Source: Mesoplasma seiffertii ATCC 49495
GTDB taxonomy: Bacteria; Bacillota_I; Bacilli_A; Mycoplasmatales; Mycoplasmataceae
Direction: 5' to 3'
Length of the DNA stretch: 64,000 nucleotides
Assembly: GCF_000518725.1 (NCBI RefSeq)
Contig: NZ_KI912485.1
Span: forward strand, 65,866-129,865
Below, piece after piece: positions 1-64,000 of this stretch. Under the pieces are notes generated by a model, which saw only the letters and a program-made list of their open reading frames with translations, was not told the origin of the DNA and ran no database searches. Numbering within the stretch: the stretch's first letter is position 1; each line of letters begins with the position of its first letter. Made by a program: the position numbers and the translations under genes.

Positions 1-1
1 A

Positions 2-1024
2 ATTTTATTTTTGGGTATTAACTCAATTCAAATTATTTTAATTGTAATTGCTGCTTCTTTATACAAAGATACACCAGATTATTTAAAATTAATTTTGCCT
101 TCATTAATCATTGCAATTGGAATGATGATTGGACCAATTATGGCACTTTTAAGAGTTGTTGTTGGGTTAATGCAAGCTGCAACTGCTGCAACTCGTATTG
201 AGGAAATTTTAGAAGAAAAAACTCGCTTCAATAATCATTTTGAAGATAAACAAGGAATTCACATTGATAAAATTAGTGGAGATATTCATTTTAAAGATAT
301 TACATTTTGTTATCCTGAAAAACCTGATAAGGTAATCTTACCTAACTTTGATTTCACTTTAAAAGAAGGGAAATCATATGCTTTTGTTGGAGAAACCGGA
401 GCAGGAAAATCAACAATTTCAAAATTACTTTTAAGATTTTATGATCCAACTAAAGGACAAGTTTTAATTAACAATAATATTGATTTAAAAGATGTTTACT
501 TATCATCATATTTAAATCATGTAGGATATGTTGAGCAAGAACCATCAATATTATTAGGTAATGTTTATGACAATGTTCGTTATTCTAGATTTGAGGCATC
601 TGATGAGGAAGTTATTAATGCATGTAAAAAAGCTGAGCTTCATGAATTAATTATGAGTTGACCAGAAGGTTACAATACAATTTTAGGTGAACGTGGATTT
701 ATGTTATCTGGAGGTCAAAAACAACGTTTGGTAATTGCCAGAATGTTTTTAAAAGACCCTAAGATTTTGATTTTGGATGAAGCAACTTCAGCCTTAGATA
801 ATATTGTTGAAAAAGAAATTCAAGGAAAATTGGATGAACTAATGAAAGGGCGCACAACAATTTCAATTGCGCACCGTTTATCAACTATTAAAAATGTTGA
901 TCAAATTATTGTATTAGGACCACAAAAAGGAATTGTTCAAATTGGAACATTTGAACAATTAAAAACAACACCAGGTCATTTTAAAAAGTTATATGATGCT
1001 GGTCAGTCTAAAAATGATTTATAG
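2..1024 (+). CDS. ABC exporter half-transporter, C-terminal part (5' end outside window)
   Basis: This is the last part of a membrane-domain plus ATPase-domain (half-size) ABC exporter, about 340 residues; the start lies upstream of the window. The first ~65 residues are hydrophobic (end of the membrane domain). The nucleotide-binding domain follows, with Walker [10 protein letters not shown] (nt ~389-415), signature LSGGQKQR (nt ~704-727), Walker B ILILDEAT with the catalytic Glu, and the H-loop IAHRLST. A TGA at 659-661 is read as Trp. All ATPase motifs are intact. The next gene is a paralogue 26 nt downstream, so the two probably form a heterodimer. The substrate cannot be told from sequence; multidrug or lipid export is typical of the family. 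Confidence 0.9.
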
Positions 1025-1050
1025 AATCGAATCTAGAAAGGGAGATTATT

Positions 1051-2889
1051 ATGACGAAACAAAAAAATAAGTTAAATTCACTTTTTAAATTCGATAGTGA
1101 TAAAAAATTCACATGAAAAAAAATGGGTAGTTTCATTAAAATTATGAATGAAGCAGCCAAAGATAATATGTTTTTATTTCTATCAATGGTATTTATTACC
1201 ATTTTTGATGCTTTATTAGCGGCTTTGTTACCAATAGCATCATCAGAAATGGTTAAAATTTTACTAAACAATGGAACTCCTGGATCTTTTTTAGGAATGA
1301 CAATGTACTGATATAGTTGAATTTATGTAGTACTAGTAATCATGTCAGTGATGTTAGTAGCAGAATATTTTACTAACGCAACAATTGGACTTTTTTCAGT
1401 AAAAATTGAGGTTATGCAACGTAATAAAATTTTGATTTCGTTAGTTAACCAAGATGTCGAATTTTTCTTTGACCATGTTTCAGGAAATATTATGACTCGT
1501 TTAGTAGCAGATACTCAAGGATTATCATTGGGAATTCAGCAATTTGTAACAAATATTATTTATTGTGTTACGGGATTAGTAGCATCACTAACAATTTTAT
1601 TCTTATATGGACAATTTTTAGTAGGTGGAATTGCACTAGGTTACATTTTTGCAGTAATTATTATTGCAACAATCATCTTTATCTTTTTTAGAAGAAAATT
1701 GATTATTGCATTTGATATAAAACGTGATGTGGATACTGACATGACAGATAGAATCGCAAATATTTCTTTAATTAAAGCTAATGGTTTAGAAGAATACGAG
1801 ATTCAGCGTTTAGAAAAAATGAATAACAGATATAACCGTTCAAGTGATGTTGTTGTAAGTTTATCAGCACTATTAAACTTATGAATTACAATAACAACTT
1901 CATTTTTATCAACTTTTATTATTATCATTGCTGCATTAAAAGCTATTAGTGGAGATCAATCAATTATGAGTGATTTAGTATTAGCGTTACCATTGCTTTC
2001 ACAAATGGTTGTAGCAATTGTAATGTTAGTTCCAACACTACGTGCAGCAGCTCGTGCTTCAAATAGTGCTGATCGAATTGGACAATTAACTGAACCAATT
2101 CCCGAAATTGACCCAAACCTTGAAAATGGTAAGCTAATTTCATCAATTGATGAAATTGAGTTTGTTAATCTTCAATTTGCTTATCCAAAGAAAAAAGAAA
2201 AAATTATTTTACCGACAATGAATTTTACTTTTAAAAAAGGTCGTTCATATGCCTTTGTTGGTGAAACTGGATCTGGGAAGTCAACAATTGCTAGATTATT
2301 ATTAAGATTTTATGATCCAATTCAAGGAGAAATTATCATCAATAAAAAAGATAAATTGACAGAGTTAAATTTACCAAATTATTTAAGTCACGTTGGTTAT
2401 GTGGAACAAGAACCTCAAATTTTCTTTGGTGACTTTTATGAAAATATTCGTTATGCAAAATTTGATGCAACTGATGAAGAAATTTATGAAGCATGTAAAA
2501 AAGCAAAGTTACATGACTTTATTTTAACTTTACCAGAAGGATATAAAACAATTTTAGGTCAAAGAGGATTCTTATTATCAGGGGGACAAAAACAACGTTT
2601 GGTTATTGCCAGAGTATTTTTAAAAAATCCTGATTTAATTATTCTTGATGAAGCAACTTCAGCGTTAGACAATATTGTTGAAAAAGAAATTCAGGCTCAA
2701 CTAAATGAGTTAGTTGTCGGGAAAACAAGCGTTACAATTGCGCACCGTTTATCAACAATTAAAAATGTCGATGAAATTATCGTCCTTGGTGCAAACGGAA
2801 CAGGAATTGTTCAGACTGGAACATTTGAGGACTTAATTAAAACTGAAGGTCATTTTAAAAAGCTATATGAAGCAGGATTAATGAAGTAG
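1051..2889 (+). CDS. ABC exporter half-transporter (membrane domain + ATPase)
   Basis: 612 aa, complete. The ATG at 1051 has an AAGGGAG ribosome site about 8 nt upstream. Residues ~25-330 form a six-helix exporter-type membrane domain. The ATPase domain follows, with Walker A GETGSGKST (~residue 404), signature LSGGQKQR (~509), Walker B LIILDEAT and H-loop IAHRLST. Several TGA codons are read as Trp. It closely resembles the preceding partial gene, including an almost identical ATPase domain, so a tandem duplication that makes a heterodimeric exporter is the likely history. No periplasmic-type binding protein is nearby, which fits export rather than import. The substrate is unknown. Confidence 0.92.
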
Positions 2890-2895
2890 GTATAT

Positions 2896-4209
2896 ATGAA
2901 AAAAATAAATATTATTGGTGCTGGTCTATCGGGATCAGAAGCAGCCTATCAATTATCAAAAAGAGGATACTCAGTTAATCTTTATGAAGTTAAACGTTTA
3001 AAAAGAAATTCGGTTCAGGTTACTAATAACTTGGCCGAATTAGTTTGTTCTAATTCATTAAGAAGTGATGATTTGCTAAACGCTGTAGGAACTTTAAAAG
3101 AAGAAATGCGTTTGCTAGATTCTTTAATTATTAAAGCGGCAGAATTTGCAAGAGTTCCTGCGGGAGGATCACTAGCAGTTGATCGTGAAAAATTTTCAGA
3201 ATATGTGACTAAGGCATTAAACGATAATCCTTTAATAAATATTATTGATGAGGAAGTAAGTGAAATTGATAATGAAGCAGTTACATTAATTGCTTCGGGA
3301 CCACTAACAACTGAAAAAATGCAAAATCAAATTAATGACTTATTAGGAAAAGATGACTTTTATTTTTATGATGCAGTAGCACCAATTATCACAAAAGACT
3401 CAATTAACATGGATATTGCATTTAGAAAAAATCGTTATGAAAAAGGGGAAACAGAAGACTATATAAATTGTCCAATGACAAAAGAGCAATATGATCATTT
3501 TTATAATGAACTTATTAATGCTGAATTAGCGATTGGTCATTTAGAAGGCGAAGATTCTTTTAAGTATTTCGAAGGATGTATGCCAGTTGAGGGAATGGCC
3601 AAACGAGGAGAGAAAACCTTATTATTTGGTCCAATGAAACCTCAAGGACTACGTAACTTAGATGGAACAACTAATTATGCTGTTGTTCAATTGCGTCAAG
3701 ATGATGCTAAAGATAGTTTGTATAACATTGTTGGTTTTCAAACAAACTTAAAGTGACCTGAACAAAAACGTGTCTTTAGTTTAATTCCTGGATTAGAAAA
3801 TGCTAATTTTGTAAGATATGGAGTTATGCACAAAAATAACTTTATTAATTCTCCCAAAGTTTTAAACAGTTTCTTGCAATTAAAAACTAATAGCAATATT
3901 TTCTTTGCTGGGCAAATAACTGGAGTAGAAGGATACGTAGAATCAACTGTTACCGGAATTATTGCTGCGATTAATATTGATAAATATTTAAATAATCAAC
4001 CACTGGTTGTTCCACCGTCATCAACTGTTACTGGTGCACTAATAAATTATATTAATAAGGCTTCAACAACTAACTTTCAACCAATGAAAGCTAATTGAGG
4101 AATTATTGATGAAATTGATGTTGATAAACGTAATGGAAAGAATGCCAAAAAAGAAGCATATTCTCAAAGAGCACTTGCTGCAATGAAAGAATTTATTGAT
4201 AAAATTTAA
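2896..4209 (+). CDS. trmFO: tRNA uridine-54 C5-methyltransferase (folate- and FAD-dependent), TrmFO
   Basis: 437 aa, the usual TrmFO length. The enzyme makes ribothymidine at position 54 of the tRNA T-loop, using methylenetetrahydrofolate as carbon donor and FADH2 as reductant. The N-terminus has the FAD-binding [10 protein letters not shown] glycine motif. Further on are the family motifs [24 protein letters not shown] and, near the C-terminus, [17 protein letters not shown] at 3754 and 4096 is read as Trp. The ATG at 2896 lies 6 nt after the stop of the ABC gene, so it is probably co-transcribed with it, although there is no functional link. It cytosolically modifies all elongator tRNAs. 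Confidence 0.93.
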
Positions 4210-4224
4210 CTATAAGGAGATCAT

Positions 4225-5820
4225 ATGTTAAATCGCCAAGATTCTATTTTTTGAGTTTATTTTAGTGAACTGGCTAAAAAAACTTCAAATCCAATTTATA
4301 AAAAAAATAGTATTGATTTGAAAACTCGAGTAAACGAGATTTTCAATGTCACATATTACGGAATTTTTCAATATCAGTTGGTAAAGGGAGAAGCAATCTC
4401 AATGATTCCTTCTGAAAAAATTAAAGATCTTTCACAATATATTATTAACAATTACAAAGTTCTACATATGTTCACGTATCAAAACAAAGCCCAAATTAGT
4501 AAGTATGTTAACATGAGTGAAGAGGACCGTTTGTTTTTATCAGAAACCATTGAGAAATTTGTAATTCCTTATATTAATGATAATTCTTTTTATACTAAGG
4601 ATTCATTTGCCGCTAGTGCTAATGCAAAATTTACAATTTTAACAACATTGGCCTTTAAACATGAGTATGATATTAACTATATAAATTCAGCTAAAACAAG
4701 ACAAATATTTCATGGTTTAAGTTATCCATTATTAATGACAATGTTAATTTGTGATGTCACAAGACCTGAGGAAATGTTTGATCGGATTAAAAAAGTTTAT
4801 ACACCGGCAAATATTGATAGAGCCCTATTATATGGCAGAGATTTAACTAGCGAAGAACATGAATATATTTCACCAGAGTTAGAAAAAATTAACCATGAAG
4901 ATGATTTTTTTGGATTCATTGTTAACTTCCAAGAAAAAGAATGATCGCAATTGTCTTTAAACGAACGCTATAAGTATCTATTTCAATTATCAAAATATAC
5001 AGCGCTATTTTTAAAAGAAAATATTAAGTCAATCGAAGCATTTGGAAATGAAGAGGAAGTTTTAGAATTAGTCTATAACTACTTACCAGTTTTATTATCT
5101 ACAAATCAAGAAAATTTGGAAGTGGAGCTAAATACTTTAGATAGTTCTAAAGCTCAAGTTAAGGAATTCTTATTACCTTATTTAAATAAAGATCAAAATA
5201 TCAAACAAATTTGACAACATTTAAATAGTATTAAAGATTACAAACATTTACGATTTGCATTTGATGATTTAGTTGATTTTGTATTTAATGTTAAATACGC
5301 AACTGCATACTTAGAATTAGTTTATCGGACAAAAAGAAACAATGGAATTATTGGAGATTTCTTAATTGATTGTAAAAAAGTAGCAATTGTTAATACTTTA
5401 AAGTTTTATAAACAAGAAAAAGATCAGAGTTATAGTTTCGTTTATTCAAATGTTAAATACAATATGATTAACTTAGACATTAAAAATATTGAGCGATTAT
5501 TAACCCCAGTTAACCGTTTTCAAGAGTTGGCTGACAAAAAGTCTGAGATGAGTATTATGTTACGAATAATATCTTTAGTATTGGCAATGGAACCTAAAAG
5601 TGCTCGTCAGTTTGGATATTCTTGACAAATTTTTGTAAAGTACTATATTATTGCCTTTGGTCCTTACAAAAAACAAAAAGCTGTTTTTGATAACAAGACA
5701 TTTAAAACAGTAGAAGCTAAGATAAATAAGCTTCTTAATCAATATGAATTCTTAAAGCAAAAGGAATTAGTAATTGATTCAATTTACTTAATCTATAAAT
5801 TAGCAAATTTTAAAAATTAA
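4225..5820 (+). CDS. Uncharacterised 531-aa protein
   Basis: Complete frame of 531 aa with a strong AAGGAG ribosome site ahead of the ATG at 4225. The frame runs through TGA (Trp) codons at 4252, 4942, 5212 and 5623. I do not recognise a family. The protein is mostly alpha-helical in character and soluble, without a signal peptide, membrane helix or catalytic motif that I can name. It is rich in Lys, Asn, Tyr and Phe, like many lineage-specific mollicute proteins. It follows trmFO by 15 nt and probably shares its transcript. It ends just before an AT-rich perfect inverted repeat and the tRNA-Arg gene. Confidence 0.8.
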
Positions 5821-5840
5821 TTTTTTAAATCTTTAAATTT

Positions 5841-5869
5841 CATAATAAAAATGGTATATTTTTATTATG
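5841..5869. repeat. Perfect 12-bp inverted repeat over the tRNA-Arg promoter
   Basis: The arms CATAATAAAAAT (5841-5852) and ATTTTTATTATG (5858-5869) are exact reverse complements around a 5-nt loop, GGTAT. The repeat starts 20 nt after the stop of the 531-aa gene and covers the -10 region of the tRNA gene. It could be an AT-rich terminator for the upstream gene, an operator, or a by-product of base composition. A 12-bp exact match is more than I would expect by chance this close to a gene end. Confidence 0.6.
5852..5860 (+). promoter_or_regulatory. Extended -10 promoter of tRNA-Arg
   Basis: TGG directly followed by TATATT (5855-5860) forms an extended -10 element about 20 nt before the tRNA 5' end. 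I see no good -35. The placement fits a start point near 5867 with a short leader removed by RNase P. Confidence 0.45.
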
Positions 5870-5880
5870 GAATTAATTAT

Positions 5881-5957
5881 GCCCATGTAGCTCAGTTGGA
5901 TAGAGCACGCGCCTTCTAAGCGTGAGGTCGGAAGTTCGAGCCTTCTCGTGGGCACCA
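5881..5957 (+). tRNA. tRNA-Arg (anticodon UCU)
   Basis: 77 nt including an encoded CCA. The acceptor arms GCCCATG and CGTGGGC pair with one G-U. The D arm is GCTC...GAGC. The anticodon stem CGCGC/GCGTG closes the 7-nt loop CTTCTAA, giving anticodon TCT, which reads AGA and AGG. The T arm contains the standard TTCGAGC loop. This is the main arginine tRNA for an AT-rich genome. A short terminator hairpin follows. Confidence 0.96.
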
Positions 5958-5970
5958 CTTTAGAAAAGAC

Positions 5971-5995
5971 AGTCGTGCTTAGGCATGACTTTTTA
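5971..5995 (+). terminator. Intrinsic terminator after tRNA-Arg
   Basis: AGTCGTGC (5971-5978) pairs with GCATGACT (5983-5990) with one G-U pair and a short TTAG loop, followed by a T-rich run. It lies 14 nt after the tRNA CCA end. Confidence 0.75.
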
Positions 5996-6021
5996 TTTAT
6001 AAGATAGAAGGAGTAACTAAT

Positions 6022-6786
6022 ATGAATTTTTATGAAGAGATAATTATTGAAATTACCGAACTGATTGATAAGAAAGATTATGATCAAGCAATGAGCATAA
6101 TTAATCAGGAATTATCAATGCCATATGTTCCTGCAGAAGTCGAATTAAAGTTATTACAATTAAAAAAACAAATTATCGATTTAAGTGATGATTTAATTAA
6201 AAGAAGTGGTGCCCAAACTTTTAGCATTGAAGATATTCAGGCAATGTTAAATAATGACAAGGATACAATAGCTCAAACAATAGCGATTAATAATATTGAA
6301 AAAATCAATATTCGCTTGATACTTGAAGATATTAAAAAGTATTTATTAAATCCTCAAGTGGTTGCTCAAAATAAAACTTTTTTGTTGCTTGCTTTATTAA
6401 AGCAAGATTTTAATATGGACTTACAAGTTTTTAAGAATGGCGAATATTTTACTATTAATCCAGCAAGTTTAAGCATTGAGAAAATTGATCAAGAGATTCA
6501 AACAATTACAAACATAGTTGATCAGTCTTTGGGACAAGAAAACCCATCACTAGCAGAAATTGCTACAACAGCATTATTCTTATACTTTTTTAATAGCTTT
6601 CCAAAAGTAGAATTAGAGCAGCCTTATGAAGCCGCAGCAGCAATTATTTATTTAGCCTATGAAATGTCAGGATTAGAGTTTAAAATAGAAGAAGTGGCAA
6701 AATGATTTGAAATTGATTTAGAAGTTGCTAATCAATATGTTCAACAGATTAAAGAAAGCGGGGCTTTAGAAAATGCAACAAATTAA
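6022..6786 (+). CDS. Helical repeat protein, DUF3196-like
   Basis: 254 aa. The ATG at 6022 has an AGAAGGAG ribosome site. The N-terminal ~55 residues read like a TPR-type helical hairpin (pattern ...DYDQAMSIINQEL...), ending in a conserved-looking YVP motif. The rest is alpha-helical, with a run of short hydrophobic helices. The pattern resembles DUF3196, a mollicute family of helical proteins of unknown function, but I cannot confirm this without a search. TGA at 6703 is Trp. There is no signal peptide. The last 14 nt overlap the next small gene, so the two are probably translated together. Confidence 0.75.
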
Positions 6787-7090
6787 TTTTGAGCGCGATA
6801 GTTATGAAAATTTTAACGACTATAATGATCTAATGGTGCAAGCTTTTGGGATTGGATGCTCTTTATGCGAATCTTCGGAAATCATTTTAGTTTTAAAAGA
6901 TTCACCTATTCCAATAGGGCGCTTAATTAAACAACAAGCTAAATCTTTATCTGATGAAGAAGTTGAAAAGTTAATTGCCGAACCGTTGCAACAATGACAA
7001 AAATTTGATGATTTAAATTCAGAGGCATTGAAGCCAACTTTTTTATGTGCTGAATGTTTTAATACTTTAAATATAGAAGGAAAACTATAA
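6773..7090 (+). CDS. Small protein with two CxxC pairs, possible zinc ribbon
   Basis: 105 aa, starting inside the end of the previous gene (14-nt overlap) and ending 3 nt before the permease. Two cysteine pairs, GCSLCE (~residues 28-33) and LCAEC (~95), could bind one metal ion in a split zinc-ribbon manner. TGA at 6995 is Trp. There is no hydrophobic segment. I do not recognise a family. The tight packing (overlap upstream, 3-nt gap downstream) argues that it is a real translated gene, not a chance frame. Confidence 0.7.
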
Positions 7091-7093
7091 GCT

Positions 7094-8602
7094 ATGAAGA
7101 AAAACCTAAAATTGTTTGAATTTTTAACGATATTCACGACAGTCATTGGAACGATGGTCGGAGTTGGAATTTATGTTAAGAATGATAATGGCGCAGGACA
7201 TGTTTTAAATATTGTTCAAAACCCTTATATTGCAATTATTTTATGAATCATTATGGGAACGATTGTTGTTTCACTAATGATTGTCTTTTTAGAAATTGCT
7301 TCGTCAACTTTAAAAACCGGAAATGGAACGGTTGCTGCCTGAATTAATATTTTTATAGGTCGAAGACTAGCATCAATGGCATCATTATTTTATATTTTTA
7401 TTTATCTACCGGTTAATTACGGATTCTTTGCGATTTTAATAGTTGAATATATTATTACAGCTGCAGGAGTTGAACTTCAACAAGCCAATCAATTAATGAT
7501 TTTTTTAGGCTGTGGAATTTTTATGATGGTTTTATCAGCCTATGTAAATTCTTATAAAAGAATTGCTGGCAAGAAAGTTCAAATTTATGGAACTTTTTTA
7601 AAGTTTATTCCGCTGCTTTTAGTTTTTATTGCCTTGTTTATTCCTGATACAGCGTGAGGAGTTATTTTTAACACGCAAAAACCAATTCCGGGGACTAATC
7701 AAGAAGTACCTTCATGAAATACATCATTTGAAAAAATTAATGGAGCGATGATTTTAGCAGGATTTTCACCAATTTTCTTTGCTTTTACTGGTTTTGTTTA
7801 TGCCGCTAATATGCAAGCTGAAACCCAAAATAAATCTGTTGTTTCAAAAGCAATTTTATCAGGAGTTATTTTTGTTGCATTTTTTTATGCATTATTAGCA
7901 GCAGCCTTATTTTTAGGATCAAAGGATGGATCAGTTGTTGGATTCTTTGAATATATGTTTAGTGGATTTAAAGACATTGAACATATTAGTCCAAATGTTC
8001 GTCAAGCTTCAATTTTAACAGCTAATATTATTTTGGTAATGGTATCGTTTTTGGGATTAAATAGTTATACTTTAATTGGGCCAAATTTTGCTCATACTGA
8101 TATCAATACAGGATTAATATATTTCAATAATAAGCCAATTAAGCGTACAACAGCAGGGATTTTACAAATGATGATTTCGGTTGTCTTTTATATCCCGATG
8201 GTGACAGTTTCAATTTTAGTAAAAAATCAGCCGACCTTTTTATATGATCAAATTAGTAATGTAGCATCAATGTTAGATTTCTTTTTATATCTTATTTTGG
8301 TAATTGCTGCTGTCAAAAATCGGTTCACTAAAAAGGTATCAGTTGACAAAGTTAAGTCATGAGTATTTTTTGTATGTTCGGGATATGCGATTATTACCTT
8401 AACCGTATTATGTGGTTATTCATTTTATAATTACTTTACTGAAGATGCAACTTTAGCAATTGTTTTTGGAGTAATTATCCTGATGAACTTGGGATTATTT
8501 ACTATTAATGAAATTATGCTAAGTAAAAGTAAAAATAATCCGAAAAATCAGCAATTATCTGAAACTAACATTAATAAACCAAGTAAAATATATAGAGAAT
8601 AA
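7094..8602 (+). CDS. Amino-acid permease, APC superfamily
   Basis: 502 aa with about 12-14 membrane helices spread over residues ~10-480 and a short charged C-terminal tail. The start of helix 1, TTVIGTMVGVGIYV, matches the APC substrate-binding signature, in which an unwound GxG-type segment binds the amino acid. It probably exchanges or imports amino acids across the plasma membrane; such permeases are essential in auxotrophic mollicutes. TGA is read as Trp many times (for example 7244, 7340, 7658, 7715, 8360). The start ATG at 7094 is 3 nt after the upstream gene. The substrate cannot be read from sequence. Confidence 0.9.
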
Positions 8603-8622
8603 AAACTCAGGAGGAAAAAGCA

Positions 8623-9921
8623 ATGAAATTTATCGATACTGCTAAATTTAATATAAAAGCGGGTAAAGGTGGCGATGGTGCAGTAAGTTTCCACCATGCG
8701 CTTTTTGTTCCTAATGGAGGTCCAAATGGTGGTGATGGTGGTAAAGGTGGCGATGTCATCTTTGAAGCCGATGGTGGAAAACACTCATTATTAGATTTAA
8801 AACTTCAAAAAACTTATGCTGGTCAAGATGGTGGTAAAGGTGATATTAAAAATATGCACGGTGCTCATGGAGAAGATCGCGTTGTCAGAGTTCCAGTAGG
8901 GACTTTGATTATTGATATTAATACAGGGGCAATTTTAGCTGATTTGGATGAAGACAAAAAACGCGTAGTCGTTGCCAAAGGTGGTAAAGGTGGTAAAGGG
9001 AATGCCCGTTTTGCTAACTCACGTAATAAAGCTCCAACTATTTTTGAAGCTGGAGAACTTGGCGATGAATATCAAGTACGTGCTGAATTAAAAGTTTTAG
9101 CTGATGTTGGTTTTGTTGGATTGCCTAATGCCGGTAAATCAACACTACTACGCGCAATTTCAAATTCAAAACCTGAGGTTGCTGATTATGCCTTTACAAC
9201 TTTAAACCCTCAATTAGGTGTCGCAAAAACTGTTAACGGTGAAACTTTCACAGTTGCAGATTTACCAGGATTAATTGAAGGAGCCAGTTTAGGTAAAGGA
9301 TTGGGTCATCAATTCTTGAAACACATTGAAAGATGTCGTGTTATTTGTCATGTTATTGATATGTCAGGTAACTATGGTCAAGAAGACATTATTAAAAATT
9401 ATGAAATGATTCGTAATGAACTGCGCGAATATAATTTGAATTTAGATCAACGACCAGAAATTATTGTGGGAAACAAAATGGATCTTGACGAAGCACAAAT
9501 CAATATGATGGATGAAGAAATTATTAACTACTTTAAAGATAAAAATTTAATTCAAGTATCAGGAATTAATAAGGGAAATACTCAAGAGTTATTATTAGCA
9601 ATTGCCAAAGAACTAGAAACAGCCAAATATATTCCGTTATGAGAAATGGATGGCGAAGTTGCCTCTGATGTTAAAGTTTATACTTTTGATGAAAAGGAAG
9701 AAGATATTCAAGTAATCAACCGCGGAAATGGTCGTTGAGAGATTGCTGGAGATACTGTGTTTAAAATTTATCAAAAACTTCCAATTTGAACGCATGATAA
9801 CTTATTATTATTTAATGAAAAATTAAAAAATATCGGAGTTTATGATCAACTACGTGAGCGTGGAATTCAAAAAGGTGATATGGTAAAAGTCTTTGAATAT
9901 GAAATGGAGTGAATGGATTAA
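8623..9921 (+). CDS. obg: GTPase Obg (ribosome assembly)
   Basis: 432 aa, full length. The order is the glycine-rich Obg fold (residues 1-~158, many GG repeats), a G domain with P-loop GLPNAGKST (~166), DLPG and NKMD, and a C-terminal OCT domain of ~80 residues. The GTPase binds the large ribosomal subunit late in assembly and senses the GTP and ppGpp level. A perfect AGGAGG (8609-8614) sits 8 nt before the ATG, marking this as a strongly translated gene. TGA codons at 9640, 9736, 9787 and 9910 are Trp. nadE begins 1 nt after the stop. Confidence 0.96.
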
Positions 9922-9922
9922 A

Positions 9923-10660
9923 ATGAAATTAGAAAATTATTTGGACTATTTAGTTGAGTTTATTCAACAAACAGTTAAGGCAGCAAATGCTAAGGGTGTA
10001 ATTGTGGGGATTTCTGGAGGAATTGATTCAGCAGTTGTTGCGAATCTAGCTAAAAAAGCTTTTCCAGATGACTACTTAACAGTATGAATGCCAATTAATT
10101 CAAGTCAAGAAGATTTTGATTGTGCTCAAGAGTTAATTAAAACAAATCAATTAAAATCTGTGTCTGTTGATTTGAAAGCAACTTTTGAAGAGTTTAAAAC
10201 AACAATTAATAATGTTGATGAAGCGTCAGCTTTAGCACTTGCTAATGCAAAAGCTCGTTTGCGAATGACAACTTTGTATACCTTGGCACAAACTCATGGT
10301 TATTTAGTTTTAGGAACTGATAATTTAAATGAATGACATATTGGATACTTTACTAAATTTGGTGATGGGGGAGTGGATGTCGTACCGATTGTTCACTTAT
10401 TAAAAAGTGAAGTTAGAGCAGCTGCGAAAATTTTGAATGTTCCAGCTTCAATTATTAATCGTGCTCCAACTGCTGGTTTATGAGAAGGCCAAACTGATGA
10501 AAAAGAAATTGGATTTTCTTATGATGAAATTGATCAGTACTTATTAGGAAAAAACAATAATTCCGAATTAAAAACACGAATTGATCACTTACATAAAATT
10601 AGTGAACACAAACGTAATATGGCAGTTGCACCATTAGAATTTAAAAGAGAACAAAAATAA
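9923..10660 (+). CDS. nadE: NAD+ synthase, ammonia-dependent
   Basis: 245 aa. It converts nicotinate adenine dinucleotide to NAD+ using ATP and ammonia. The ATP-pyrophosphatase P-loop SGGIDS is at ~residue 31. Further on are the family motifs GTDNLNEW and FTKFGDGGVDVVPI (with TGA as Trp). There is no glutaminase domain, so free ammonia is the nitrogen donor. I chose the ATG at 9923 because MKLENYLDYL fits the family N-terminus. An in-frame ATG at 9893 lies inside obg and would add 10 residues. The ribosome site GGAG (9905-9908) is rather distant; coupling to obg, which ends at 9921, is likely. Confidence 0.94.
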
Positions 10661-10685
10661 CAGCCAAATGGTTGTTATTTTTGTT
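10659..10685 (+). terminator. Intrinsic terminator after nadE
   Basis: AACAGCC pairs with GGTTGTT (one G-U) around a short AAAT loop and runs into TATTTTTGTTT. It overlaps the nadE stop codon. Confidence 0.75.
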
Positions 10686-10730
10686 TAAATGATAAAATAT
10701 ATTATATAAAAATGAATGTAGGTGGTTAAA

Positions 10731-11024
10731 ATGATTTTAGGTGTGCTAAATAATCCTAATGCAGGAGTAAATATTTTTGGAATCCCAATTTCGTTTGCCC
10801 TAATATTTTATACATTTGTTATTTTGGCAGGATTTTCGTTGGTAATTTATTTACTAAATTTATTTTTGCGAAAAAATGAATTTAAGAAAGCTACTAAAAT
10901 AAATGACGAAGAATTTATTAAAATGACTACATTAGAAGCATCTAAAGCAAATATTGACACTGAAATTGCTTCAATTATTAAAGACCGCAAAGAATTAACT
11001 AAGATAGAGCAAAAAGGAGAATAA
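10731..11024 (+). CDS. Small membrane protein with coiled-coil tail
   Basis: 97 aa. I took the ATG at 10731 because GTAGGTGG (10718-10725) is well spaced for it; an in-frame GTG at 10722 lies within that ribosome site. One long hydrophobic segment (~residues 14-47, one or two helices) is followed by a charged helical tail that looks like a short coiled coil facing the cytoplasm. It may belong to the small mollicute membrane family annotated as TIGR04561, but that is from memory of neighbourhood and size only. It ends 2 nt before the next membrane protein, so the two may act together. Confidence 0.7.
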   Translation: MILGVLNNPNAGVNIFGIPISFALIFYTFVILAGFSLVIYLLNLFLRKNEFKKATKINDEEFIKMTTLEASKANIDTEIASIIKDRKELTKIEQKGE

Positions 11025-11026
11025 GT

Positions 11027-11911
11027 ATGGATAACTCATTACAAGAATTTGATATAACTAGTAATCAACAACCAAATCCCTCACTTGCTCGCTCAAATAG
11101 TCTTAGAGGTCGTTACAAACAAAATGAGCATGTCAGAGAATTGACACCTAACTTTACCAAAAAAGAATTAGATGCTGTCGAAATCCCTAATGAAATTGCT
11201 AAAGAAATTCGTTTAGAAAAGTATCGTATTTTTGGGATTAATATAATGGGATTAGTATGTTCTCTTGTTGCAGCTTTTTTTATTACCTTATCAATGACTC
11301 AAAAAGATGGCACAAACTTTTTAAACATTGCTGATGAATATATTCCATCACCAGTGGGAATGTTCTTTTTATTAGGTTTTGGAGTCTTTTGTTTAATGAT
11401 TGCTTTTGTTGACTACCGTCACATTATTTTAGATGTTAAGCGTTATAAAACTGACATTCTTATGGGGAAAGAAAAAATCCCTCACTTCTTAATTAGAAAT
11501 TATAAGTCATTGGTAACAAGACCATATTATGTAAATTGAATTGCTTTTTCAGTATATTTTTTTGGAGGAATTATTATTGGAATAATGTATGCAATTAAAG
11601 CAGCTACAAAAAATAATCAGAAACCTTTAGAAATGAATACTGAAATTATTATTATGATTTGTTTATTAGTAATAACTTTAATCATTCAAGCCTTGTCTTT
11701 AGTATTTACCCGTTTAAGAAAAGGAAATATTGATGTTTATTATGGATATGATATCGTACCTTTTGAAGAAACTAAAGAATTGCGAAAACGTGCTAATCGT
11801 ACATGCTTAATTATTTTCTTTGGATTTCTAGCAGTAATCTTGTGCTTTGTAATAATTCCGATGATGATTATTCGAAAACGATCAGGGAAAAAAATCGTGC
11901 CATTTATTTAA
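11027..11911 (+). CDS. Four-helix membrane protein, possibly MSC_0882 family
   Basis: 294 aa. The ribosome site AAAGGAGA lies 7 nt upstream of the ATG. Residues 1-70 are polar, with an Arg/Asn-rich stretch (SLRGRYKQNE). Four hydrophobic segments follow at ~72-92, ~110-130, ~170-190 and ~205-225, with a fifth near 260-285 before a basic C-terminus. TGA at 11537 is Trp. No catalytic motif is visible. Size and layout resemble a mollicute membrane family named after M. mycoides MSC_0882; I hold that loosely. It is co-transcribed with the preceding small membrane protein and closed by a strong terminator. Confidence 0.75.
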
Positions 11912-11916
11912 GAAAA

Positions 11917-11941
11917 GCAGCTTTATTAAGCTGCTTTTTTA
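11917..11941 (+). terminator. Intrinsic terminator before the clpB control region
   Basis: A perfect 7-bp stem, GCAGCTT/AAGCTGC, with a TATT loop and a run of T (11935-11940). Its end abuts the CIRCE element of clpB. Confidence 0.9.
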
Positions 11942-11942
11942 A

Positions 11943-11969
11943 TTAGCACTCTACCCTTGACTTTGCTAA
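11943..11969 (+). promoter_or_regulatory. CIRCE operator (HrcA site) of clpB, right arm degenerate
   Basis: TTAGCACTC, a 9-nt spacer, then CTTTGCTAA. The left arm is an exact match to the CIRCE consensus (TTAGCACTC-N9-GAGTGCTAA); the right arm keeps 6 of 9 bases. The deviating bases overlap the -35 box TTGACT (11957-11962), which suggests that promoter sequence constrains the operator. HrcA is encoded 2.3 kb downstream. Confidence 0.9.
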
Positions 11970-11985
11970 TTATTAAAGTTAAAAT
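11957..11985 (+). promoter_or_regulatory. Sigma-A promoter of clpB
   Basis: TTGACT (11957-11962), exactly 17 nt, then TAAAAT (11980-11985). The -35 box lies inside the CIRCE operator, so bound HrcA would block RNA polymerase directly. This is one of the few promoters in the window with both boxes recognisable. Confidence 0.75.
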
Positions 11986-12027
11986 ATTTAAGAATCATAA
12001 AAGATTCAAATTAATGGAGGTATTATT

Positions 12028-14172
12028 ATGGAATTTCAAGAAAAAGGAAAAGAAGTAGACGCATTAAAAAAATATACTCGAGATTTAACTAAAGATGCTC
12101 GAGATGGAAAGATTGATCCAATTATTGGAAGAGATGAAGAAATTTTACGAGTTATTCGTATTTTATCTCGAAAAACTAAAAACAATCCTGTTCTAATTGG
12201 AGAACCTGGAGTTGGTAAAACAGCCGTAATTGAAGGACTAGCTCAACGTATTGTTAAAGGTGATGTTCCAGGCATTTTAAAAGATAAAAAAATTCTAGAA
12301 CTTGACATGGGAAGCCTAATGGCTGGAGCTATGTACTTAGGAGATTATGAATCACGTGTTAAAGGCATCGTTAATGAAATTAAGCAGTCAAATGGAGAAA
12401 TAATTTTGTTTATCGATGAACTACATTTAATTGTCGGAGCTGGTAAAACTGGTGGTGGCAGTGGAATGGATGTTTCAAACTTGTTAAAACCTGCTCTAGC
12501 AAGAGGAGAGTTAAAAGCGATTGGAGCAACAACTTTAAATGAATACCGTGAGTATATTGAAAAAGATGCTGCCTTAGAAAGACGTTTTCAAAAAGTTTTG
12601 GTCCAAGAACCAACACCAGAAGAAACAATATCAATTTTGAGAGGATTAAAAGATCGTTTTGAAACTTATCATGGAGTGAGAATTCATGATAATGCGATCG
12701 TAGCGGCTGCACAACTTTCTTCAAGATATATTCCTGATCGTTTTTTACCAGATAAAGCGATTGATTTAGTAGATGAAGCGTCAGCAACAATTAAAACTGA
12801 ATTGGCTTCAGTTCCAACTGAATTAGATCAAATTAATCGAAAAGTCATGCAACTAGAAATTGAAAGCGCCGCTTTATCAAAAGAAAAAGACGATAAATCA
12901 AAAGAGCGTTTAAATGAAGCCCAGACAGAATTGCAAAGTTTAAAAGAACGCCAAGTTATATTAACTGAAGAATGAGAAAAAGAAAAAGCTGAGTTAAATA
13001 AAATCAACTCATACAAATCAACAATTGAAAGCTTACGTAATGATCTTGAAAAAGCTCAAACTGAGGGAAATTATCAACGTGCTGGAGAAATTCAATACTC
13101 ATTGCTACCTGCAGTTGAAAAGCAATTAGCAGATGCAGAAAAAGCTTCAAATAATAAAATGTTAAGTGAGGAAGTTACTGAACAAGATATTGCTAAAATT
13201 GTTGCTCGTTGAACGGGAATTCCAGTTGATAAATTAGTTGAAAGTGAAAAACATCGACTTTTAAAAATGAACAGTATTTTAAGAGAATCAGTAAAAGGTC
13301 AAGATGAAGCTTTAGAAGTAGTTTCTGAAGCAATCTTAAGAAGTCGAAGTGGAATTAAAGATCCCGAAAAACCAATTGGGTCATTTCTATTTTTAGGTCC
13401 GACAGGAGTGGGAAAAACTGAGGTTGCTCGTTCTTTAGCAGACTTAATGTTTAACTCTCCAAAAAGAATGATTAGATTTGATATGAGTGAATATATGGAA
13501 AAACAATCAGTATCTAAATTAATTGGAGCTCCTCCAGGTTATGTTGGATATCAAGAAGGAGGCCGTCTAACTGAAGCTGTTCGTCGAAACCCTTACTCAA
13601 TCATTTTGTTTGATGAAGTCGAAAAAGCACACCCAGATGTCTTCAATGTTTTACTTCAAGTTTTAGATGAAGGACGTATTACGGATTCTTTAGGTAAAAC
13701 AGTTGATTTCAAAAACAGTATTATCATCATGACATCAAATTTAGGTAGTGAATATATGTTAAATGCTACAAAACCAGAAGATATTAATGTTGAGTTAATT
13801 AATAAACAATTACAACAACATTTCCGTCCAGAATTTTTAAACAGAATTGACAATATTGTAATGTTTAACCCATTATCAAAAGAAGTTGTTAATGAAATTA
13901 TTGAAAAACTTTTAAATGAACTTACTGTCCGTTTAGAAAAAGACAAAAGTTATTTAATAACATTTTCTCAAGCTGCTAAAAATAAAATTTTGAATGAAGG
14001 ATTTGATCGTCAATATGGAGCAAGACCTATTAAACGTTTTATTGAGAAAAATGTTGAAACCTTGTTGGCAAAAAACATTATTCAGGGAACACTTGAAGAA
14101 AATAAAAAGTATGTCATTGATGTAAACCAAACAAATGAATTCGTACTTGAAAATTCACTTAAATTAAATTAA
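12028..14172 (+). CDS. clpB: ATP-dependent disaggregase ClpB (no N-terminal domain)
   Basis: 714 aa. A AAA+ hexamer that pulls aggregated proteins apart together with DnaK/DnaJ/GrpE. It starts directly at the first AAA domain: the ~140-residue Clp-N domain of other bacteria is absent, as in other mollicutes. Walker A GEPGVGKT (~residue 58) belongs to AAA-1; a coiled-coil middle domain follows (~280-400, rich in Lys/Glu); Walker A GPTGVGKT (~457) belongs to AAA-2. GAPPGYVGY is the pore loop and [10 protein letters not shown] the second Walker B. GGAGG (12016-12020) precedes the ATG. TGA at 12973 and 13210 is Trp. It is controlled by the CIRCE-overlapped promoter upstream. Confidence 0.96.
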
Positions 14173-14174
14173 AA

Positions 14175-14201
14175 TTAGCAATATAGATTTAAGACTGCTA
14201 A
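14175..14201 (+). promoter_or_regulatory. Degenerate CIRCE-like site between clpB and hrcA
   Basis: TTAGCAATA, a 9-nt spacer, then GACTGCTAA: the 9-9-9 layout of CIRCE with 7 of 9 (left) and 8 of 9 (right) consensus bases. TAAAAT (14199-14204) overlaps the right arm and could be a -10. The site starts 3 nt after the clpB stop and lies 24 nt before the hrcA start codon, as expected for an autoregulatory HrcA site. Confidence 0.65.
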
Positions 14202-14225
14202 AATTATTTAGAAATGGGTGATCAA

Positions 14226-15248
14226 ATGCTAACAGAAAGACAATCCTTAATTTTAAAAGTAATTGTCAAAGAATATATTGATAAAAATCAACCAGTTGGT
14301 TCAAAGCGAATTTTGGAACTTTTAGGAATTAATATTTCATCAGCAACAATTCGAAATGATTCTGCGGTTTTAGAAGAAAAAGGTTATTTGGAAAAACAAC
14401 ATACTTCTTCAGGAAGAATACCATCAACTAATGGTTATCGTTATTATGTTGATTACTTAATGGAACGAACTGAAAATGAAGATTTAAAAGAATACTTAAA
14501 AACAATTTTTCACTCTCGTGGAGTCGGAATTGATAATGTTTTGGATGAAGCTTCAAAGATCATTAGTGAATTGACTAAGATGACAGCAATTGTTTCAAAG
14601 AAAGAAAATCTTAATGACGTAGTTTTGAAGAAAATTGATTTAGTACCGCTATCAAATACGATGGCATCAGTTATTTTTGTTTTATCAAATGGAACTATTC
14701 AAAAAAAAGTTTTTAATTTAGAAAATGTATCGTTAAATGATTTAGCAATTTCAATTAAGTTATTTTCGGATAACTTAATTGAAACTAATATTCAAGACAT
14801 TGAAGCTTTAGCTGAAACGATTAAACCAATACTTGAAGAAAGCGTTAAAAATTATGAATATGTTTTACAATCATTTTTAAAAACTATTTTACAAGGCAAA
14901 GATGAGAAAAAAGAAATTTTTGGGATGAAGTATATGTTAGAAAATCCAGAATTTAATGATACACAAAAGTTAAAAAATATTATTAATTTAATGGATAAGA
15001 TATCGCCATTTGACTGATATGAAGTGACTTATGAAGCAAATCAACAAAAGAATAAAATTAGTACCAAAATTGGATCAGAAATTTCTGAAGATAATGATGA
15101 TGTAGCAATTTTGGGAACAGAATTTATTAGTCAAGACGGGACAACAACTTCACTAACTCTTGTTGGACCAAAGCGTGTTGATTATTCACAGGCCAATCAG
15201 TTAATTCAGGTGCTGATTGATATTATTAATGGAAATGGAGATACATAG
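14226..15248 (+). CDS. hrcA: Heat-inducible transcription repressor HrcA
   Basis: 340 aa. HrcA binds CIRCE DNA as a dimer and represses chaperone genes; it needs GroEL or related chaperones to fold in other bacteria. The N-terminus is a winged helix (residues ~1-75, with QPVGSKRI and SSATIRNDSAVLEEKGYL). The ATG at 14226 was chosen because MLTERQ is the usual N-terminus and GGGTGAT lies just upstream; an in-frame ATG at 14214 would add four residues. TGA at 15015 is Trp. It is transcribed with grpE (1 nt apart). Confidence 0.95.
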
Positions 15249-15249
15249 T

Positions 15250-15825
15250 ATGGCTGAAAAAAATAAAAAGAACAAAGATATTGAGGCAAATTTAACTGAA
15301 GAAAATTTAGTTGATAAAAATTTGGAAGATGATTTACCTAAAGCAGAAGAACCAACGCTAGAAGAATTATTAACAACAAAAGACCTTTTGATTGAAGAAC
15401 TTAAACAACAATTAAGTGAACAAAAATTGCTAAGAGCAGCAGATATTGATAACTTAAATAAGTTTAATAATAAAAGGTTGATTGAAATTCGAAAATATGG
15501 GGCGAGTGATTTAGCTTTAGATATAATTAAACCAATTGATTTATTAAAGAAAGTTCTTGAAAGTTTACAAGGAAACGAAGCATTCAAGAATTACTTAACA
15601 GGATTTGAAATGGTTGTTCGTCAAATGGAACAAGCATTGGAAAATAATGGAATAACATTAATTGAAGTTAAATCAGGAGATCAATTTGATGATCAAATTC
15701 ATAATGCTAATGAAGCAGTTGAAGGAACTGAATTTCCCGAAAATACAATTATTGAAGTCATCAGCAACGGATATAAAATTCATGACCGTGTTTTAGTCCA
15801 TGCACTTGTCAAAGTAGCAAAATAA
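15250..15825 (+). CDS. grpE: Nucleotide exchange factor GrpE
   Basis: 191 aa. It is the ADP-release factor for DnaK. An acidic, low-complexity N-terminus (~1-45) is followed by a long coiled coil (~45-100) and a C-terminal beta domain with the family motif GNEAFKNYLTGFEMVVRQM (~110-130) and NTIIEVISNGYKIHDRVL near the end. The ATG at 15250 (MAEKNK) comes 1 nt after the hrcA stop; upstream in-frame start candidates lie inside hrcA and would add unrelated residues. The GGAG ribosome site is within the end of hrcA. Confidence 0.95.
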   Translation: MAEKNKKNKDIEANLTEENLVDKNLEDDLPKAEEPTLEELLTTKDLLIEELKQQLSEQKLLRAADIDNLNKFNNKRLIEIRKYGASDLALDIIKPIDLLKKVLESLQGNEAFKNYLTGFEMVVRQMEQALENNGITLIEVKSGDQFDDQIHNANEAVEGTEFPENTIIEVISNGYKIHDRVLVHALVKVAK

Positions 15826-15840
15826 AAAGGAAACCTAATC

Positions 15841-16095
15841 ATGGCAAAAAATATTGAAAATGTATATGAAATACAAGATTTAAGTAAGATCGAAATTAGC
15901 GAAATTAACAATTTATTAGATAGTGATAAAACACTCTTACTTGCATTACGTAAAGGTGTTCATGTTGAACAATCTTTAAAAGAAGGTTACTCACAATATT
16001 TGAAAGCAAATGTTGAATTAAAAGAAGCAAAACCTAATTGCGGAACTTGTGGTTGTGGTGAACCTGCAGATATCTTAGTTTATGCTTGAAGATAA
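15841..16095 (+). CDS. Small Cys-cluster protein between grpE and dnaK
   Basis: 84 aa. It sits in the chaperone operon, 15 nt after grpE and 50 nt before dnaK, and has its own AAAGGAAA ribosome site. Residues ~1-60 are charged and probably helical. Near the C-terminus is a tight cysteine cluster, NCGTCGCGEP (~68-77), which could bind a metal or be redox active; the protein ends ...LVYAWR (TGA at 16087 read as Trp). I recognise no family. The co-transcription suggests a stress or chaperone-related role, which is inference. Confidence 0.7.
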
Positions 16096-16103
16096 ACTAG
16101 TAA

Positions 16104-17924
<1,821 letters not shown>

Positions 17925-17929
17925 AAGTT

Positions 17930-17956
17930 AAAAACTAACATTAGTTAGTTTTTAAT
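17930..17956 (+). terminator. Hairpin between dnaK and dnaJ
   Basis: AAAAACTAAC and GTTAGTTTTT form a perfect 10-bp stem around ATTA. The T-run is part of the stem, so it may stop only part of transcription and lower dnaJ relative to dnaK. Confidence 0.65.
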
Positions 17957-17973
17957 TTATAGAAAGGTAATTT

Positions 17974-19074
17974 ATGGCAGATAAAAGAGATTACTATGAA
18001 GTCTTAGGAGTTAGTAAAACTGCTACAGAACAAGAAATAAAGAAGGCCTATCGAACATTAGCCAAGCAATATCATCCAGACGTTAATAAAGCTGAAGATG
18101 CCGAAGAAAAATTTAAAGAAATTAATGAAGCGGCTTCAGTGCTATTAGATGCTGATAAACGCGAAAAATATGATCGTTTTGGTCATGCTGGTGTTGATGG
18201 ACAAGCTGGAAGTGGATTTTCTGGATTTGAAGACTTCTTTGGAGGAGGTTCTTCATTTTTCGGAGATATGTTTGGAGATATGTTTGGTGGTAACCAACAA
18301 CAACGTCGAGGACCTGCACGTGGAGAAGACATTGTTATTGAGCTAACCTTGAACTTTAAAGAGTTAATGTTTGGGGTGAACCGTGAAGTTGCTTTAAACT
18401 TATTAACTAAGTGTCAATTGTGTAATGGAATTGGTGCACCAAATGCTTCAGATATTCATACATGTCAGCGTTGTGGTGGAAATGGAACAATTCTAACTCA
18501 CCAACAAATGGGACCATTTCAATTTCAATCACAGGCAACATGTCCTGAATGTCGAGGAATGGGAAAACGTATTGACAATAAATGCCGTGATTGTAATGGT
18601 CGTGGTAAAACAAAACGTAAACGTTCAATTGATATTCCAGTGCCTCGCGGAATGCGCCCAGGTCAACAAATGATTTTACAAGGATATGGGCATGCTTGTG
18701 AAACTGAAGGACCAAATGGAAACATCTATGTAAACATTAAAGTTGCCCCTTCAAAAACTTTTTCAATACTAGGTAGTTCAGATGTATTGATGAAATATAA
18801 TATTAGTTATTTAGATGCAATTTTGGGAAATCAAATTACAATTGATACTTATGAAGGACAAATTAAAGTTAAAGTTCCTAAAGGAATCAATTCGGGAGAA
18901 AAAATTAAAGTTCCAAATCGTGGACTTTACAAAGATACTAAGCATGAAAAACGTGGAGATCTTGTAATTCAAGTTAATATTGCTGTGCCAAGTTCAGTTT
19001 CTAAAAAAGAAAAAGATTTGTTTGAAAAAATTGAACACTTAACTGATTTTAAAGCTAAAAATATTTTGGATTAA
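17974..19074 (+). CDS. dnaJ: Co-chaperone DnaJ (Hsp40)
   Basis: 366 aa. Stimulates the DnaK ATPase and hands over substrates. The J domain (1-70) has the HPD triplet (YHPDVNK). A Gly/Phe-rich linker follows (~75-115), then four zinc-finger repeats ([32 protein letters not shown]) and the C-terminal substrate domains. It is therefore a type I DnaJ. AGAAAGG lies upstream of the ATG. There is no internal TGA. It is the last gene of the chaperone block. Confidence 0.97.
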
Positions 19075-19134
19075 AAATTTAAATGTTAAACTTTAAAAAA
19101 TTAATGTAAAATAAATTTATAAATTTAATAAGAA

Positions 19135-19198
19135 AACTTATATAATCCTGCATAATGGGCAGGAGTCTCTACCTTGCACCGATGTAAGATTATGAGTT
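19135..19198 (+). promoter_or_regulatory. Purine riboswitch aptamer, adenine-type (U at position 74)
   Basis: P1 is AACTTATA/TATGAGTT (one G-U). J1/2 is TAAT. P2 is CCTGC/GCAGG with the 7-nt loop ATAATGG. J2/3 is AGTCTCTACC, close to the purine consensus. P3 is CTTGCA/TGTAAG with a very short loop, CCGA. The base just before the P1 3' strand (the specificity base, xpt numbering 74) is T at 19190, which pairs with adenine in known switches; guanine switches have C. The GG of L2 and CC of L3 needed for the loop-loop contact remain. It precedes a purine permease by 92 nt. Confidence 0.9.
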
Positions 19199-19204
19199 AT
19201 AAAG

Positions 19205-19250
19205 CTAACCAGCTGTGTTTTCATGTAGACCACGGTGGTTAGTTTTTCTT
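19205..19250 (+). terminator. Riboswitch expression-platform terminator
   Basis: CTAACCA (19205-19211) pairs with TGGTTAG (19236-19242), and inside it CTGTG pairs with CACGG past a bulged G; the run TTTTTCTTTTCTTG follows. It begins 7 nt after the aptamer P1, so ligand binding probably controls transcription here. I could not settle whether ligand turns the gene on or off. Confidence 0.8.
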
Positions 19251-19290
19251 TTCTTGTTTTTTTATTATTTTTATACATTGAAAGGGCACT

Positions 19291-20856
19291 ATGAATTTAG
19301 AAAATAAAAAAACACTAAATCAATCAAAAAATGCTGAAGATATTTATCCAGATTTTGGAACTGAAACTTCAGAACAAACAGCAGCTCGTAATGCTAAAAA
19401 CTTTAAGTTTAGCAACAATCGTGGAATTGCTGCGATTGAAAAGTATTTTAAATTTGATACTTTGGGAGCAACCATGAAAAAAGAGCTTTGAGGAGGACTG
19501 GCAACTTTCTTGTCTCTAGTTTATATCTTGTCACTAAATCCAACAATTTTAAGTGGTTCTGAGTCAGTTGTTAATCCTGAAGAAACCATGAGTTACTTTG
19601 GAATCTTCTTGGCAACAGCAATTGCATCAGGAATAGCATCAATTGTAATGGGACTATTTGCTAACGTTCCAATTGCAGTTTCAACAAGTATGGGAATGAA
19701 TGCAATGTTTACTTTTAATATTGCTAATCAAGGAGTTGGTAATCAAGGAATTGGTTATGAAGGAGCACTAATTGTTGTTCTAATCTCATCAATCATCTTT
19801 ACAATTATTTCAATTACCCCACTACGTTCAGTTATTATTAAAGCAATGCCAAAAGGACTAATGATAGCCTTTGCTATTGGAATTGGTTTCTTTATTACTT
19901 ATGTTGGCTTGGCTAATATGGGATGATATCAAAGTAATGGATCAATTCCAATAGCGGCTTTAGCATCATTTAAAACAAACTTTATTCCAATATTATTAGG
20001 AATGGGATGTTTAGGGATTATTCTTACATTACATTTCAAAAAAGTTCCTGGAGCGGTGGCTATTGGAATTTTAGTGATGGCGATTATTGCAGTTATTCTT
20101 GCCAACACTTTACCAAATAGTCATGCACTTGTTAGCGGCGAAGGAGCTTTAGCTAATTCAAATTTCCGTTTAGAAGGAAATGGATGAAGTTACAATTTCA
20201 AAGGTTTTAGCACAAACTTAGAAAATACATGATCGCAGTTTGCCAATGCTAAAATTTGAACTAATCCAATTACTTATGTATCAATTTTTGTATTTGTAAT
20301 TATGAACTTCTTTGATGCTACAGGAACAATTGCGGCAATGAGTAATCAGTTAAACAGATATACTAATCAACATCATGAGATTCCTCATAAAGCATTAGTA
20401 ATCGATTCAGGAGCAACTGTTGTGGGAGCATTATTAGGTACTTCACCAGTTAATTCCTATGTAGAATCAGGAGCAGGAATTCAACAAGGAGCTCGAACTG
20501 GATTAGCCGCAATCTTAAATGGAATTTTATTCTTTGTAGCGATTGCATTATTTCCAATTTTCAAAGCAATTCCAGTTTGTGTTAGTGGGGCTGCTTGTGT
20601 TTATATTGGAATGATGATGATTTCTGAACTGAAAGATGTTGAATGAAAAAAACCAGAGTTCGCACTTTCAACTTTCTTAGTAATTATCTTCATGATTACA
20701 ACATATTCAATTGCTGAAGGTATTGCTATTGGAATTATTTCATATGTCTTTGTTATGGCAGTTACTAAACGCGCTAGAGAAGTTGGTTTGGTAATGTGAA
20801 CATTAGCAGTATTGTTCATCATTTACTGAATTGCATTAGCATTTATGCAGGTTTAG
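19291..20856 (+). CDS. Purine permease, NCS2 family (AzgA-like)
   Basis: 521 aa. An N-terminal polar stretch (~1-65) is followed by about 12-13 membrane helices. The family signatures are visible: STSMGMNAMF (helix 3), FFDATGTIAAMSNQ (helix 8) and TSPVNSYVESGAGIQQGARTG (helix 10). AzgA-type members import adenine, guanine or hypoxanthine with protons. The upstream adenine-type riboswitch fits a base transporter and suggests adenine as a substrate or signal. AAAGGG lies before the ATG. Many TGA codons are Trp. apt, which salvages adenine, is at 62.4 kb in this window. Confidence 0.92.
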
Positions 20857-20888
20857 TCTTGCTATAAAGAGTTATTAAATGATAAAAT

Positions 20889-20918
20889 TAAATTGCTTTA
20901 TAAAAGCAATTTTTTATT
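20889..20918 (+). terminator. Intrinsic terminator after the purine permease
   Basis: AATTGCTTT (20891-20899) pairs with AAAGCAATT (20903-20911) around ATA, followed by a T-run. Confidence 0.85.
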
Positions 20919-20922
20919 TTAA

Positions 20923-22069
<1,147 letters not shown>

Positions 22070-22071
<2 letters not shown>

Positions 22072-22090
22072 TAAAAAAGAGTTTTTTACT
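22070..22090. terminator. AT-rich hairpin at the mnmA stop
   Basis: AGTAAAAAA and TTTTTTACT form a perfect 9-bp stem around GAG; the stem overlaps the mnmA stop codon. The U-run lies within the stem, so it is a weak terminator at best. Confidence 0.5.
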
Positions 22091-22091
22091 T

Positions 22092-22097
22092 TATAAT
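22092..22097 (+). promoter_or_regulatory. -10 element upstream of the coiled-coil membrane protein
   Basis: An exact TATAAT, 38 nt before the start codon at 22135. No -35 is recognisable. Confidence 0.4.
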
Positions 22098-22134
22098 TAA
22101 TAAGAATAAAAGCATTTTAAAAGAGGAGAATTTT

Positions 22135-22752
22135 ATGAATGGAACAACCATTACCTTAATAGTTTTATTAATCGTTGTTATTGCTTTTGTAATCTTTACA
22201 ACAGTTACTGGTAAAAAGGCAAGTAAAAAAGAAAAGGCAAAACGTTATCAAGAAGTTAGAAATAAAATTAAAGAATATATTGCTACTCATGATAATCGTA
22301 AGAATCTAAGAATTGAATTTGAAAAAGTTTTTGCTCGTAAAGGGGCAGAATATAAATATCGTGATGTTTTTGATGTTATTGTTGAACTAGTCGAACCAAA
22401 AACACAAAAAATAATTGAAACAAGAGCTTATGAAATTGAAGGAATTACAACTAAAGTTGATAAAAAAAATTATCGTACTGAATGAGTTGTAAACACGTTA
22501 TTGGAACTTGAAGATGCTAAGCGTCGTATTGCAATCTCAGAAAAAGACATTAAATTAACTAAAGAAGAAAAACATGCTCTAAAAAAAGAAGAAAAACGTC
22601 GTGAAAGAGAATTTGCTGAAAAAGAAAAAGCTGAGTTAAAAGCAGCTAAACAAGCATCTAAAACTGTTGACAAAAATGAGCGTCTTCGTGAGATTGAAAA
22701 AATTAATAAGCAAATGACTGAAAAGTTTGTACCAACAAGAAGAAAAGATTAA
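22135..22752 (+). CDS. Membrane-anchored coiled-coil protein, unknown
   Basis: 205 aa. AGAGGAGA lies 7 nt before the ATG. One N-terminal membrane helix (~residues 6-26) is followed by a basic mixed domain (~30-120) and a long, very charged helix with Lys/Glu/Arg heptads (~122-195), probably a coiled coil. There is no lipobox or cleavage site, so it should stay in the membrane with its bulk in the cytoplasm. TGA at 22483 is Trp. I recognise no family; a scaffold role would be a guess. Confidence 0.75.
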
Positions 22753-22757
22753 TTCAT

Positions 22758-22780
22758 AAGATAGCCTTGCTATCTTTTTT
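22758..22780 (+). terminator. Intrinsic terminator
   Basis: AAGATAGC (22758-22765) and GCTATCTT (22769-22776) form a perfect stem with a CTT loop, then a T-run. Confidence 0.9.
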
Positions 22781-22782
22781 AT

Positions 22783-22813
22783 TTGAGTATCTTTAAAAAA
22801 CATTAGATATAAT
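22783..22813 (+). promoter_or_regulatory. Candidate promoter of the DUF2779-type nuclease gene
   Basis: TTGAGT (22783-22788), a long 19-nt spacer, and an exact TATAAT (22808-22813), 35 nt before the start codon. Confidence 0.45.
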
Positions 22814-22847
22814 AAAAAGAAGGTAGAACTTCGGGATGGTGAAATAA

Positions 22848-24971
22848 ATGGAACAATTATTTAAAACAAGTATTTCAAAAGAAACTTTTAAAACAGCACT
22901 AGCAGAGTGTATTAAAAAAGCGTGAATTTATAAAGAAAAGGAAAATTTTCTTCAAGCATTATCTTGAAAGCAAGATCGTGTTTTTCAATATGCAATAAAA
23001 GATGAAATTGAGTCTGAAGATAATTTTAATGAAGACGCATCTCAAATTGATATTTATGAAACATATGCCAATTTAGATGATATGAATGAAGATGAGCGTG
23101 TAGAATTTTTAAAACGATGAGATGAGTTATGAGAAGATCCTAATGGATTTGAGATTTCTAAATTTGCAGGAGAAACAATTGAAGATGGAAATGCGGTTGG
23201 AGAAGCTGCTAGAGAATACTTTGATTTAATTAATGCTGATATGAACATTAAAACAAATCAAGATATGGAAACAATTTCATTTGAAAATATTACTAATTTT
23301 AAACAAGCAGTGGAGTTGACTAACAAGGCATTAGAAAAGACCAATAAATATCGTTATATTTATGAAGCAGCTTTTGAATTTGACAATATGAATTTGAAAA
23401 CTCGTTGTGATATTTTAAAAGTCAAACCAGATATGCATGTAGAGATTATCGAAGTTAAGGCAACTTCAGCAGTTAAAGTAGAACATTTTTATGACTTAGT
23501 TTATCAAGTATATGTTTTAGAAAAAAATGGCTTTATTGTTGATGATATTTATATTTGCCATTTAAAAGATAATTACTTACGAGGACGTTTTAATAATGTC
23601 ATTCATGATTCTTTAAGTGTTGAAGCAAAAAGCTTTTTTGAAAGTTTTCAAACTGTTAAATATGAAGAAGTTCTTGATTTTTTAAAAACTGATATTGTAA
23701 TTCCTAAAACTGCTAATAAAGCCGATTTGAATTACTTTGACTTTTTTGAAATTGATAATTTATCACATGGTAAAAGTAAAAAACGTGCTAGTTTATTTGA
23801 AGAATTGGCAAACTTTAGAGCCTTTTATGATTTAGATCATTTATTTGAAAATCTAACAAATATTTTGGTACTGAATGGTGAAGAAATTAAAGGTTATTTA
23901 ACAAGTGAACTTTGTGAAAGTAAAATTATTCGTAATCGTAAAAATGAGTGAACTTTTGCAACTAGTGATGATAACAATTTGCCGTATTGTAATCATGTAA
24001 TGCCATGATTTGATTTAAGTAGAGAAACCTTTATGTGTTTAACTGGACTTAAAGTTTCTCAAAAAGCTAATATTATTTTGAACTCAAAATCACCATATTT
24101 TGATGATTATACAACTTTATTTGATTCATCAATTCCTCAAAAAGCAGGAGGGAAGTCATTCTTTAAAGAAAAGCATCATCGAATTTTTGAAAGCTATAAA
24201 AGTCGTGAGGAAATTTTAACAGATATTACTAAAATCATTGATCCTACTTTAGTTGATAAATTAGATGAGGAATTGGCAAAATATGCTAATCAAGTAATTT
24301 ATATGTATGATTTTGAAACAGTTAAGTGAGCAATTCCAAATTTTGATAACTCTGCAGGATATCAACAAATTCCCTTTCAATATTCAATCGATGTAATCAC
24401 TAATCAAGAATTTGATTATAATCATCCTGAAACAATGAAACATTTTGATTTTATTGGTAATGATCGTAATGATCCGCGTCCGTATTTTATTGAAAAGTTT
24501 GTTCAGGATATGTTTAGTAATGGTCCAGGAATTTATGTTGCGTATAATGACTCTTTTGAAAAAACTGTTCTTAAGTATTTGGCATTTATTTATCCAGAAT
24601 ATGCAATTCCATTAATCTACATTATTCAAAATACCATCGACTTAATGGATTTCTTTAAAGGAAATGATAAAAGAGAACATCCATGATTTTTAATTTATCA
24701 TCCAGATTTTCATGGAAGTTATTCAATTAAAAAAACTCAGCCGGCGTTAGATCCAAAGTTTTCTTACAAAGATTTGAAAATTAATCAGGGAGCAAAGGCT
24801 GCGCAAACATTCCGTGAGTATGTTGATGGGAGAATTCCTGATTTAGCCTGAGAAGAAAAAATCAAACCAGATATGTTAAAGTATTGTAACCGTGATACAT
24901 TAGCAATGGTTGTTATATATCAACGAGTTCTTGAAATTTATCAACAATGAAAGGAAAAACATAATGATTAA
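22848..24971 (+). CDS. DUF2779-type protein: RecB-like nuclease joined to a DEDDy-like exonuclease
   Basis: 707 aa. The first half carries a PD-(D/E)XK (RecB/Cas4-type) pattern: Glu ~173 (IYEAAF), Asp ~188 (TRCDIL) and EVKAT (Glu 202, Lys 204). The second half looks like an RNase H-fold 3'-5' exonuclease: DFE (Asp 488, Glu 490), YNDSFEK (~566-572) and YCNRDT (Tyr 679, Asp 683, the YxxxD motif). The DFE / YN-SFE / YC--DT-AM set is that of DUF2779 (from memory). No motif for DNA binding or helicase is seen. TGA codons are Trp. The start at 22848 is the first ATG after a promoter-like TATAAT; the ribosome site is weak (GGTG). The end overlaps fmt by 8 nt. The substrate is unknown. Confidence 0.82.
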
Positions 24972-25941
24972 AAATTTACGTGTAGTTTTTTGTGGAACTC
25001 CCCAAATTGGGGCGGATATTTTGGCAGCATTGATAGAAATGCCTAATGTAGAAGTTGTGAAGGTTATTTCTCAACCAGATAAATTTGTGGGAAGAAAAAA
25101 AGTTTTAACACCAACTGTCGTTAAGCAGTTAGCATTGCAACATGATATTCCGGTTATTCAACCAATTAAAATTGGTGAAGCCTATGAAGAAATTAAGTCA
25201 ACAAATCCCGATTTCATTGTAACTTGTGCGTATGGTCAATTTATTCCTACTAAAATTTTAGAAATTCCTAAAATTGATGCAATTAATATTCATGGGAGTT
25301 TATTACCAAAATATCGTGGTGGAGCTCCAATTCAATATGCCATCAAAAATGGTGAAACTGAAACTGGTATTTCAATTATGAAAATGGTTAAAAAAATGGA
25401 TGCAGGAGATTATTATGTTCAAGAAGCAATTGCAATTGAACCAGATGACACTTCAGGAACAATGTTTCAAAAACTAGGAGTATTAGGTGCTAGAATGATC
25501 AAAAAGTATTTGTTTAAAATTGCTAACCAAGAAATTCAGCCAATTGCTCAAAATGAAGCGGAAGTAACTTTTTCAAAAAATATTTCTACAAGCGAAGAAA
25601 TGATTGATTGAAATCAAACTGCAAATCAAATCAATAACCATATTAGGGCTTTAGCACCAACACCAATTGCGCATACTTATTTGAAGTCTGAAAGATATAA
25701 AATTAAATCAGCCCGTCTATTGAGAGACGATGAATTTTTTGCAACAACTCTTAATATTAAAAAGCCTGGAGAAATTGTGGCAATGGATAAAGAAGGAATT
25801 ATCATTCATACTAATGAAGGATTTTTAAAGATTTTGGAAATTCAAAGACCAGGAAAATCAATGATTAATGCGGGACTATATTTTACTAATCGTTTAACGG
25901 ATTTAAGAATAGGAGATGTTTTTGGTGAAACCATGATTTAA
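24964..25941 (+). CDS. fmt: Methionyl-tRNA formyltransferase
   Basis: 325 aa. Formylates initiator Met-tRNA with 10-formyltetrahydrofolate. The N-terminal domain contains FCGTPQIGADIL and the catalytic-site stretch NIHGSLLPKYRGGAPIQYAI, then MKKMDAGDYY. A C-terminal OB-like tRNA-binding domain follows. The ATG at 24964 overlaps the end of the upstream nuclease by 8 nt and has AAAGGAAA as ribosome site inside that gene; an in-frame ATG at 24910 would add 18 residues that do not fit the family. TGA at 25609 is Trp. Confidence 0.95.
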
Positions 25942-26443
25942 AAATACCAGATATATTGTTTTAACAGGAATCTATATTGCATTGTTAATGTGCATTTCGT
26001 TTATTACTATTTTTTTTAAAACTAGTGATGGAGTTTTTCAATTAACATCAGGCTTTTATTTAGCGCTATGTGTTTTAATGCCTGGACCCTCATTATTAGT
26101 AGTGGGTATTGTATATGGAACTATGCTTGATGCAATTGCTGGAGGGTTTATTTTTATACCACTAACAATTTTAATTAACATTTTAATGTTTCTTATTATG
26201 AAATGCTTAAGTAAATATATTACTGTTTATGGAGCAATTGTATTAGCAGCAGCTTTAGTATTTATATACATTCCTTATACTGGATTAGTATATGGTTTTG
26301 ACCATTCAGTGATTATTAAAGCGTTAGTTACAGATTCAATTCAATTTGTAGTTACAATATTGGTTGGAATTATAATTTATAAGGGTTTAAGTGCTCCAAA
26401 TATCAAAAAGCATTTATTTGAATTTAATAACCAACCGCAATAG
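25925..26443 (+). CDS. ECF transporter S component (substrate-binding membrane subunit)
   Basis: 172 aa, with six hydrophobic helices. S components capture vitamins or similar small molecules and dock on a shared EcfAAT energising module. The pattern LTGIYIAL (helix 1) and GPSLLVVGIVYGTMLDAIAGG resembles the ECF-S superfamily. I place the start at GTG 25925 because AGGAGA (25911-25916) lies 8 nt upstream and the first helix is then complete; the next plausible start (TTG 25982) would cut that helix in half. The 17-nt overlap with fmt suggests coupled translation. TGA at 25934 is Trp. The substrate is unknown. Confidence 0.75.
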
Positions 26444-26465
26444 GACTTTTAGTCTTATTTTTTTT
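26439..26465 (+). terminator. Intrinsic terminator before efp
   Basis: AATAGGACT pairs with AGTCTTATT (one G-U) around a TTT loop, followed by a run of T (26458-26465). It overlaps the stop of the ECF S gene. Confidence 0.85.
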
Positions 26466-26472
26466 AGAAAAA

Positions 26473-26481
26473 TGTTATAAT
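26473..26481 (+). promoter_or_regulatory. Extended -10 promoter of efp
   Basis: TGT followed by TATAAT: a perfect extended -10 (TGnTATAAT), 35 nt before the efp start. It lies just after the terminator, so it starts a new unit covering efp and the next genes. Confidence 0.7.
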
Positions 26482-26516
26482 AATTTAGACTAAAAAAATA
26501 AAAGGAGATATTAATA

Positions 26517-27071
26517 ATGCAAGTAAACGACTTACGTCCTGGAACCACATTCTTATACGAAGGCAATATCTTTGTAGTTATTGATCAATCGTTTTCAAAA
26601 ACTGGAAGACAACAAGGAAAAGTAACAGTTAAAGTTAAAAACTTACGTACTGGTGCTCGTGTTGAAATCACTTTTACAGGTGGTGACAAAGTTGGTAAAG
26701 CAATGATTGAAAGAAAAGATATGCAATATTTATACAATGATGGTAATGACGCATACTTAATGGATACTGAAACTTATGAACAAGTACAAATTCCAATGGC
26801 AAAATTAGAATGAGAATCAAAATTCTTAACTGATGGATTAATGATCAAAATGACCGAATACGAAGGAGAAATTTTGGGAATTGCTTTACCAGATAAAGTT
26901 GAATTAACTGTAACTTCTGCTGAAGCAGCAGTTAAAGGTGATACAACAAGTGGTGCTCAAAAAAAAGCAGTCGTGGAAACAGGTTTAGAAATTCAAGTTC
27001 CATTGTTTGTTAATGAAGGAACAAAAGTACTTATTAGTACTATCGATGGTAAGTATTCAGGTAGAGCATAA
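26517..27071 (+). CDS. efp: Elongation factor P
   Basis: 184 aa, three beta domains. EF-P enters stalled ribosomes at proline runs and helps peptide-bond formation. Family motifs are DLRPGTTFLYEG at the N-terminus, RTGARVE and, in domain III, GLEIQVPLFVNEGTKVLI. The tip of the domain-I loop reads KTGRQQG, so the residue at the usual lysine (K32/K34) position is Arg31. In some proteobacteria an Arg here is rhamnosylated by EarP. AAAGGAGAT precedes the ATG. TGA at 26811 is Trp. Confidence 0.95.
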
Positions 27072-27107
27072 GCTAATTAATTTTTAATTAAAAAGGGGGA
27101 TAATATT

Positions 27108-27404
27108 ATGTATATTTCAATTGAAAGAAATAGTCGTGGAACTTTAGATATTGAGCAATACGCTTTAAACAAGCTGATTGAATCAACAGTAGTTTCATCA
27201 ACTTCGGCAAGTATTGCAAATATCGAAGTAATTACAGAAATTTATCATGATAATTTATTATATATCTTGATTAAAATTAAATTTGAAGGGCAAGCTCCTG
27301 ATTTTATTTTTGAAGAAAAATTAATTAGCAAAAATGTTGAAGATATTATCACTCAAACGTTAAACATTAAGCCAAGAAATATCTCTGTAGCGTACGGAAG
27401 ATAA
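27108..27404 (+). CDS. Small Asp23/Gls24-like protein
   Basis: 98 aa, with AAAAGGGGGA before the ATG. The alternation of strands and helices (IEVITEIYHDNLLYILIKIKF, then EDIITQTLNI...) suggests the Asp23/Gls24 (YqhY) fold: strand-rich middle, amphipathic C-terminal helix. In Bacillus an Asp23-family gene also lies near efp, which supports the idea by synteny. It may match the mollicute family MMB_0454; I could not check. No membrane helix or cysteines. Confidence 0.65.
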   Translation: MYISIERNSRGTLDIEQYALNKLIESTVVSSTSASIANIEVITEIYHDNLLYILIKIKFEGQAPDFIFEEKLISKNVEDIITQTLNIKPRNISVAYGR

Positions 27405-27437
27405 AACAAATTAGAAAGTGTAAAAGGAGAAATACAA

Positions 27438-28724
27438 ATGAAATTCACAGAAAGCAAAATAATTGAACAAGGACAAGGTAAATGAACTGTTACAATTGAT
27501 GGTCAAGAATGAGCAACAATTTTAACAAAAGCAAAAAATAGATTGAAAGCAAACGTTGAAGTTCCTGGATTTAGAAAAGGTAAAGCACCTCAAAAAGAAA
27601 TCGAAAAATATTTAACACCAGCAAAAGTTTTTAATGAAGGTTTTAGAATGGCAATTCAACCAGCATTTGAATTTGCTCGTAACTCAGATGTGAAAATTGA
27701 ACCAATGAATTCTCCATCTCCAGTACCATTTAAAGTAAGCGAAAAAGAAATTATTATCGACTTTTTCTTTGATCTACGTCCAGAAATTAAATTAGGTCAA
27801 TATACTGGAATCAAAACTGTTGAAAAACAAAGTGTAGAAGTAACTAAAGAAGAAATTGATGCAGCTATCACTCAATATCAACAACAATTTGCAATGGAAA
27901 AACCAAAAGCAAGCGATGCTAAAATTGCTGAAGGTGATGCAGTTACTTTTGATTTTAAAGGTTATGTTGATGATGTACCATTTAAAGGTGGAGAAGCAAA
28001 AGGGCATAAATTAGTAATTGGTTCAAACCAATTTATTCCAGGATTTGAAACATCAATGATCGGTTTAGGATTAGGTGATAATCAAGCAATTTCTGTAACT
28101 TTCCCAGCTGAATATACTCCAGAATTAGCTGGAAAAGAAGCAAAATTTGTTTTAAACATTACAGCAATAAATGAAAGAATTTTACCAAACCGTGATGATG
28201 AGTTAGCAAAAGACTTAAATATTCCTGGAGTGGAAACTTTTGCGCAATTGGAAGAAAAAATTAGAGAAGAATTTCAAACAAGAAAAGCTCAAGGGTTAAA
28301 GGCTCAATTTGTAAATGAAATCATTGCTGAAGTTATTAAAAACTCAACAATAGAGTTGCCAAAATCAGCAATTGATAATCAAGTTCAAGAAATGAAAAAA
28401 GAGTTTGAACAAGAAGTACAAAAACAAGGATTAACTCTAAAAGCTTATAAAAAAGCGACAGGTTTAACTGACAAAGATATTGAAGCAGAAATCTTAGGTG
28501 ATGCAAAAGCTAAGTTAGAAGGTTATTTAGTAACTTCAGAAATCAAGGCTAAAGAAAACTTTGAAGCGACTGAAGAACAAATCGATGCAAAATATCAAGA
28601 TCTAGCAACTCAATTTGGAGTTGAAATGGAATATATTAAAAATATTATTAAACCAGAACAAATTAAAGCAGAGTTATTAAATGATTTATTAAATGACTTC
28701 TTATATGAAAATAACGGAAAATAA
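27438..28724 (+). CDS. tig: Trigger factor (ribosome-bound chaperone, prolyl isomerase)
   Basis: 428 aa. The ribosome-docking motif GFRKGKAP is at residues ~44-51. A central FKBP-type isomerase domain follows (~150-235: VTFDFKGYVDDVPF, FIPGFETSMIGLG), then the helical C-terminal substrate cradle. AAAAGGAGAAA precedes the ATG. TGA at 27483 and 27510 is Trp. A GAAA-tetraloop terminator closes the gene. Confidence 0.95.
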
Positions 28725-28738
28725 ACTATTATAATAAG

Positions 28739-28762
28739 CAAAGTCGAAAGGCTTTGTTTTTA
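28739..28762 (+). terminator. Intrinsic terminator after tig, GAAA tetraloop
   Basis: CAAAGTC (28739-28745) pairs with GGCTTTG (28750-28756, one G-U) around GAAA, then TTTTT. Confidence 0.85.
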
Positions 28763-28763
28763 A

Positions 28764-28790
28764 TTAGCACTACCACTATTAAAGTGCTAA
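28764..28790 (+). promoter_or_regulatory. CIRCE operator (HrcA site) of lon
   Basis: TTAGCACTA, a 9-nt spacer, then AAGTGCTAA: 8 of 9 consensus bases in each arm and exact 9-9-9 geometry. It lies 45 nt before the lon ATG and just upstream of an extended -10. Confidence 0.93.
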
Positions 28791-28796
28791 TATATG

Positions 28797-28805
28797 TGTT
28801 ATTAT
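28797..28805 (+). promoter_or_regulatory. Extended -10 promoter of lon
   Basis: TGT then TATTAT (28800-28805). The -35 region would fall inside the CIRCE element, so HrcA binding should block it. Confidence 0.55.
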
Positions 28806-28835
28806 TTATTTGTACCAAAATAAGGGGGAGAAATT

Positions 28836-31151
28836 ATGAATAAAACAATCAAATTTCCTATATTTATCACAAGAGGAATTTGTATATTTCCTAAGTTTAC
28901 AGAAACTGTAGAAGTAGGCAGAAAACAAACTCAAGAGGCTACAAAAGCAGCAATTGCGGAGTTTGAGGGCAATATTATTATTGTGTCGCAACGTAAGGTT
29001 ATGGACAATGATCCAGGAATGGATGAACTATTTGATTTCGGAACTTTAGCAACTGTTAAAATTATTAAAACATGAAAAGACGGAACATTAACTGTTGAAA
29101 TAACAGGGCAAGAACGTATTAAATTAATTTCTACAGAACCAAAAGATGGTTACTTTATGGCTTCAGCTGAAATTTTAGAAGCTGATATATCAAATGCTGA
29201 AAGTCAAATTGATATTATTCACCAACAAGTTGCAGAAATTGCTAGTCTTTCAAAAGATTTTCCAGAAATTGCTGTTGAGTGATTAAAAACTAAATCAACT
29301 GACAATATTAACTATGTTGTTGATGCAATTGCAAAATCATTACCATTTATTTCTTTAGAAACAAGAAACAATCTTTTAGGAGAACAAAATGTTGTTAAAC
29401 GTTTAGAAGAGATTTTAAATTTCTTGGGTAAAAAGGACGTATCATTAGATGTAGATTCAGAAATTAATAAAAAGTTAAAAGATCGTATGGATCAACAACA
29501 AAAAGAATATTACTTACGTGAGAAAATGCGTATTATCAAAGATGAACTTAATGATGAAGATTCAGATAAGTCCGCTGTTGAGAAATACAAAGATCGTCTA
29601 GAAAAAGAACCATTCCCAAAACAAGTTAAGGAACGAATTTTGTCATCAATTTCTAAACTAGAAAATATGCAATCATCTTCTGCAGAAGCAACTGTGGAGC
29701 GAAACTATATTGATTGAATGATGTCAATTCCATGATGAGAATCAACAGAAGATATTGCTGATTTAAAATTTGCTCAAGAAATTTTAGACAAGCATCACTA
29801 TGGGCTTAAAAAAGTTAAAGATCGCATTATCGAGTTTTTAGCAGTTAAACAAAAAACCAAATCTTTAAAAGGACCGATTATTACATTAGTAGGTCCTCCG
29901 GGAGTTGGAAAAACTTCTTTAGCAAAATCTATTGCTGAAGCATTAGGTAAGAAGTTTGTCAAAATTTCTTTAGGTGGAGTTAAAGACGAATCTGAAATTA
30001 GAGGACACCGTAAAACATATATTGGAGCAATGCCAGGACGTATTATTCAAACAATGAAACGTGCAAAAGTTAAGAATCCGTTATTCTTACTTGATGAAAT
30101 TGACAAAATGGCATCAGATCAACGTGGTGATCCAGCATCAGCAATGTTAGAGGTTTTAGACCCTGAGCAAAACGCAGAATTTTCTGATCACTACATTGAA
30201 GAGCCATATGATTTAAGTGAAGTTATGTTTATTGCAACTGCCAATTACCCTGAAGATATTCCGGAAGCTTTATATGACCGTATGGAAATCATTAATTTAT
30301 CAAGTTATACAGAAATTGAAAAAATGAAAATTGCTAAAGACTACTTAGTTGAACGTGTTTTAAAAGAACATTCTTTAACTAAAGAAGAATTGGTATTCAC
30401 AGATGAGAGTTTTGATGAAATTATCAAGTATTACACTCGTGAGGCGGGGGTTCGTCAATTAGAACGTCATATTTCTGCAATTGCTCGTAAATTCATTGTT
30501 AAACTATTAAATAAAGAGCTTGAAAGTTTAGAAGTAACTCCAGCAGTTGTTAATGAATTTTTAGGAAAACGCATTTTTGATCATACTGAAAAACAAGGTC
30601 AATCAAATGTTGGGGTTGTTACTGGTTTAGCCTATACTCAATTTGGAGGGGACATTTTACCAATTGAGGTTAATGTTTATCCAGGTAAAGGAAATTTAAC
30701 ATTAACTGGTAAACTTGGGGAAGTAATGAAAGAATCAGCAACAATAGCTTTAACATATGTTAAATCAAACTATGAAAAATTTGGAATTGATAAAACAATT
30801 TTCGAAGCGAATGATATTCATATTCACGTACCTGAAGGAGCAGTTCCAAAAGATGGTCCTTCAGCTGGAATTACGATGACAACAGCATTAGTATCTGCGT
30901 TATCAAATAAACCAGTTTCTCGTGATTTAGGAATGACAGGAGAAATAACTTTAACAGGAGCAGTACTTCCAATTGGGGGATTGCGTGAGAAATCAATTTC
31001 AGCTGCACGTAGTGGATTGAAAAAGATTTTAGTTCCAGTTAAAAACTTAAAAGATTTAGATGAAATTCCTGATGAAGTTAAATCAGTTTTAGAAATTAAA
31101 GGTATGGAAACTTACGAACAAGTATTTGATGAAGTTTTCGCATCTAATTAA
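28836..31151 (+). CDS. lon: ATP-dependent protease Lon
   Basis: 771 aa. Hexameric AAA+ serine protease that removes damaged and regulatory proteins. The order is the N-terminal substrate domain (~1-300), AAA domain with Walker A GPPGVGKT (~354) and PLFLLDEIDKM, and the peptidase domain with the catalytic pair Ser676 (DGPSAGI) and Lys719 (REKSIS). AAGGGGGAGA precedes the ATG. TGA codons at 29073, 29280, 29715 and nearby are Trp. The CIRCE site makes it part of the HrcA heat-shock set. Confidence 0.97.
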
Positions 31152-31163
31152 TAATGTAAGGTA

Positions 31164-31190
31164 AAATAACTAGGAGACTAGTTATTTTTT
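31164..31190 (+). terminator. Intrinsic terminator after lon
   Basis: AAATAACTAG and CTAGTTATTT form a perfect 10-bp stem around GAGA, then a T-run. It ends only ~15 nt before the rarA start. Confidence 0.9.
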
Positions 31191-31204
31191 TATGGAGGTA
31201 AAAA

Positions 31205-32440
31205 ATGAATCAACCGTTAGCTTTTTTATTAAGACCACAATCTGTTAAAGATATTATTGGTCAAACACACATTTTGGGGCAAAATGATATGATACCTAAA
31301 ATGATCGAAAAGCAATTTTGTACGTCTTTAATTTTTTATGGTCCTTCAGGAACAGGGAAAACTACTTTTGCAATCGCACTTGCTGAAGATTTAAATATTG
31401 CTTATGATACGTTTAATGCAACATATGATAAAAAAGAACGTTTAACTAAAATTGTTAGTAAGGCAATTGAAGAACCTAATTTTATTTTGATTATTGATGA
31501 AATTCATCGAATGAATAAAGACAAACAAGATATTTTATTAGAGTATATGGAAAAAGGGAATATTAAGTTATTTGCTACTACAACAGAAAATCCATTTTTT
31601 GTAATCAATCCGGCGATTCGTTCTCGAGCAAGCATTATCGAATTAAAACGTGTTGAAGCTCAAGAAATGTTTGAATATGTAAAAAAACTAATTGCCAATG
31701 AAACTCTTAAATTAGCAATTAATGATGAAGCTTTAAACTATTTGTGTAATTTAGCTAGTGGTGATGTTCGTACTTTAATTAATAGTTTGGAAATTTTCAT
31801 TAAACTTTATCCGGAAGCAACAGTTGATTTAAATTTAGTTTTAAAAGTTGTTCCCAGTGCTAAAAATCCATCAGGCGCTTATGGAGATGATATTCATGAT
31901 TTGAAGTCGGCATTACAAAAATCAGTTCGTGGAAGTGACGTTGATGCAGCACTATACTATTTTGCAAGATTTTATGAAATTGGAGATTATGAAACTTTAA
32001 TGCGTCGAATGCTAATTATGGCTTATGAAGATATTGGGTTAGCGAATCCTACATTGCCTCCAAGAGTGTTAATGGCCACCAATGCTTTTCGTCAAATGGG
32101 CTTCCCCGAAGGGATAATTCCTTTAGGATTAGCAATTGTTGAAATGGCGTTAAGCGAAAAATCAAATTCCGCATATTTGGCAGTTAAGCAAGCTCATAGT
32201 GATGTTCAAAACGGATTAGTTTATGATATGCCAGATTATCTTAAAGATGCTCATTATAAATCGGCTGAAAAGCTTAAAAGAGGTATTGGATATAAGTATG
32301 CTCATGATTATCCAAATGATTGGGTGGATCAACAATACTTACCATCTGAAATTAAAGATATTAAGTATTATAACCATAAGTCACATTCAGCCTATGAGAA
32401 AAAAGTTTATGAATTATATTTAAAAATGAAAAAGAACTAG
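31205..32440 (+). CDS. rarA: Replication-associated recombination ATPase RarA (MgsA)
   Basis: 411 aa, one open frame with no TGA; its Trp in YPNDWVDQQ is encoded by TGG. A clamp-loader-like AAA+ protein that acts at stalled replication forks. Motifs: PLAFLLRP and IIGQTHILG at the N-terminus, Walker A GPSGTGKTT (~48), IIDEIHRMNKDKQD, TTENP, and the C-terminal tetramer part with YEDIGLANP and YLAVKQA. The TATGGAGG ribosome site overlaps the end of the lon terminator, so it needs its own promoter or readthrough. Confidence 0.94.
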   Translation: MNQPLAFLLRPQSVKDIIGQTHILGQNDMIPKMIEKQFCTSLIFYGPSGTGKTTFAIALAEDLNIAYDTFNATYDKKERLTKIVSKAIEEPNFILIIDEIHRMNKDKQDILLEYMEKGNIKLFATTTENPFFVINPAIRSRASIIELKRVEAQEMFEYVKKLIANETLKLAINDEALNYLCNLASGDVRTLINSLEIFIKLYPEATVDLNLVLKVVPSAKNPSGAYGDDIHDLKSALQKSVRGSDVDAALYYFARFYEIGDYETLMRRMLIMAYEDIGLANPTLPPRVLMATNAFRQMGFPEGIIPLGLAIVEMALSEKSNSAYLAVKQAHSDVQNGLVYDMPDYLKDAHYKSAEKLKRGIGYKYAHDYPNDWVDQQYLPSEIKDIKYYNHKSHSAYEKKVYELYLKMKKN

Positions 32441-32457
32441 TTACCTAGTTCTTTTTT
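32431..32457. terminator. Bidirectional terminator between rarA and the lipoprotein gene
   Basis: AAAGAACTAG and CTAGTTCTTT form a perfect 10-bp stem around TTAC, with T-rich flanks on both strands. The rarA stop codon TAG lies inside the 5' arm and the lipoprotein stop lies at its other edge, so the hairpin serves both convergent genes. Confidence 0.9.
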
Positions 32458-34765
32458 AGTCGATTGAATAAACTTTTCAAACTTTTCCAGGATTTTCATG
32501 TCCTTTAACACGATCACGTTTAATTGTAATGGTGTAAGTTTGTTCAGCTTTTGTTTTTTTATTGGTATAGTGTAATTCATATTTAATGAAAGCATCATTG
32601 TAAACATTGTAGAAATTTTCTTCTGATATAAATTTAGTTGATCAATTTTTTTGATCTAAATAATCTCCAAACTTATCATTTACATATGCTGGTAGTGAAT
32701 CATCTTGAATTCATTTTGATACTTTAATTAATAGATTCGCCATTTTTGACATTGTGTTACCTTTGATTTCACTTATTGGGTCTTCAGGGTTATCTTTGTT
32801 TCCGTATGCTTGATAAATTGCATCATAAACTGAACCTTCTTTAAAGTTGTCAAATCCAATGTTGTTAGCATTTTTTCTTAGTCCCAAAATGAATGAAGCC
32901 TTTGAAATTCCATTAGGGTTTGCATTAGTTTCACTTAATTCAACATTGTTGGGGTAAACGATTGCAACAAGCAATGCCGATAAAGTATTGCTGAACTCAT
33001 CGTCATATCCCTCAATTTTCATACCTTCTTTTCACTTAATTAAATCAGGAGTATTAAGGGCTTCTAGTAAGGCTGCTATATCTTTTGTATCAAGAATATA
33101 TTCTGCTTTTGAATTTGGGTACTTTCTTCCAGTTTCAAAAAATCCTGCAGCACTGTCAATAATATCTGATATAGATACAGTTTTTAAACCATATAAAAAC
33201 ATTGCCTTAGTTTCAATATCCAAACCAAATGCCTGTAAAAGCTTAGCGATTGGTGTAGTTAAAACAGCTTTTATATTAGTAAAAGTGTTAATGATATCAT
33301 CGCTAATGTCAACAACGCCACCTTCTTTAAGAGCATTTAAAATTCCTGAAAGAACATTTCCGTTATATAATGCTCCTAGTAAATTATCAAAAATTTCTTG
33401 GTTGCTATTTAAATAATCAAGTAAAGGTTTAAATGGTTTTAGTGCCTCTATGCCTATTGAACCAATAAACTTTAATAATGCTTTTATTGAATCTTGTTTT
33501 GGAAGTGGTCCTTGGTTTGCAAAAGCATTTCCAACTTCTTTTAATAAAGGAATTAAAAAATTAACAAGAGTTTTAATAGCGTCAGGTGCTATTTTTTTTG
33601 CTGCTAACTTAGTTTCTAGCAAATCTTGTGCTGCTTTTAATAAAGAACCAAAAAAAGGATTTTCTAAACCTGGTTTAGAAGGCGTTTGAAATAGAATAGC
33701 GATTAACTTTTGAAAATTAATTCCGTTACGATCTTTTCGATCAGGAACCAAGAAAAATTGTAGCATTCCAAATAAATCCTTGAAGTTAATTTGAGTCAAT
33801 TTTTTTTCGTCAATTTTTCCGCCATTTTTTTCGATCACTTCAGTGATAATTTCGGCATTAGTTTTCACTTTATCAAAAATATTTATAAATCCATTGTCAT
33901 GTCTAATAACATCGTCAACATCAACGGCATTAATATAATCTTTAAACTCTCCAAAGTAGTAACCTAAAACTCGAACATATTGAACCAAAGGAACAACTAG
34001 AGCAGTGTAATCTTTATTAACAAGTGCCTCAACAATTTGTTGCATACAACTATTAGCAGCTTGTTGAAGAGTAACACCAGTTTGACCTTCAACTTTTCCA
34101 GGAACTTCTCTTAGTCCTTGTTTAATTAAATTTATCAAGCCATCTTCTGAAAGAATACTATCTAAAGTTTTAATAAGTTCTGGATTTAATATTCCTTTAA
34201 TTAAGCCACCAACAGTGTCTCCACTTCCAATAATACTTTCTAATAGAGCACCTTGACCTTGAGGAGAAAATGAACTGCTACCAAATAAGATATTGACTAA
34301 CCCTGAGACTAAAGACAGAGTTTTAGCAGTTGAGTTGTTTCCTGATAAAGTCTTTTGTTTTGCTTCTTGATCAAATTCAGCCATTGAAGCAGCAATTTTC
34401 GAATCTTTTTCTAGATCGTCTTTATTAACTTTATAGCGATCAGTTCCAAAAACTTGTTTTATAAGAAATTCTAAACTAGATTCTTTAGTTATTGTACTAT
34501 TACCGATACCCTTAATTCATTCTTCTCCTAAGACATCAATAATTTTTAAAGATTTAATATAACCAGCAGTATAATCCAAATCCATGTTAGCACCGTTTTT
34601 ATTATTTAAAATTGCTGACTGAGCAACAAATGAAGAAGCAGCAATATAATCTTGGACATCTTTAACAATATCAGCTTTGTATTTGTTTCCTCATGAACAT
34701 GCAGCAGTACTTCCAGAAGAAGCAACAATGCTGACTGAACCTAAGATAATTAATAATTTTTTCAT
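32456..34765 (-). CDS. Large surface lipoprotein, possibly MOLPALP family
   Basis: 769 aa on the minus strand. The signal is MKKLLIILGSVSIVASSGSTAAC: positive start, hydrophobic core, then the lipobox STAAC with the acylated Cys at residue 23. The mature protein would be tethered outside the membrane. It is helical with repeated short hydrophobic/Asn-rich blocks and no enzyme motif that I recognise. Size and style match the large mollicute lipoproteins called MOLPALP, which I cannot verify here. TGA codons (plus-strand tca) are Trp; the frame ends TAA at 32456-32458. It is divergent from the giant permease at 34955. Confidence 0.85.
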
Positions 34766-34954
34766 ACTAAGATGCCTTTCTCTTTTATAAGTTAAATTAA
34801 AATCAAAATAATTTTAACACACATTAAGTGTTATTTTTTGCAAATTATTATGTTTTTATTTTTTAAAAATGGTATAAATAAAAGGTGTCATACGTTTATA
34901 ATATTTATAATTTAAAATATTCACACTATAAGTTGAAGACAGGAAGGGCAAACT
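34766..34954. promoter_or_regulatory. Divergent control region, lipoprotein/permease
   Basis: A 189-bp AT-rich spacer between divergent starts. It has a 6-bp dyad, TAACAC/GTGTTA (34815-34833, 7-nt gap), on the lipoprotein side, and two exact TATAAT boxes (34897-34902 and 34906-34911) on the permease side. No clear -35 is seen in either direction. The shared spacer suggests that the two genes may be regulated together. Confidence 0.5.
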
Positions 34955-37900
34955 ATGAAAAAGCAAAATAACTTCTTTTTGTTACTTAAACAAGGAATAA
35001 AAGGAATCTTTAAATTTAAAATTCAATTCATTATAATTATGATTTTGGCTTTTTTATCAACGTTCATTTTGTCAACTTCATTATCAATTACAGTACGTCT
35101 TAATAACTCATATAATAAAATTGTTAATTCAGTATCAAGATTTGATTATTCAACATCATTATATACAGGGAGAAAAAGTGTTAATGGTGGAGATAGCACG
35201 CCAACATTTATTCCATTAAATGATTTTATGAATTTTGACAATGTTGGAATTCAAGATGAATTAAATCCAGAAGGAACTCAGGCTGATTATAATTTTACTT
35301 TCAATAAAATTTACTTAGAAAAATTTAATGATGCTTCAAACCCACAATCAGCATTTAATGAAACTTTTTTAACTAGACTATTTGAAGGTCGTTCGCTAAA
35401 TGCTGAAGGATCTTCTCAATTTAAAGCAAATTTTTCAAAACTTAATGATAATCGTGATGAATGAGCAAGAATTCAAAAAAATATTATGACAAATGAAATT
35501 ATTTTGTCTTTAAAAGCATTTTCAGATTCAGTACATAAATTTTCTTTAAGCAATCCTGAAAAAATTGAAGAAAAGTATTTAAATAACACAATGGCTGGAG
35601 AAATGGTTAAAGAACCAAATTTTATTGATGAAATTATTGCAGCAAAATACAAATATGAAACAGCAACTAGTCCTGAAGAAAAAGAGAATGCTTGAGCTAA
35701 TGTTAGTTTAGAGAAGCGTGATTTTTATTCATATATTCAAATCGTGGCAACAACTGTTGTAGAATGATTGAAAAGTGAATATGAAGTTTTATTTATTAAA
35801 GAAGGAGCACCTTTCAAAGGTGAAAACAATGTTAATCCTGGAGAATTATTTTATGAAGTAGTTTCTGGATATAAATTTGGAGATGAAGGTCTGAAGGATT
35901 CTAAGTATATTGTTACTGAAGAAAATAAATATGCTTTGGATACAAAAATCGGTAGTGAATTTAATGGTACTAACAAAAATCAATACTTATATGATTCAGA
36001 AGAATTAGCTGCGGAAACAATTAAACCGGAAGTAAGTATTCAAAATCATTTCTTATGAAAAAAAGGGTTCCGTGGAATTGTAAATCAGACAGCTGTAAAA
36101 CTTACTGAAAAAGATGGAAAAAAAATTATTAGAGATGCAAGTTTTGTTGGAAACACTGCAGAATTTAAAACTTTTAAATACTCAGATCAAGAGCAAAGTA
36201 TTCTACAAAGAATGGACTCATATGAAAATTTTGACCTAAACGATTATTTCGATGATCACTATAAGGCAATCATTGATAACGATACTGAAGAAGAATTAAA
36301 AGATCCTAATAAAGAAATTCCTGAAAAACCTGAAGACATTGATTGAAATAATTTTGGAAACCAAACAAGAGTTTCAGCATATCAGTATCACTTGCAGCAA
36401 ACAGCAAAAGTTTCTGGATATAAAGCAAACTTTAGAAAAGAAACATATGTTTTTGATAGTATTTCACAAATTCGTTATCGCGCAGTTATTTTAAACAATC
36501 GTGATAACACAAATTTTACAATTTTAGATGGTCGTAATGCTTTAAATAGAGGAGAAATATTACTTTCTCAACAGTATGCTAAAGCAAATAAAATTAAAAT
36601 TAATGACCATTTACGTATTGCTGATGCATTGTATAAAGTCGTTGGTTTTGCAACTGATACTTACTCATACTTTCCAACAGCTGATCCAGACTTCCCAGTT
36701 CCTCAAACTAAAACAAGTGCGATCATTTATGCGTATAGGGATACTGTAAGAGATTTAACTAACGGAGTTTCATCGGGTCAATCAGATCGAAGTGCAACTC
36801 AATCATTTAATTTCTTTTTAACTGGTATCGAAAGTCCTTATAAAACTGATATTAATCGTTTCTTAGCATTGCAAATGAATGTTGGTAAATCATTAAAAGC
36901 TAATTATGCTTATTTAAATTCTGGAACTTCAAGTGACCAAATTAAGTCATTCTTTAGTACAGTTAAGTTTGAAGATTCTAACTTTAGATTGTCATGGACA
37001 TTACAACCACTTGCATTAAAAGTATTTAATACGATCACAATTATTGCATCAATTGTTATTGCAATTATTGCAATTGCTGCTTTGATTATTTGTATTAAAA
37101 AAACAATTCATTTTAATGCTAAGCAAATTGGTATTTTGAAAGCAATTGGAACTGATCCTTGAATGATTGCGGTGTCTTATATTGCACAAGCATTAATCAT
37201 CACTTTTATTATTATTCCTTTAGGATGATTAGTAGGAGTTCTTACTCAAATTCCATTTTCATCAATGTTTATTAATTACTTTAGTTCACCATATCATGGC
37301 TTTGTTTTTGAAGGAATTTCATTTGCAATTTCATTTGTAGCATTTGGAGTTGTAGCAATCATTGTTTCGCTAGTTTGTGCGTTCTTATTAACTAATAAAT
37401 CAGTTATGGAAATTCTAGTAGTTAATACAAAATGATCAACATCAAACTTAATTAACAAATTGAAAAACGGAGTTTTCAAAAATTCTAAGTTTACTTTAAA
37501 ATTTTCTCTAACACTGGCAAGTTCAGGAAGAAAACCAATTGCCTTACTTGTTACAGTAATTGCCTTTTCATCAATCTTAATTTCTGCTGGTTTAGCAATT
37601 CCATCAGTGGCCTTAAATGCGCAAAAATCTTACTACAAGAGCGTTAAATATGCCAATGCTTATCGAAATAAAGATACGACATTAAATTCGCCATTATCAA
37701 AACCAGCTTATACTTTCTGAGAAGGCCAAGATGCTGTTGAAAGTGACTTTGTTGAAGACAAACTAGATATGGATGGAACTGGAGTTGGTTATGGATATTA
37801 CAAAACTCCAAAAAGTTATAATTCATCAACATTTGATGCAACACCTTTTAGTAATTATCTTTACAGCGCTGGAGCCACAGATCAATTCAAAGTGCAAAGC

Positions 37901-40285
37901 TCATTTGAGTACTTAACATCTAATCCTGAAACAATTTTCAATATTGTTTCAGATTACTTTGGAAATCATTTTTATACAGTTTTAGGTCAAGCATTTTCAA
38001 TTGGAATGATTGATCAAATGTTTGCAATGATCTTAAACAGTAAAGAAAGTTTAAATCCTAAAGTAAGTGATGAAAACTGAAATGATGAAGCAAAATTAGC
38101 AATGGTTAGACAAATATCATCATCAGTTACAGAGTCAATCCCAACACTTATTAAAGCAGTTATGGGTTCTGTTTCTGGAGCTGGACCAGGAAATAGTGAA
38201 AGTAATAACTGAAAACAACAAATTATTGATGTTTTAATGAGTGAGGTTCCACCATATGTTAAAGGATACATTCAAAAAGAATCACGACTAGAACAATACA
38301 GTCTGGGATATAACTTTGAACAATTTATTCCAAAAAAAGAATCAATTTCAACAGAATTAAAAGTTGCAACTGATCAATATAATAATGTTGGGATTACAGG
38401 GCTAGATAAAACTCAAGTTGCTTATAAAATTGATAAAGAATCTGAAGATTTAACTTTTGTTGATAGAAAAACTCTTAAAGCATTAGAAAAAGTTTTCAAC
38501 TCATCTAATCCACAAGCAGATTCAACAATCACTGATATTGAATTTAAAGGAACTAAACTTTATGATAAAGCTTCAAATACTGTAACTGCTCCAGTTGTTA
38601 CAAACCAACAATCACGTACAGCATATAAATTGAAAAAAGATCAGACATTATCAAATTTAACAACAACATCAAAAGTTCTGCAACTTGCAAAAAATGGTAT
38701 TGAATTACCAAAACAAGCATGAATTTATAATGATAATGATTTTGCAGTGTCAGATTATTATTTAAATACAAAAGTTAATGCTAAAGATGCAAGTGGTCAA
38801 ACTAAATCATATGCCGCTTTTGCAAAAACAAGAACTGGAGTGGTTGAACAAAACTACTTAGATCCGTTTGCACTTGATAATAATAAGTTTAGTTATGCAA
38901 AACAGTATGACAAAGATAGCCATAAACTTAGAGATAAGGCAGCAATGTTTACTGACTTTTCATATAATGATGATGGAGATATTCAAGCTTCATTGATTAG
39001 ACCTTATTATGAATATAAAAATTTAGAATTATTTGTTCCATATTCACAGTTGGAAAATGGTGCAGGTGTTGATATGTTTTTAAATGGTTATAACCCTGGA
39101 GAACCTTCAAAACATAATCAATGATATGAAAAAGATGTTAAATCAGAAAAAGTTCCTAATGTTGTTAAACAGGCTTGAGGAACTGAAAAAAATGAAAATG
39201 AGAAATACTTAATTGTACGTCCATTTGATACTTCTTATTCATTAGGAGATGTTGAAAATCAAGGAATGGCAAACTTATTAGCACAACCAAAATACTGATT
39301 CAAATATGCGTTGACTGGAGAAACACCAGCTTTAAAACAAGGATTAAGTATTAAGACAAGCTATATTAACAAAGATTTAAAAGTTAATATTAAAGCTGTA
39401 GGAAACATGACTTCATATAACGAAACTATTATCGTTATGGACTCTAGCTTAGCCAACTTAATCGGAAATTATTCAACGTCTAGAAAAGTTGGAATTAAAG
39501 ATACAACTTTTGATTATAGTACTAAAGTTGCTGCTGGAAAAGTTGACGAATCAACAGGAACAGTATCAGAAAAATTTGATCGTTATAAACTACGTGACGC
39601 AAATTCTAGAGATATTTTAAATACTAATTGATGAGAATTAACTTATATGGGAAAACAAGCTTTAGATTATGCTCCATTGTATTGACATAATGGAAAATAT
39701 TCAAATATTGAAGAACCTCTAGGATTAACATCAGGAATTTCATATCTTTCTGCTGGAAACACCGGGCAATATGCTTTAGGTTTAGGTGGAAACTTGGCAA
39801 ATAACTATGTTGAATCAATGATTGATTCTCAAAAATTATTGAGTACGTCAAAAGATTTAATTAATCAAATATCTGTTTTAGCTGCCTCAATTGGAATGTT
39901 ATTAATTGTAGCAGTAATTATTACAGCAGCATTATTAATTATGTTAGTGGGAGATATTTATATTTCTCAATACCAAAAATTTATGATTCTGATGCGGGCA
40001 TTAGGATATTCAAACTGAAAAGTTCAGAAATATGCTTTCGGAACGGTAACCATTTTTGGATTACTTGTTTGAGTGTTAGCAACAGCTGTGACTTGAGGAT
40101 TAATATCTTTAGGAATTTTAGGAATCTACGCTTTAGGCTTTGCGATTCCATTTGGAATTTCTTGATGACCACCAGTAATCAGTTTCGTAATTATTATGTC
40201 TTCATTTATTGGATCACTAATTGTTTCTTCTGGAAAAATTCGACGAGGAAATCCTTCGGAATTAATGACAGGCTTTGGAGATTAA
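34955..40285 (+). CDS. Giant FtsX-type ABC permease protein
   Basis: 1776 aa, joined through many TGA (Trp) codons. Layout: one N-terminal membrane helix (~20-45); a ~640-residue outside domain; three helices (~690-815) with the FtsX-like NAKQIGILKAIGTDP; a further helix (~855-885); a second ~740-residue outside domain; three C-terminal helices (~1635-1760) with ILMRALGYSNWKVQ. This is the MacB/LolC arrangement (permease-outside domain-permease) doubled. Such permeases need an MacB-type ATPase, and none lies next to it. AGGAAGGG is the ribosome site. Function may be lipoprotein handling, peptide efflux or surface shaping; unresolved. Confidence 0.88.
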
Positions 40286-40340
40286 ATTAGTATTATCATA
40301 AAACAACAATTAAAAAATGTTGACTAAATAATCAAAAATC

Positions 40341-40364
40341 AAACACCTTAAATGGTGTTTTTTT
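40341..40364 (+). terminator. Terminator after the giant permease
   Basis: AAACACC (40341-40347) pairs with GGTGTTT (40354-40360) around a 6-nt loop, then TTTT. Confidence 0.8.
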
Positions 40365-40470
40365 GTGGTCAGTTACAACAAAAAATATTACTACAAGGAA
40401 AGACCTATTTAATTTTTTCCAAATAAAATATTCAAAAAGTTATCTGCAAAATCGATTGACTTAGCATAAA

Positions 40471-40503
40471 TAAAAAAACTAGAAGGACACAAAACTTCTA
40501 GTT
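40471..40503 (-). terminator. Terminator of the beta-glucoside operon (minus strand)
   Basis: AACTAGAAG (40477-40485) and CTTCTAGTT (40495-40503) are perfect 9-bp arms. On the minus strand they are followed by a T-run (A-run 40472-40478 on plus). The rest of the 231-nt spacer 40286-40516 is AT-rich and I see nothing else in it. Confidence 0.85.
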
Positions 40504-40516
40504 CTTTAAATTAATA

Positions 40517-41942
<1,426 letters not shown>

Positions 41943-41959
<17 letters not shown>

Positions 41960-43487
41960 TTTGTATTATCATTCCTTTTTCAATTTTATTTTGTTTTATT
42001 TCAACGACATATCCATATTCATCTGCAAGAATTTTATTTGTTCTATTTTTGAAATATGTCAGTTTGCTTAAAGACAATGTCATAATTAGACTAATTGTTA
42101 CTCCAATTAACATACTTATTGGTCCTCAAACAATTGAGCCCCCAGCTCATTGATCAATATTAATGGTGTTCGGAACATTTGAAGCAAATCCGATTAATCC
42201 TAATATTCCGAAAGGTGCGGCATTAGTTCAAACTCCAGCAGCGGTATACAATAGACATCCAAAATATGTTCCAATAGCTGATGCTATAAGAGGGAAAACA
42301 TACTTCAAAGAAATTGAATAAATAGCTGGTTCTGTTACTCCAGCTACAAATGCTGAAATACCATTAGAATATGCAGTAGTTTTAACCTCTTTACAGTTTT
42401 TGTTTATGTAACCAAATGTTAGACAGCCAACGGCTAAACAAACATTTGAAATAATCATAAGTCCCATAATGAAACTTCCGTTATATTTTAAAATATCTTG
42501 CATTAAGATCGGAGTAATTGTTCGATGCAATCCAAATACTACCATTGGTCCATAAAACATTCCGATAAGTGGTGAAAAGATATATTTGGTAATTGGATGA
42601 GTCATTAGATAATTAAAGGCAATTGACATATAGTTTGTTAATAACAAACCAGCTGGAGCAATTGTAAACATTGTTACAATAACTGTTACAGCGATAACTA
42701 CCATTGGTTGAATTAACAATCTTGCGCCACCTAGCTTAACCTTGTTCATTCCTTTTTCAATATATACTCCCAAAATTCCAACAAAAATCATAGGGATTAC
42801 TAATCCTTCAAATGATATTTTTCAAGGGAATACCAGATCACCAAAAATTTTTCAACCATGTTGATTCATCGCTTCAATTATGGTTTCACCTTCCTTGATG
42901 TTTAATGCCGAAATTGGTACTAGCATAGGGCTAATAAGAATCGCACCTATTGCCAATCCTAAAATGGGGGTTCCACCCATAACTTTGAATGTACTTCAAC
43001 AAACAGCCATTACAATGAATCAACTTAAACCTTTTGATATCAATTCCATCATACTGTTTATTTCAATCAAAGCTCCAATTTCACTAGAATTAGATGACAA
43101 GAAAAACGGGGTTCTAACCATTTCTCACATTCCATAAACAACTAGTAAAATCATTAAGGGGCTAAAGATTGATGAGACAAACATAATAAATGATGTTTTC
43201 TGTTTTGATACGGTTAGTTCATCATCTGTTGCTTCTTTTACCTCAGTTGTTTTGGTAAAAAGTTTATAAAAGCTTTCAACTTCTGTACCAATAACTACTT
43301 GGTATTCTCCTCCAACAACTAATACGCCTTTACATCAAGTTTGTTTTTTAATTTCTTCAGTATTAGCTTTTGAGATATCTTTTAATCGAAATCTCATTCT
43401 CGATATGCAATGACTAGTTGAGTCAATGTTATCAATTCCGCCAATATTTTCTAAAAGAAATATTACGTGTTCTTTTTTAAATTTCAT
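41943..43487 (-). CDS. PTS beta-glucoside transporter, EIIBC
   Basis: 514 aa, minus strand. EIIB is at the N-terminus with the phosphorylation Cys27 in SHCISRMRF; EIIC follows with about 8-10 membrane helices and the HRTITPIL and GVTEPAIY motifs of the glucose/beta-glucoside superfamily. There is no EIIA domain at the end (family members with EIIA are ~620 aa), so phosphate must come from an EIIA encoded elsewhere. A perfect AGGAGG ribosome site precedes the ATG. It imports and phosphorylates a beta-glucoside for the overlapping GH1 enzyme. Confidence 0.93.
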
Positions 43488-43543
43488 AAGTCCTCCTACC
43501 TACATTTAAACTTAATTAAAATAAAAAAAGAGCAAATAAAAAG

Positions 43544-43584
43544 AAAACTAAACTAGTTTATTTTTCCGAAACTAGTTTAGTTTT
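43544..43584. repeat. 16-bp inverted repeat built of two AAACTAGTTT palindromes
   Basis: AAAACTAAACTAGTTT (43544-43559) and its exact complement AAACTAGTTTAGTTTT (43569-43584) flank a 9-nt loop. Each arm contains the self-complementary decamer AAACTAGTTT, with centres 19 bp apart. It lies between the end of the regulator gene (its stop codon is inside) and the PTS start, 57 nt away. It can act as a terminator for the regulator (T-rich on minus strand) and also looks like a double operator. Confidence 0.8.
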
Positions 43585-44333
43585 TCTTGGGCAAAAAGTA
43601 GTTCTTCTAAAAACTTGAACAAATTTATTAGTCAAAAATTTCGATCAACATAATTTCTTTGACTTAAATTGTTGTCGATATACATAGCTTTAGTATTTTT
43701 ATCTTTTGCAAAATTTCAATTGTTAGAACAAATTACATAAACAGTCAAATCAATGCTAACTAGGTAATCATAAATTATTTTTAAACTTGCATTATCTCGA
43801 CCAGTAAAAATAATTAAAATAAGTTTATTTTCTCAATTAATCTTTTTCAATTTGTTGAAGTCCTTTTCAAGATTGAAAATATTAGCAACTAAGTTATGCT
43901 TTTCTAAGACATCAACAAAAAATTTTCCTGCGTATTGAGTTTGAAAACTTGGAAACAAAAAAACTTCCTCTTTGCTTTTAATACCTTTTAGCAAATCAGT
44001 TAAGAAAACATAATTTTCCGATATTCACTTTTCAAAAGAAAGATAGTAATCTTTAACAGTTAGATGACTAGAATAGTTACTGTCTTGCTCAACAAAGTTG
44101 TTCTCATAGTCAACTTTTAATCTTGTTTGCAATTCTCGAAAACCAGTACAGCCAAGATTTTTTGCAAATTGGGTGATTGTTGATTTTGAAACGTAGCATT
44201 CGCTAGCCAATTGTTCTTGGGTTTTAAATAACCCTTTAGAAAAATCTTTGACAATTTGTTCAGCTACCAATTTAAATGCTGTTTTACGATTATCTCGACT
44301 CAAATTTTCAACTTTTTTGTACATTGAACTCAT
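43572..44333 (-). CDS. Transcriptional regulator, MurR/RpiR family
   Basis: 253 aa, minus strand. An N-terminal HTH_6 domain (~1-80) has FKTQEQLASECYVSKSTITQFAKNLG, the helix-turn-helix of RpiR regulators. The C-terminal part should be a sugar-phosphate-binding SIS domain; here it keeps KLILIIFTGRDN but is poorly conserved. It probably senses the phosphorylated sugar and controls the PTS/GH1 genes directly downstream on the same strand. TGA-coded Trp occurs several times. The stop at 43572 lies inside the double palindrome. Confidence 0.85.
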
Positions 44334-44481
44334 TTATTTACGTTTTTCCTTTTTACTACAATTTCTAAAATTATATTATTAATGTATTTCAATTTTATAG
44401 GATTATTCAAAAAAATATTAACTAAGTGATAGTTTTATTTGAATAGAGTAAAATAATACTATAAGAAAAGAGGATGATAAA

Positions 44482-45036
44482 ATGATGATGAATTCTAAAG
44501 TCGCAATTTTTATGCATACAGGATTTGAAGAAATTGAAGCAATTTCAATAATTGATATTTTACGCCGAGCTGAAATTGAAGTTGAATTGATATCATTGAA
44601 TGATAGTTTATCAGTAGTTGGATCACATCAAATTGAAGTTATGGCTAATGATAATTACCACAATTTTAAAAGTGACAACTATCAAGGTATCATTATTCCT
44701 GGTGGTCCAGGGGTTAATGATTTATTTGAAAATGTTTTTTTATTATCAACAATCAAAGAATTTAATAATGCTAAAAAAATGGTTGCAGCAATATGTGCAG
44801 CGCCTCAATTATTAGGAAAAGCAGGAATTGCTGCCAATAAAGAAATTTCCGGATATCCAGGGTGTACTGCTTTTTTAGATAAAGCAAGATTAAGTAATAC
44901 TGCTTATTCAGTTGCTGATAATATTTTAACTGGGCAGTCAGCTGGAACAGCTATTAAATTTGCCCTAACAATAGTTCAATATTTAAAAGATGAACAAACA
45001 AGCAAAAAAGTTGCCGATGCTCTAGTCATTAATTAA
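44482..45036 (+). CDS. DJ-1/ThiJ/PfpI-family protein
   Basis: 184 aa. Class I glutamine-amidotransferase-like fold. The reactive Cys sits in AAICAAPQLLG (~residue 106) and the partner Glu in FEEIEA (~17), the typical DJ-1 pair; GGPGVNDL is also conserved. Members act as protein/DNA deglycases, glyoxalases or redox chaperones, and the exact activity cannot be told. AGAGGA lies 8 nt before the ATG at 44482 (two further ATGs follow in frame). No TGA codon. It starts the plus-strand unit after the regulator. Confidence 0.9.
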   Translation: MMMNSKVAIFMHTGFEEIEAISIIDILRRAEIEVELISLNDSLSVVGSHQIEVMANDNYHNFKSDNYQGIIIPGGPGVNDLFENVFLLSTIKEFNNAKKMVAAICAAPQLLGKAGIAANKEISGYPGCTAFLDKARLSNTAYSVADNILTGQSAGTAIKFALTIVQYLKDEQTSKKVADALVIN

Positions 45037-45071
45037 CTATTTTCTCTAATTCTTTAGGGTGAGAAAATTAG
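45037..45071 (+). repeat. Hairpin around the start of the C39/ABC gene
   Basis: CTATTTTCTC (45037-45046) pairs with GAGAAAATTAG (45061-45071) with one bulged A. The loop holds the ribosome-site-like AGGGT; the 3' arm holds the presumed ATT start. There is no T-run, so it is not an ordinary terminator. Confidence 0.55.
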
Positions 45072-46920
45072 ACACATCAAGCAAACAAGATATCAGGATT
45101 GTGGTGTTGCTTGTTTAGCAATGCTGATTGAATATTTTCACAAGACTTCTATTGATATCGATCAAATTAAGTATGAACAAAATTTAGGTTTAAATAACTT
45201 AAATTTTTTTGATTTAATAATGATTGGTAAAAGTTATTATTTAAATGGTGAAGCTTTTCAGGAGGTATCCAGTTTAGAAGAACTTAAGCATCAAAAACCA
45301 TTTTTGGCTCAAATTACTGATTCTCAAGGAATTTTACATTTTGTTGTTGTCAGCCAAATAACAAATACTAAGGTTATTATTAATGATCCTAGTCAAAATA
45401 AAGCATCATCGCTATTTTGAAACGAGTTCAAAAAGATTTTTACTGGCAATATTATTATTTTTACAGCCAATTCTAAACTTTATAAAACTAGTCGAAGTTT
45501 TTGAAAAACGCTTAATTTTAAAAACTACGCTTTGTTTATTTTGACTTATTCAATAATTACTTTTGTAACTACAATAGTTTTTATTGCTGAAAGCCAGTTT
45601 ATTAAAAAGTACGGACAAGACATTAGTAATGATTATCCGAATCTATATTTGTACGGATATTTTTTGGGTCTTTTTCTTCTAAACTTAGGTTTTAGAGAAC
45701 TAAATAATTTTGTTTTAGAAAAATTGAAAAGTAAGCAACAATTAATTATGCTTAAAAAGTTTTTGCATTTTTGCATTGATTATAATAATCAAATTGATTA
45801 TTACAAGATTTTTGAAGAAAGCAAATTTATAATTGAGTTTCTTACCAACGTAGTAATTCCAATGATACCAACAACAATTGCTAATATTCTTTGCTTAGTA
45901 ATTATTGCACGAATTAATTTTGGCGTTGCTAGTTTAATTTTTATTCATAATCTCATAGTAATAGGAATTACAATTGTAGTTAAAACGCCGTTACAAATGC
46001 CAGTAACCAATCTTGAAGTCATAAAGTATCTTACCAACAAAGAAATCTATCAAAATTCTGGCAAGGAAACACAAGTTATTGAAAAGATTTTAGAGCAACA
46101 GCAAACTAACACTCAATCATTTTCAAATAGTCAATTGTTAAAAACTCTAGAACTAATTTTGGACAAAGTCTTAATCTTTTTAATTTATTGATTTTTGTGG
46201 TTTGATTTAAAAAATCAAGTAGCGAGTTTTGAAAGTCTAATTATGATCTTAATTTTAAATAACTTAAATCAAGGAAACTTAAAAATTATTTTAGCATTTG
46301 TTAGACAGCGTAAAAAATATTTAAGCTATACAATTAAAATTAATAAACTCTTCAATAAACCAAAACCCACCGGCGATTGTGCGACGATTAAAAATATTAA
46401 AATTGTTGAGTTTGAAAAACAGCCGCTAATTTTTAAACCTGGAGTCAATGTTGTTAAAAAAGAACTCGGATTTCTAAAGGTTATTAACAAAGCTTCCAAA
46501 AATAGTTTTCTTGAAGTTTTCATTAATGATGAAAGACATTTAAATTTAAATTCTTTAGCTATAAGGCAACAAGTATATTATGCCAATAGTCAACATTTAG
46601 ATATTTGATACGGCACCTTATTAAGCAACTTAGTAGATAATAATTTAAAAAACAATACTGCAGCTATATTAAAGGAAAGTTGCTTTTTAGATTTTCTTGA
46701 TAATTATAATCTTAAGCTCCAAAGTTTAATTAACCCGGAAATTATAACTGAATTTCAAAAGGAAGTTATTATTTTACTTAGATGTTTGTTTACTTCAAAG
46801 GCAGTTTACATTATTGATCAGAATTTTCAGTTGATAAAGCAACAAGATTGTTTAAAACTTCTTCAGTTAGCTACAAAATTTAGTCCTAATTTGCTAATTG
46901 TTTTTAACGACTTATACTAA
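45067..46920 (+). CDS. C39-peptidase/ABC protein with degenerate ATPase domain
   Basis: 617 aa if started at ATT 45067. The peptidase domain is intact: Gln6 and Cys12 in IKQTRYQDCGVACLAM, His91 in ILHFVVV and Asp107 in INDP. About five to six membrane helices follow (~155-390). The C-terminal ATPase-like domain (~420-617) has no Walker A (GVNVVKKELGFLKV in its place), no LSGGQ and only a weak Walker B (AVYIIDQNF). No ATG/GTG/TTG precedes the catalytic Cys in frame (TAG at 45055); ATT has AGGGTGAG 5 nt upstream. Mollicute family Mbov_0121 (from memory) is the likely parent. It may be a decaying gene or one that works through a partner ATPase. Confidence 0.75.
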
Positions 46921-46936
46921 CTTAATGAGGGTAAGG

Positions 46937-46942
46937 TATAAT
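46937..46942 (+). promoter_or_regulatory. -10 element of the ybeY-era-recO unit
   Basis: An exact TATAAT 20 nt before the ybeY start, with no good -35. It lies 17 nt after the stop of the C39/ABC gene. Confidence 0.45.
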
Positions 46943-46962
46943 TAAACAAACGAGGGTAAATA

Positions 46963-47457
46963 ATGATCGAAATAAATTTTATTAATGAAACACCAATAAA
47001 TATGGAAAAATGAGAAAAGTTTGGGAAAACTATTTTTAATAATGCTTATAAGGTTTTAAATATAAAAGATAAAATTGAGCTATCAGTTACATTTGTTGAT
47101 TCTCAAAAAGCACAAGAAATCAATCAACAATATCGCGACAAATCTTACATTGCTGATGTAACATCTTTTCCTGTCGAAATGTCAGCTCAAGAAATTGCTG
47201 CATTAGGGGTAAGAGAAATTGGAGATATGTTTTTATGTTTGGAAGAAGCTCATCGTAAAACCATCAAATATGACCATACAATTGAACAAGAGATGGGGTT
47301 CTTATTTGTTCATGGGTTCTTGCATTTACTAGGTTATGATCATGAAACGAGTTTAGAAGATGAAGCAGAAATGTTTAAATATCAAGAAGAAATTTTGAAG
47401 ATGAGCCAAATAGAGTATGAAATAAAGTTTGTTGAAGAAGATTACATAGGAGAATAG
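46963..47457 (+). CDS. ybeY: Endoribonuclease YbeY (rRNA maturation)
   Basis: 164 aa. Zinc-dependent RNase acting in 16S rRNA 3'-end maturation and ribosome quality control. The zinc site HGFLHLLGYDH (~residues 116-126) is perfect. GAGGG precedes the ATG. TGA at 47011 is Trp. The stop is 4 nt before era, the usual mollicute and Firmicute neighbour. Confidence 0.95.
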
Positions 47458-47461
47458 AGTA

Positions 47462-48370
47462 ATGAAACAAGAATTTAAATCTGGATTTGTCACAATTGTT
47501 GGAAGACCCAATGTAGGTAAATCGACGTTATTAAATAAAATTATTGGAGCAAAAGTTTCTATTGTTACTAGTAAAGCTCAGACTACTCGAAATAACATTC
47601 GTGGAATTTTGACAAAAAAAGATGAATACCAAGTTGTCTTTGTAGATACTCCCGGAATTCATACTTCAAAAAAAGAGTTAGATCGTTTTATGAATGCTTC
47701 AGCTTTGCGAAGTATGAAAGATGTTGATTTAGCGCTGTTTCTAGTTCCAGCTGATGAAGCAATTGGTAAAAACGATATGTTTATTTTAAGAGAATTAGAG
47801 AAAAGTGAAATTGATAAAATTTTAGTTATCACTAAAGCAGATTCTGTAACAAAAGATAAGCTTTTTGCTAAAGTTTTAGAATGAAAAGAACTATCGGATA
47901 AATTTATTGACACAATTATTACTTCTTCAGTTGATAATGTTAACGTTGATACATTAGTTAATTTAATTGTTAAAAATTTAACAGAAAATGATTATCAATT
48001 TTATGATGATGATATGGTAACTGATCAACCAAATCGTTTTGCAATTAGAGAAATAATTCGAGAAAATATTTTGATGAAAGCGGGACAAGAAATTCCTCAT
48101 AGTGTAGCGATTATGATTGATGAGCTTGAAGAAAATGAAGAGGCTATGGAAATAACAGCTTCAATAATTGTTGAGCGAAAATCTCAAAAGGGTATTATTA
48201 TTGGAAAACAAGGATCTAAAATTTCTGATATTAAATATAAATCAAAAAAACAAATTAAAGAATTATTTGAAAAAGATATTCATTTAGAATTATTTGTTAA
48301 GGTTCAAGAAAATTGACGTAACTCTCCAAGTTTAATTAAAAAAATGGGATACGACAAAAATAAGTATTAG
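47462..48370 (+). CDS. era: GTPase Era (30S assembly)
   Basis: 302 aa. Binds the 3' end of 16S rRNA during small-subunit assembly. G domain: GRPNVGKST (~15), DTPG and TKAD. A C-terminal KH domain has GIIIGKQGSKISDI, the RNA-binding GxxG loop. AGGAGA lies just before the ATG. TGA at 47882 and 48314 is Trp. It is between ybeY and recO in one unit. Confidence 0.96.
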
Positions 48371-48372
48371 TT

Positions 48373-49182
48373 ATGGCAGAAATATCATTAAAGGGAATCG
48401 TAATTAGTTCGTTTGATTATGAAGAGTTTGATAAAATTGTTACTGTGTATTCTGATAAATATGGTAAATTAAGTTTCATTGCTAAAGGAATTAATAAACC
48501 CGAAAGCAAAAACCGATATTCAGTGCAAAACTTTTCAGTTTCAAAATATCAAATTTTTAAATCTCGTAAAGCTAACTCATTATCAAAACTTAAAACTGGA
48601 GAATTAATTCAAAATAATTTTAATATAACAAGAAACTATGATAATTATTTATTTGCAAGTGTCATCATTTCGATAATTTTGGAAAGTGATGATTTTAACA
48701 GCAAGAGTTATCAAACATTTGTTAGTTTGGAAAAAGCACTTAATAATATTAATCAGAATAACGATCCGTTTTCAACGATGGTTTTTTTCCTATTTTACTT
48801 ATTGAAACCTTTAGGAGGAAAATTTTTATTAAATCGTTGTTATCGTTGTAATAAACCCAATAAAGTTTATCGTCTATTTGATTTTAAAGAATGTGGTTTT
48901 GTATGTCCTAATTGCATTAGGGCTAATGAGCAACCTCAAGATGTTAGATTTATTAACTTTTTAAAAACAATTGATTCGGAAACTTTTTCAACAGTGTTTA
49001 ATCATCAATTTGAAACGGCGTATATTTTAATTTTATGCAAAGTATTAGTTGAACATTATTCGCATAACTTAGGAATCTATACTAGTGCAATGAAAGTTTT
49101 AAATTCTAAGAAAATTTTTGCCGAAGATACCTTTGAAAACTACACTCATAGTGTCTTGACAAGAAATGAATATTTGAGATAA
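48373..49182 (+). CDS. recO: DNA repair protein RecO
   Basis: 269 aa in an uninterrupted frame. Loads RecA on single-stranded DNA with RecR. An N-terminal OB domain (~1-80: GIVISSFDYEEFDKIVTVYS) is followed by a helical domain that holds a four-Cys zinc site (CYRC and CPNC, ~residues 156-180). The ATG is 2 nt after era. No strong ribosome site, so it is probably coupled to era translation. Confidence 0.93.
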   Translation: MAEISLKGIVISSFDYEEFDKIVTVYSDKYGKLSFIAKGINKPESKNRYSVQNFSVSKYQIFKSRKANSLSKLKTGELIQNNFNITRNYDNYLFASVIISIILESDDFNSKSYQTFVSLEKALNNINQNNDPFSTMVFFLFYLLKPLGGKFLLNRCYRCNKPNKVYRLFDFKECGFVCPNCIRANEQPQDVRFINFLKTIDSETFSTVFNHQFETAYILILCKVLVEHYSHNLGIYTSAMKVLNSKKIFAEDTFENYTHSVLTRNEYLR

Positions 49183-49210
49183 TAATTTGAGATGAACAGA
49201 AATTTTATAG

Positions 49211-49232
49211 GTCAGCGACAGGCTGACTTTTG
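49211..49232 (+). terminator. Hairpin upstream of glyS
   Basis: GTCAGC and GCTGAC form a perfect 6-bp stem around GACAG, then TTTTGTT. Probably a weak terminator of the recO unit; too short to be part of a T-box. Confidence 0.65.
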
Positions 49233-49254
49233 TTATTAAAAATGGGGGTAATAT

Positions 49255-50622
49255 ATGACCAAAAATATGGAAGAAATGATTAATCATTTAAAGGCACAAG
49301 GATTTGTGTTTCAAGGATCAGAAATTTATGGTGGATTAGCAAACAGTTGAGACTATGGGCCATTAGGAGCTGAGGTGAAGGCAAAACTTAAAGCCGAATG
49401 ATGAAACTATTTTGTTAAGAAAAATCCAATGAATATTGGTTTAGACAGTTCAATCATTCTTAATCCGAAAGTTTGAAAAGCATCAGGACATATTGATGGC
49501 TTTAATGACCCTTTGATTGATTGTAAAAAATGTGGTTCTCGTTGGAGAGCAGATAAATTAATTGAAGAATTCGATGAAACGGTTATTGCGGGAGCAATGA
49601 CAGATTTGGAAATGGAGGCTTATATTAAAGAACATCAAATTAAATGTGCAAAATGTGGAGAGTCAAACTTTACTAACATTCGTAAATTTGCTTTAATGTT
49701 CAAAACAAATCAAGGTGTATTAGAAGATGAATCATCAACAGTTTTTTTAAGACCAGAAACAGCTCAAGGAATTTTTATTAACTTTAAAAATTCTCAAAGA
49801 GCTTTACGTAAAAAGTTACCGTTTGGAATTGGACAAATTGGAAAGTCATTCAGAAACGAAATTACTCCAGGAAACTTTATTTTTAGAACCCGTGAATTTG
49901 AACAAATGGAATTAGAATTTTTCTATAATCCAAATGATGGTGAAAATTGGTTTGAATATTGAATAGATAAAGTTGAAACTTTTTTAACTCATAAACTTTA
50001 TATGAATAAAGAATACTACCGTATTCGTAAACACGAAGCTGATGAGTTAGCACATTATTCAACACAAACTAGTGATATTGAATTCAAGTTTCCTTTTGGA
50101 TGAGGAGAACTTTGAGGAATTGCTGATCGTGGTAACTTTGATTTAAATGCTCACCAAGCTGCATCGGGAGAAGAACTAACATATCTTGACCCCCAAACAA
50201 ATCAAAAAGTTTTACCGCATGTAATTGAACCATCAGTTGGAGTAGAACGTATGATGCTGGCAATTATGTGACAAGCTTATACAGTTGAGCAATTAGAAGG
50301 TGATAACTCTAGAATTGTTATGAAATTGCCATATACATTGGTACCATATCATGTTGCTGTTATGCCCCTTCAAAAGCAGTTAAACGAACCGGCTAAACAG
50401 TTATTTGAAAAGTTATTGGAAACTTTTGATGCCACATATGATGAAACAGGAAACGTCGGGAAACGTTACCGTCGTCAAGACGCAATCGGAACGCCATTTG
50501 TGATTACTTATGATTTTGATTCTTTAGAAGATCATAAGGTTACAATTAGAGAACGTGATTCAATGCTTCAAGAGCGTATTGAAATCTCAAAAATTGAAGA
50601 ATATTTAAAACAAAAATTTTAA
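49255..50622 (+). CDS. glyS: Glycyl-tRNA synthetase, dimeric type
   Basis: 455 aa, the alpha2 (eukaryote/mycoplasma-type) class II enzyme, not the alpha/beta bacterial type. N-terminus [18 protein letters not shown]; zinc-type Cys pairs CKKC and CAKC (~90-135); class II motif 2 [24 protein letters not shown] (interrupted only for length here); C-terminal anticodon-binding domain with [20 protein letters not shown] precedes the ATG. Several TGA codons are Trp and two TGG codons are present. Confidence 0.96.
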
Positions 50623-50649
50623 CTTATAAAGGTCAGGAGGATTCATGAT

Positions 50650-52488
50650 ATGGCTGTTATTTCAGAAACTAAAATTGCCGAAGTAATTGAAAAAGCTGAT
50701 ATTGTTACAATCATCTCGTCGTATTTAAATCTTCAAAAAAAAGGACGCAACTATTGAGGGGTTTGTCCGTTTCATCAAGATGGAAACCCATCAATGTCTG
50801 TTTCTCCTGAAAAGAAAATCTTTAGTTGTTTTTCTTGTCACGTTGGAGGAACTGTAATTGAATTTGTTAAAAGATTTGAAAAAATTAACTTTCCTTCAGC
50901 ATTAAAGAAAGTTGCAGAGATTGCTGGTGTTGAAATTAATGAACTGAAAAATTATGCAACTAAAGAAAAGTATTCTGAAGCGGAAAAGTTAATTTTTAAA
51001 TTAAATGAAGAGGCAAATAATTTCTACAAAACTTTATTGTTTTCCCAATTGGGTAAAAGCGCTCATGACTATTTGCTTAAAAGAAATATTTCTAATGAGC
51101 AAATTAGTAATTTTGAAATTGGTTATTCAGCGAGACAAGCAAGTTTGTGTGAACGTTTGTTGGAAAAAGGTTATACTAAACAACAAATTGCTGATGCAGG
51201 TTTGGGAACGATTTATGATTTAGAACTTAAGGATTACTTTGTTAATCGAATTATCTTTCCAATTAAAAATGAAGACGATCATATCATTGGTTTTTCTGCG
51301 AGAGCTTTAAACGATGAAAAACCAAAATATATTAACAGTCGAGAAAATCTTGTTTTTAAAAAATCTCAATTAGCATATAACATTCAAAATGTTTTACGTA
51401 TGCACATGGAAAACAATCAAGTAATTGTTTTGGAAGGATTTATGGATGTTATAAGTCTTGAATCGATTGGAGTTAAAAATGCTATTGCTATTATGGGAAC
51501 CGCGTTAAGTGATTTTCATATTAAGTTATTTAAAACTCATAAAATGACAGTTAAGTTATTTTTAGATGGTGATTTAGCAGGAATTAATGCGACAGTTAAG
51601 GCAGCAAAAGCTTTAATGCGTGGAAATGTTAAAACAACGATTATTGATAATGATACAAATCAAGATCCAGATGAATTGATTCAGTCTGGTAAAGAAACAT
51701 TGGTTATTTCTAAAATTGAAAATTCAACGCATCCTGTTAACTTTGTTATTAAGAAATTATGACTGGGAGTTGATCAAAATAACCCAGATTCGATATCGCA
51801 ATACTTAACTAAAATTGGAGAATTCATTGATGGAATTCAAGATCCAGTTATTATTGATAAGACAGTTTCATTATTAATGAAGTTAACTGGTTTAAATCAA
51901 ATCACAGTTGAGCAGATGCTTAAAATAAGACGAACAGTAGCTCCACATAAAACTACAGTCGTACCAGCACCAAAAATAGAAGAAATCCAAAAACCACAAA
52001 CAGCTGTTCGAGTAAGTAAACCACCCGCAAAGGAACTCGATCCAGTTAACAAAAGAGCCTATGAAATAGCAGAACAAAAGGTTTTTGTTTCCTTATTAAA
52101 ATCTGATCAATACCTTGATAAGATTGCTCAAAACATTGAGTTAATAATCAATAATAATATTCGAAGTGCGATGCGTGGAATTATTGCTGAGTATCGCTGT
52201 GGAAATTATCATGGGGGCGACCCAAAACGAGCATTAAAACTAATTGAAGAGAGAATAATTAATTATCGAAATCAAATCGAACTAATTTTAGCTAATAAAA
52301 TTATTATGATTGATGCTTCTGAAAAGGAAATTGATGATGCATTTATAATGTTAAATCAGTATCAATCAAAGTTAGCAATTCATCGAGCAGAAATCGAACT
52401 AAAAGAAGCAACTACTGCTGAAGAGAAAATATTAATTATGCAGCGTTTGGATATTTTGAGAAAAATGGCAAACAAAATGAAGAGGTAA
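50650..52488 (+). CDS. dnaG: DNA primase
   Basis: 612 aa. Makes RNA primers at the replication fork. N-terminal zinc site CPFHQDGNPS...CFSCHVGG (CHC2 type), TOPRIM core with VLEGFMDVISL and FLDGDLAG, and a C-terminal helicase-interaction domain. TCAGGAGGA lies 6 nt upstream of the ATG at 50650; a nearer ATG at 50645 is out of frame. TGA at 50755 and 51760 is Trp. It is followed 3 nt later by rpoD (the classic macromolecular synthesis order). Confidence 0.95.
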
Positions 52489-52491
52489 AAA

Positions 52492-53895
52492 ATGAAAAAA
52501 TTTAACGATAAAAAAAGTATTAAAAACATTAAAAGTGTAGATGAGTTTAAGCAGTATGTTGGGCATTATTTAAAAGAAAATGATAATGAAATTTCAACTG
52601 AGGAAGTTCAAGAAGGATTTACAGCAATTTTTCCAAATGCCGATGATAATGTTTATGAAAATTTATTAAATGACTTAGAAAAACTAGGAGCAAAATTTAC
52701 TGATTTAGATGTAGATTTAGTATCACTAGCTGAAGAATTTGATGAAGTTGATATTGATGATGATTTTGCTGATGAAATGGCAAGTGCTAAAAAGTCTGCA
52801 GCTAAAGGGCGTAAAGAGGCAAAAGACACAACTCAGATGAAATATCGCGTTGGGGGAATTTCAAATGAAACAAAAATTCAAGATATTATTAAAACATACT
52901 TCCATAAAATTGGATCAGGTAAAATTTTAACAAAAGACGAAGAAATTGAGTATGCCAAAATGTTAACTTCTCCTGATCCTGAAGAAGTTCAAGAAGGACG
53001 TCATAAATTAATTGAGTCAAACTTAAAACTAGTTATATCAGTTGCCAGAAAACATTTAAATCGTGGTCTAGATTTCCCTGATTTAATTGAAGAGGGAAAC
53101 ATTGGATTAATGAAAGCTGTTGATAAATTTGACTATACTAAGGGATTTAAATTTTCAACATATGCAACCTGATGAATTCGTCAAGCAATTACACGTGCAA
53201 TTGCTGATCAAGCAAGAACAATCCGTATTCCAGTTCACATGGTTGAAACAATTAATAAGTTAGCAAGAGTTGAGCGTCAATTAACTCAAGAACTAGGTAG
53301 AGAACCTTCAGCTGAAGAAATTGCTGATAAAGTTGGTACAGGATTAACTCCTGCTAAAGTAATTGAAATTAAAAAACTATCAGTTGAACCAGTTTCATTA
53401 GAAAAACCTTTTGGTGATGAAGATGATACTCACTTTGGAGATTTTGTTGAAGATAAAGATATGATTTCTCCAAATGATTTTGCTGAAAAAGAAGTTTTAA
53501 GAGAAGAAATTGACAAAGTATTTTCTGAAATGCCAGCAAGAGAAGAGAAAGTTATTCGTATGCGATATGGAATTATTCCAACAAAATTACGAACAATACT
53601 AAGATTAGCTTCTGAGTGTGGTGATGAAACTGCTGAAGATTTAAAAAATGCCATTAAAGAATTGGACTTGCATTTTGATACACCAATTGAAAAAGTTAGA
53701 ATTTATGAAAATGATGTTATCAAAGCACATTTAACTAAATATGATTCACCAAAAACTTTAGAAGAAGTTGGAAAAGAATTAAATGTAACTCGTGAACGTA
53801 TTCGTCAAATTGAAGCTAAAACAATTAGAAAATTAAAAACACCTTCAAATAGTAATAAACTGGGTAAAACACTAAAAGAATTTTATAAGGGATAA
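52492..53895 (+). CDS. rpoD: Housekeeping sigma factor SigA with an insertion in region 4
   Basis: 467 aa. Region 1.1-like acidic N-terminus (~1-120); region 2 with the core-binding [19 protein letters not shown] and the -10 contact [19 protein letters not shown]; region 3; and region 4.2 with the helix-turn-helix [19 protein letters not shown]. Between regions 4.1 ([10 protein letters not shown]) and 4.2 ([10 protein letters not shown]) lie ~59 residues where other SigA proteins have ~8 (nt ~53575-53750). The insert is in frame and of similar composition. TGA at 53170 and 53173 is Trp. It is 3 nt after dnaG. Confidence 0.95.
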
Positions 53896-53896
53896 A

Positions 53897-54577
53897 ATGA
53901 TTTTAACGACAAGATTAAAAAGAGTTTTAGACTTAATTCCTAAAACAAAAACAGTCGCCGATATTGGAACCGATCATGCATATTTACCAATAGCAATTGT
54001 TGAAGCTCAAAAAGCTGAACTTGTTTATGCAGTTGATGTAAATAAAAAACCGTTATTAAGTGCTGAAGCTAATATTAAAAAATTTGGTTACGAAAACCAA
54101 ATTTTTACGATTTTAAGTAATGGTTTAGAATTTATGAATCATGAATTTGATGCACTAATTGATTATGTTACAATTTCTGGACTTGGGACTCAGACAATTT
54201 TGACAATTCTAAAAGACGATAACAATAATATAAAAAATTATATTATTTGCTCTAATACTGATATTAGATTATTGAGACAATGAATAAATAATTCTCAGTA
54301 TCAAATTATGTTTGAAGATTTTTTTGAAGATTATGCTGTCAATTATTGACTAATTAAAATCAGCAAAGTTTTTAATGATACTCAATTAACTGAACAAGAA
54401 ATTATGTTTGGAGAGAAAAAGTATTTTTTAAATAATGATTTATACAAAAAATATTTAAAGTCTGAAATTAATAAAATTGATAAAATTCTTGCAAAGATTA
54501 AAAATGATACTTCAAGAATTAGCCAACTAAAGAAACAACAAAAAGATATTGAGGGTTTTCTTAATGAAATTAAATAA
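53897..54577 (+). CDS. trmK: tRNA adenine-22 N1-methyltransferase TrmK
   Basis: 226 aa. SAM-dependent methylation of A22 in tRNA. The Rossmann motif is VADIGTDHAYLPIAI (~20-34), the TrmK signature, and VTISGLGTQTI (~98-108) follows. The C-terminal part is a helical coiled coil, as in the family. It starts 1 nt after rpoD (coupled). TGA at 54281 and 54347 is Trp. It is followed by the Nif3-like gene with a 14-nt overlap, as in Bacillus (sigA-trmK-yqfO). Confidence 0.93.
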
Positions 54578-55346
54578 ACTAATTAAATACTTGGAAAAAA
54601 AATTTTCTTACAAATTAGCAGGGAAATGAGACCATCCAGGCTTCCAAATTTTTACTAAAAATCAAATTTCTCTTGATAGCGAAATTAATAAAGTAATGGT
54701 TTGTCTTGACTTAACGGTTCAGGGAGTTGAAGTGGCAATAAAGGATCAAGTTGACTTAATTATTACCCGTCACCCATTTGTGTTTAATGAATTGGCCGAT
54801 GAGCGTAATAATCCTGCTAAAAATGAAATGTTTAAAAAATTAAAAAAGGCAAACATTTTAGTATACTCAATTCATTCAAATTATGACGCTTCAGTTAATC
54901 AAGGATTAGCAAAAATTTTAGCTAAAAGATTTGATGTCAAAAAAACTACTCGTTTGGGCCCAGAAAAAGAATGCCTTAAAGTGGTACTTAGAAAAGAAAT
55001 TAATCATGCAGAGCTAGTTGAAAAATTACGAACTTTATTACCAATTGAAAAAGTTGATTGTGCAAAAGATTTAGAATTAAAAAGTAAACTTCAAGAATTT
55101 TATATAACAACAGGTTCAGGGGCAAGTTCAATGGTAGCACAAGCTTTAGTTAATAAAACTTTTATAACTGGTGAAGTTAAATGAAATGAATGAGCCTATG
55201 CCAATGATAATAAGATAAACTTAATTGGAGTGGGTCATTATATGGAAAATTATTTTGTAGATGACATCAGTGAAAAATTATCAGCATTAGATCAAACTTT
55301 AAAAATAATTAAGTTTGATACTACCAATTTGTTTAAGCAAATATAG
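54564..55346 (+). CDS. Nif3-like dinuclear-metal protein
   Basis: 260 aa. The YqfO/Nif3 family forms hexameric rings with two metals per subunit, but its reaction is unsettled; GTP cyclohydrolase I type 2 is a common, doubtful label. Motifs: KWDHPGFQI (with TGA Trp), CLDLTVQGVEVAI, ITRHPFVF and VYSIHSNYDASVNQGLA supply the metal-binding His and Asp residues; GSGASSM and the C-terminal GVGHYMEN supply the last His. The ATG at 54564 overlaps trmK by 14 nt, as usual for this pair. Confidence 0.92.
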
Positions 55347-55360
55347 AAAAGGAATACGAT

Positions 55361-56737
55361 ATGGAATTTTCAAGTTTTGGATTTAAAAAATTTATTAATG
55401 ATACTTTACAAGAAATTGATTTTGTAACTCCTACATCAGTTCAGGAAAAAGTTATTCCATTAATTAAAAAACATCGCAACGTGGTTGCATTAGCACATAC
55501 TGGAACTGGAAAAACTCATAGTTTCCTACTACCAATTATTAATAATTTGAACTTAAGTGTTTCGTTTGAAAAACGACACGTTCAAGCATTGATAATTGCT
55601 CCAACTAGAGAATTGGCTAAACAAATTTATGATAACATTAAGCCCTTTCAAAAAAATGAGCCAAAAATTACGACCGGTTTGTTTATTGGAGGAGAAGATA
55701 TTACCAAAACAATTGATCAGTTAGAAAAAACTCAACCGATGATTGTTGTTGGGACTCCAACACGAATTAGGGAACTGTATGAAGGAAATCATTTACGAAT
55801 TACGACTGCTGATTATATTGTTGTTGATGAATGTGACATGATTTTTGACTTAGGGTTTATCGAAGATGTTGACTTTATGATTTCAAAGGCTAAACAAAAT
55901 GCTGTAATTTCATTATTTTCAGCAACAATTCATGAAACATTACGTCCATTTGTTAAAAAGTATTTAAATGATTCAATTTTTGTTGATGATTCTGAATCAA
56001 TGCCATCAAATAAAAATATTCAGCATATCTTAATTGATACTAAAAATCGAGAAGTAGAAGAAGTATTGACTAAAATTGCTTCGTCAATCAATCCATACTT
56101 GTGTTTAATTTTTGTTAATCAAAAAGAAGACGTTTCTAAAATGATTAAAATTTTACGAAATGCAGGAGTAACATCCTTGGGAGAACTTCATGGTGATTTA
56201 CAGCCAAGAACACGTATGAACATGCTCAAGAAAATAAAGAATAACGAATTCAAATTTGTTGTTGCAACAGATGTTGCCGCTCGAGGTGTTGATATTACTG
56301 GAGTTAGCCATGTAGTGTCAATTGATTTACCACGTGATTTAAGTTACTACATCCATCGTTCAGGGAGAACTGGGCGTTCAAAAATGACAGGAATCAGTTA
56401 TGTATTGTTTAATGCTAAAAACCAAGAAAAAATTGAAGAACTAAAAAACAAAGGAATCGAATTTGAAGTTCAAAAGCTTTTAGATGGGGAACTAGTTAAT
56501 ATTAAAAAAACGCGACAACGAACTCCAAAAAAGAATCAACAAAATTTAGATGTTGAATCACAAAAAGTTATTTCTAAGTATAAAAAACAAATTGTTAAAC
56601 CGGGATATAAACAAAAACGTAAGCGTGAATTAGAAGAAATTAAAAAGAAACGTCGTCGTGAACATATTAAGCAAAATATCTCAAAAATTAAAAAAGAAAA
56701 ATACAAAAAAAGGCGTGAAGAATTATTTGGAGATTAG
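55361..56737 (+). CDS. DEAD-box RNA helicase (DECD variant)
   Basis: 458 aa, no TGA. Motifs in order: Q motif region, AHTGTGKTH (Walker A, ~47), PTRELA, VDECDMIFD (motif II with Cys, DECD not DEAD), SAT, FVATDVAARGVDI and HRSGRTGR. The C-terminal ~85 residues are very basic (KKRRREHIKQNISKI and similar), likely an RNA tether. It may work in ribosome assembly or mRNA decay. AAAGGAAT precedes the ATG. The DECD form occurs in CshA-like helicases and should be functional. Confidence 0.92.
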   Translation: MEFSSFGFKKFINDTLQEIDFVTPTSVQEKVIPLIKKHRNVVALAHTGTGKTHSFLLPIINNLNLSVSFEKRHVQALIIAPTRELAKQIYDNIKPFQKNEPKITTGLFIGGEDITKTIDQLEKTQPMIVVGTPTRIRELYEGNHLRITTADYIVVDECDMIFDLGFIEDVDFMISKAKQNAVISLFSATIHETLRPFVKKYLNDSIFVDDSESMPSNKNIQHILIDTKNREVEEVLTKIASSINPYLCLIFVNQKEDVSKMIKILRNAGVTSLGELHGDLQPRTRMNMLKKIKNNEFKFVVATDVAARGVDITGVSHVVSIDLPRDLSYYIHRSGRTGRSKMTGISYVLFNAKNQEKIEELKNKGIEFEVQKLLDGELVNIKKTRQRTPKKNQQNLDVESQKVISKYKKQIVKPGYKQKRKRELEEIKKKRRREHIKQNISKIKKEKYKKRREELFGD

Positions 56738-56803
56738 CAATTGCTTTTCTCTTTTTTTATTGTATTATTATTGTAATATTTAAAAAAAAGAAGAGGGTTG
56801 ACC

Positions 56804-58309
56804 ATGAGAAAAATTAAAATTAGATCATCTGATGGTCAAGAAGTTTTAGAGTTATCGGCTGCGCAGTTAAAAGAAATTAAAGAGAGTCCAAAATATGAAA
56901 AAGCTCATGCTGATTTAGTAGCTAAAGCTGAGAAAAAATTAGAGCGCCAAATTTATTTTAAACAAGGTTTTTGAAAAGATTTATTATTAATATCAATTGC
57001 TGCTTTGGGAACAACAGTTGCATTTGATTATTTTGTTTCGGCAACTGGAAAAATGGGATTATTTCCTGGTGGTTTAGGAGGAATTACGCGTTTTATTTCC
57101 GTAATTGTAGTTTCTGAACAAGAAAAACAAGCTAGTTTATATTTCGTATTTTATTTTGCTTTTAATATTCCGTTTATTTGTTTTGGATTTTGGAAATTAG
57201 GTAATAAATTTACACTGACAACAGTAATTTATATTTTATTAAGTATTTGTTTTGACCAGGTCATTCGTTTGATACCAGTGATCAATCCTTCAGAGTGACA
57301 TTTGATTATTGATTATGAACTTATTGGGGGAATTCCTCAGGTTTGAAATAGCACAATTTGATTATTTGTGTTTGCTGTTTTTGGAGGAATTATTTTAGGT
57401 TGGTCGTATGCTGTGATTTATAAGGCATCTTCTTCAACTGGGGGAACAGATTTTGCGACAGTTTATTTTGCTCAACAACGTAATAAAAACATCGGTAAAA
57501 TTAATATGAAAATTAACTTTATTATTTTGACAAGCGTGATCATTTTAAATACCTTAATGCTAAAGTCTGAAGAATTTAATGAATCAATTAAATATTCAAT
57601 TTTAAATAGTCATTATTCTAATGCTACTTTTTTCAATCAAGCAGTTGAAAAAAATGATTTATGCGCAATAGCAATTAAAGATTTGTTTACTAATAATGGT
57701 AACCCAATCATTACTGATTCAAATTTAGGGGAAGCATTACGTAAAGCAGCTTCAGATGTCAACTTTAAAAGTTATTCAACAGGAATGATGAACTTAATGA
57801 GATTTAAATTTATTTTTGGACCAAGTTTATTTGCTTCATTCACAATGGTAATTGCTCAAGCATTAGTAGTTGATTTCTTATATCCAAAAAATAAGATTCA
57901 AACAATTATGATTACAACTATTAAATCTGATGAAGTTCAACAATATTTATTTGAGGCTGGATACCGTAACAATGTATTTATTTGAGAGGCAGAAACATCA
58001 AAAAAAGGTGTTGGAGTTACTAACAAAAAAGTATTGATGGCAACAGTTACGGTTATTAACTGAAATAAATTAGAAGCTGGATTAATCAACATTGATCAAC
58101 ATATGAATATTAATGTCGTTAAAACTCAAAGAGTTAAAGGACCATTTAGATATGAGCTTGATAATGAACGCCGTTTACGAATTATTCATGAACGAGTTGT
58201 TACAAATGTTAAGTGAATGAAAAAAATTGAACACGATGCAATTTTTATTGCCAATGCAAGAATTAAAAATGATTTAAAAAATGAGAAAGCCATTCAAAAA
58301 ACTGATTAA
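56804..58309 (+). CDS. YitT-family membrane protein
   Basis: 501 aa. A ~55-residue charged N-terminus is followed by five to six membrane helices (~58-350, with GLFPGGLGGI and YKASSSTGGTDF, the YitT signatures) and a cytoplasmic C-terminal domain like DUF2179 (~355-470, IMITTIKSDEVQQYL), possibly a small-ligand sensor. Longer than Bacillus YitT (~280 aa) owing to the extra N-terminus, a large loop at ~265-310 and a longer tail. AAGAGGG precedes the ATG. TGA-coded Trp is frequent, with two TGG codons. Function unknown in the whole family. Confidence 0.85.
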
Positions 58310-58316
58310 AATATTA

Positions 58317-58433
58317 TATAATGTATTTATGGTCTAACAGATTTTCAAACTGATAGACAATTTTAACTGCTAACATTACACAATGTATATTGGCTTTTCT
58401 TATTTTAAGAAAAAGTAAAAAAGGAGAGAGAAT
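58317..58433 (+). promoter_or_regulatory. Promoter and structured leader of secDF (three stem-loops)
   Basis: TATAAT (58317-58322) is followed by a ~105-nt leader. Stem-loop 1: GTCTAACAG (58332-58340) with CTGATAGAC (58350-58358), one A-A mismatch. Stem-loop 2: GCTAACATT (58369-58377) with AATG...TTGGC (58382-58394). Stem-loop 3: CTTTTCTTA (58394-58402) with TAAGAAAAAG (58406-58415). The ribosome site AAGGAGAGAG follows. The stems do not correspond to a riboswitch I know. Stem-loop 1 might instead be the terminator of the upstream gene. Confidence 0.5.
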
Positions 58434-61400
58434 ATGAAAAATCCTAAAAAGAGTTTTAAAAAAGTAATTCATATTTCAGTCATGGGACTTATTGTACTTT
58501 CTCTAATTGTAGGAATTATTTTTTCAAGTTTAAGTGGCATTTCTAATAACGTTTTAGGACCCAAATATAAAGGTGGATATGAAGCTTTAGTTGGGGTTTA
58601 TGATAATAGTAAACAATCATCAGAAACCAATAATGAGTTTCTACCAAATGGAGATGCTGCTCAAGGAGCCAAAGCTTTAGAAAGTAAGCTATCACCATTT
58701 TCAGATAATACAATTGAAGTAACTCAAGTTGGAGCAAGTAGAGTATCAGTTAAAGTATCACGTGATGCTTATGCAAACAATACTAAAATTCTGCAAAATG
58801 CAATTGAAATGAATGGTGGTATTTTAGTAACAAACAGTAACTATGAAGATGTTTTATTTAATGAAACATTGATGACAAAAGCTGGTAAACCGATCTATGA
58901 AACTCAAAATGACAAAAAAGTTGTTAAAGAAAAAGTGGGAGTGTCACAATTACTAGGAGAACCAGAAGCGGTTTCAATTAAAAGTAATCAAGCAATTACC
59001 AATGAACCTTATATTCAATTTTCATTAACTCAAGATTATTTATCTAAAATTGTTGCTCCATCAGCAGAAGGAGAAAACACAGGTGGAGACGCTCCATCAT
59101 TAAACATGTTTACTTCTGTGGAAACAATTTTATCAAATATGCGTGAGTATTATTCATTATATTCACAAGCAAAAGATACTGATAAGTTCTTGGAAGCTTA
59201 TTTAGAAGGAATTATTAAGCCTTTAAGAAGTTATAAAAATGATAGTTCAATTAAAGATGAATTAGGAAAACGTGTTTTAGATGACTTTTTCTTAGTTAAT
59301 TATCAAAGATTAGGGGCTAATGGCTGAGAAAATAGAACTGCTTCGTTACTAGGTTATTTCAACCAAGATAATGCAGGATTTGAAGGTGAAATTACAACTA
59401 TAGCACATTTGAGAAGAATTTTATTTGGAGATTCAAATGCTGATGAACCATATAACAATTACAAGTTTAGTTTCGTAAATGCTGATTTAAATAAATATAT
59501 TTATGATCAAAACGCTGAGGCTAAAGAATTTAATGAAAATGGACTTTATGGTAAAAAACTAGTTTCTGAAGCAGATAAAAACGACTTAGGAAGCATTCAA
59601 GAAGTTTTTTCAAAATTAACTAGCGTATTGTTTAAAGAATCATTGTTTAAAAATGTTAAAGACGATAGTTTGGTAAACATTGCTTTAGAAAAATCAATTT
59701 TTTCTGACAATATTATTCAAAGAGGACAAATAGAGGTTATTCCAGAAGCAAATACACAAGTTTCTTCTTCAACACCAGCATATATTCAAGATAATAAACT
59801 TTCTATTAAAACATCATCATATACAAAGGCTAAAAAAGCTGTTGCAACAATCTTGCAAACAACTTCAGGACTTTCATTTAAAGTTTTTGCAATTTCAGAA
59901 TTTAATGCGTTAATTTCGCGAACACTATTTATCGTTTCAATAGTAGCATTAATAATTTTAGCAATTATGTTAATGATTTATGTAGTTTTTGCATATCGTT
60001 TATTAGGGTTATTCACAATTATTATTGCGGCAATTATTGGAGCGTTGACATTCTTAGTTCCATTTTGATTTGGATTTGCGATAGGGCCAGAAATCTTTAG
60101 CATTATCTTTATAATCATAGGATTAACTATCGATATTAACATTTTGTACTTTGAATCGATTAAGCGTAGTATTTATGAAGATAAACATTCGATTGAATCT
60201 TCATTTAAAATTAGTGGTCGAGAAAGTTTATGATTAGTAATTGATTCAGCAATTGTCGTTTTAATTCCAAATGTGATTTTATTCTGAATCGGAACTGGAG
60301 CTATGAAAAACTTTGCCACAATTACAGCAATTGGAGCATTATTTGTAATATTATTTGGCGTTGTTGTGATGCGTATTATTTGTTATTTCCTTGTAAAATC
60401 AAGGTTATTACATGACAATGCGAATTTATTACCAATTGATACTTCTAAAGAAATCAAGGGTTCTTTCTTTACTGATTTAAGAATTCGTCACCTAGAAGTT
60501 AAAATTGCAAATAATGCTAAAAAGCGTGAGGTTTCATCAAGAGACTTAATTAAAACAAAAGCAAATCAAGATCAATTAAATCGTTTATACAAAATTCAAA
60601 AGGAAATGATTGCTGATCGTTTAGCTAAAAAAGCTTTAAGAAGTCAAAAAGAAATTGATAAAGTTCAAATTCAAATTGATAAAATTGAAGCTTTAAAAGC
60701 TAAGTATGAAAATAAACCTACTCAAAGTGTTAAAGCAAATAATAAACAAGCAGAATTAGTAAGTTATCAACAAATGATAGTTAGTCAAAGTGAAACTAAC
60801 TTTACTGATAAAAAACAAGCTCAAAATATTCAAGCAATTCAAATTGAGAAAAAGGTTGCATCTTTAGGAAAAATTATTTCAATTTTCTGAGTTGTGATCA
60901 TTATATTTGGAGCTATTATTGGTGGATTCTTTGGAGCAAATTTATCTTCTAATTTAGGAAAAGGACAAAACTTTCTTTTATATGGGGATGCTGTTGCAGA
61001 AACATATAGTAACCTTGAAGCACCAAAAGAAACTTTATTGCCAAATGAAAATGATAAAAACCGCGATAGAATTTATGATGGTTTACAAAATCTTAAAAAG
61101 AAAAATGATGAATATTTTGCTAAACTATATGCAGTAGATTCAATAGATAAAGCTACAAGTGAACAACAAAATTATTGAATGGCACAAACTGTCGCTCAAT
61201 CATATGAATTCTTGTTGTCAAATAATTATTTATCTTCATTCAACTCAAGAATGGAAAAAACATCATTAAGAAAATCACAAGTTTCTTATGGTAATAACTT
61301 TGCAATTATTAATGAAGATTCAAATATTCGTGAAACTACAGGTTGAGTTTCAATTACTACTTCAAAAAAAGTAAGTTTAAGACAAATGAAAAGAACTCAA

Positions 61401-62384
61401 GCTGCGCTTGCGGGTTTAGGAAACTTACCACCTAACTACAACAATCCAAGTCGTGGAATTTTAGGTCTTGAAGAAACACCATATACTGCATATGATCAAA
61501 TTCGTCAAATTGCAGTTATGTTTGGAATTTTATTACTAGCCTTGATTGTTTATATGGTAATTAGATTCAAATGAACATACTATGTCGCTTTAGCTTTAGG
61601 ACTAATTATGACAATCTCAATTACGGTTGCCTTAATTGTGTTATTCCGAATTCCAGTATCAATCGAAATTATTACCGCCATTTTAGGAGTAGTAATGTTC
61701 AGTTTAGTAACAGCAATTTTGATTATGGGTAAAGGGAAAACCATTTTAGCTTCAAAAGATGAGCGTACAATTAATAAACAGTTTGCAAAAGAAATTGAAT
61801 TACATGTATTAATCAATGAGGCAAAAAATACTCGAAGTAAAGAACTTGATAAGTTAAAAGCTACTTTTAAAAAATCTCGTAAGCAACTGAAAAAAGCATT
61901 AGCAAAAAACTTATCAGAAACAAAAGTTAAAGATCAACGTCGAACTATTAAAAAACAAGCTAAGGCTGATCAAAAAGCTCTTAAAGTTCAGTTTAAAAAA
62001 GACCGCAAACTTATTCTTAAAAACTTTGCTATTTTCAAAGGTGAGACTAAAAAACAAGTTACAATTGAGTCAAGAAAAAATAATTTCTTAAAACAAATCT
62101 TTTTAGATATTATTAAATTTGGTGTATTCCGACTTATTGCTGTAGGAACTATTTACATTGCTGTGGGAATTATTGCAGCAATTACCTTACCAGTTATTTC
62201 AGGAATGGGTATGACTTTAGCAATTGGTGTTGTTATAGCTTCAATTGTATTTATTACAATTTCAGTACCTGTGTGAATTTGATTGGAAAGAAAACGTATT
62301 AATGCTAAATATGGATATAAAAAATTCATTAGAAAAATTGTTGTTTCAAGTGAAGAACAAACAATTAAAGATATTAACGATTAA
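58434..62384 (+). CDS. secDF: Protein translocase SecDF, mollicute variant
   Basis: 1316 aa, SecD and SecF fused. One N-terminal helix (~15-38), a large outside P1-type domain (~40-495), five helices (~500-660) with the SecD signature GLTIDIN (Asp567, the proton-path residue in other SecD), a basic coiled-coil linker in the cytoplasm (~680-815), helix and second outside domain, SecF helices (~1015-1100), a second very basic cytoplasmic insert (~1100-1220), and two last helices. The usual SecF motif (GYSxNDT type) is replaced by hydrophobic residues with no Asp. AAGGAGAGAG precedes the ATG. Many TGA codons are Trp. It uses the ion gradient to finish protein export. Confidence 0.9.
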
Positions 62385-62395
62385 AAAGGATAAAT

Positions 62396-62908
62396 ATGGA
62401 TTTAAAAAAATATATTTTGGATGTTCAAGATTTTCCAAAACCAGGAGTTAATTTTAAAGATATCACTCCGCTATTAAATGATGCTGAAGCATTTCATTTC
62501 ATGATTGAAGAAATTTCAAAATTTGTTAAAGAATGTGGAGCTAATGTTGTAGTTGCTCCTGAAGCAAGAGGATTTTTATTGGCATCAGCAGTTGCCTTTA
62601 ATACTAAAACAAGATTTGTTCTAGTAAGAAAACCAGGAAAATTACCTCGAGAAGTAATTGATATTGAATATTCTTTAGAATATGGGACTAATCATCAACA
62701 AATTCATAAAGGTGACATTAAACCTGGAGATCAAGTTGTTATTATTGATGACGTTCTTGCAACTGGGGGAACAATTGAAGCAATTATCAAATTGATCTCA
62801 AGTGAAGGTGCTGAAGTTAAAGGAATTTCATTTTTAGCAGACTTGACTTATTTACATGATGAGAAATTGCTTTCAGAGTATAATGTTCAAAAATTAATAA
62901 AGTATTAA
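62396..62908 (+). CDS. apt: Adenine phosphoribosyltransferase
   Basis: 170 aa, no TGA. Adenine + PRPP to AMP. PRPP-binding motif VVIIDDVLATGGT (~118-130); N-terminal FPKPGVNFKDITPLL and PEARGF are the Apt signatures. AAAAGGAT precedes the ATG, 11 nt after secDF. Together with the adenine-type riboswitch and purine permease at 19 kb it completes an adenine salvage route. The order apt-relA is common in Firmicutes. Confidence 0.96.
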   Translation: MDLKKYILDVQDFPKPGVNFKDITPLLNDAEAFHFMIEEISKFVKECGANVVVAPEARGFLLASAVAFNTKTRFVLVRKPGKLPREVIDIEYSLEYGTNHQQIHKGDIKPGDQVVIIDDVLATGGTIEAIIKLISSEGAEVKGISFLADLTYLHDEKLLSEYNVQKLIKY

Positions 62909-62935
62909 AAATAAAGACGAAAGTCTTTATTTTTA
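62909..62935 (+). terminator. Intrinsic terminator after apt, GAAA tetraloop
   Basis: AAATAAAGAC and GTCTTTATTT form a perfect 10-bp stem around GAAA, then TTTTT. Confidence 0.9.
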
Positions 62936-62941
62936 ATTAGA

Positions 62942-62955
62942 TATAATTATATAAT
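62942..62955 (+). promoter_or_regulatory. -10 elements of relA/spoT
   Basis: Two exact TATAAT boxes (62942-62947 and 62950-62955), 8 bp apart, ~22-30 nt before the start codon. No clear -35. Confidence 0.4.
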
Positions 62956-62976
62956 TGATAAACAAAGGGGTATTTT

Positions 62977-64000
62977 ATGGCAGGATTTGTACAAAAAAAA
63001 CATATAAAAAAAACATATAATAATATTTTAGATATTATTGAAATTCGAGAATATAAGCAATTAGAAACGGAATTAAAAAAGTATATCTTTAATAAAAAAG
63101 AGTTACGAGAAATTGAAATGGCATATCAGTATGCCTATGAAAAACATGATGGTCAGTTACGTCGTAACGGAGATCCCTATATTTATCATCCATTATCAAC
63201 AGCATATTATTTAGCACAGCTTAAAATGGGACCTAAAACAATAATTGCAGGGTTGCTTCATGATATTTTAGAAGACACTCCTTATACTGTTGAGGATTTA
63301 GAAACAAAGTTTGGAGAAGAGGTAGCTAATTTAGTAGAATCAGTTACTAAGGTTAGCTATTTTGCCAAAGAAAATCGTGAGCAATTAAAATCAGAATATT
63401 TACGTAAATTGTACTTATCAATGGCAAAAGATATTAGGGTAATCATTATTAAAATTGCAGACCGTTTACATAATATGTTAACCATCCGTAATTTACCTGA
63501 AGCTAAACAAATTGTTATTGCTCGAGAAACATTAGATATTTATTCAGCAATTGCACACCGTATTGGAATGAAAAATGCCAAGTCGTTTTTAGAAGATTTA
63601 TCATTTGAAGTCTTAAATCCAGTAGACTATCAAAAAACAAAAGCTTTAATGGATAGTGATAGTGAAAAACGAACTCAAAGTATTAATGCAATCATTGCAG
63701 ATATTGATCAATATTTACGTAAAGAAAAACATATCAAATTACTTGATATTTTTGGAAGAGCAAAAACAGTTTATTCAGTGTATCGTAAAATGAATATGGT
63801 TGGAAAACAGTTTGAAGAAATTAATGATGTTTTAGCAATTCGCATCATTACAAAATCAGTTGATGATTGCTATAAGATTTTAGGATTTATTCACCAAAAA
63901 TATACTCCGTTAGCAAAACGTTTTAAAGATTACATTGCAACTCCCAAAAATAACGTGTATCAATCATTGCATACAACCTTAGCTGATAATTCGGGAAATA
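62977..64000 (+). CDS. (p)ppGpp synthetase/hydrolase, RelA/SpoT family (3' end outside window)
   Basis: First 341 residues of a bifunctional RSH protein. The HD hydrolase domain (~40-200) has YIYHPLSTAYYL, LLHDILEDTPY (His-Asp pair intact) and KIADRLHNMLT, so hydrolysis should work. The synthetase domain begins at ~240 with DIFGRAKTVYSVYRKM, DVLAIRIITKS and YIATPKNNVYQSLHTT, matching active enzymes. AAAGGGG precedes the ATG at 62977. No stop before the window end; the TGS/ACT part would follow. It controls the stringent response. Confidence 0.94.
   Translation, partial: MAGFVQKKHIKKTYNNILDIIEIREYKQLETELKKYIFNKKELREIEMAYQYAYEKHDGQLRRNGDPYIYHPLSTAYYLAQLKMGPKTIIAGLLHDILEDTPYTVEDLETKFGEEVANLVESVTKVSYFAKENREQLKSEYLRKLYLSMAKDIRVIIIKIADRLHNMLTIRNLPEAKQIVIARETLDIYSAIAHRIGMKNAKSFLEDLSFEVLNPVDYQKTKALMDSDSEKRTQSINAIIADIDQYLRKEKHIKLLDIFGRAKTVYSVYRKMNMVGKQFEEINDVLAIRIITKSVDDCYKILGFIHQKYTPLAKRFKDYIATPKNNVYQSLHTTLADNSGN

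What the first reader, a model, noticed from the sequence alone, without database searches (positions are those of the whole stretch)
45037..46920. C39-peptidase transporter that kept its protease but lost its ATPase motifs and its ATG
Seen: the peptidase tetrad (Gln6, Cys12, His91, Asp107) is intact, while the C-terminal ATPase-like domain lacks Walker A and LSGGQ and has only a weak Walker B remnant. No ATG/GTG/TTG lies before Cys12 in frame; the only candidate is ATT at 45067, with an AGGGTGAG ribosome site and a hairpin over the start. Known: C39 ABC transporters cleave double-glycine leaders and export peptides with ATP. Inference: either a membrane protease no longer driven by its own ATPase (perhaps working with a partner ABC protein), or an early pseudogene. 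An extra A in the A-run at 45064-45067 would instead allow a GTG start at 45059, so a sequencing or strain indel is possible.
Basis: partly seen in the sequence, partly recalled or inferred. Interest (0 to 1): 0.75.

Follow-up and report, generated by a model that had tools for sequence, protein, structure and literature searches.

The report
Peptide exporter reduced to a protease
In a whole group of small wall-less bacteria, a pump that normally trims and exports peptides has kept its cutting part but lost its ATP-burning motor, and in this genome the gene appears to start at a rare ATT codon that a sister species shares, so it looks like a living, repurposed protein and not a broken gene or a sequencing error.

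Summary
Confirmed and extended. The ORF at 45067-46917 (code 4, 617 aa) is a PCAT-type protein: C39 peptidase, membrane domain, and an ABC-NBD-like domain without working motifs. It is not a local pseudogene. Among 46 aligned relatives (45 from its family) the peptidase residues Gln/Cys/His/Asp persist in all but one. Walker A, LSxGQ, Walker B and H-loop are intact in 28 and lost together in 18: five genera including this one and the Mesoplasma genus, plus one species of a sixth. The loss needs at least two changes on the tree, though a single origin is only marginally rejected (p-AU 0.0515). A sister species has deleted the NBD entirely at the same locus, keeping peptidase and membrane domain. 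dN/dS is about 0.15. In 15 of the 18 a small single-pass membrane protein, otherwise encoded directly downstream, is also gone.

The ATT start is probably real: a sister species (61% identity) has the same A-run, ATT and ribosome site, and relatives have TTG at that codon. Two Spiroplasma-like genomes reached ATT independently.

Best reading: an ATP-independent, membrane-anchored C39 protease derived from an exporter. Substrate unknown; no activity shown.

The parts
45067..46920 (+). C39 peptidase / membrane domain / ATPase-dead NBD-like protein, 617 aa, code 4, ATT start
45067..45456 (+). C39 peptidase domain, residues about 1-130; catalytic Gln6, Cys12, His91, Asp107
45457..46341 (+). Membrane domain, residues about 131-425; the model shows long helices as in ABC exporters, with poorly predicted stretches at residues 308-312 and 349-356
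46342..46917 (+). NBD-like domain, residues about 426-617, no Walker A, LSxGQ, catalytic Glu or H-loop His
45055..45063 (+). Ribosome-binding region (TTAGGGTGAG) ahead of the ATT; the leader is nearly identical in the sister species
45067..45069 (+). ATT start codon, shared with G003; aligned with TTG in G004 and Mesoplasma-type relatives
44482..45036 (+). PfpI/DJ-1-like gene directly upstream, conserved neighbour (30 bases between stop and ATT)
46963..47457 (+). ybeY directly downstream; in ATPase-intact relatives a single-pass membrane protein gene lies between

Best explanation
The gene encodes a membrane-anchored C39 cysteine protease that descends from a peptidase-containing ABC exporter (PCAT, Mbov_0121 type) and works without ATP hydrolysis of its own. 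Shown here: the peptidase residues, the membrane domain and a reduced NBD-like domain; joint loss of all ATPase motifs over several genera with purifying selection on the ORF; complete absence of the NBD in one sister species; absence of the small downstream membrane protein in most of the ATPase-less set; an ATT at the start position, conserved in two species. Inferred: unable to bind ATP, the protein stays in the inward-facing state in which PCATs cleave, so it trims the leader of one or more substrates at the inner membrane face without pumping them; the membrane domain serves as anchor and docking site; ATT initiation keeps expression low, possibly coupled to translation of pfpI just upstream.
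For: Peptidase tetrad kept in 45 of 46 aligned proteins while all ATPase motifs are lost in 18 and kept in 28. G001 has C39 plus membrane domain only, in the same gene order; its C39 domain is modelled confidently and matches ComA and PCAT1 peptidases. dN/dS 0.15 between G000 and G003, 0.08-0.20 in Mesoplasma-type pairs, with C39 the tightest domain in most of these pairs. Same ATT and leader in G003; TTG at the aligned codon elsewhere. The downstream membrane protein is absent in 15 of 18 ATPase-less and present in 28 of 28 intact members. The full-length model is closest to PCAT1. PCAT1 protease activity is inhibited by ATP binding, and the ATP-free state is inward-facing with peptidase domains docked (PMC6959990).
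Against: No protease activity, expression or start site has been measured. No substrate is known and no double-glycine peptide gene was identified. The gene is broken or absent in several relatives, so it is dispensable there. dS between G000 and G003 is near saturation. The NBD-like domain is still conserved in most members, so it may do something that this reading leaves open.
Confidence: 0.62

Rival explanations
1. The protein still takes part in ATP-driven export by pairing with a separate ABC protein that supplies the ATP sites (degenerate half of a heterodimer).
For: Degenerate NBDs do occur in heterodimeric ABC exporters (general knowledge). The NBD-like domain is still under selection, and two adjacent ABC half-transporters with intact motifs lie at window 11-2889.
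Against: All ATP-site motifs are gone, including the ones a degenerate half normally lends to its partner. G001 has no NBD at all. No second C39 protein exists in the genome, and no ABC ATPase gene is next to this one.
Confidence: 0.2
2. The gene is decaying: an exporter on its way to loss, with no present function.
For: Broken copies exist in relatives (G031, G018, G064; frames interrupted in G036 and G080). The NBD-like part evolves faster than the C39 domain in the ATPase-less set.
Against: Open frame of equal length and dN/dS 0.15 in the sister species; tetrad intact across 18 ATPase-less proteins; conserved gene order and leader. ATPase loss predates the split of several genera.
Confidence: 0.12
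3. The missing start codon is a sequencing or strain indel in the A-run at 45064-45067.
For: A homopolymer lies next to a GTG in another frame.
Against: A different species at 61% protein identity has the same A-run and the same ATT, and its GTG frame stops after six codons. Relatives place TTG at exactly the ATT codon.
Confidence: 0.03
4. It imports lipoyl-peptides and transfers the lipoyl group to pyruvate dehydrogenase, as proposed for the C39 protein 0401 of JCVI-syn3A.
For: Published proposal, made because no double-glycine peptide was found in mycoplasmas (PMC6609329).
Against: 54 of 60 genomes of the family encode a lipoate-protein ligase (LplA), including all four of this genus, so the role is not needed. 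Import without an ATPase is hard to see. The two g4 genomes without LplA do carry the ATPase-less gene, so the idea is not excluded.
Confidence: 0.03

Closest known systems
NCBIfam NF045998, Mbov_0121 family peptidase domain-containing ABC transporter
   Same: Best NCBIfam match; same domain order; 27 ATPase-intact relatives in the same family of genomes
   Different: Scores 113.5 bits against a cut-off of 500, and the match ends at residue 450; the ATPase motifs are gone
PCAT1 of Clostridium thermocellum and ComA (peptidase-containing ABC exporters)
   Same: Same fold over the full length (Foldseek E 3e-22); same catalytic residues
   Different: Those bind and hydrolyse ATP and export the cleaved cargo; this one has no ATP-site motifs
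C39 protein 0401 of JCVI-syn3A
   Same: Mycoplasma C39 protein without a known double-glycine substrate (PMC6609329)
   Different: Its ATPase motifs and gene neighbourhood were not examined here; orthology is likely from memory of the gene order, not tested
infC (ATT in E. coli) and sigR (GTC in Streptomyces), genes with IF3-repressed starts
   Same: Conserved non-NTG start codon
   Different: No experimental proof here; infC of this genome itself has an ATG in the usual place
HlyB-type exporters with a C39-like domain
   Same: C39-like domain fused to an ABC exporter
   Different: Opposite case: HlyB keeps the ATPase and has lost the protease, here the protease is kept (general knowledge; structural match)

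Membership tests
Peptidase family C39 | Domain match and catalytic Gln, Cys, His, Asp | tested here: met
   Pfam E 5e-24; tetrad invariant in 21 sequences and kept in 45 of 46
Peptidase family C39 | Cleavage after a double-glycine leader | not testable with these tools
   No substrate known; no assay
Peptidase-containing ABC exporter (PCAT) / NF045998 | C39 plus exporter membrane domain | tested here: met
   Full-length fold match to PCAT1; profile match to PCAT1 and ComA for the family alignment
Peptidase-containing ABC exporter (PCAT) / NF045998 | Functional NBD: Walker A, LSxGQ, Walker B Glu, H-loop | tested here: not met
   All absent
Peptidase-containing ABC exporter (PCAT) / NF045998 | Score above the curated cut-off of NF045998 | tested here: not met
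   113.5 bits against 500
Peptidase-containing ABC exporter, mollicute arrangement | Small single-pass membrane protein encoded between the C39 gene and ybeY | tested here: not met
   ybeY follows directly
Pseudogene | Relaxed selection or broken frame | tested here: not met
   Open frame, dN/dS 0.15
Gene with a non-canonical (ATT) start | No NTG before the first essential residue, ATT conserved with ribosome site | tested here: met
Gene with a non-canonical (ATT) start | Initiation at ATT shown by N-terminal peptide or ribosome profiling | not testable with these tools
   No proteomics or profiling data available

The most novel reading that the evidence does not exclude
A clade of mollicutes has turned a peptide exporter into an ATP-independent, always-on membrane protease with a substrate other than an exported double-glycine peptide, and sets its level by AUU or otherwise weakened initiation; that substrate would also explain why C39 proteins are kept throughout mycoplasmas without known export cargo.
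Probability: 0.25. Interest if true: 0.8.

Novelty: new variant of a known kind. Interest (0 to 1): 0.58.

Why it matters
C39 proteins were found in 262 of 298 genomes sampled from the order, yet no double-glycine substrate is known in mycoplasmas (PMC6609329). A clade that dropped the ATPase, and mostly the small downstream protein, while keeping the protease indicates that cutting and not pumping is the function worth keeping there. This narrows the search for substrate and role, and Mesoplasma florum, one of the likely carriers, is a laboratory organism in which it can be tested. It also shows stages of an ABC exporter losing its motor, up to complete loss of the NBD, and offers a candidate for AUU-controlled translation in mollicutes.

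Tried and rejected
Sequencing indel: rejected by the sister species. Early pseudogene: rejected by selection and synteny. Strong start hairpin in this genome: not significant, though strong hairpins burying the ribosome site exist in Mesoplasma-type relatives and G004 (z -4.3 to -6.0). Lipoyl role: the LplA survey gives no need for it. ATT as a genome-wide habit: the other 35 genes checked in the window start with ATG, and infC has ATG. Double-glycine peptide gene next door: none stood out by eye among flanking ORFs; there was no systematic or genome-wide peptide search. Paper searches on Spiroplasma C39 proteins, Mbov_0121, MMSYN1_0401 and ATPase-less C39 proteins gave nothing on the question. 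Second C39 protein in the genome: none. Link between ATPase loss and loss of the downstream protein: Fisher p 1.6e-9 counts sequences, but the absence is one change on the tree, so there is no independent replication.

Full report
What is there. The frame at 45067-46917 (TGA = Trp) codes for 617 aa with a C39 peptidase domain (Pfam E 5e-24), a membrane domain, and a C-terminal domain in the place of the ABC ATPase. No ATG, GTG or TTG precedes the catalytic Cys12. It is the only C39 protein in the genome. The genome belongs to genus g1. Another g1 genome, G002, has a contig of the same length, with the match at the same place, as the record titled Acholeplasma multilocale, so the window is probably from Williamsoniiplasma (inference; genus listing). 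In the same way G034 corresponds to Mesoplasma grammopterae, so g5 is Mesoplasma; that G023 is M. florum rests on genome length from memory.

The ATPase. Relatives with an intact ATPase have GKSGSGKT, NLSKGQ, YLIDEP and DHD; this protein has none of them. The loss is not local: 18 of 46 aligned proteins lack all motifs (genera g1-g5, and G012 in g10), whereas 28 (g8, g11, g12, G019, and one protein from another family) have them. Outside the family, 32 of 34 full-length relatives have Walker A and Walker B motifs, all but one of them also LSxGQ or a close variant by pattern search. The peptidase tetrad is kept in 45 of 46; the remaining one has Asn for Asp. On a tree built from the C39 and membrane domains only, ATPase loss needs two changes. 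A single clade of ATPase-less proteins is just short of rejection (p-AU 0.0515), and long branches make deep placements unsure.

The end state. G001, another species of the genus, has at the same place (FtsX-like, pfpI, gene, ybeY, era, recO, glyS) a gene of 381 codons with C39 and membrane helices, no NBD, and the tetrad intact. Its peptidase domain is modelled with high confidence and matches the ComA and PCAT1 peptidases; the membrane part is modelled poorly. G002 has a shortened, further diverged C-terminus.

Selection. For G000 x G003 (61% amino-acid identity) dN/dS is 0.15 by NG86, with dS 1.8 near saturation. Closer Mesoplasma-type pairs give 0.08-0.20; the C39 domain 0.06-0.11 and the NBD-like domain 0.15-0.31. 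ATPase-intact controls give 0.10-0.11. The ORF is maintained; the NBD-like part is looser than the peptidase but far from neutral.

The neighbour that went missing. In 28 of 28 intact members a protein of about 115-140 aa with one N-terminal membrane helix starts close to the C39 stop, before ybeY. In 15 of 18 ATPase-less members it is absent and ybeY follows directly. The same arrangement holds in most relatives of other families; four of six tested there exceed the cut-off of NCBIfam MAG1140 (NF045999). The Spiroplasma-like ones match that model weakly or not at all. Three intact members of one other genus lack it too, so it is not strictly required. The two g4 genomes and G012 keep it without an ATPase, so where both are lost the ATPase probably went first. 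The absence is one change on the tree and so has no independent replication.

The start. G003 has nearly the same leader and the same ATT. In G004 and the Mesoplasma-type genomes the aligned codon is TTG behind GAGGTGA. Two of three g12 genomes also have no NTG before Cys but have an ATT where the third has TTG. ATT thus arose at least twice. All other 35 window genes checked start with ATG. Non-canonical starts are known to be repressed by IF3 (PMC5472188), so low or regulated expression is a reasonable inference. In G004 and the Mesoplasma-type genomes the ribosome site lies in a strong hairpin that could also be the pfpI terminator; here the hairpin is weak.

Mechanism. In PCAT1 the ATP-free state is inward-facing with the peptidase domains docked, and protease activity is inhibited by ATP binding (PMC6959990). 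A relative that cannot bind ATP is expected to sit in the cleaving state. Leader trimming without pumping is therefore the most likely activity; the substrate is unknown. A partner ATPase in trans is possible but made less likely by G001. The lipoyl-peptide role suggested for syn3A 0401 (PMC6609329) is not needed where LplA exists, which is in 54 of 60 genomes.

Limits. There are no expression or activity data. The AlphaFold model of the NBD-like part was made with intact relatives in the alignment, which may pull it towards the ABC fold. Genomes of the order were sampled, not exhausted. The literature search covered an open-access library only.

Noticed in passing
window 40517-44333 (-): A glycosyl-hydrolase, PTS and RpiR-type regulator block lies between the FtsX-like gene and pfpI; in the sister species G003 (L032) these two genes are adjacent, so the block was inserted here or lost there.
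   Followed up: partly
L148 (G031), L141 (G018), L143 (G064), L130 (G036), L132 (G080): Broken or fragmentary copies of the C39 gene, in a Mesoplasma-type genome and several Spiroplasma-like ones; the gene is dispensable in some lineages.
   Followed up: no
L020 1489-3501, L023 1489-3501: ATPase-intact C39 genes of genus g12 that also have no NTG start before Cys, with ATT at the aligned start.
   Followed up: partly
L005-L009 and L004, start region: Strong hairpin burying the ribosome site ahead of a TTG start, z -4.3 to -6.0; possibly also the terminator of pfpI.
   Followed up: partly
L020 3504-3860, L017 1074-1451 (-), L016 1044-1418 (-) and others: A small single-pass membrane protein encoded between the C39 gene and ybeY in most mollicutes; MAG1140 family in other families, no confident family match in the Spiroplasma-like genomes. 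Probably the partner of the ATPase-intact exporter.
   Followed up: partly
L166 (G059), L173 (G226): Two C39 proteins outside the family without a recognisable Walker A; possible further independent ATPase losses.
   Followed up: no
window 11-2889 (+): Two adjacent ABC half-transporters with intact Walker A and LSGGQ motifs; possible but untested partners.
   Followed up: no
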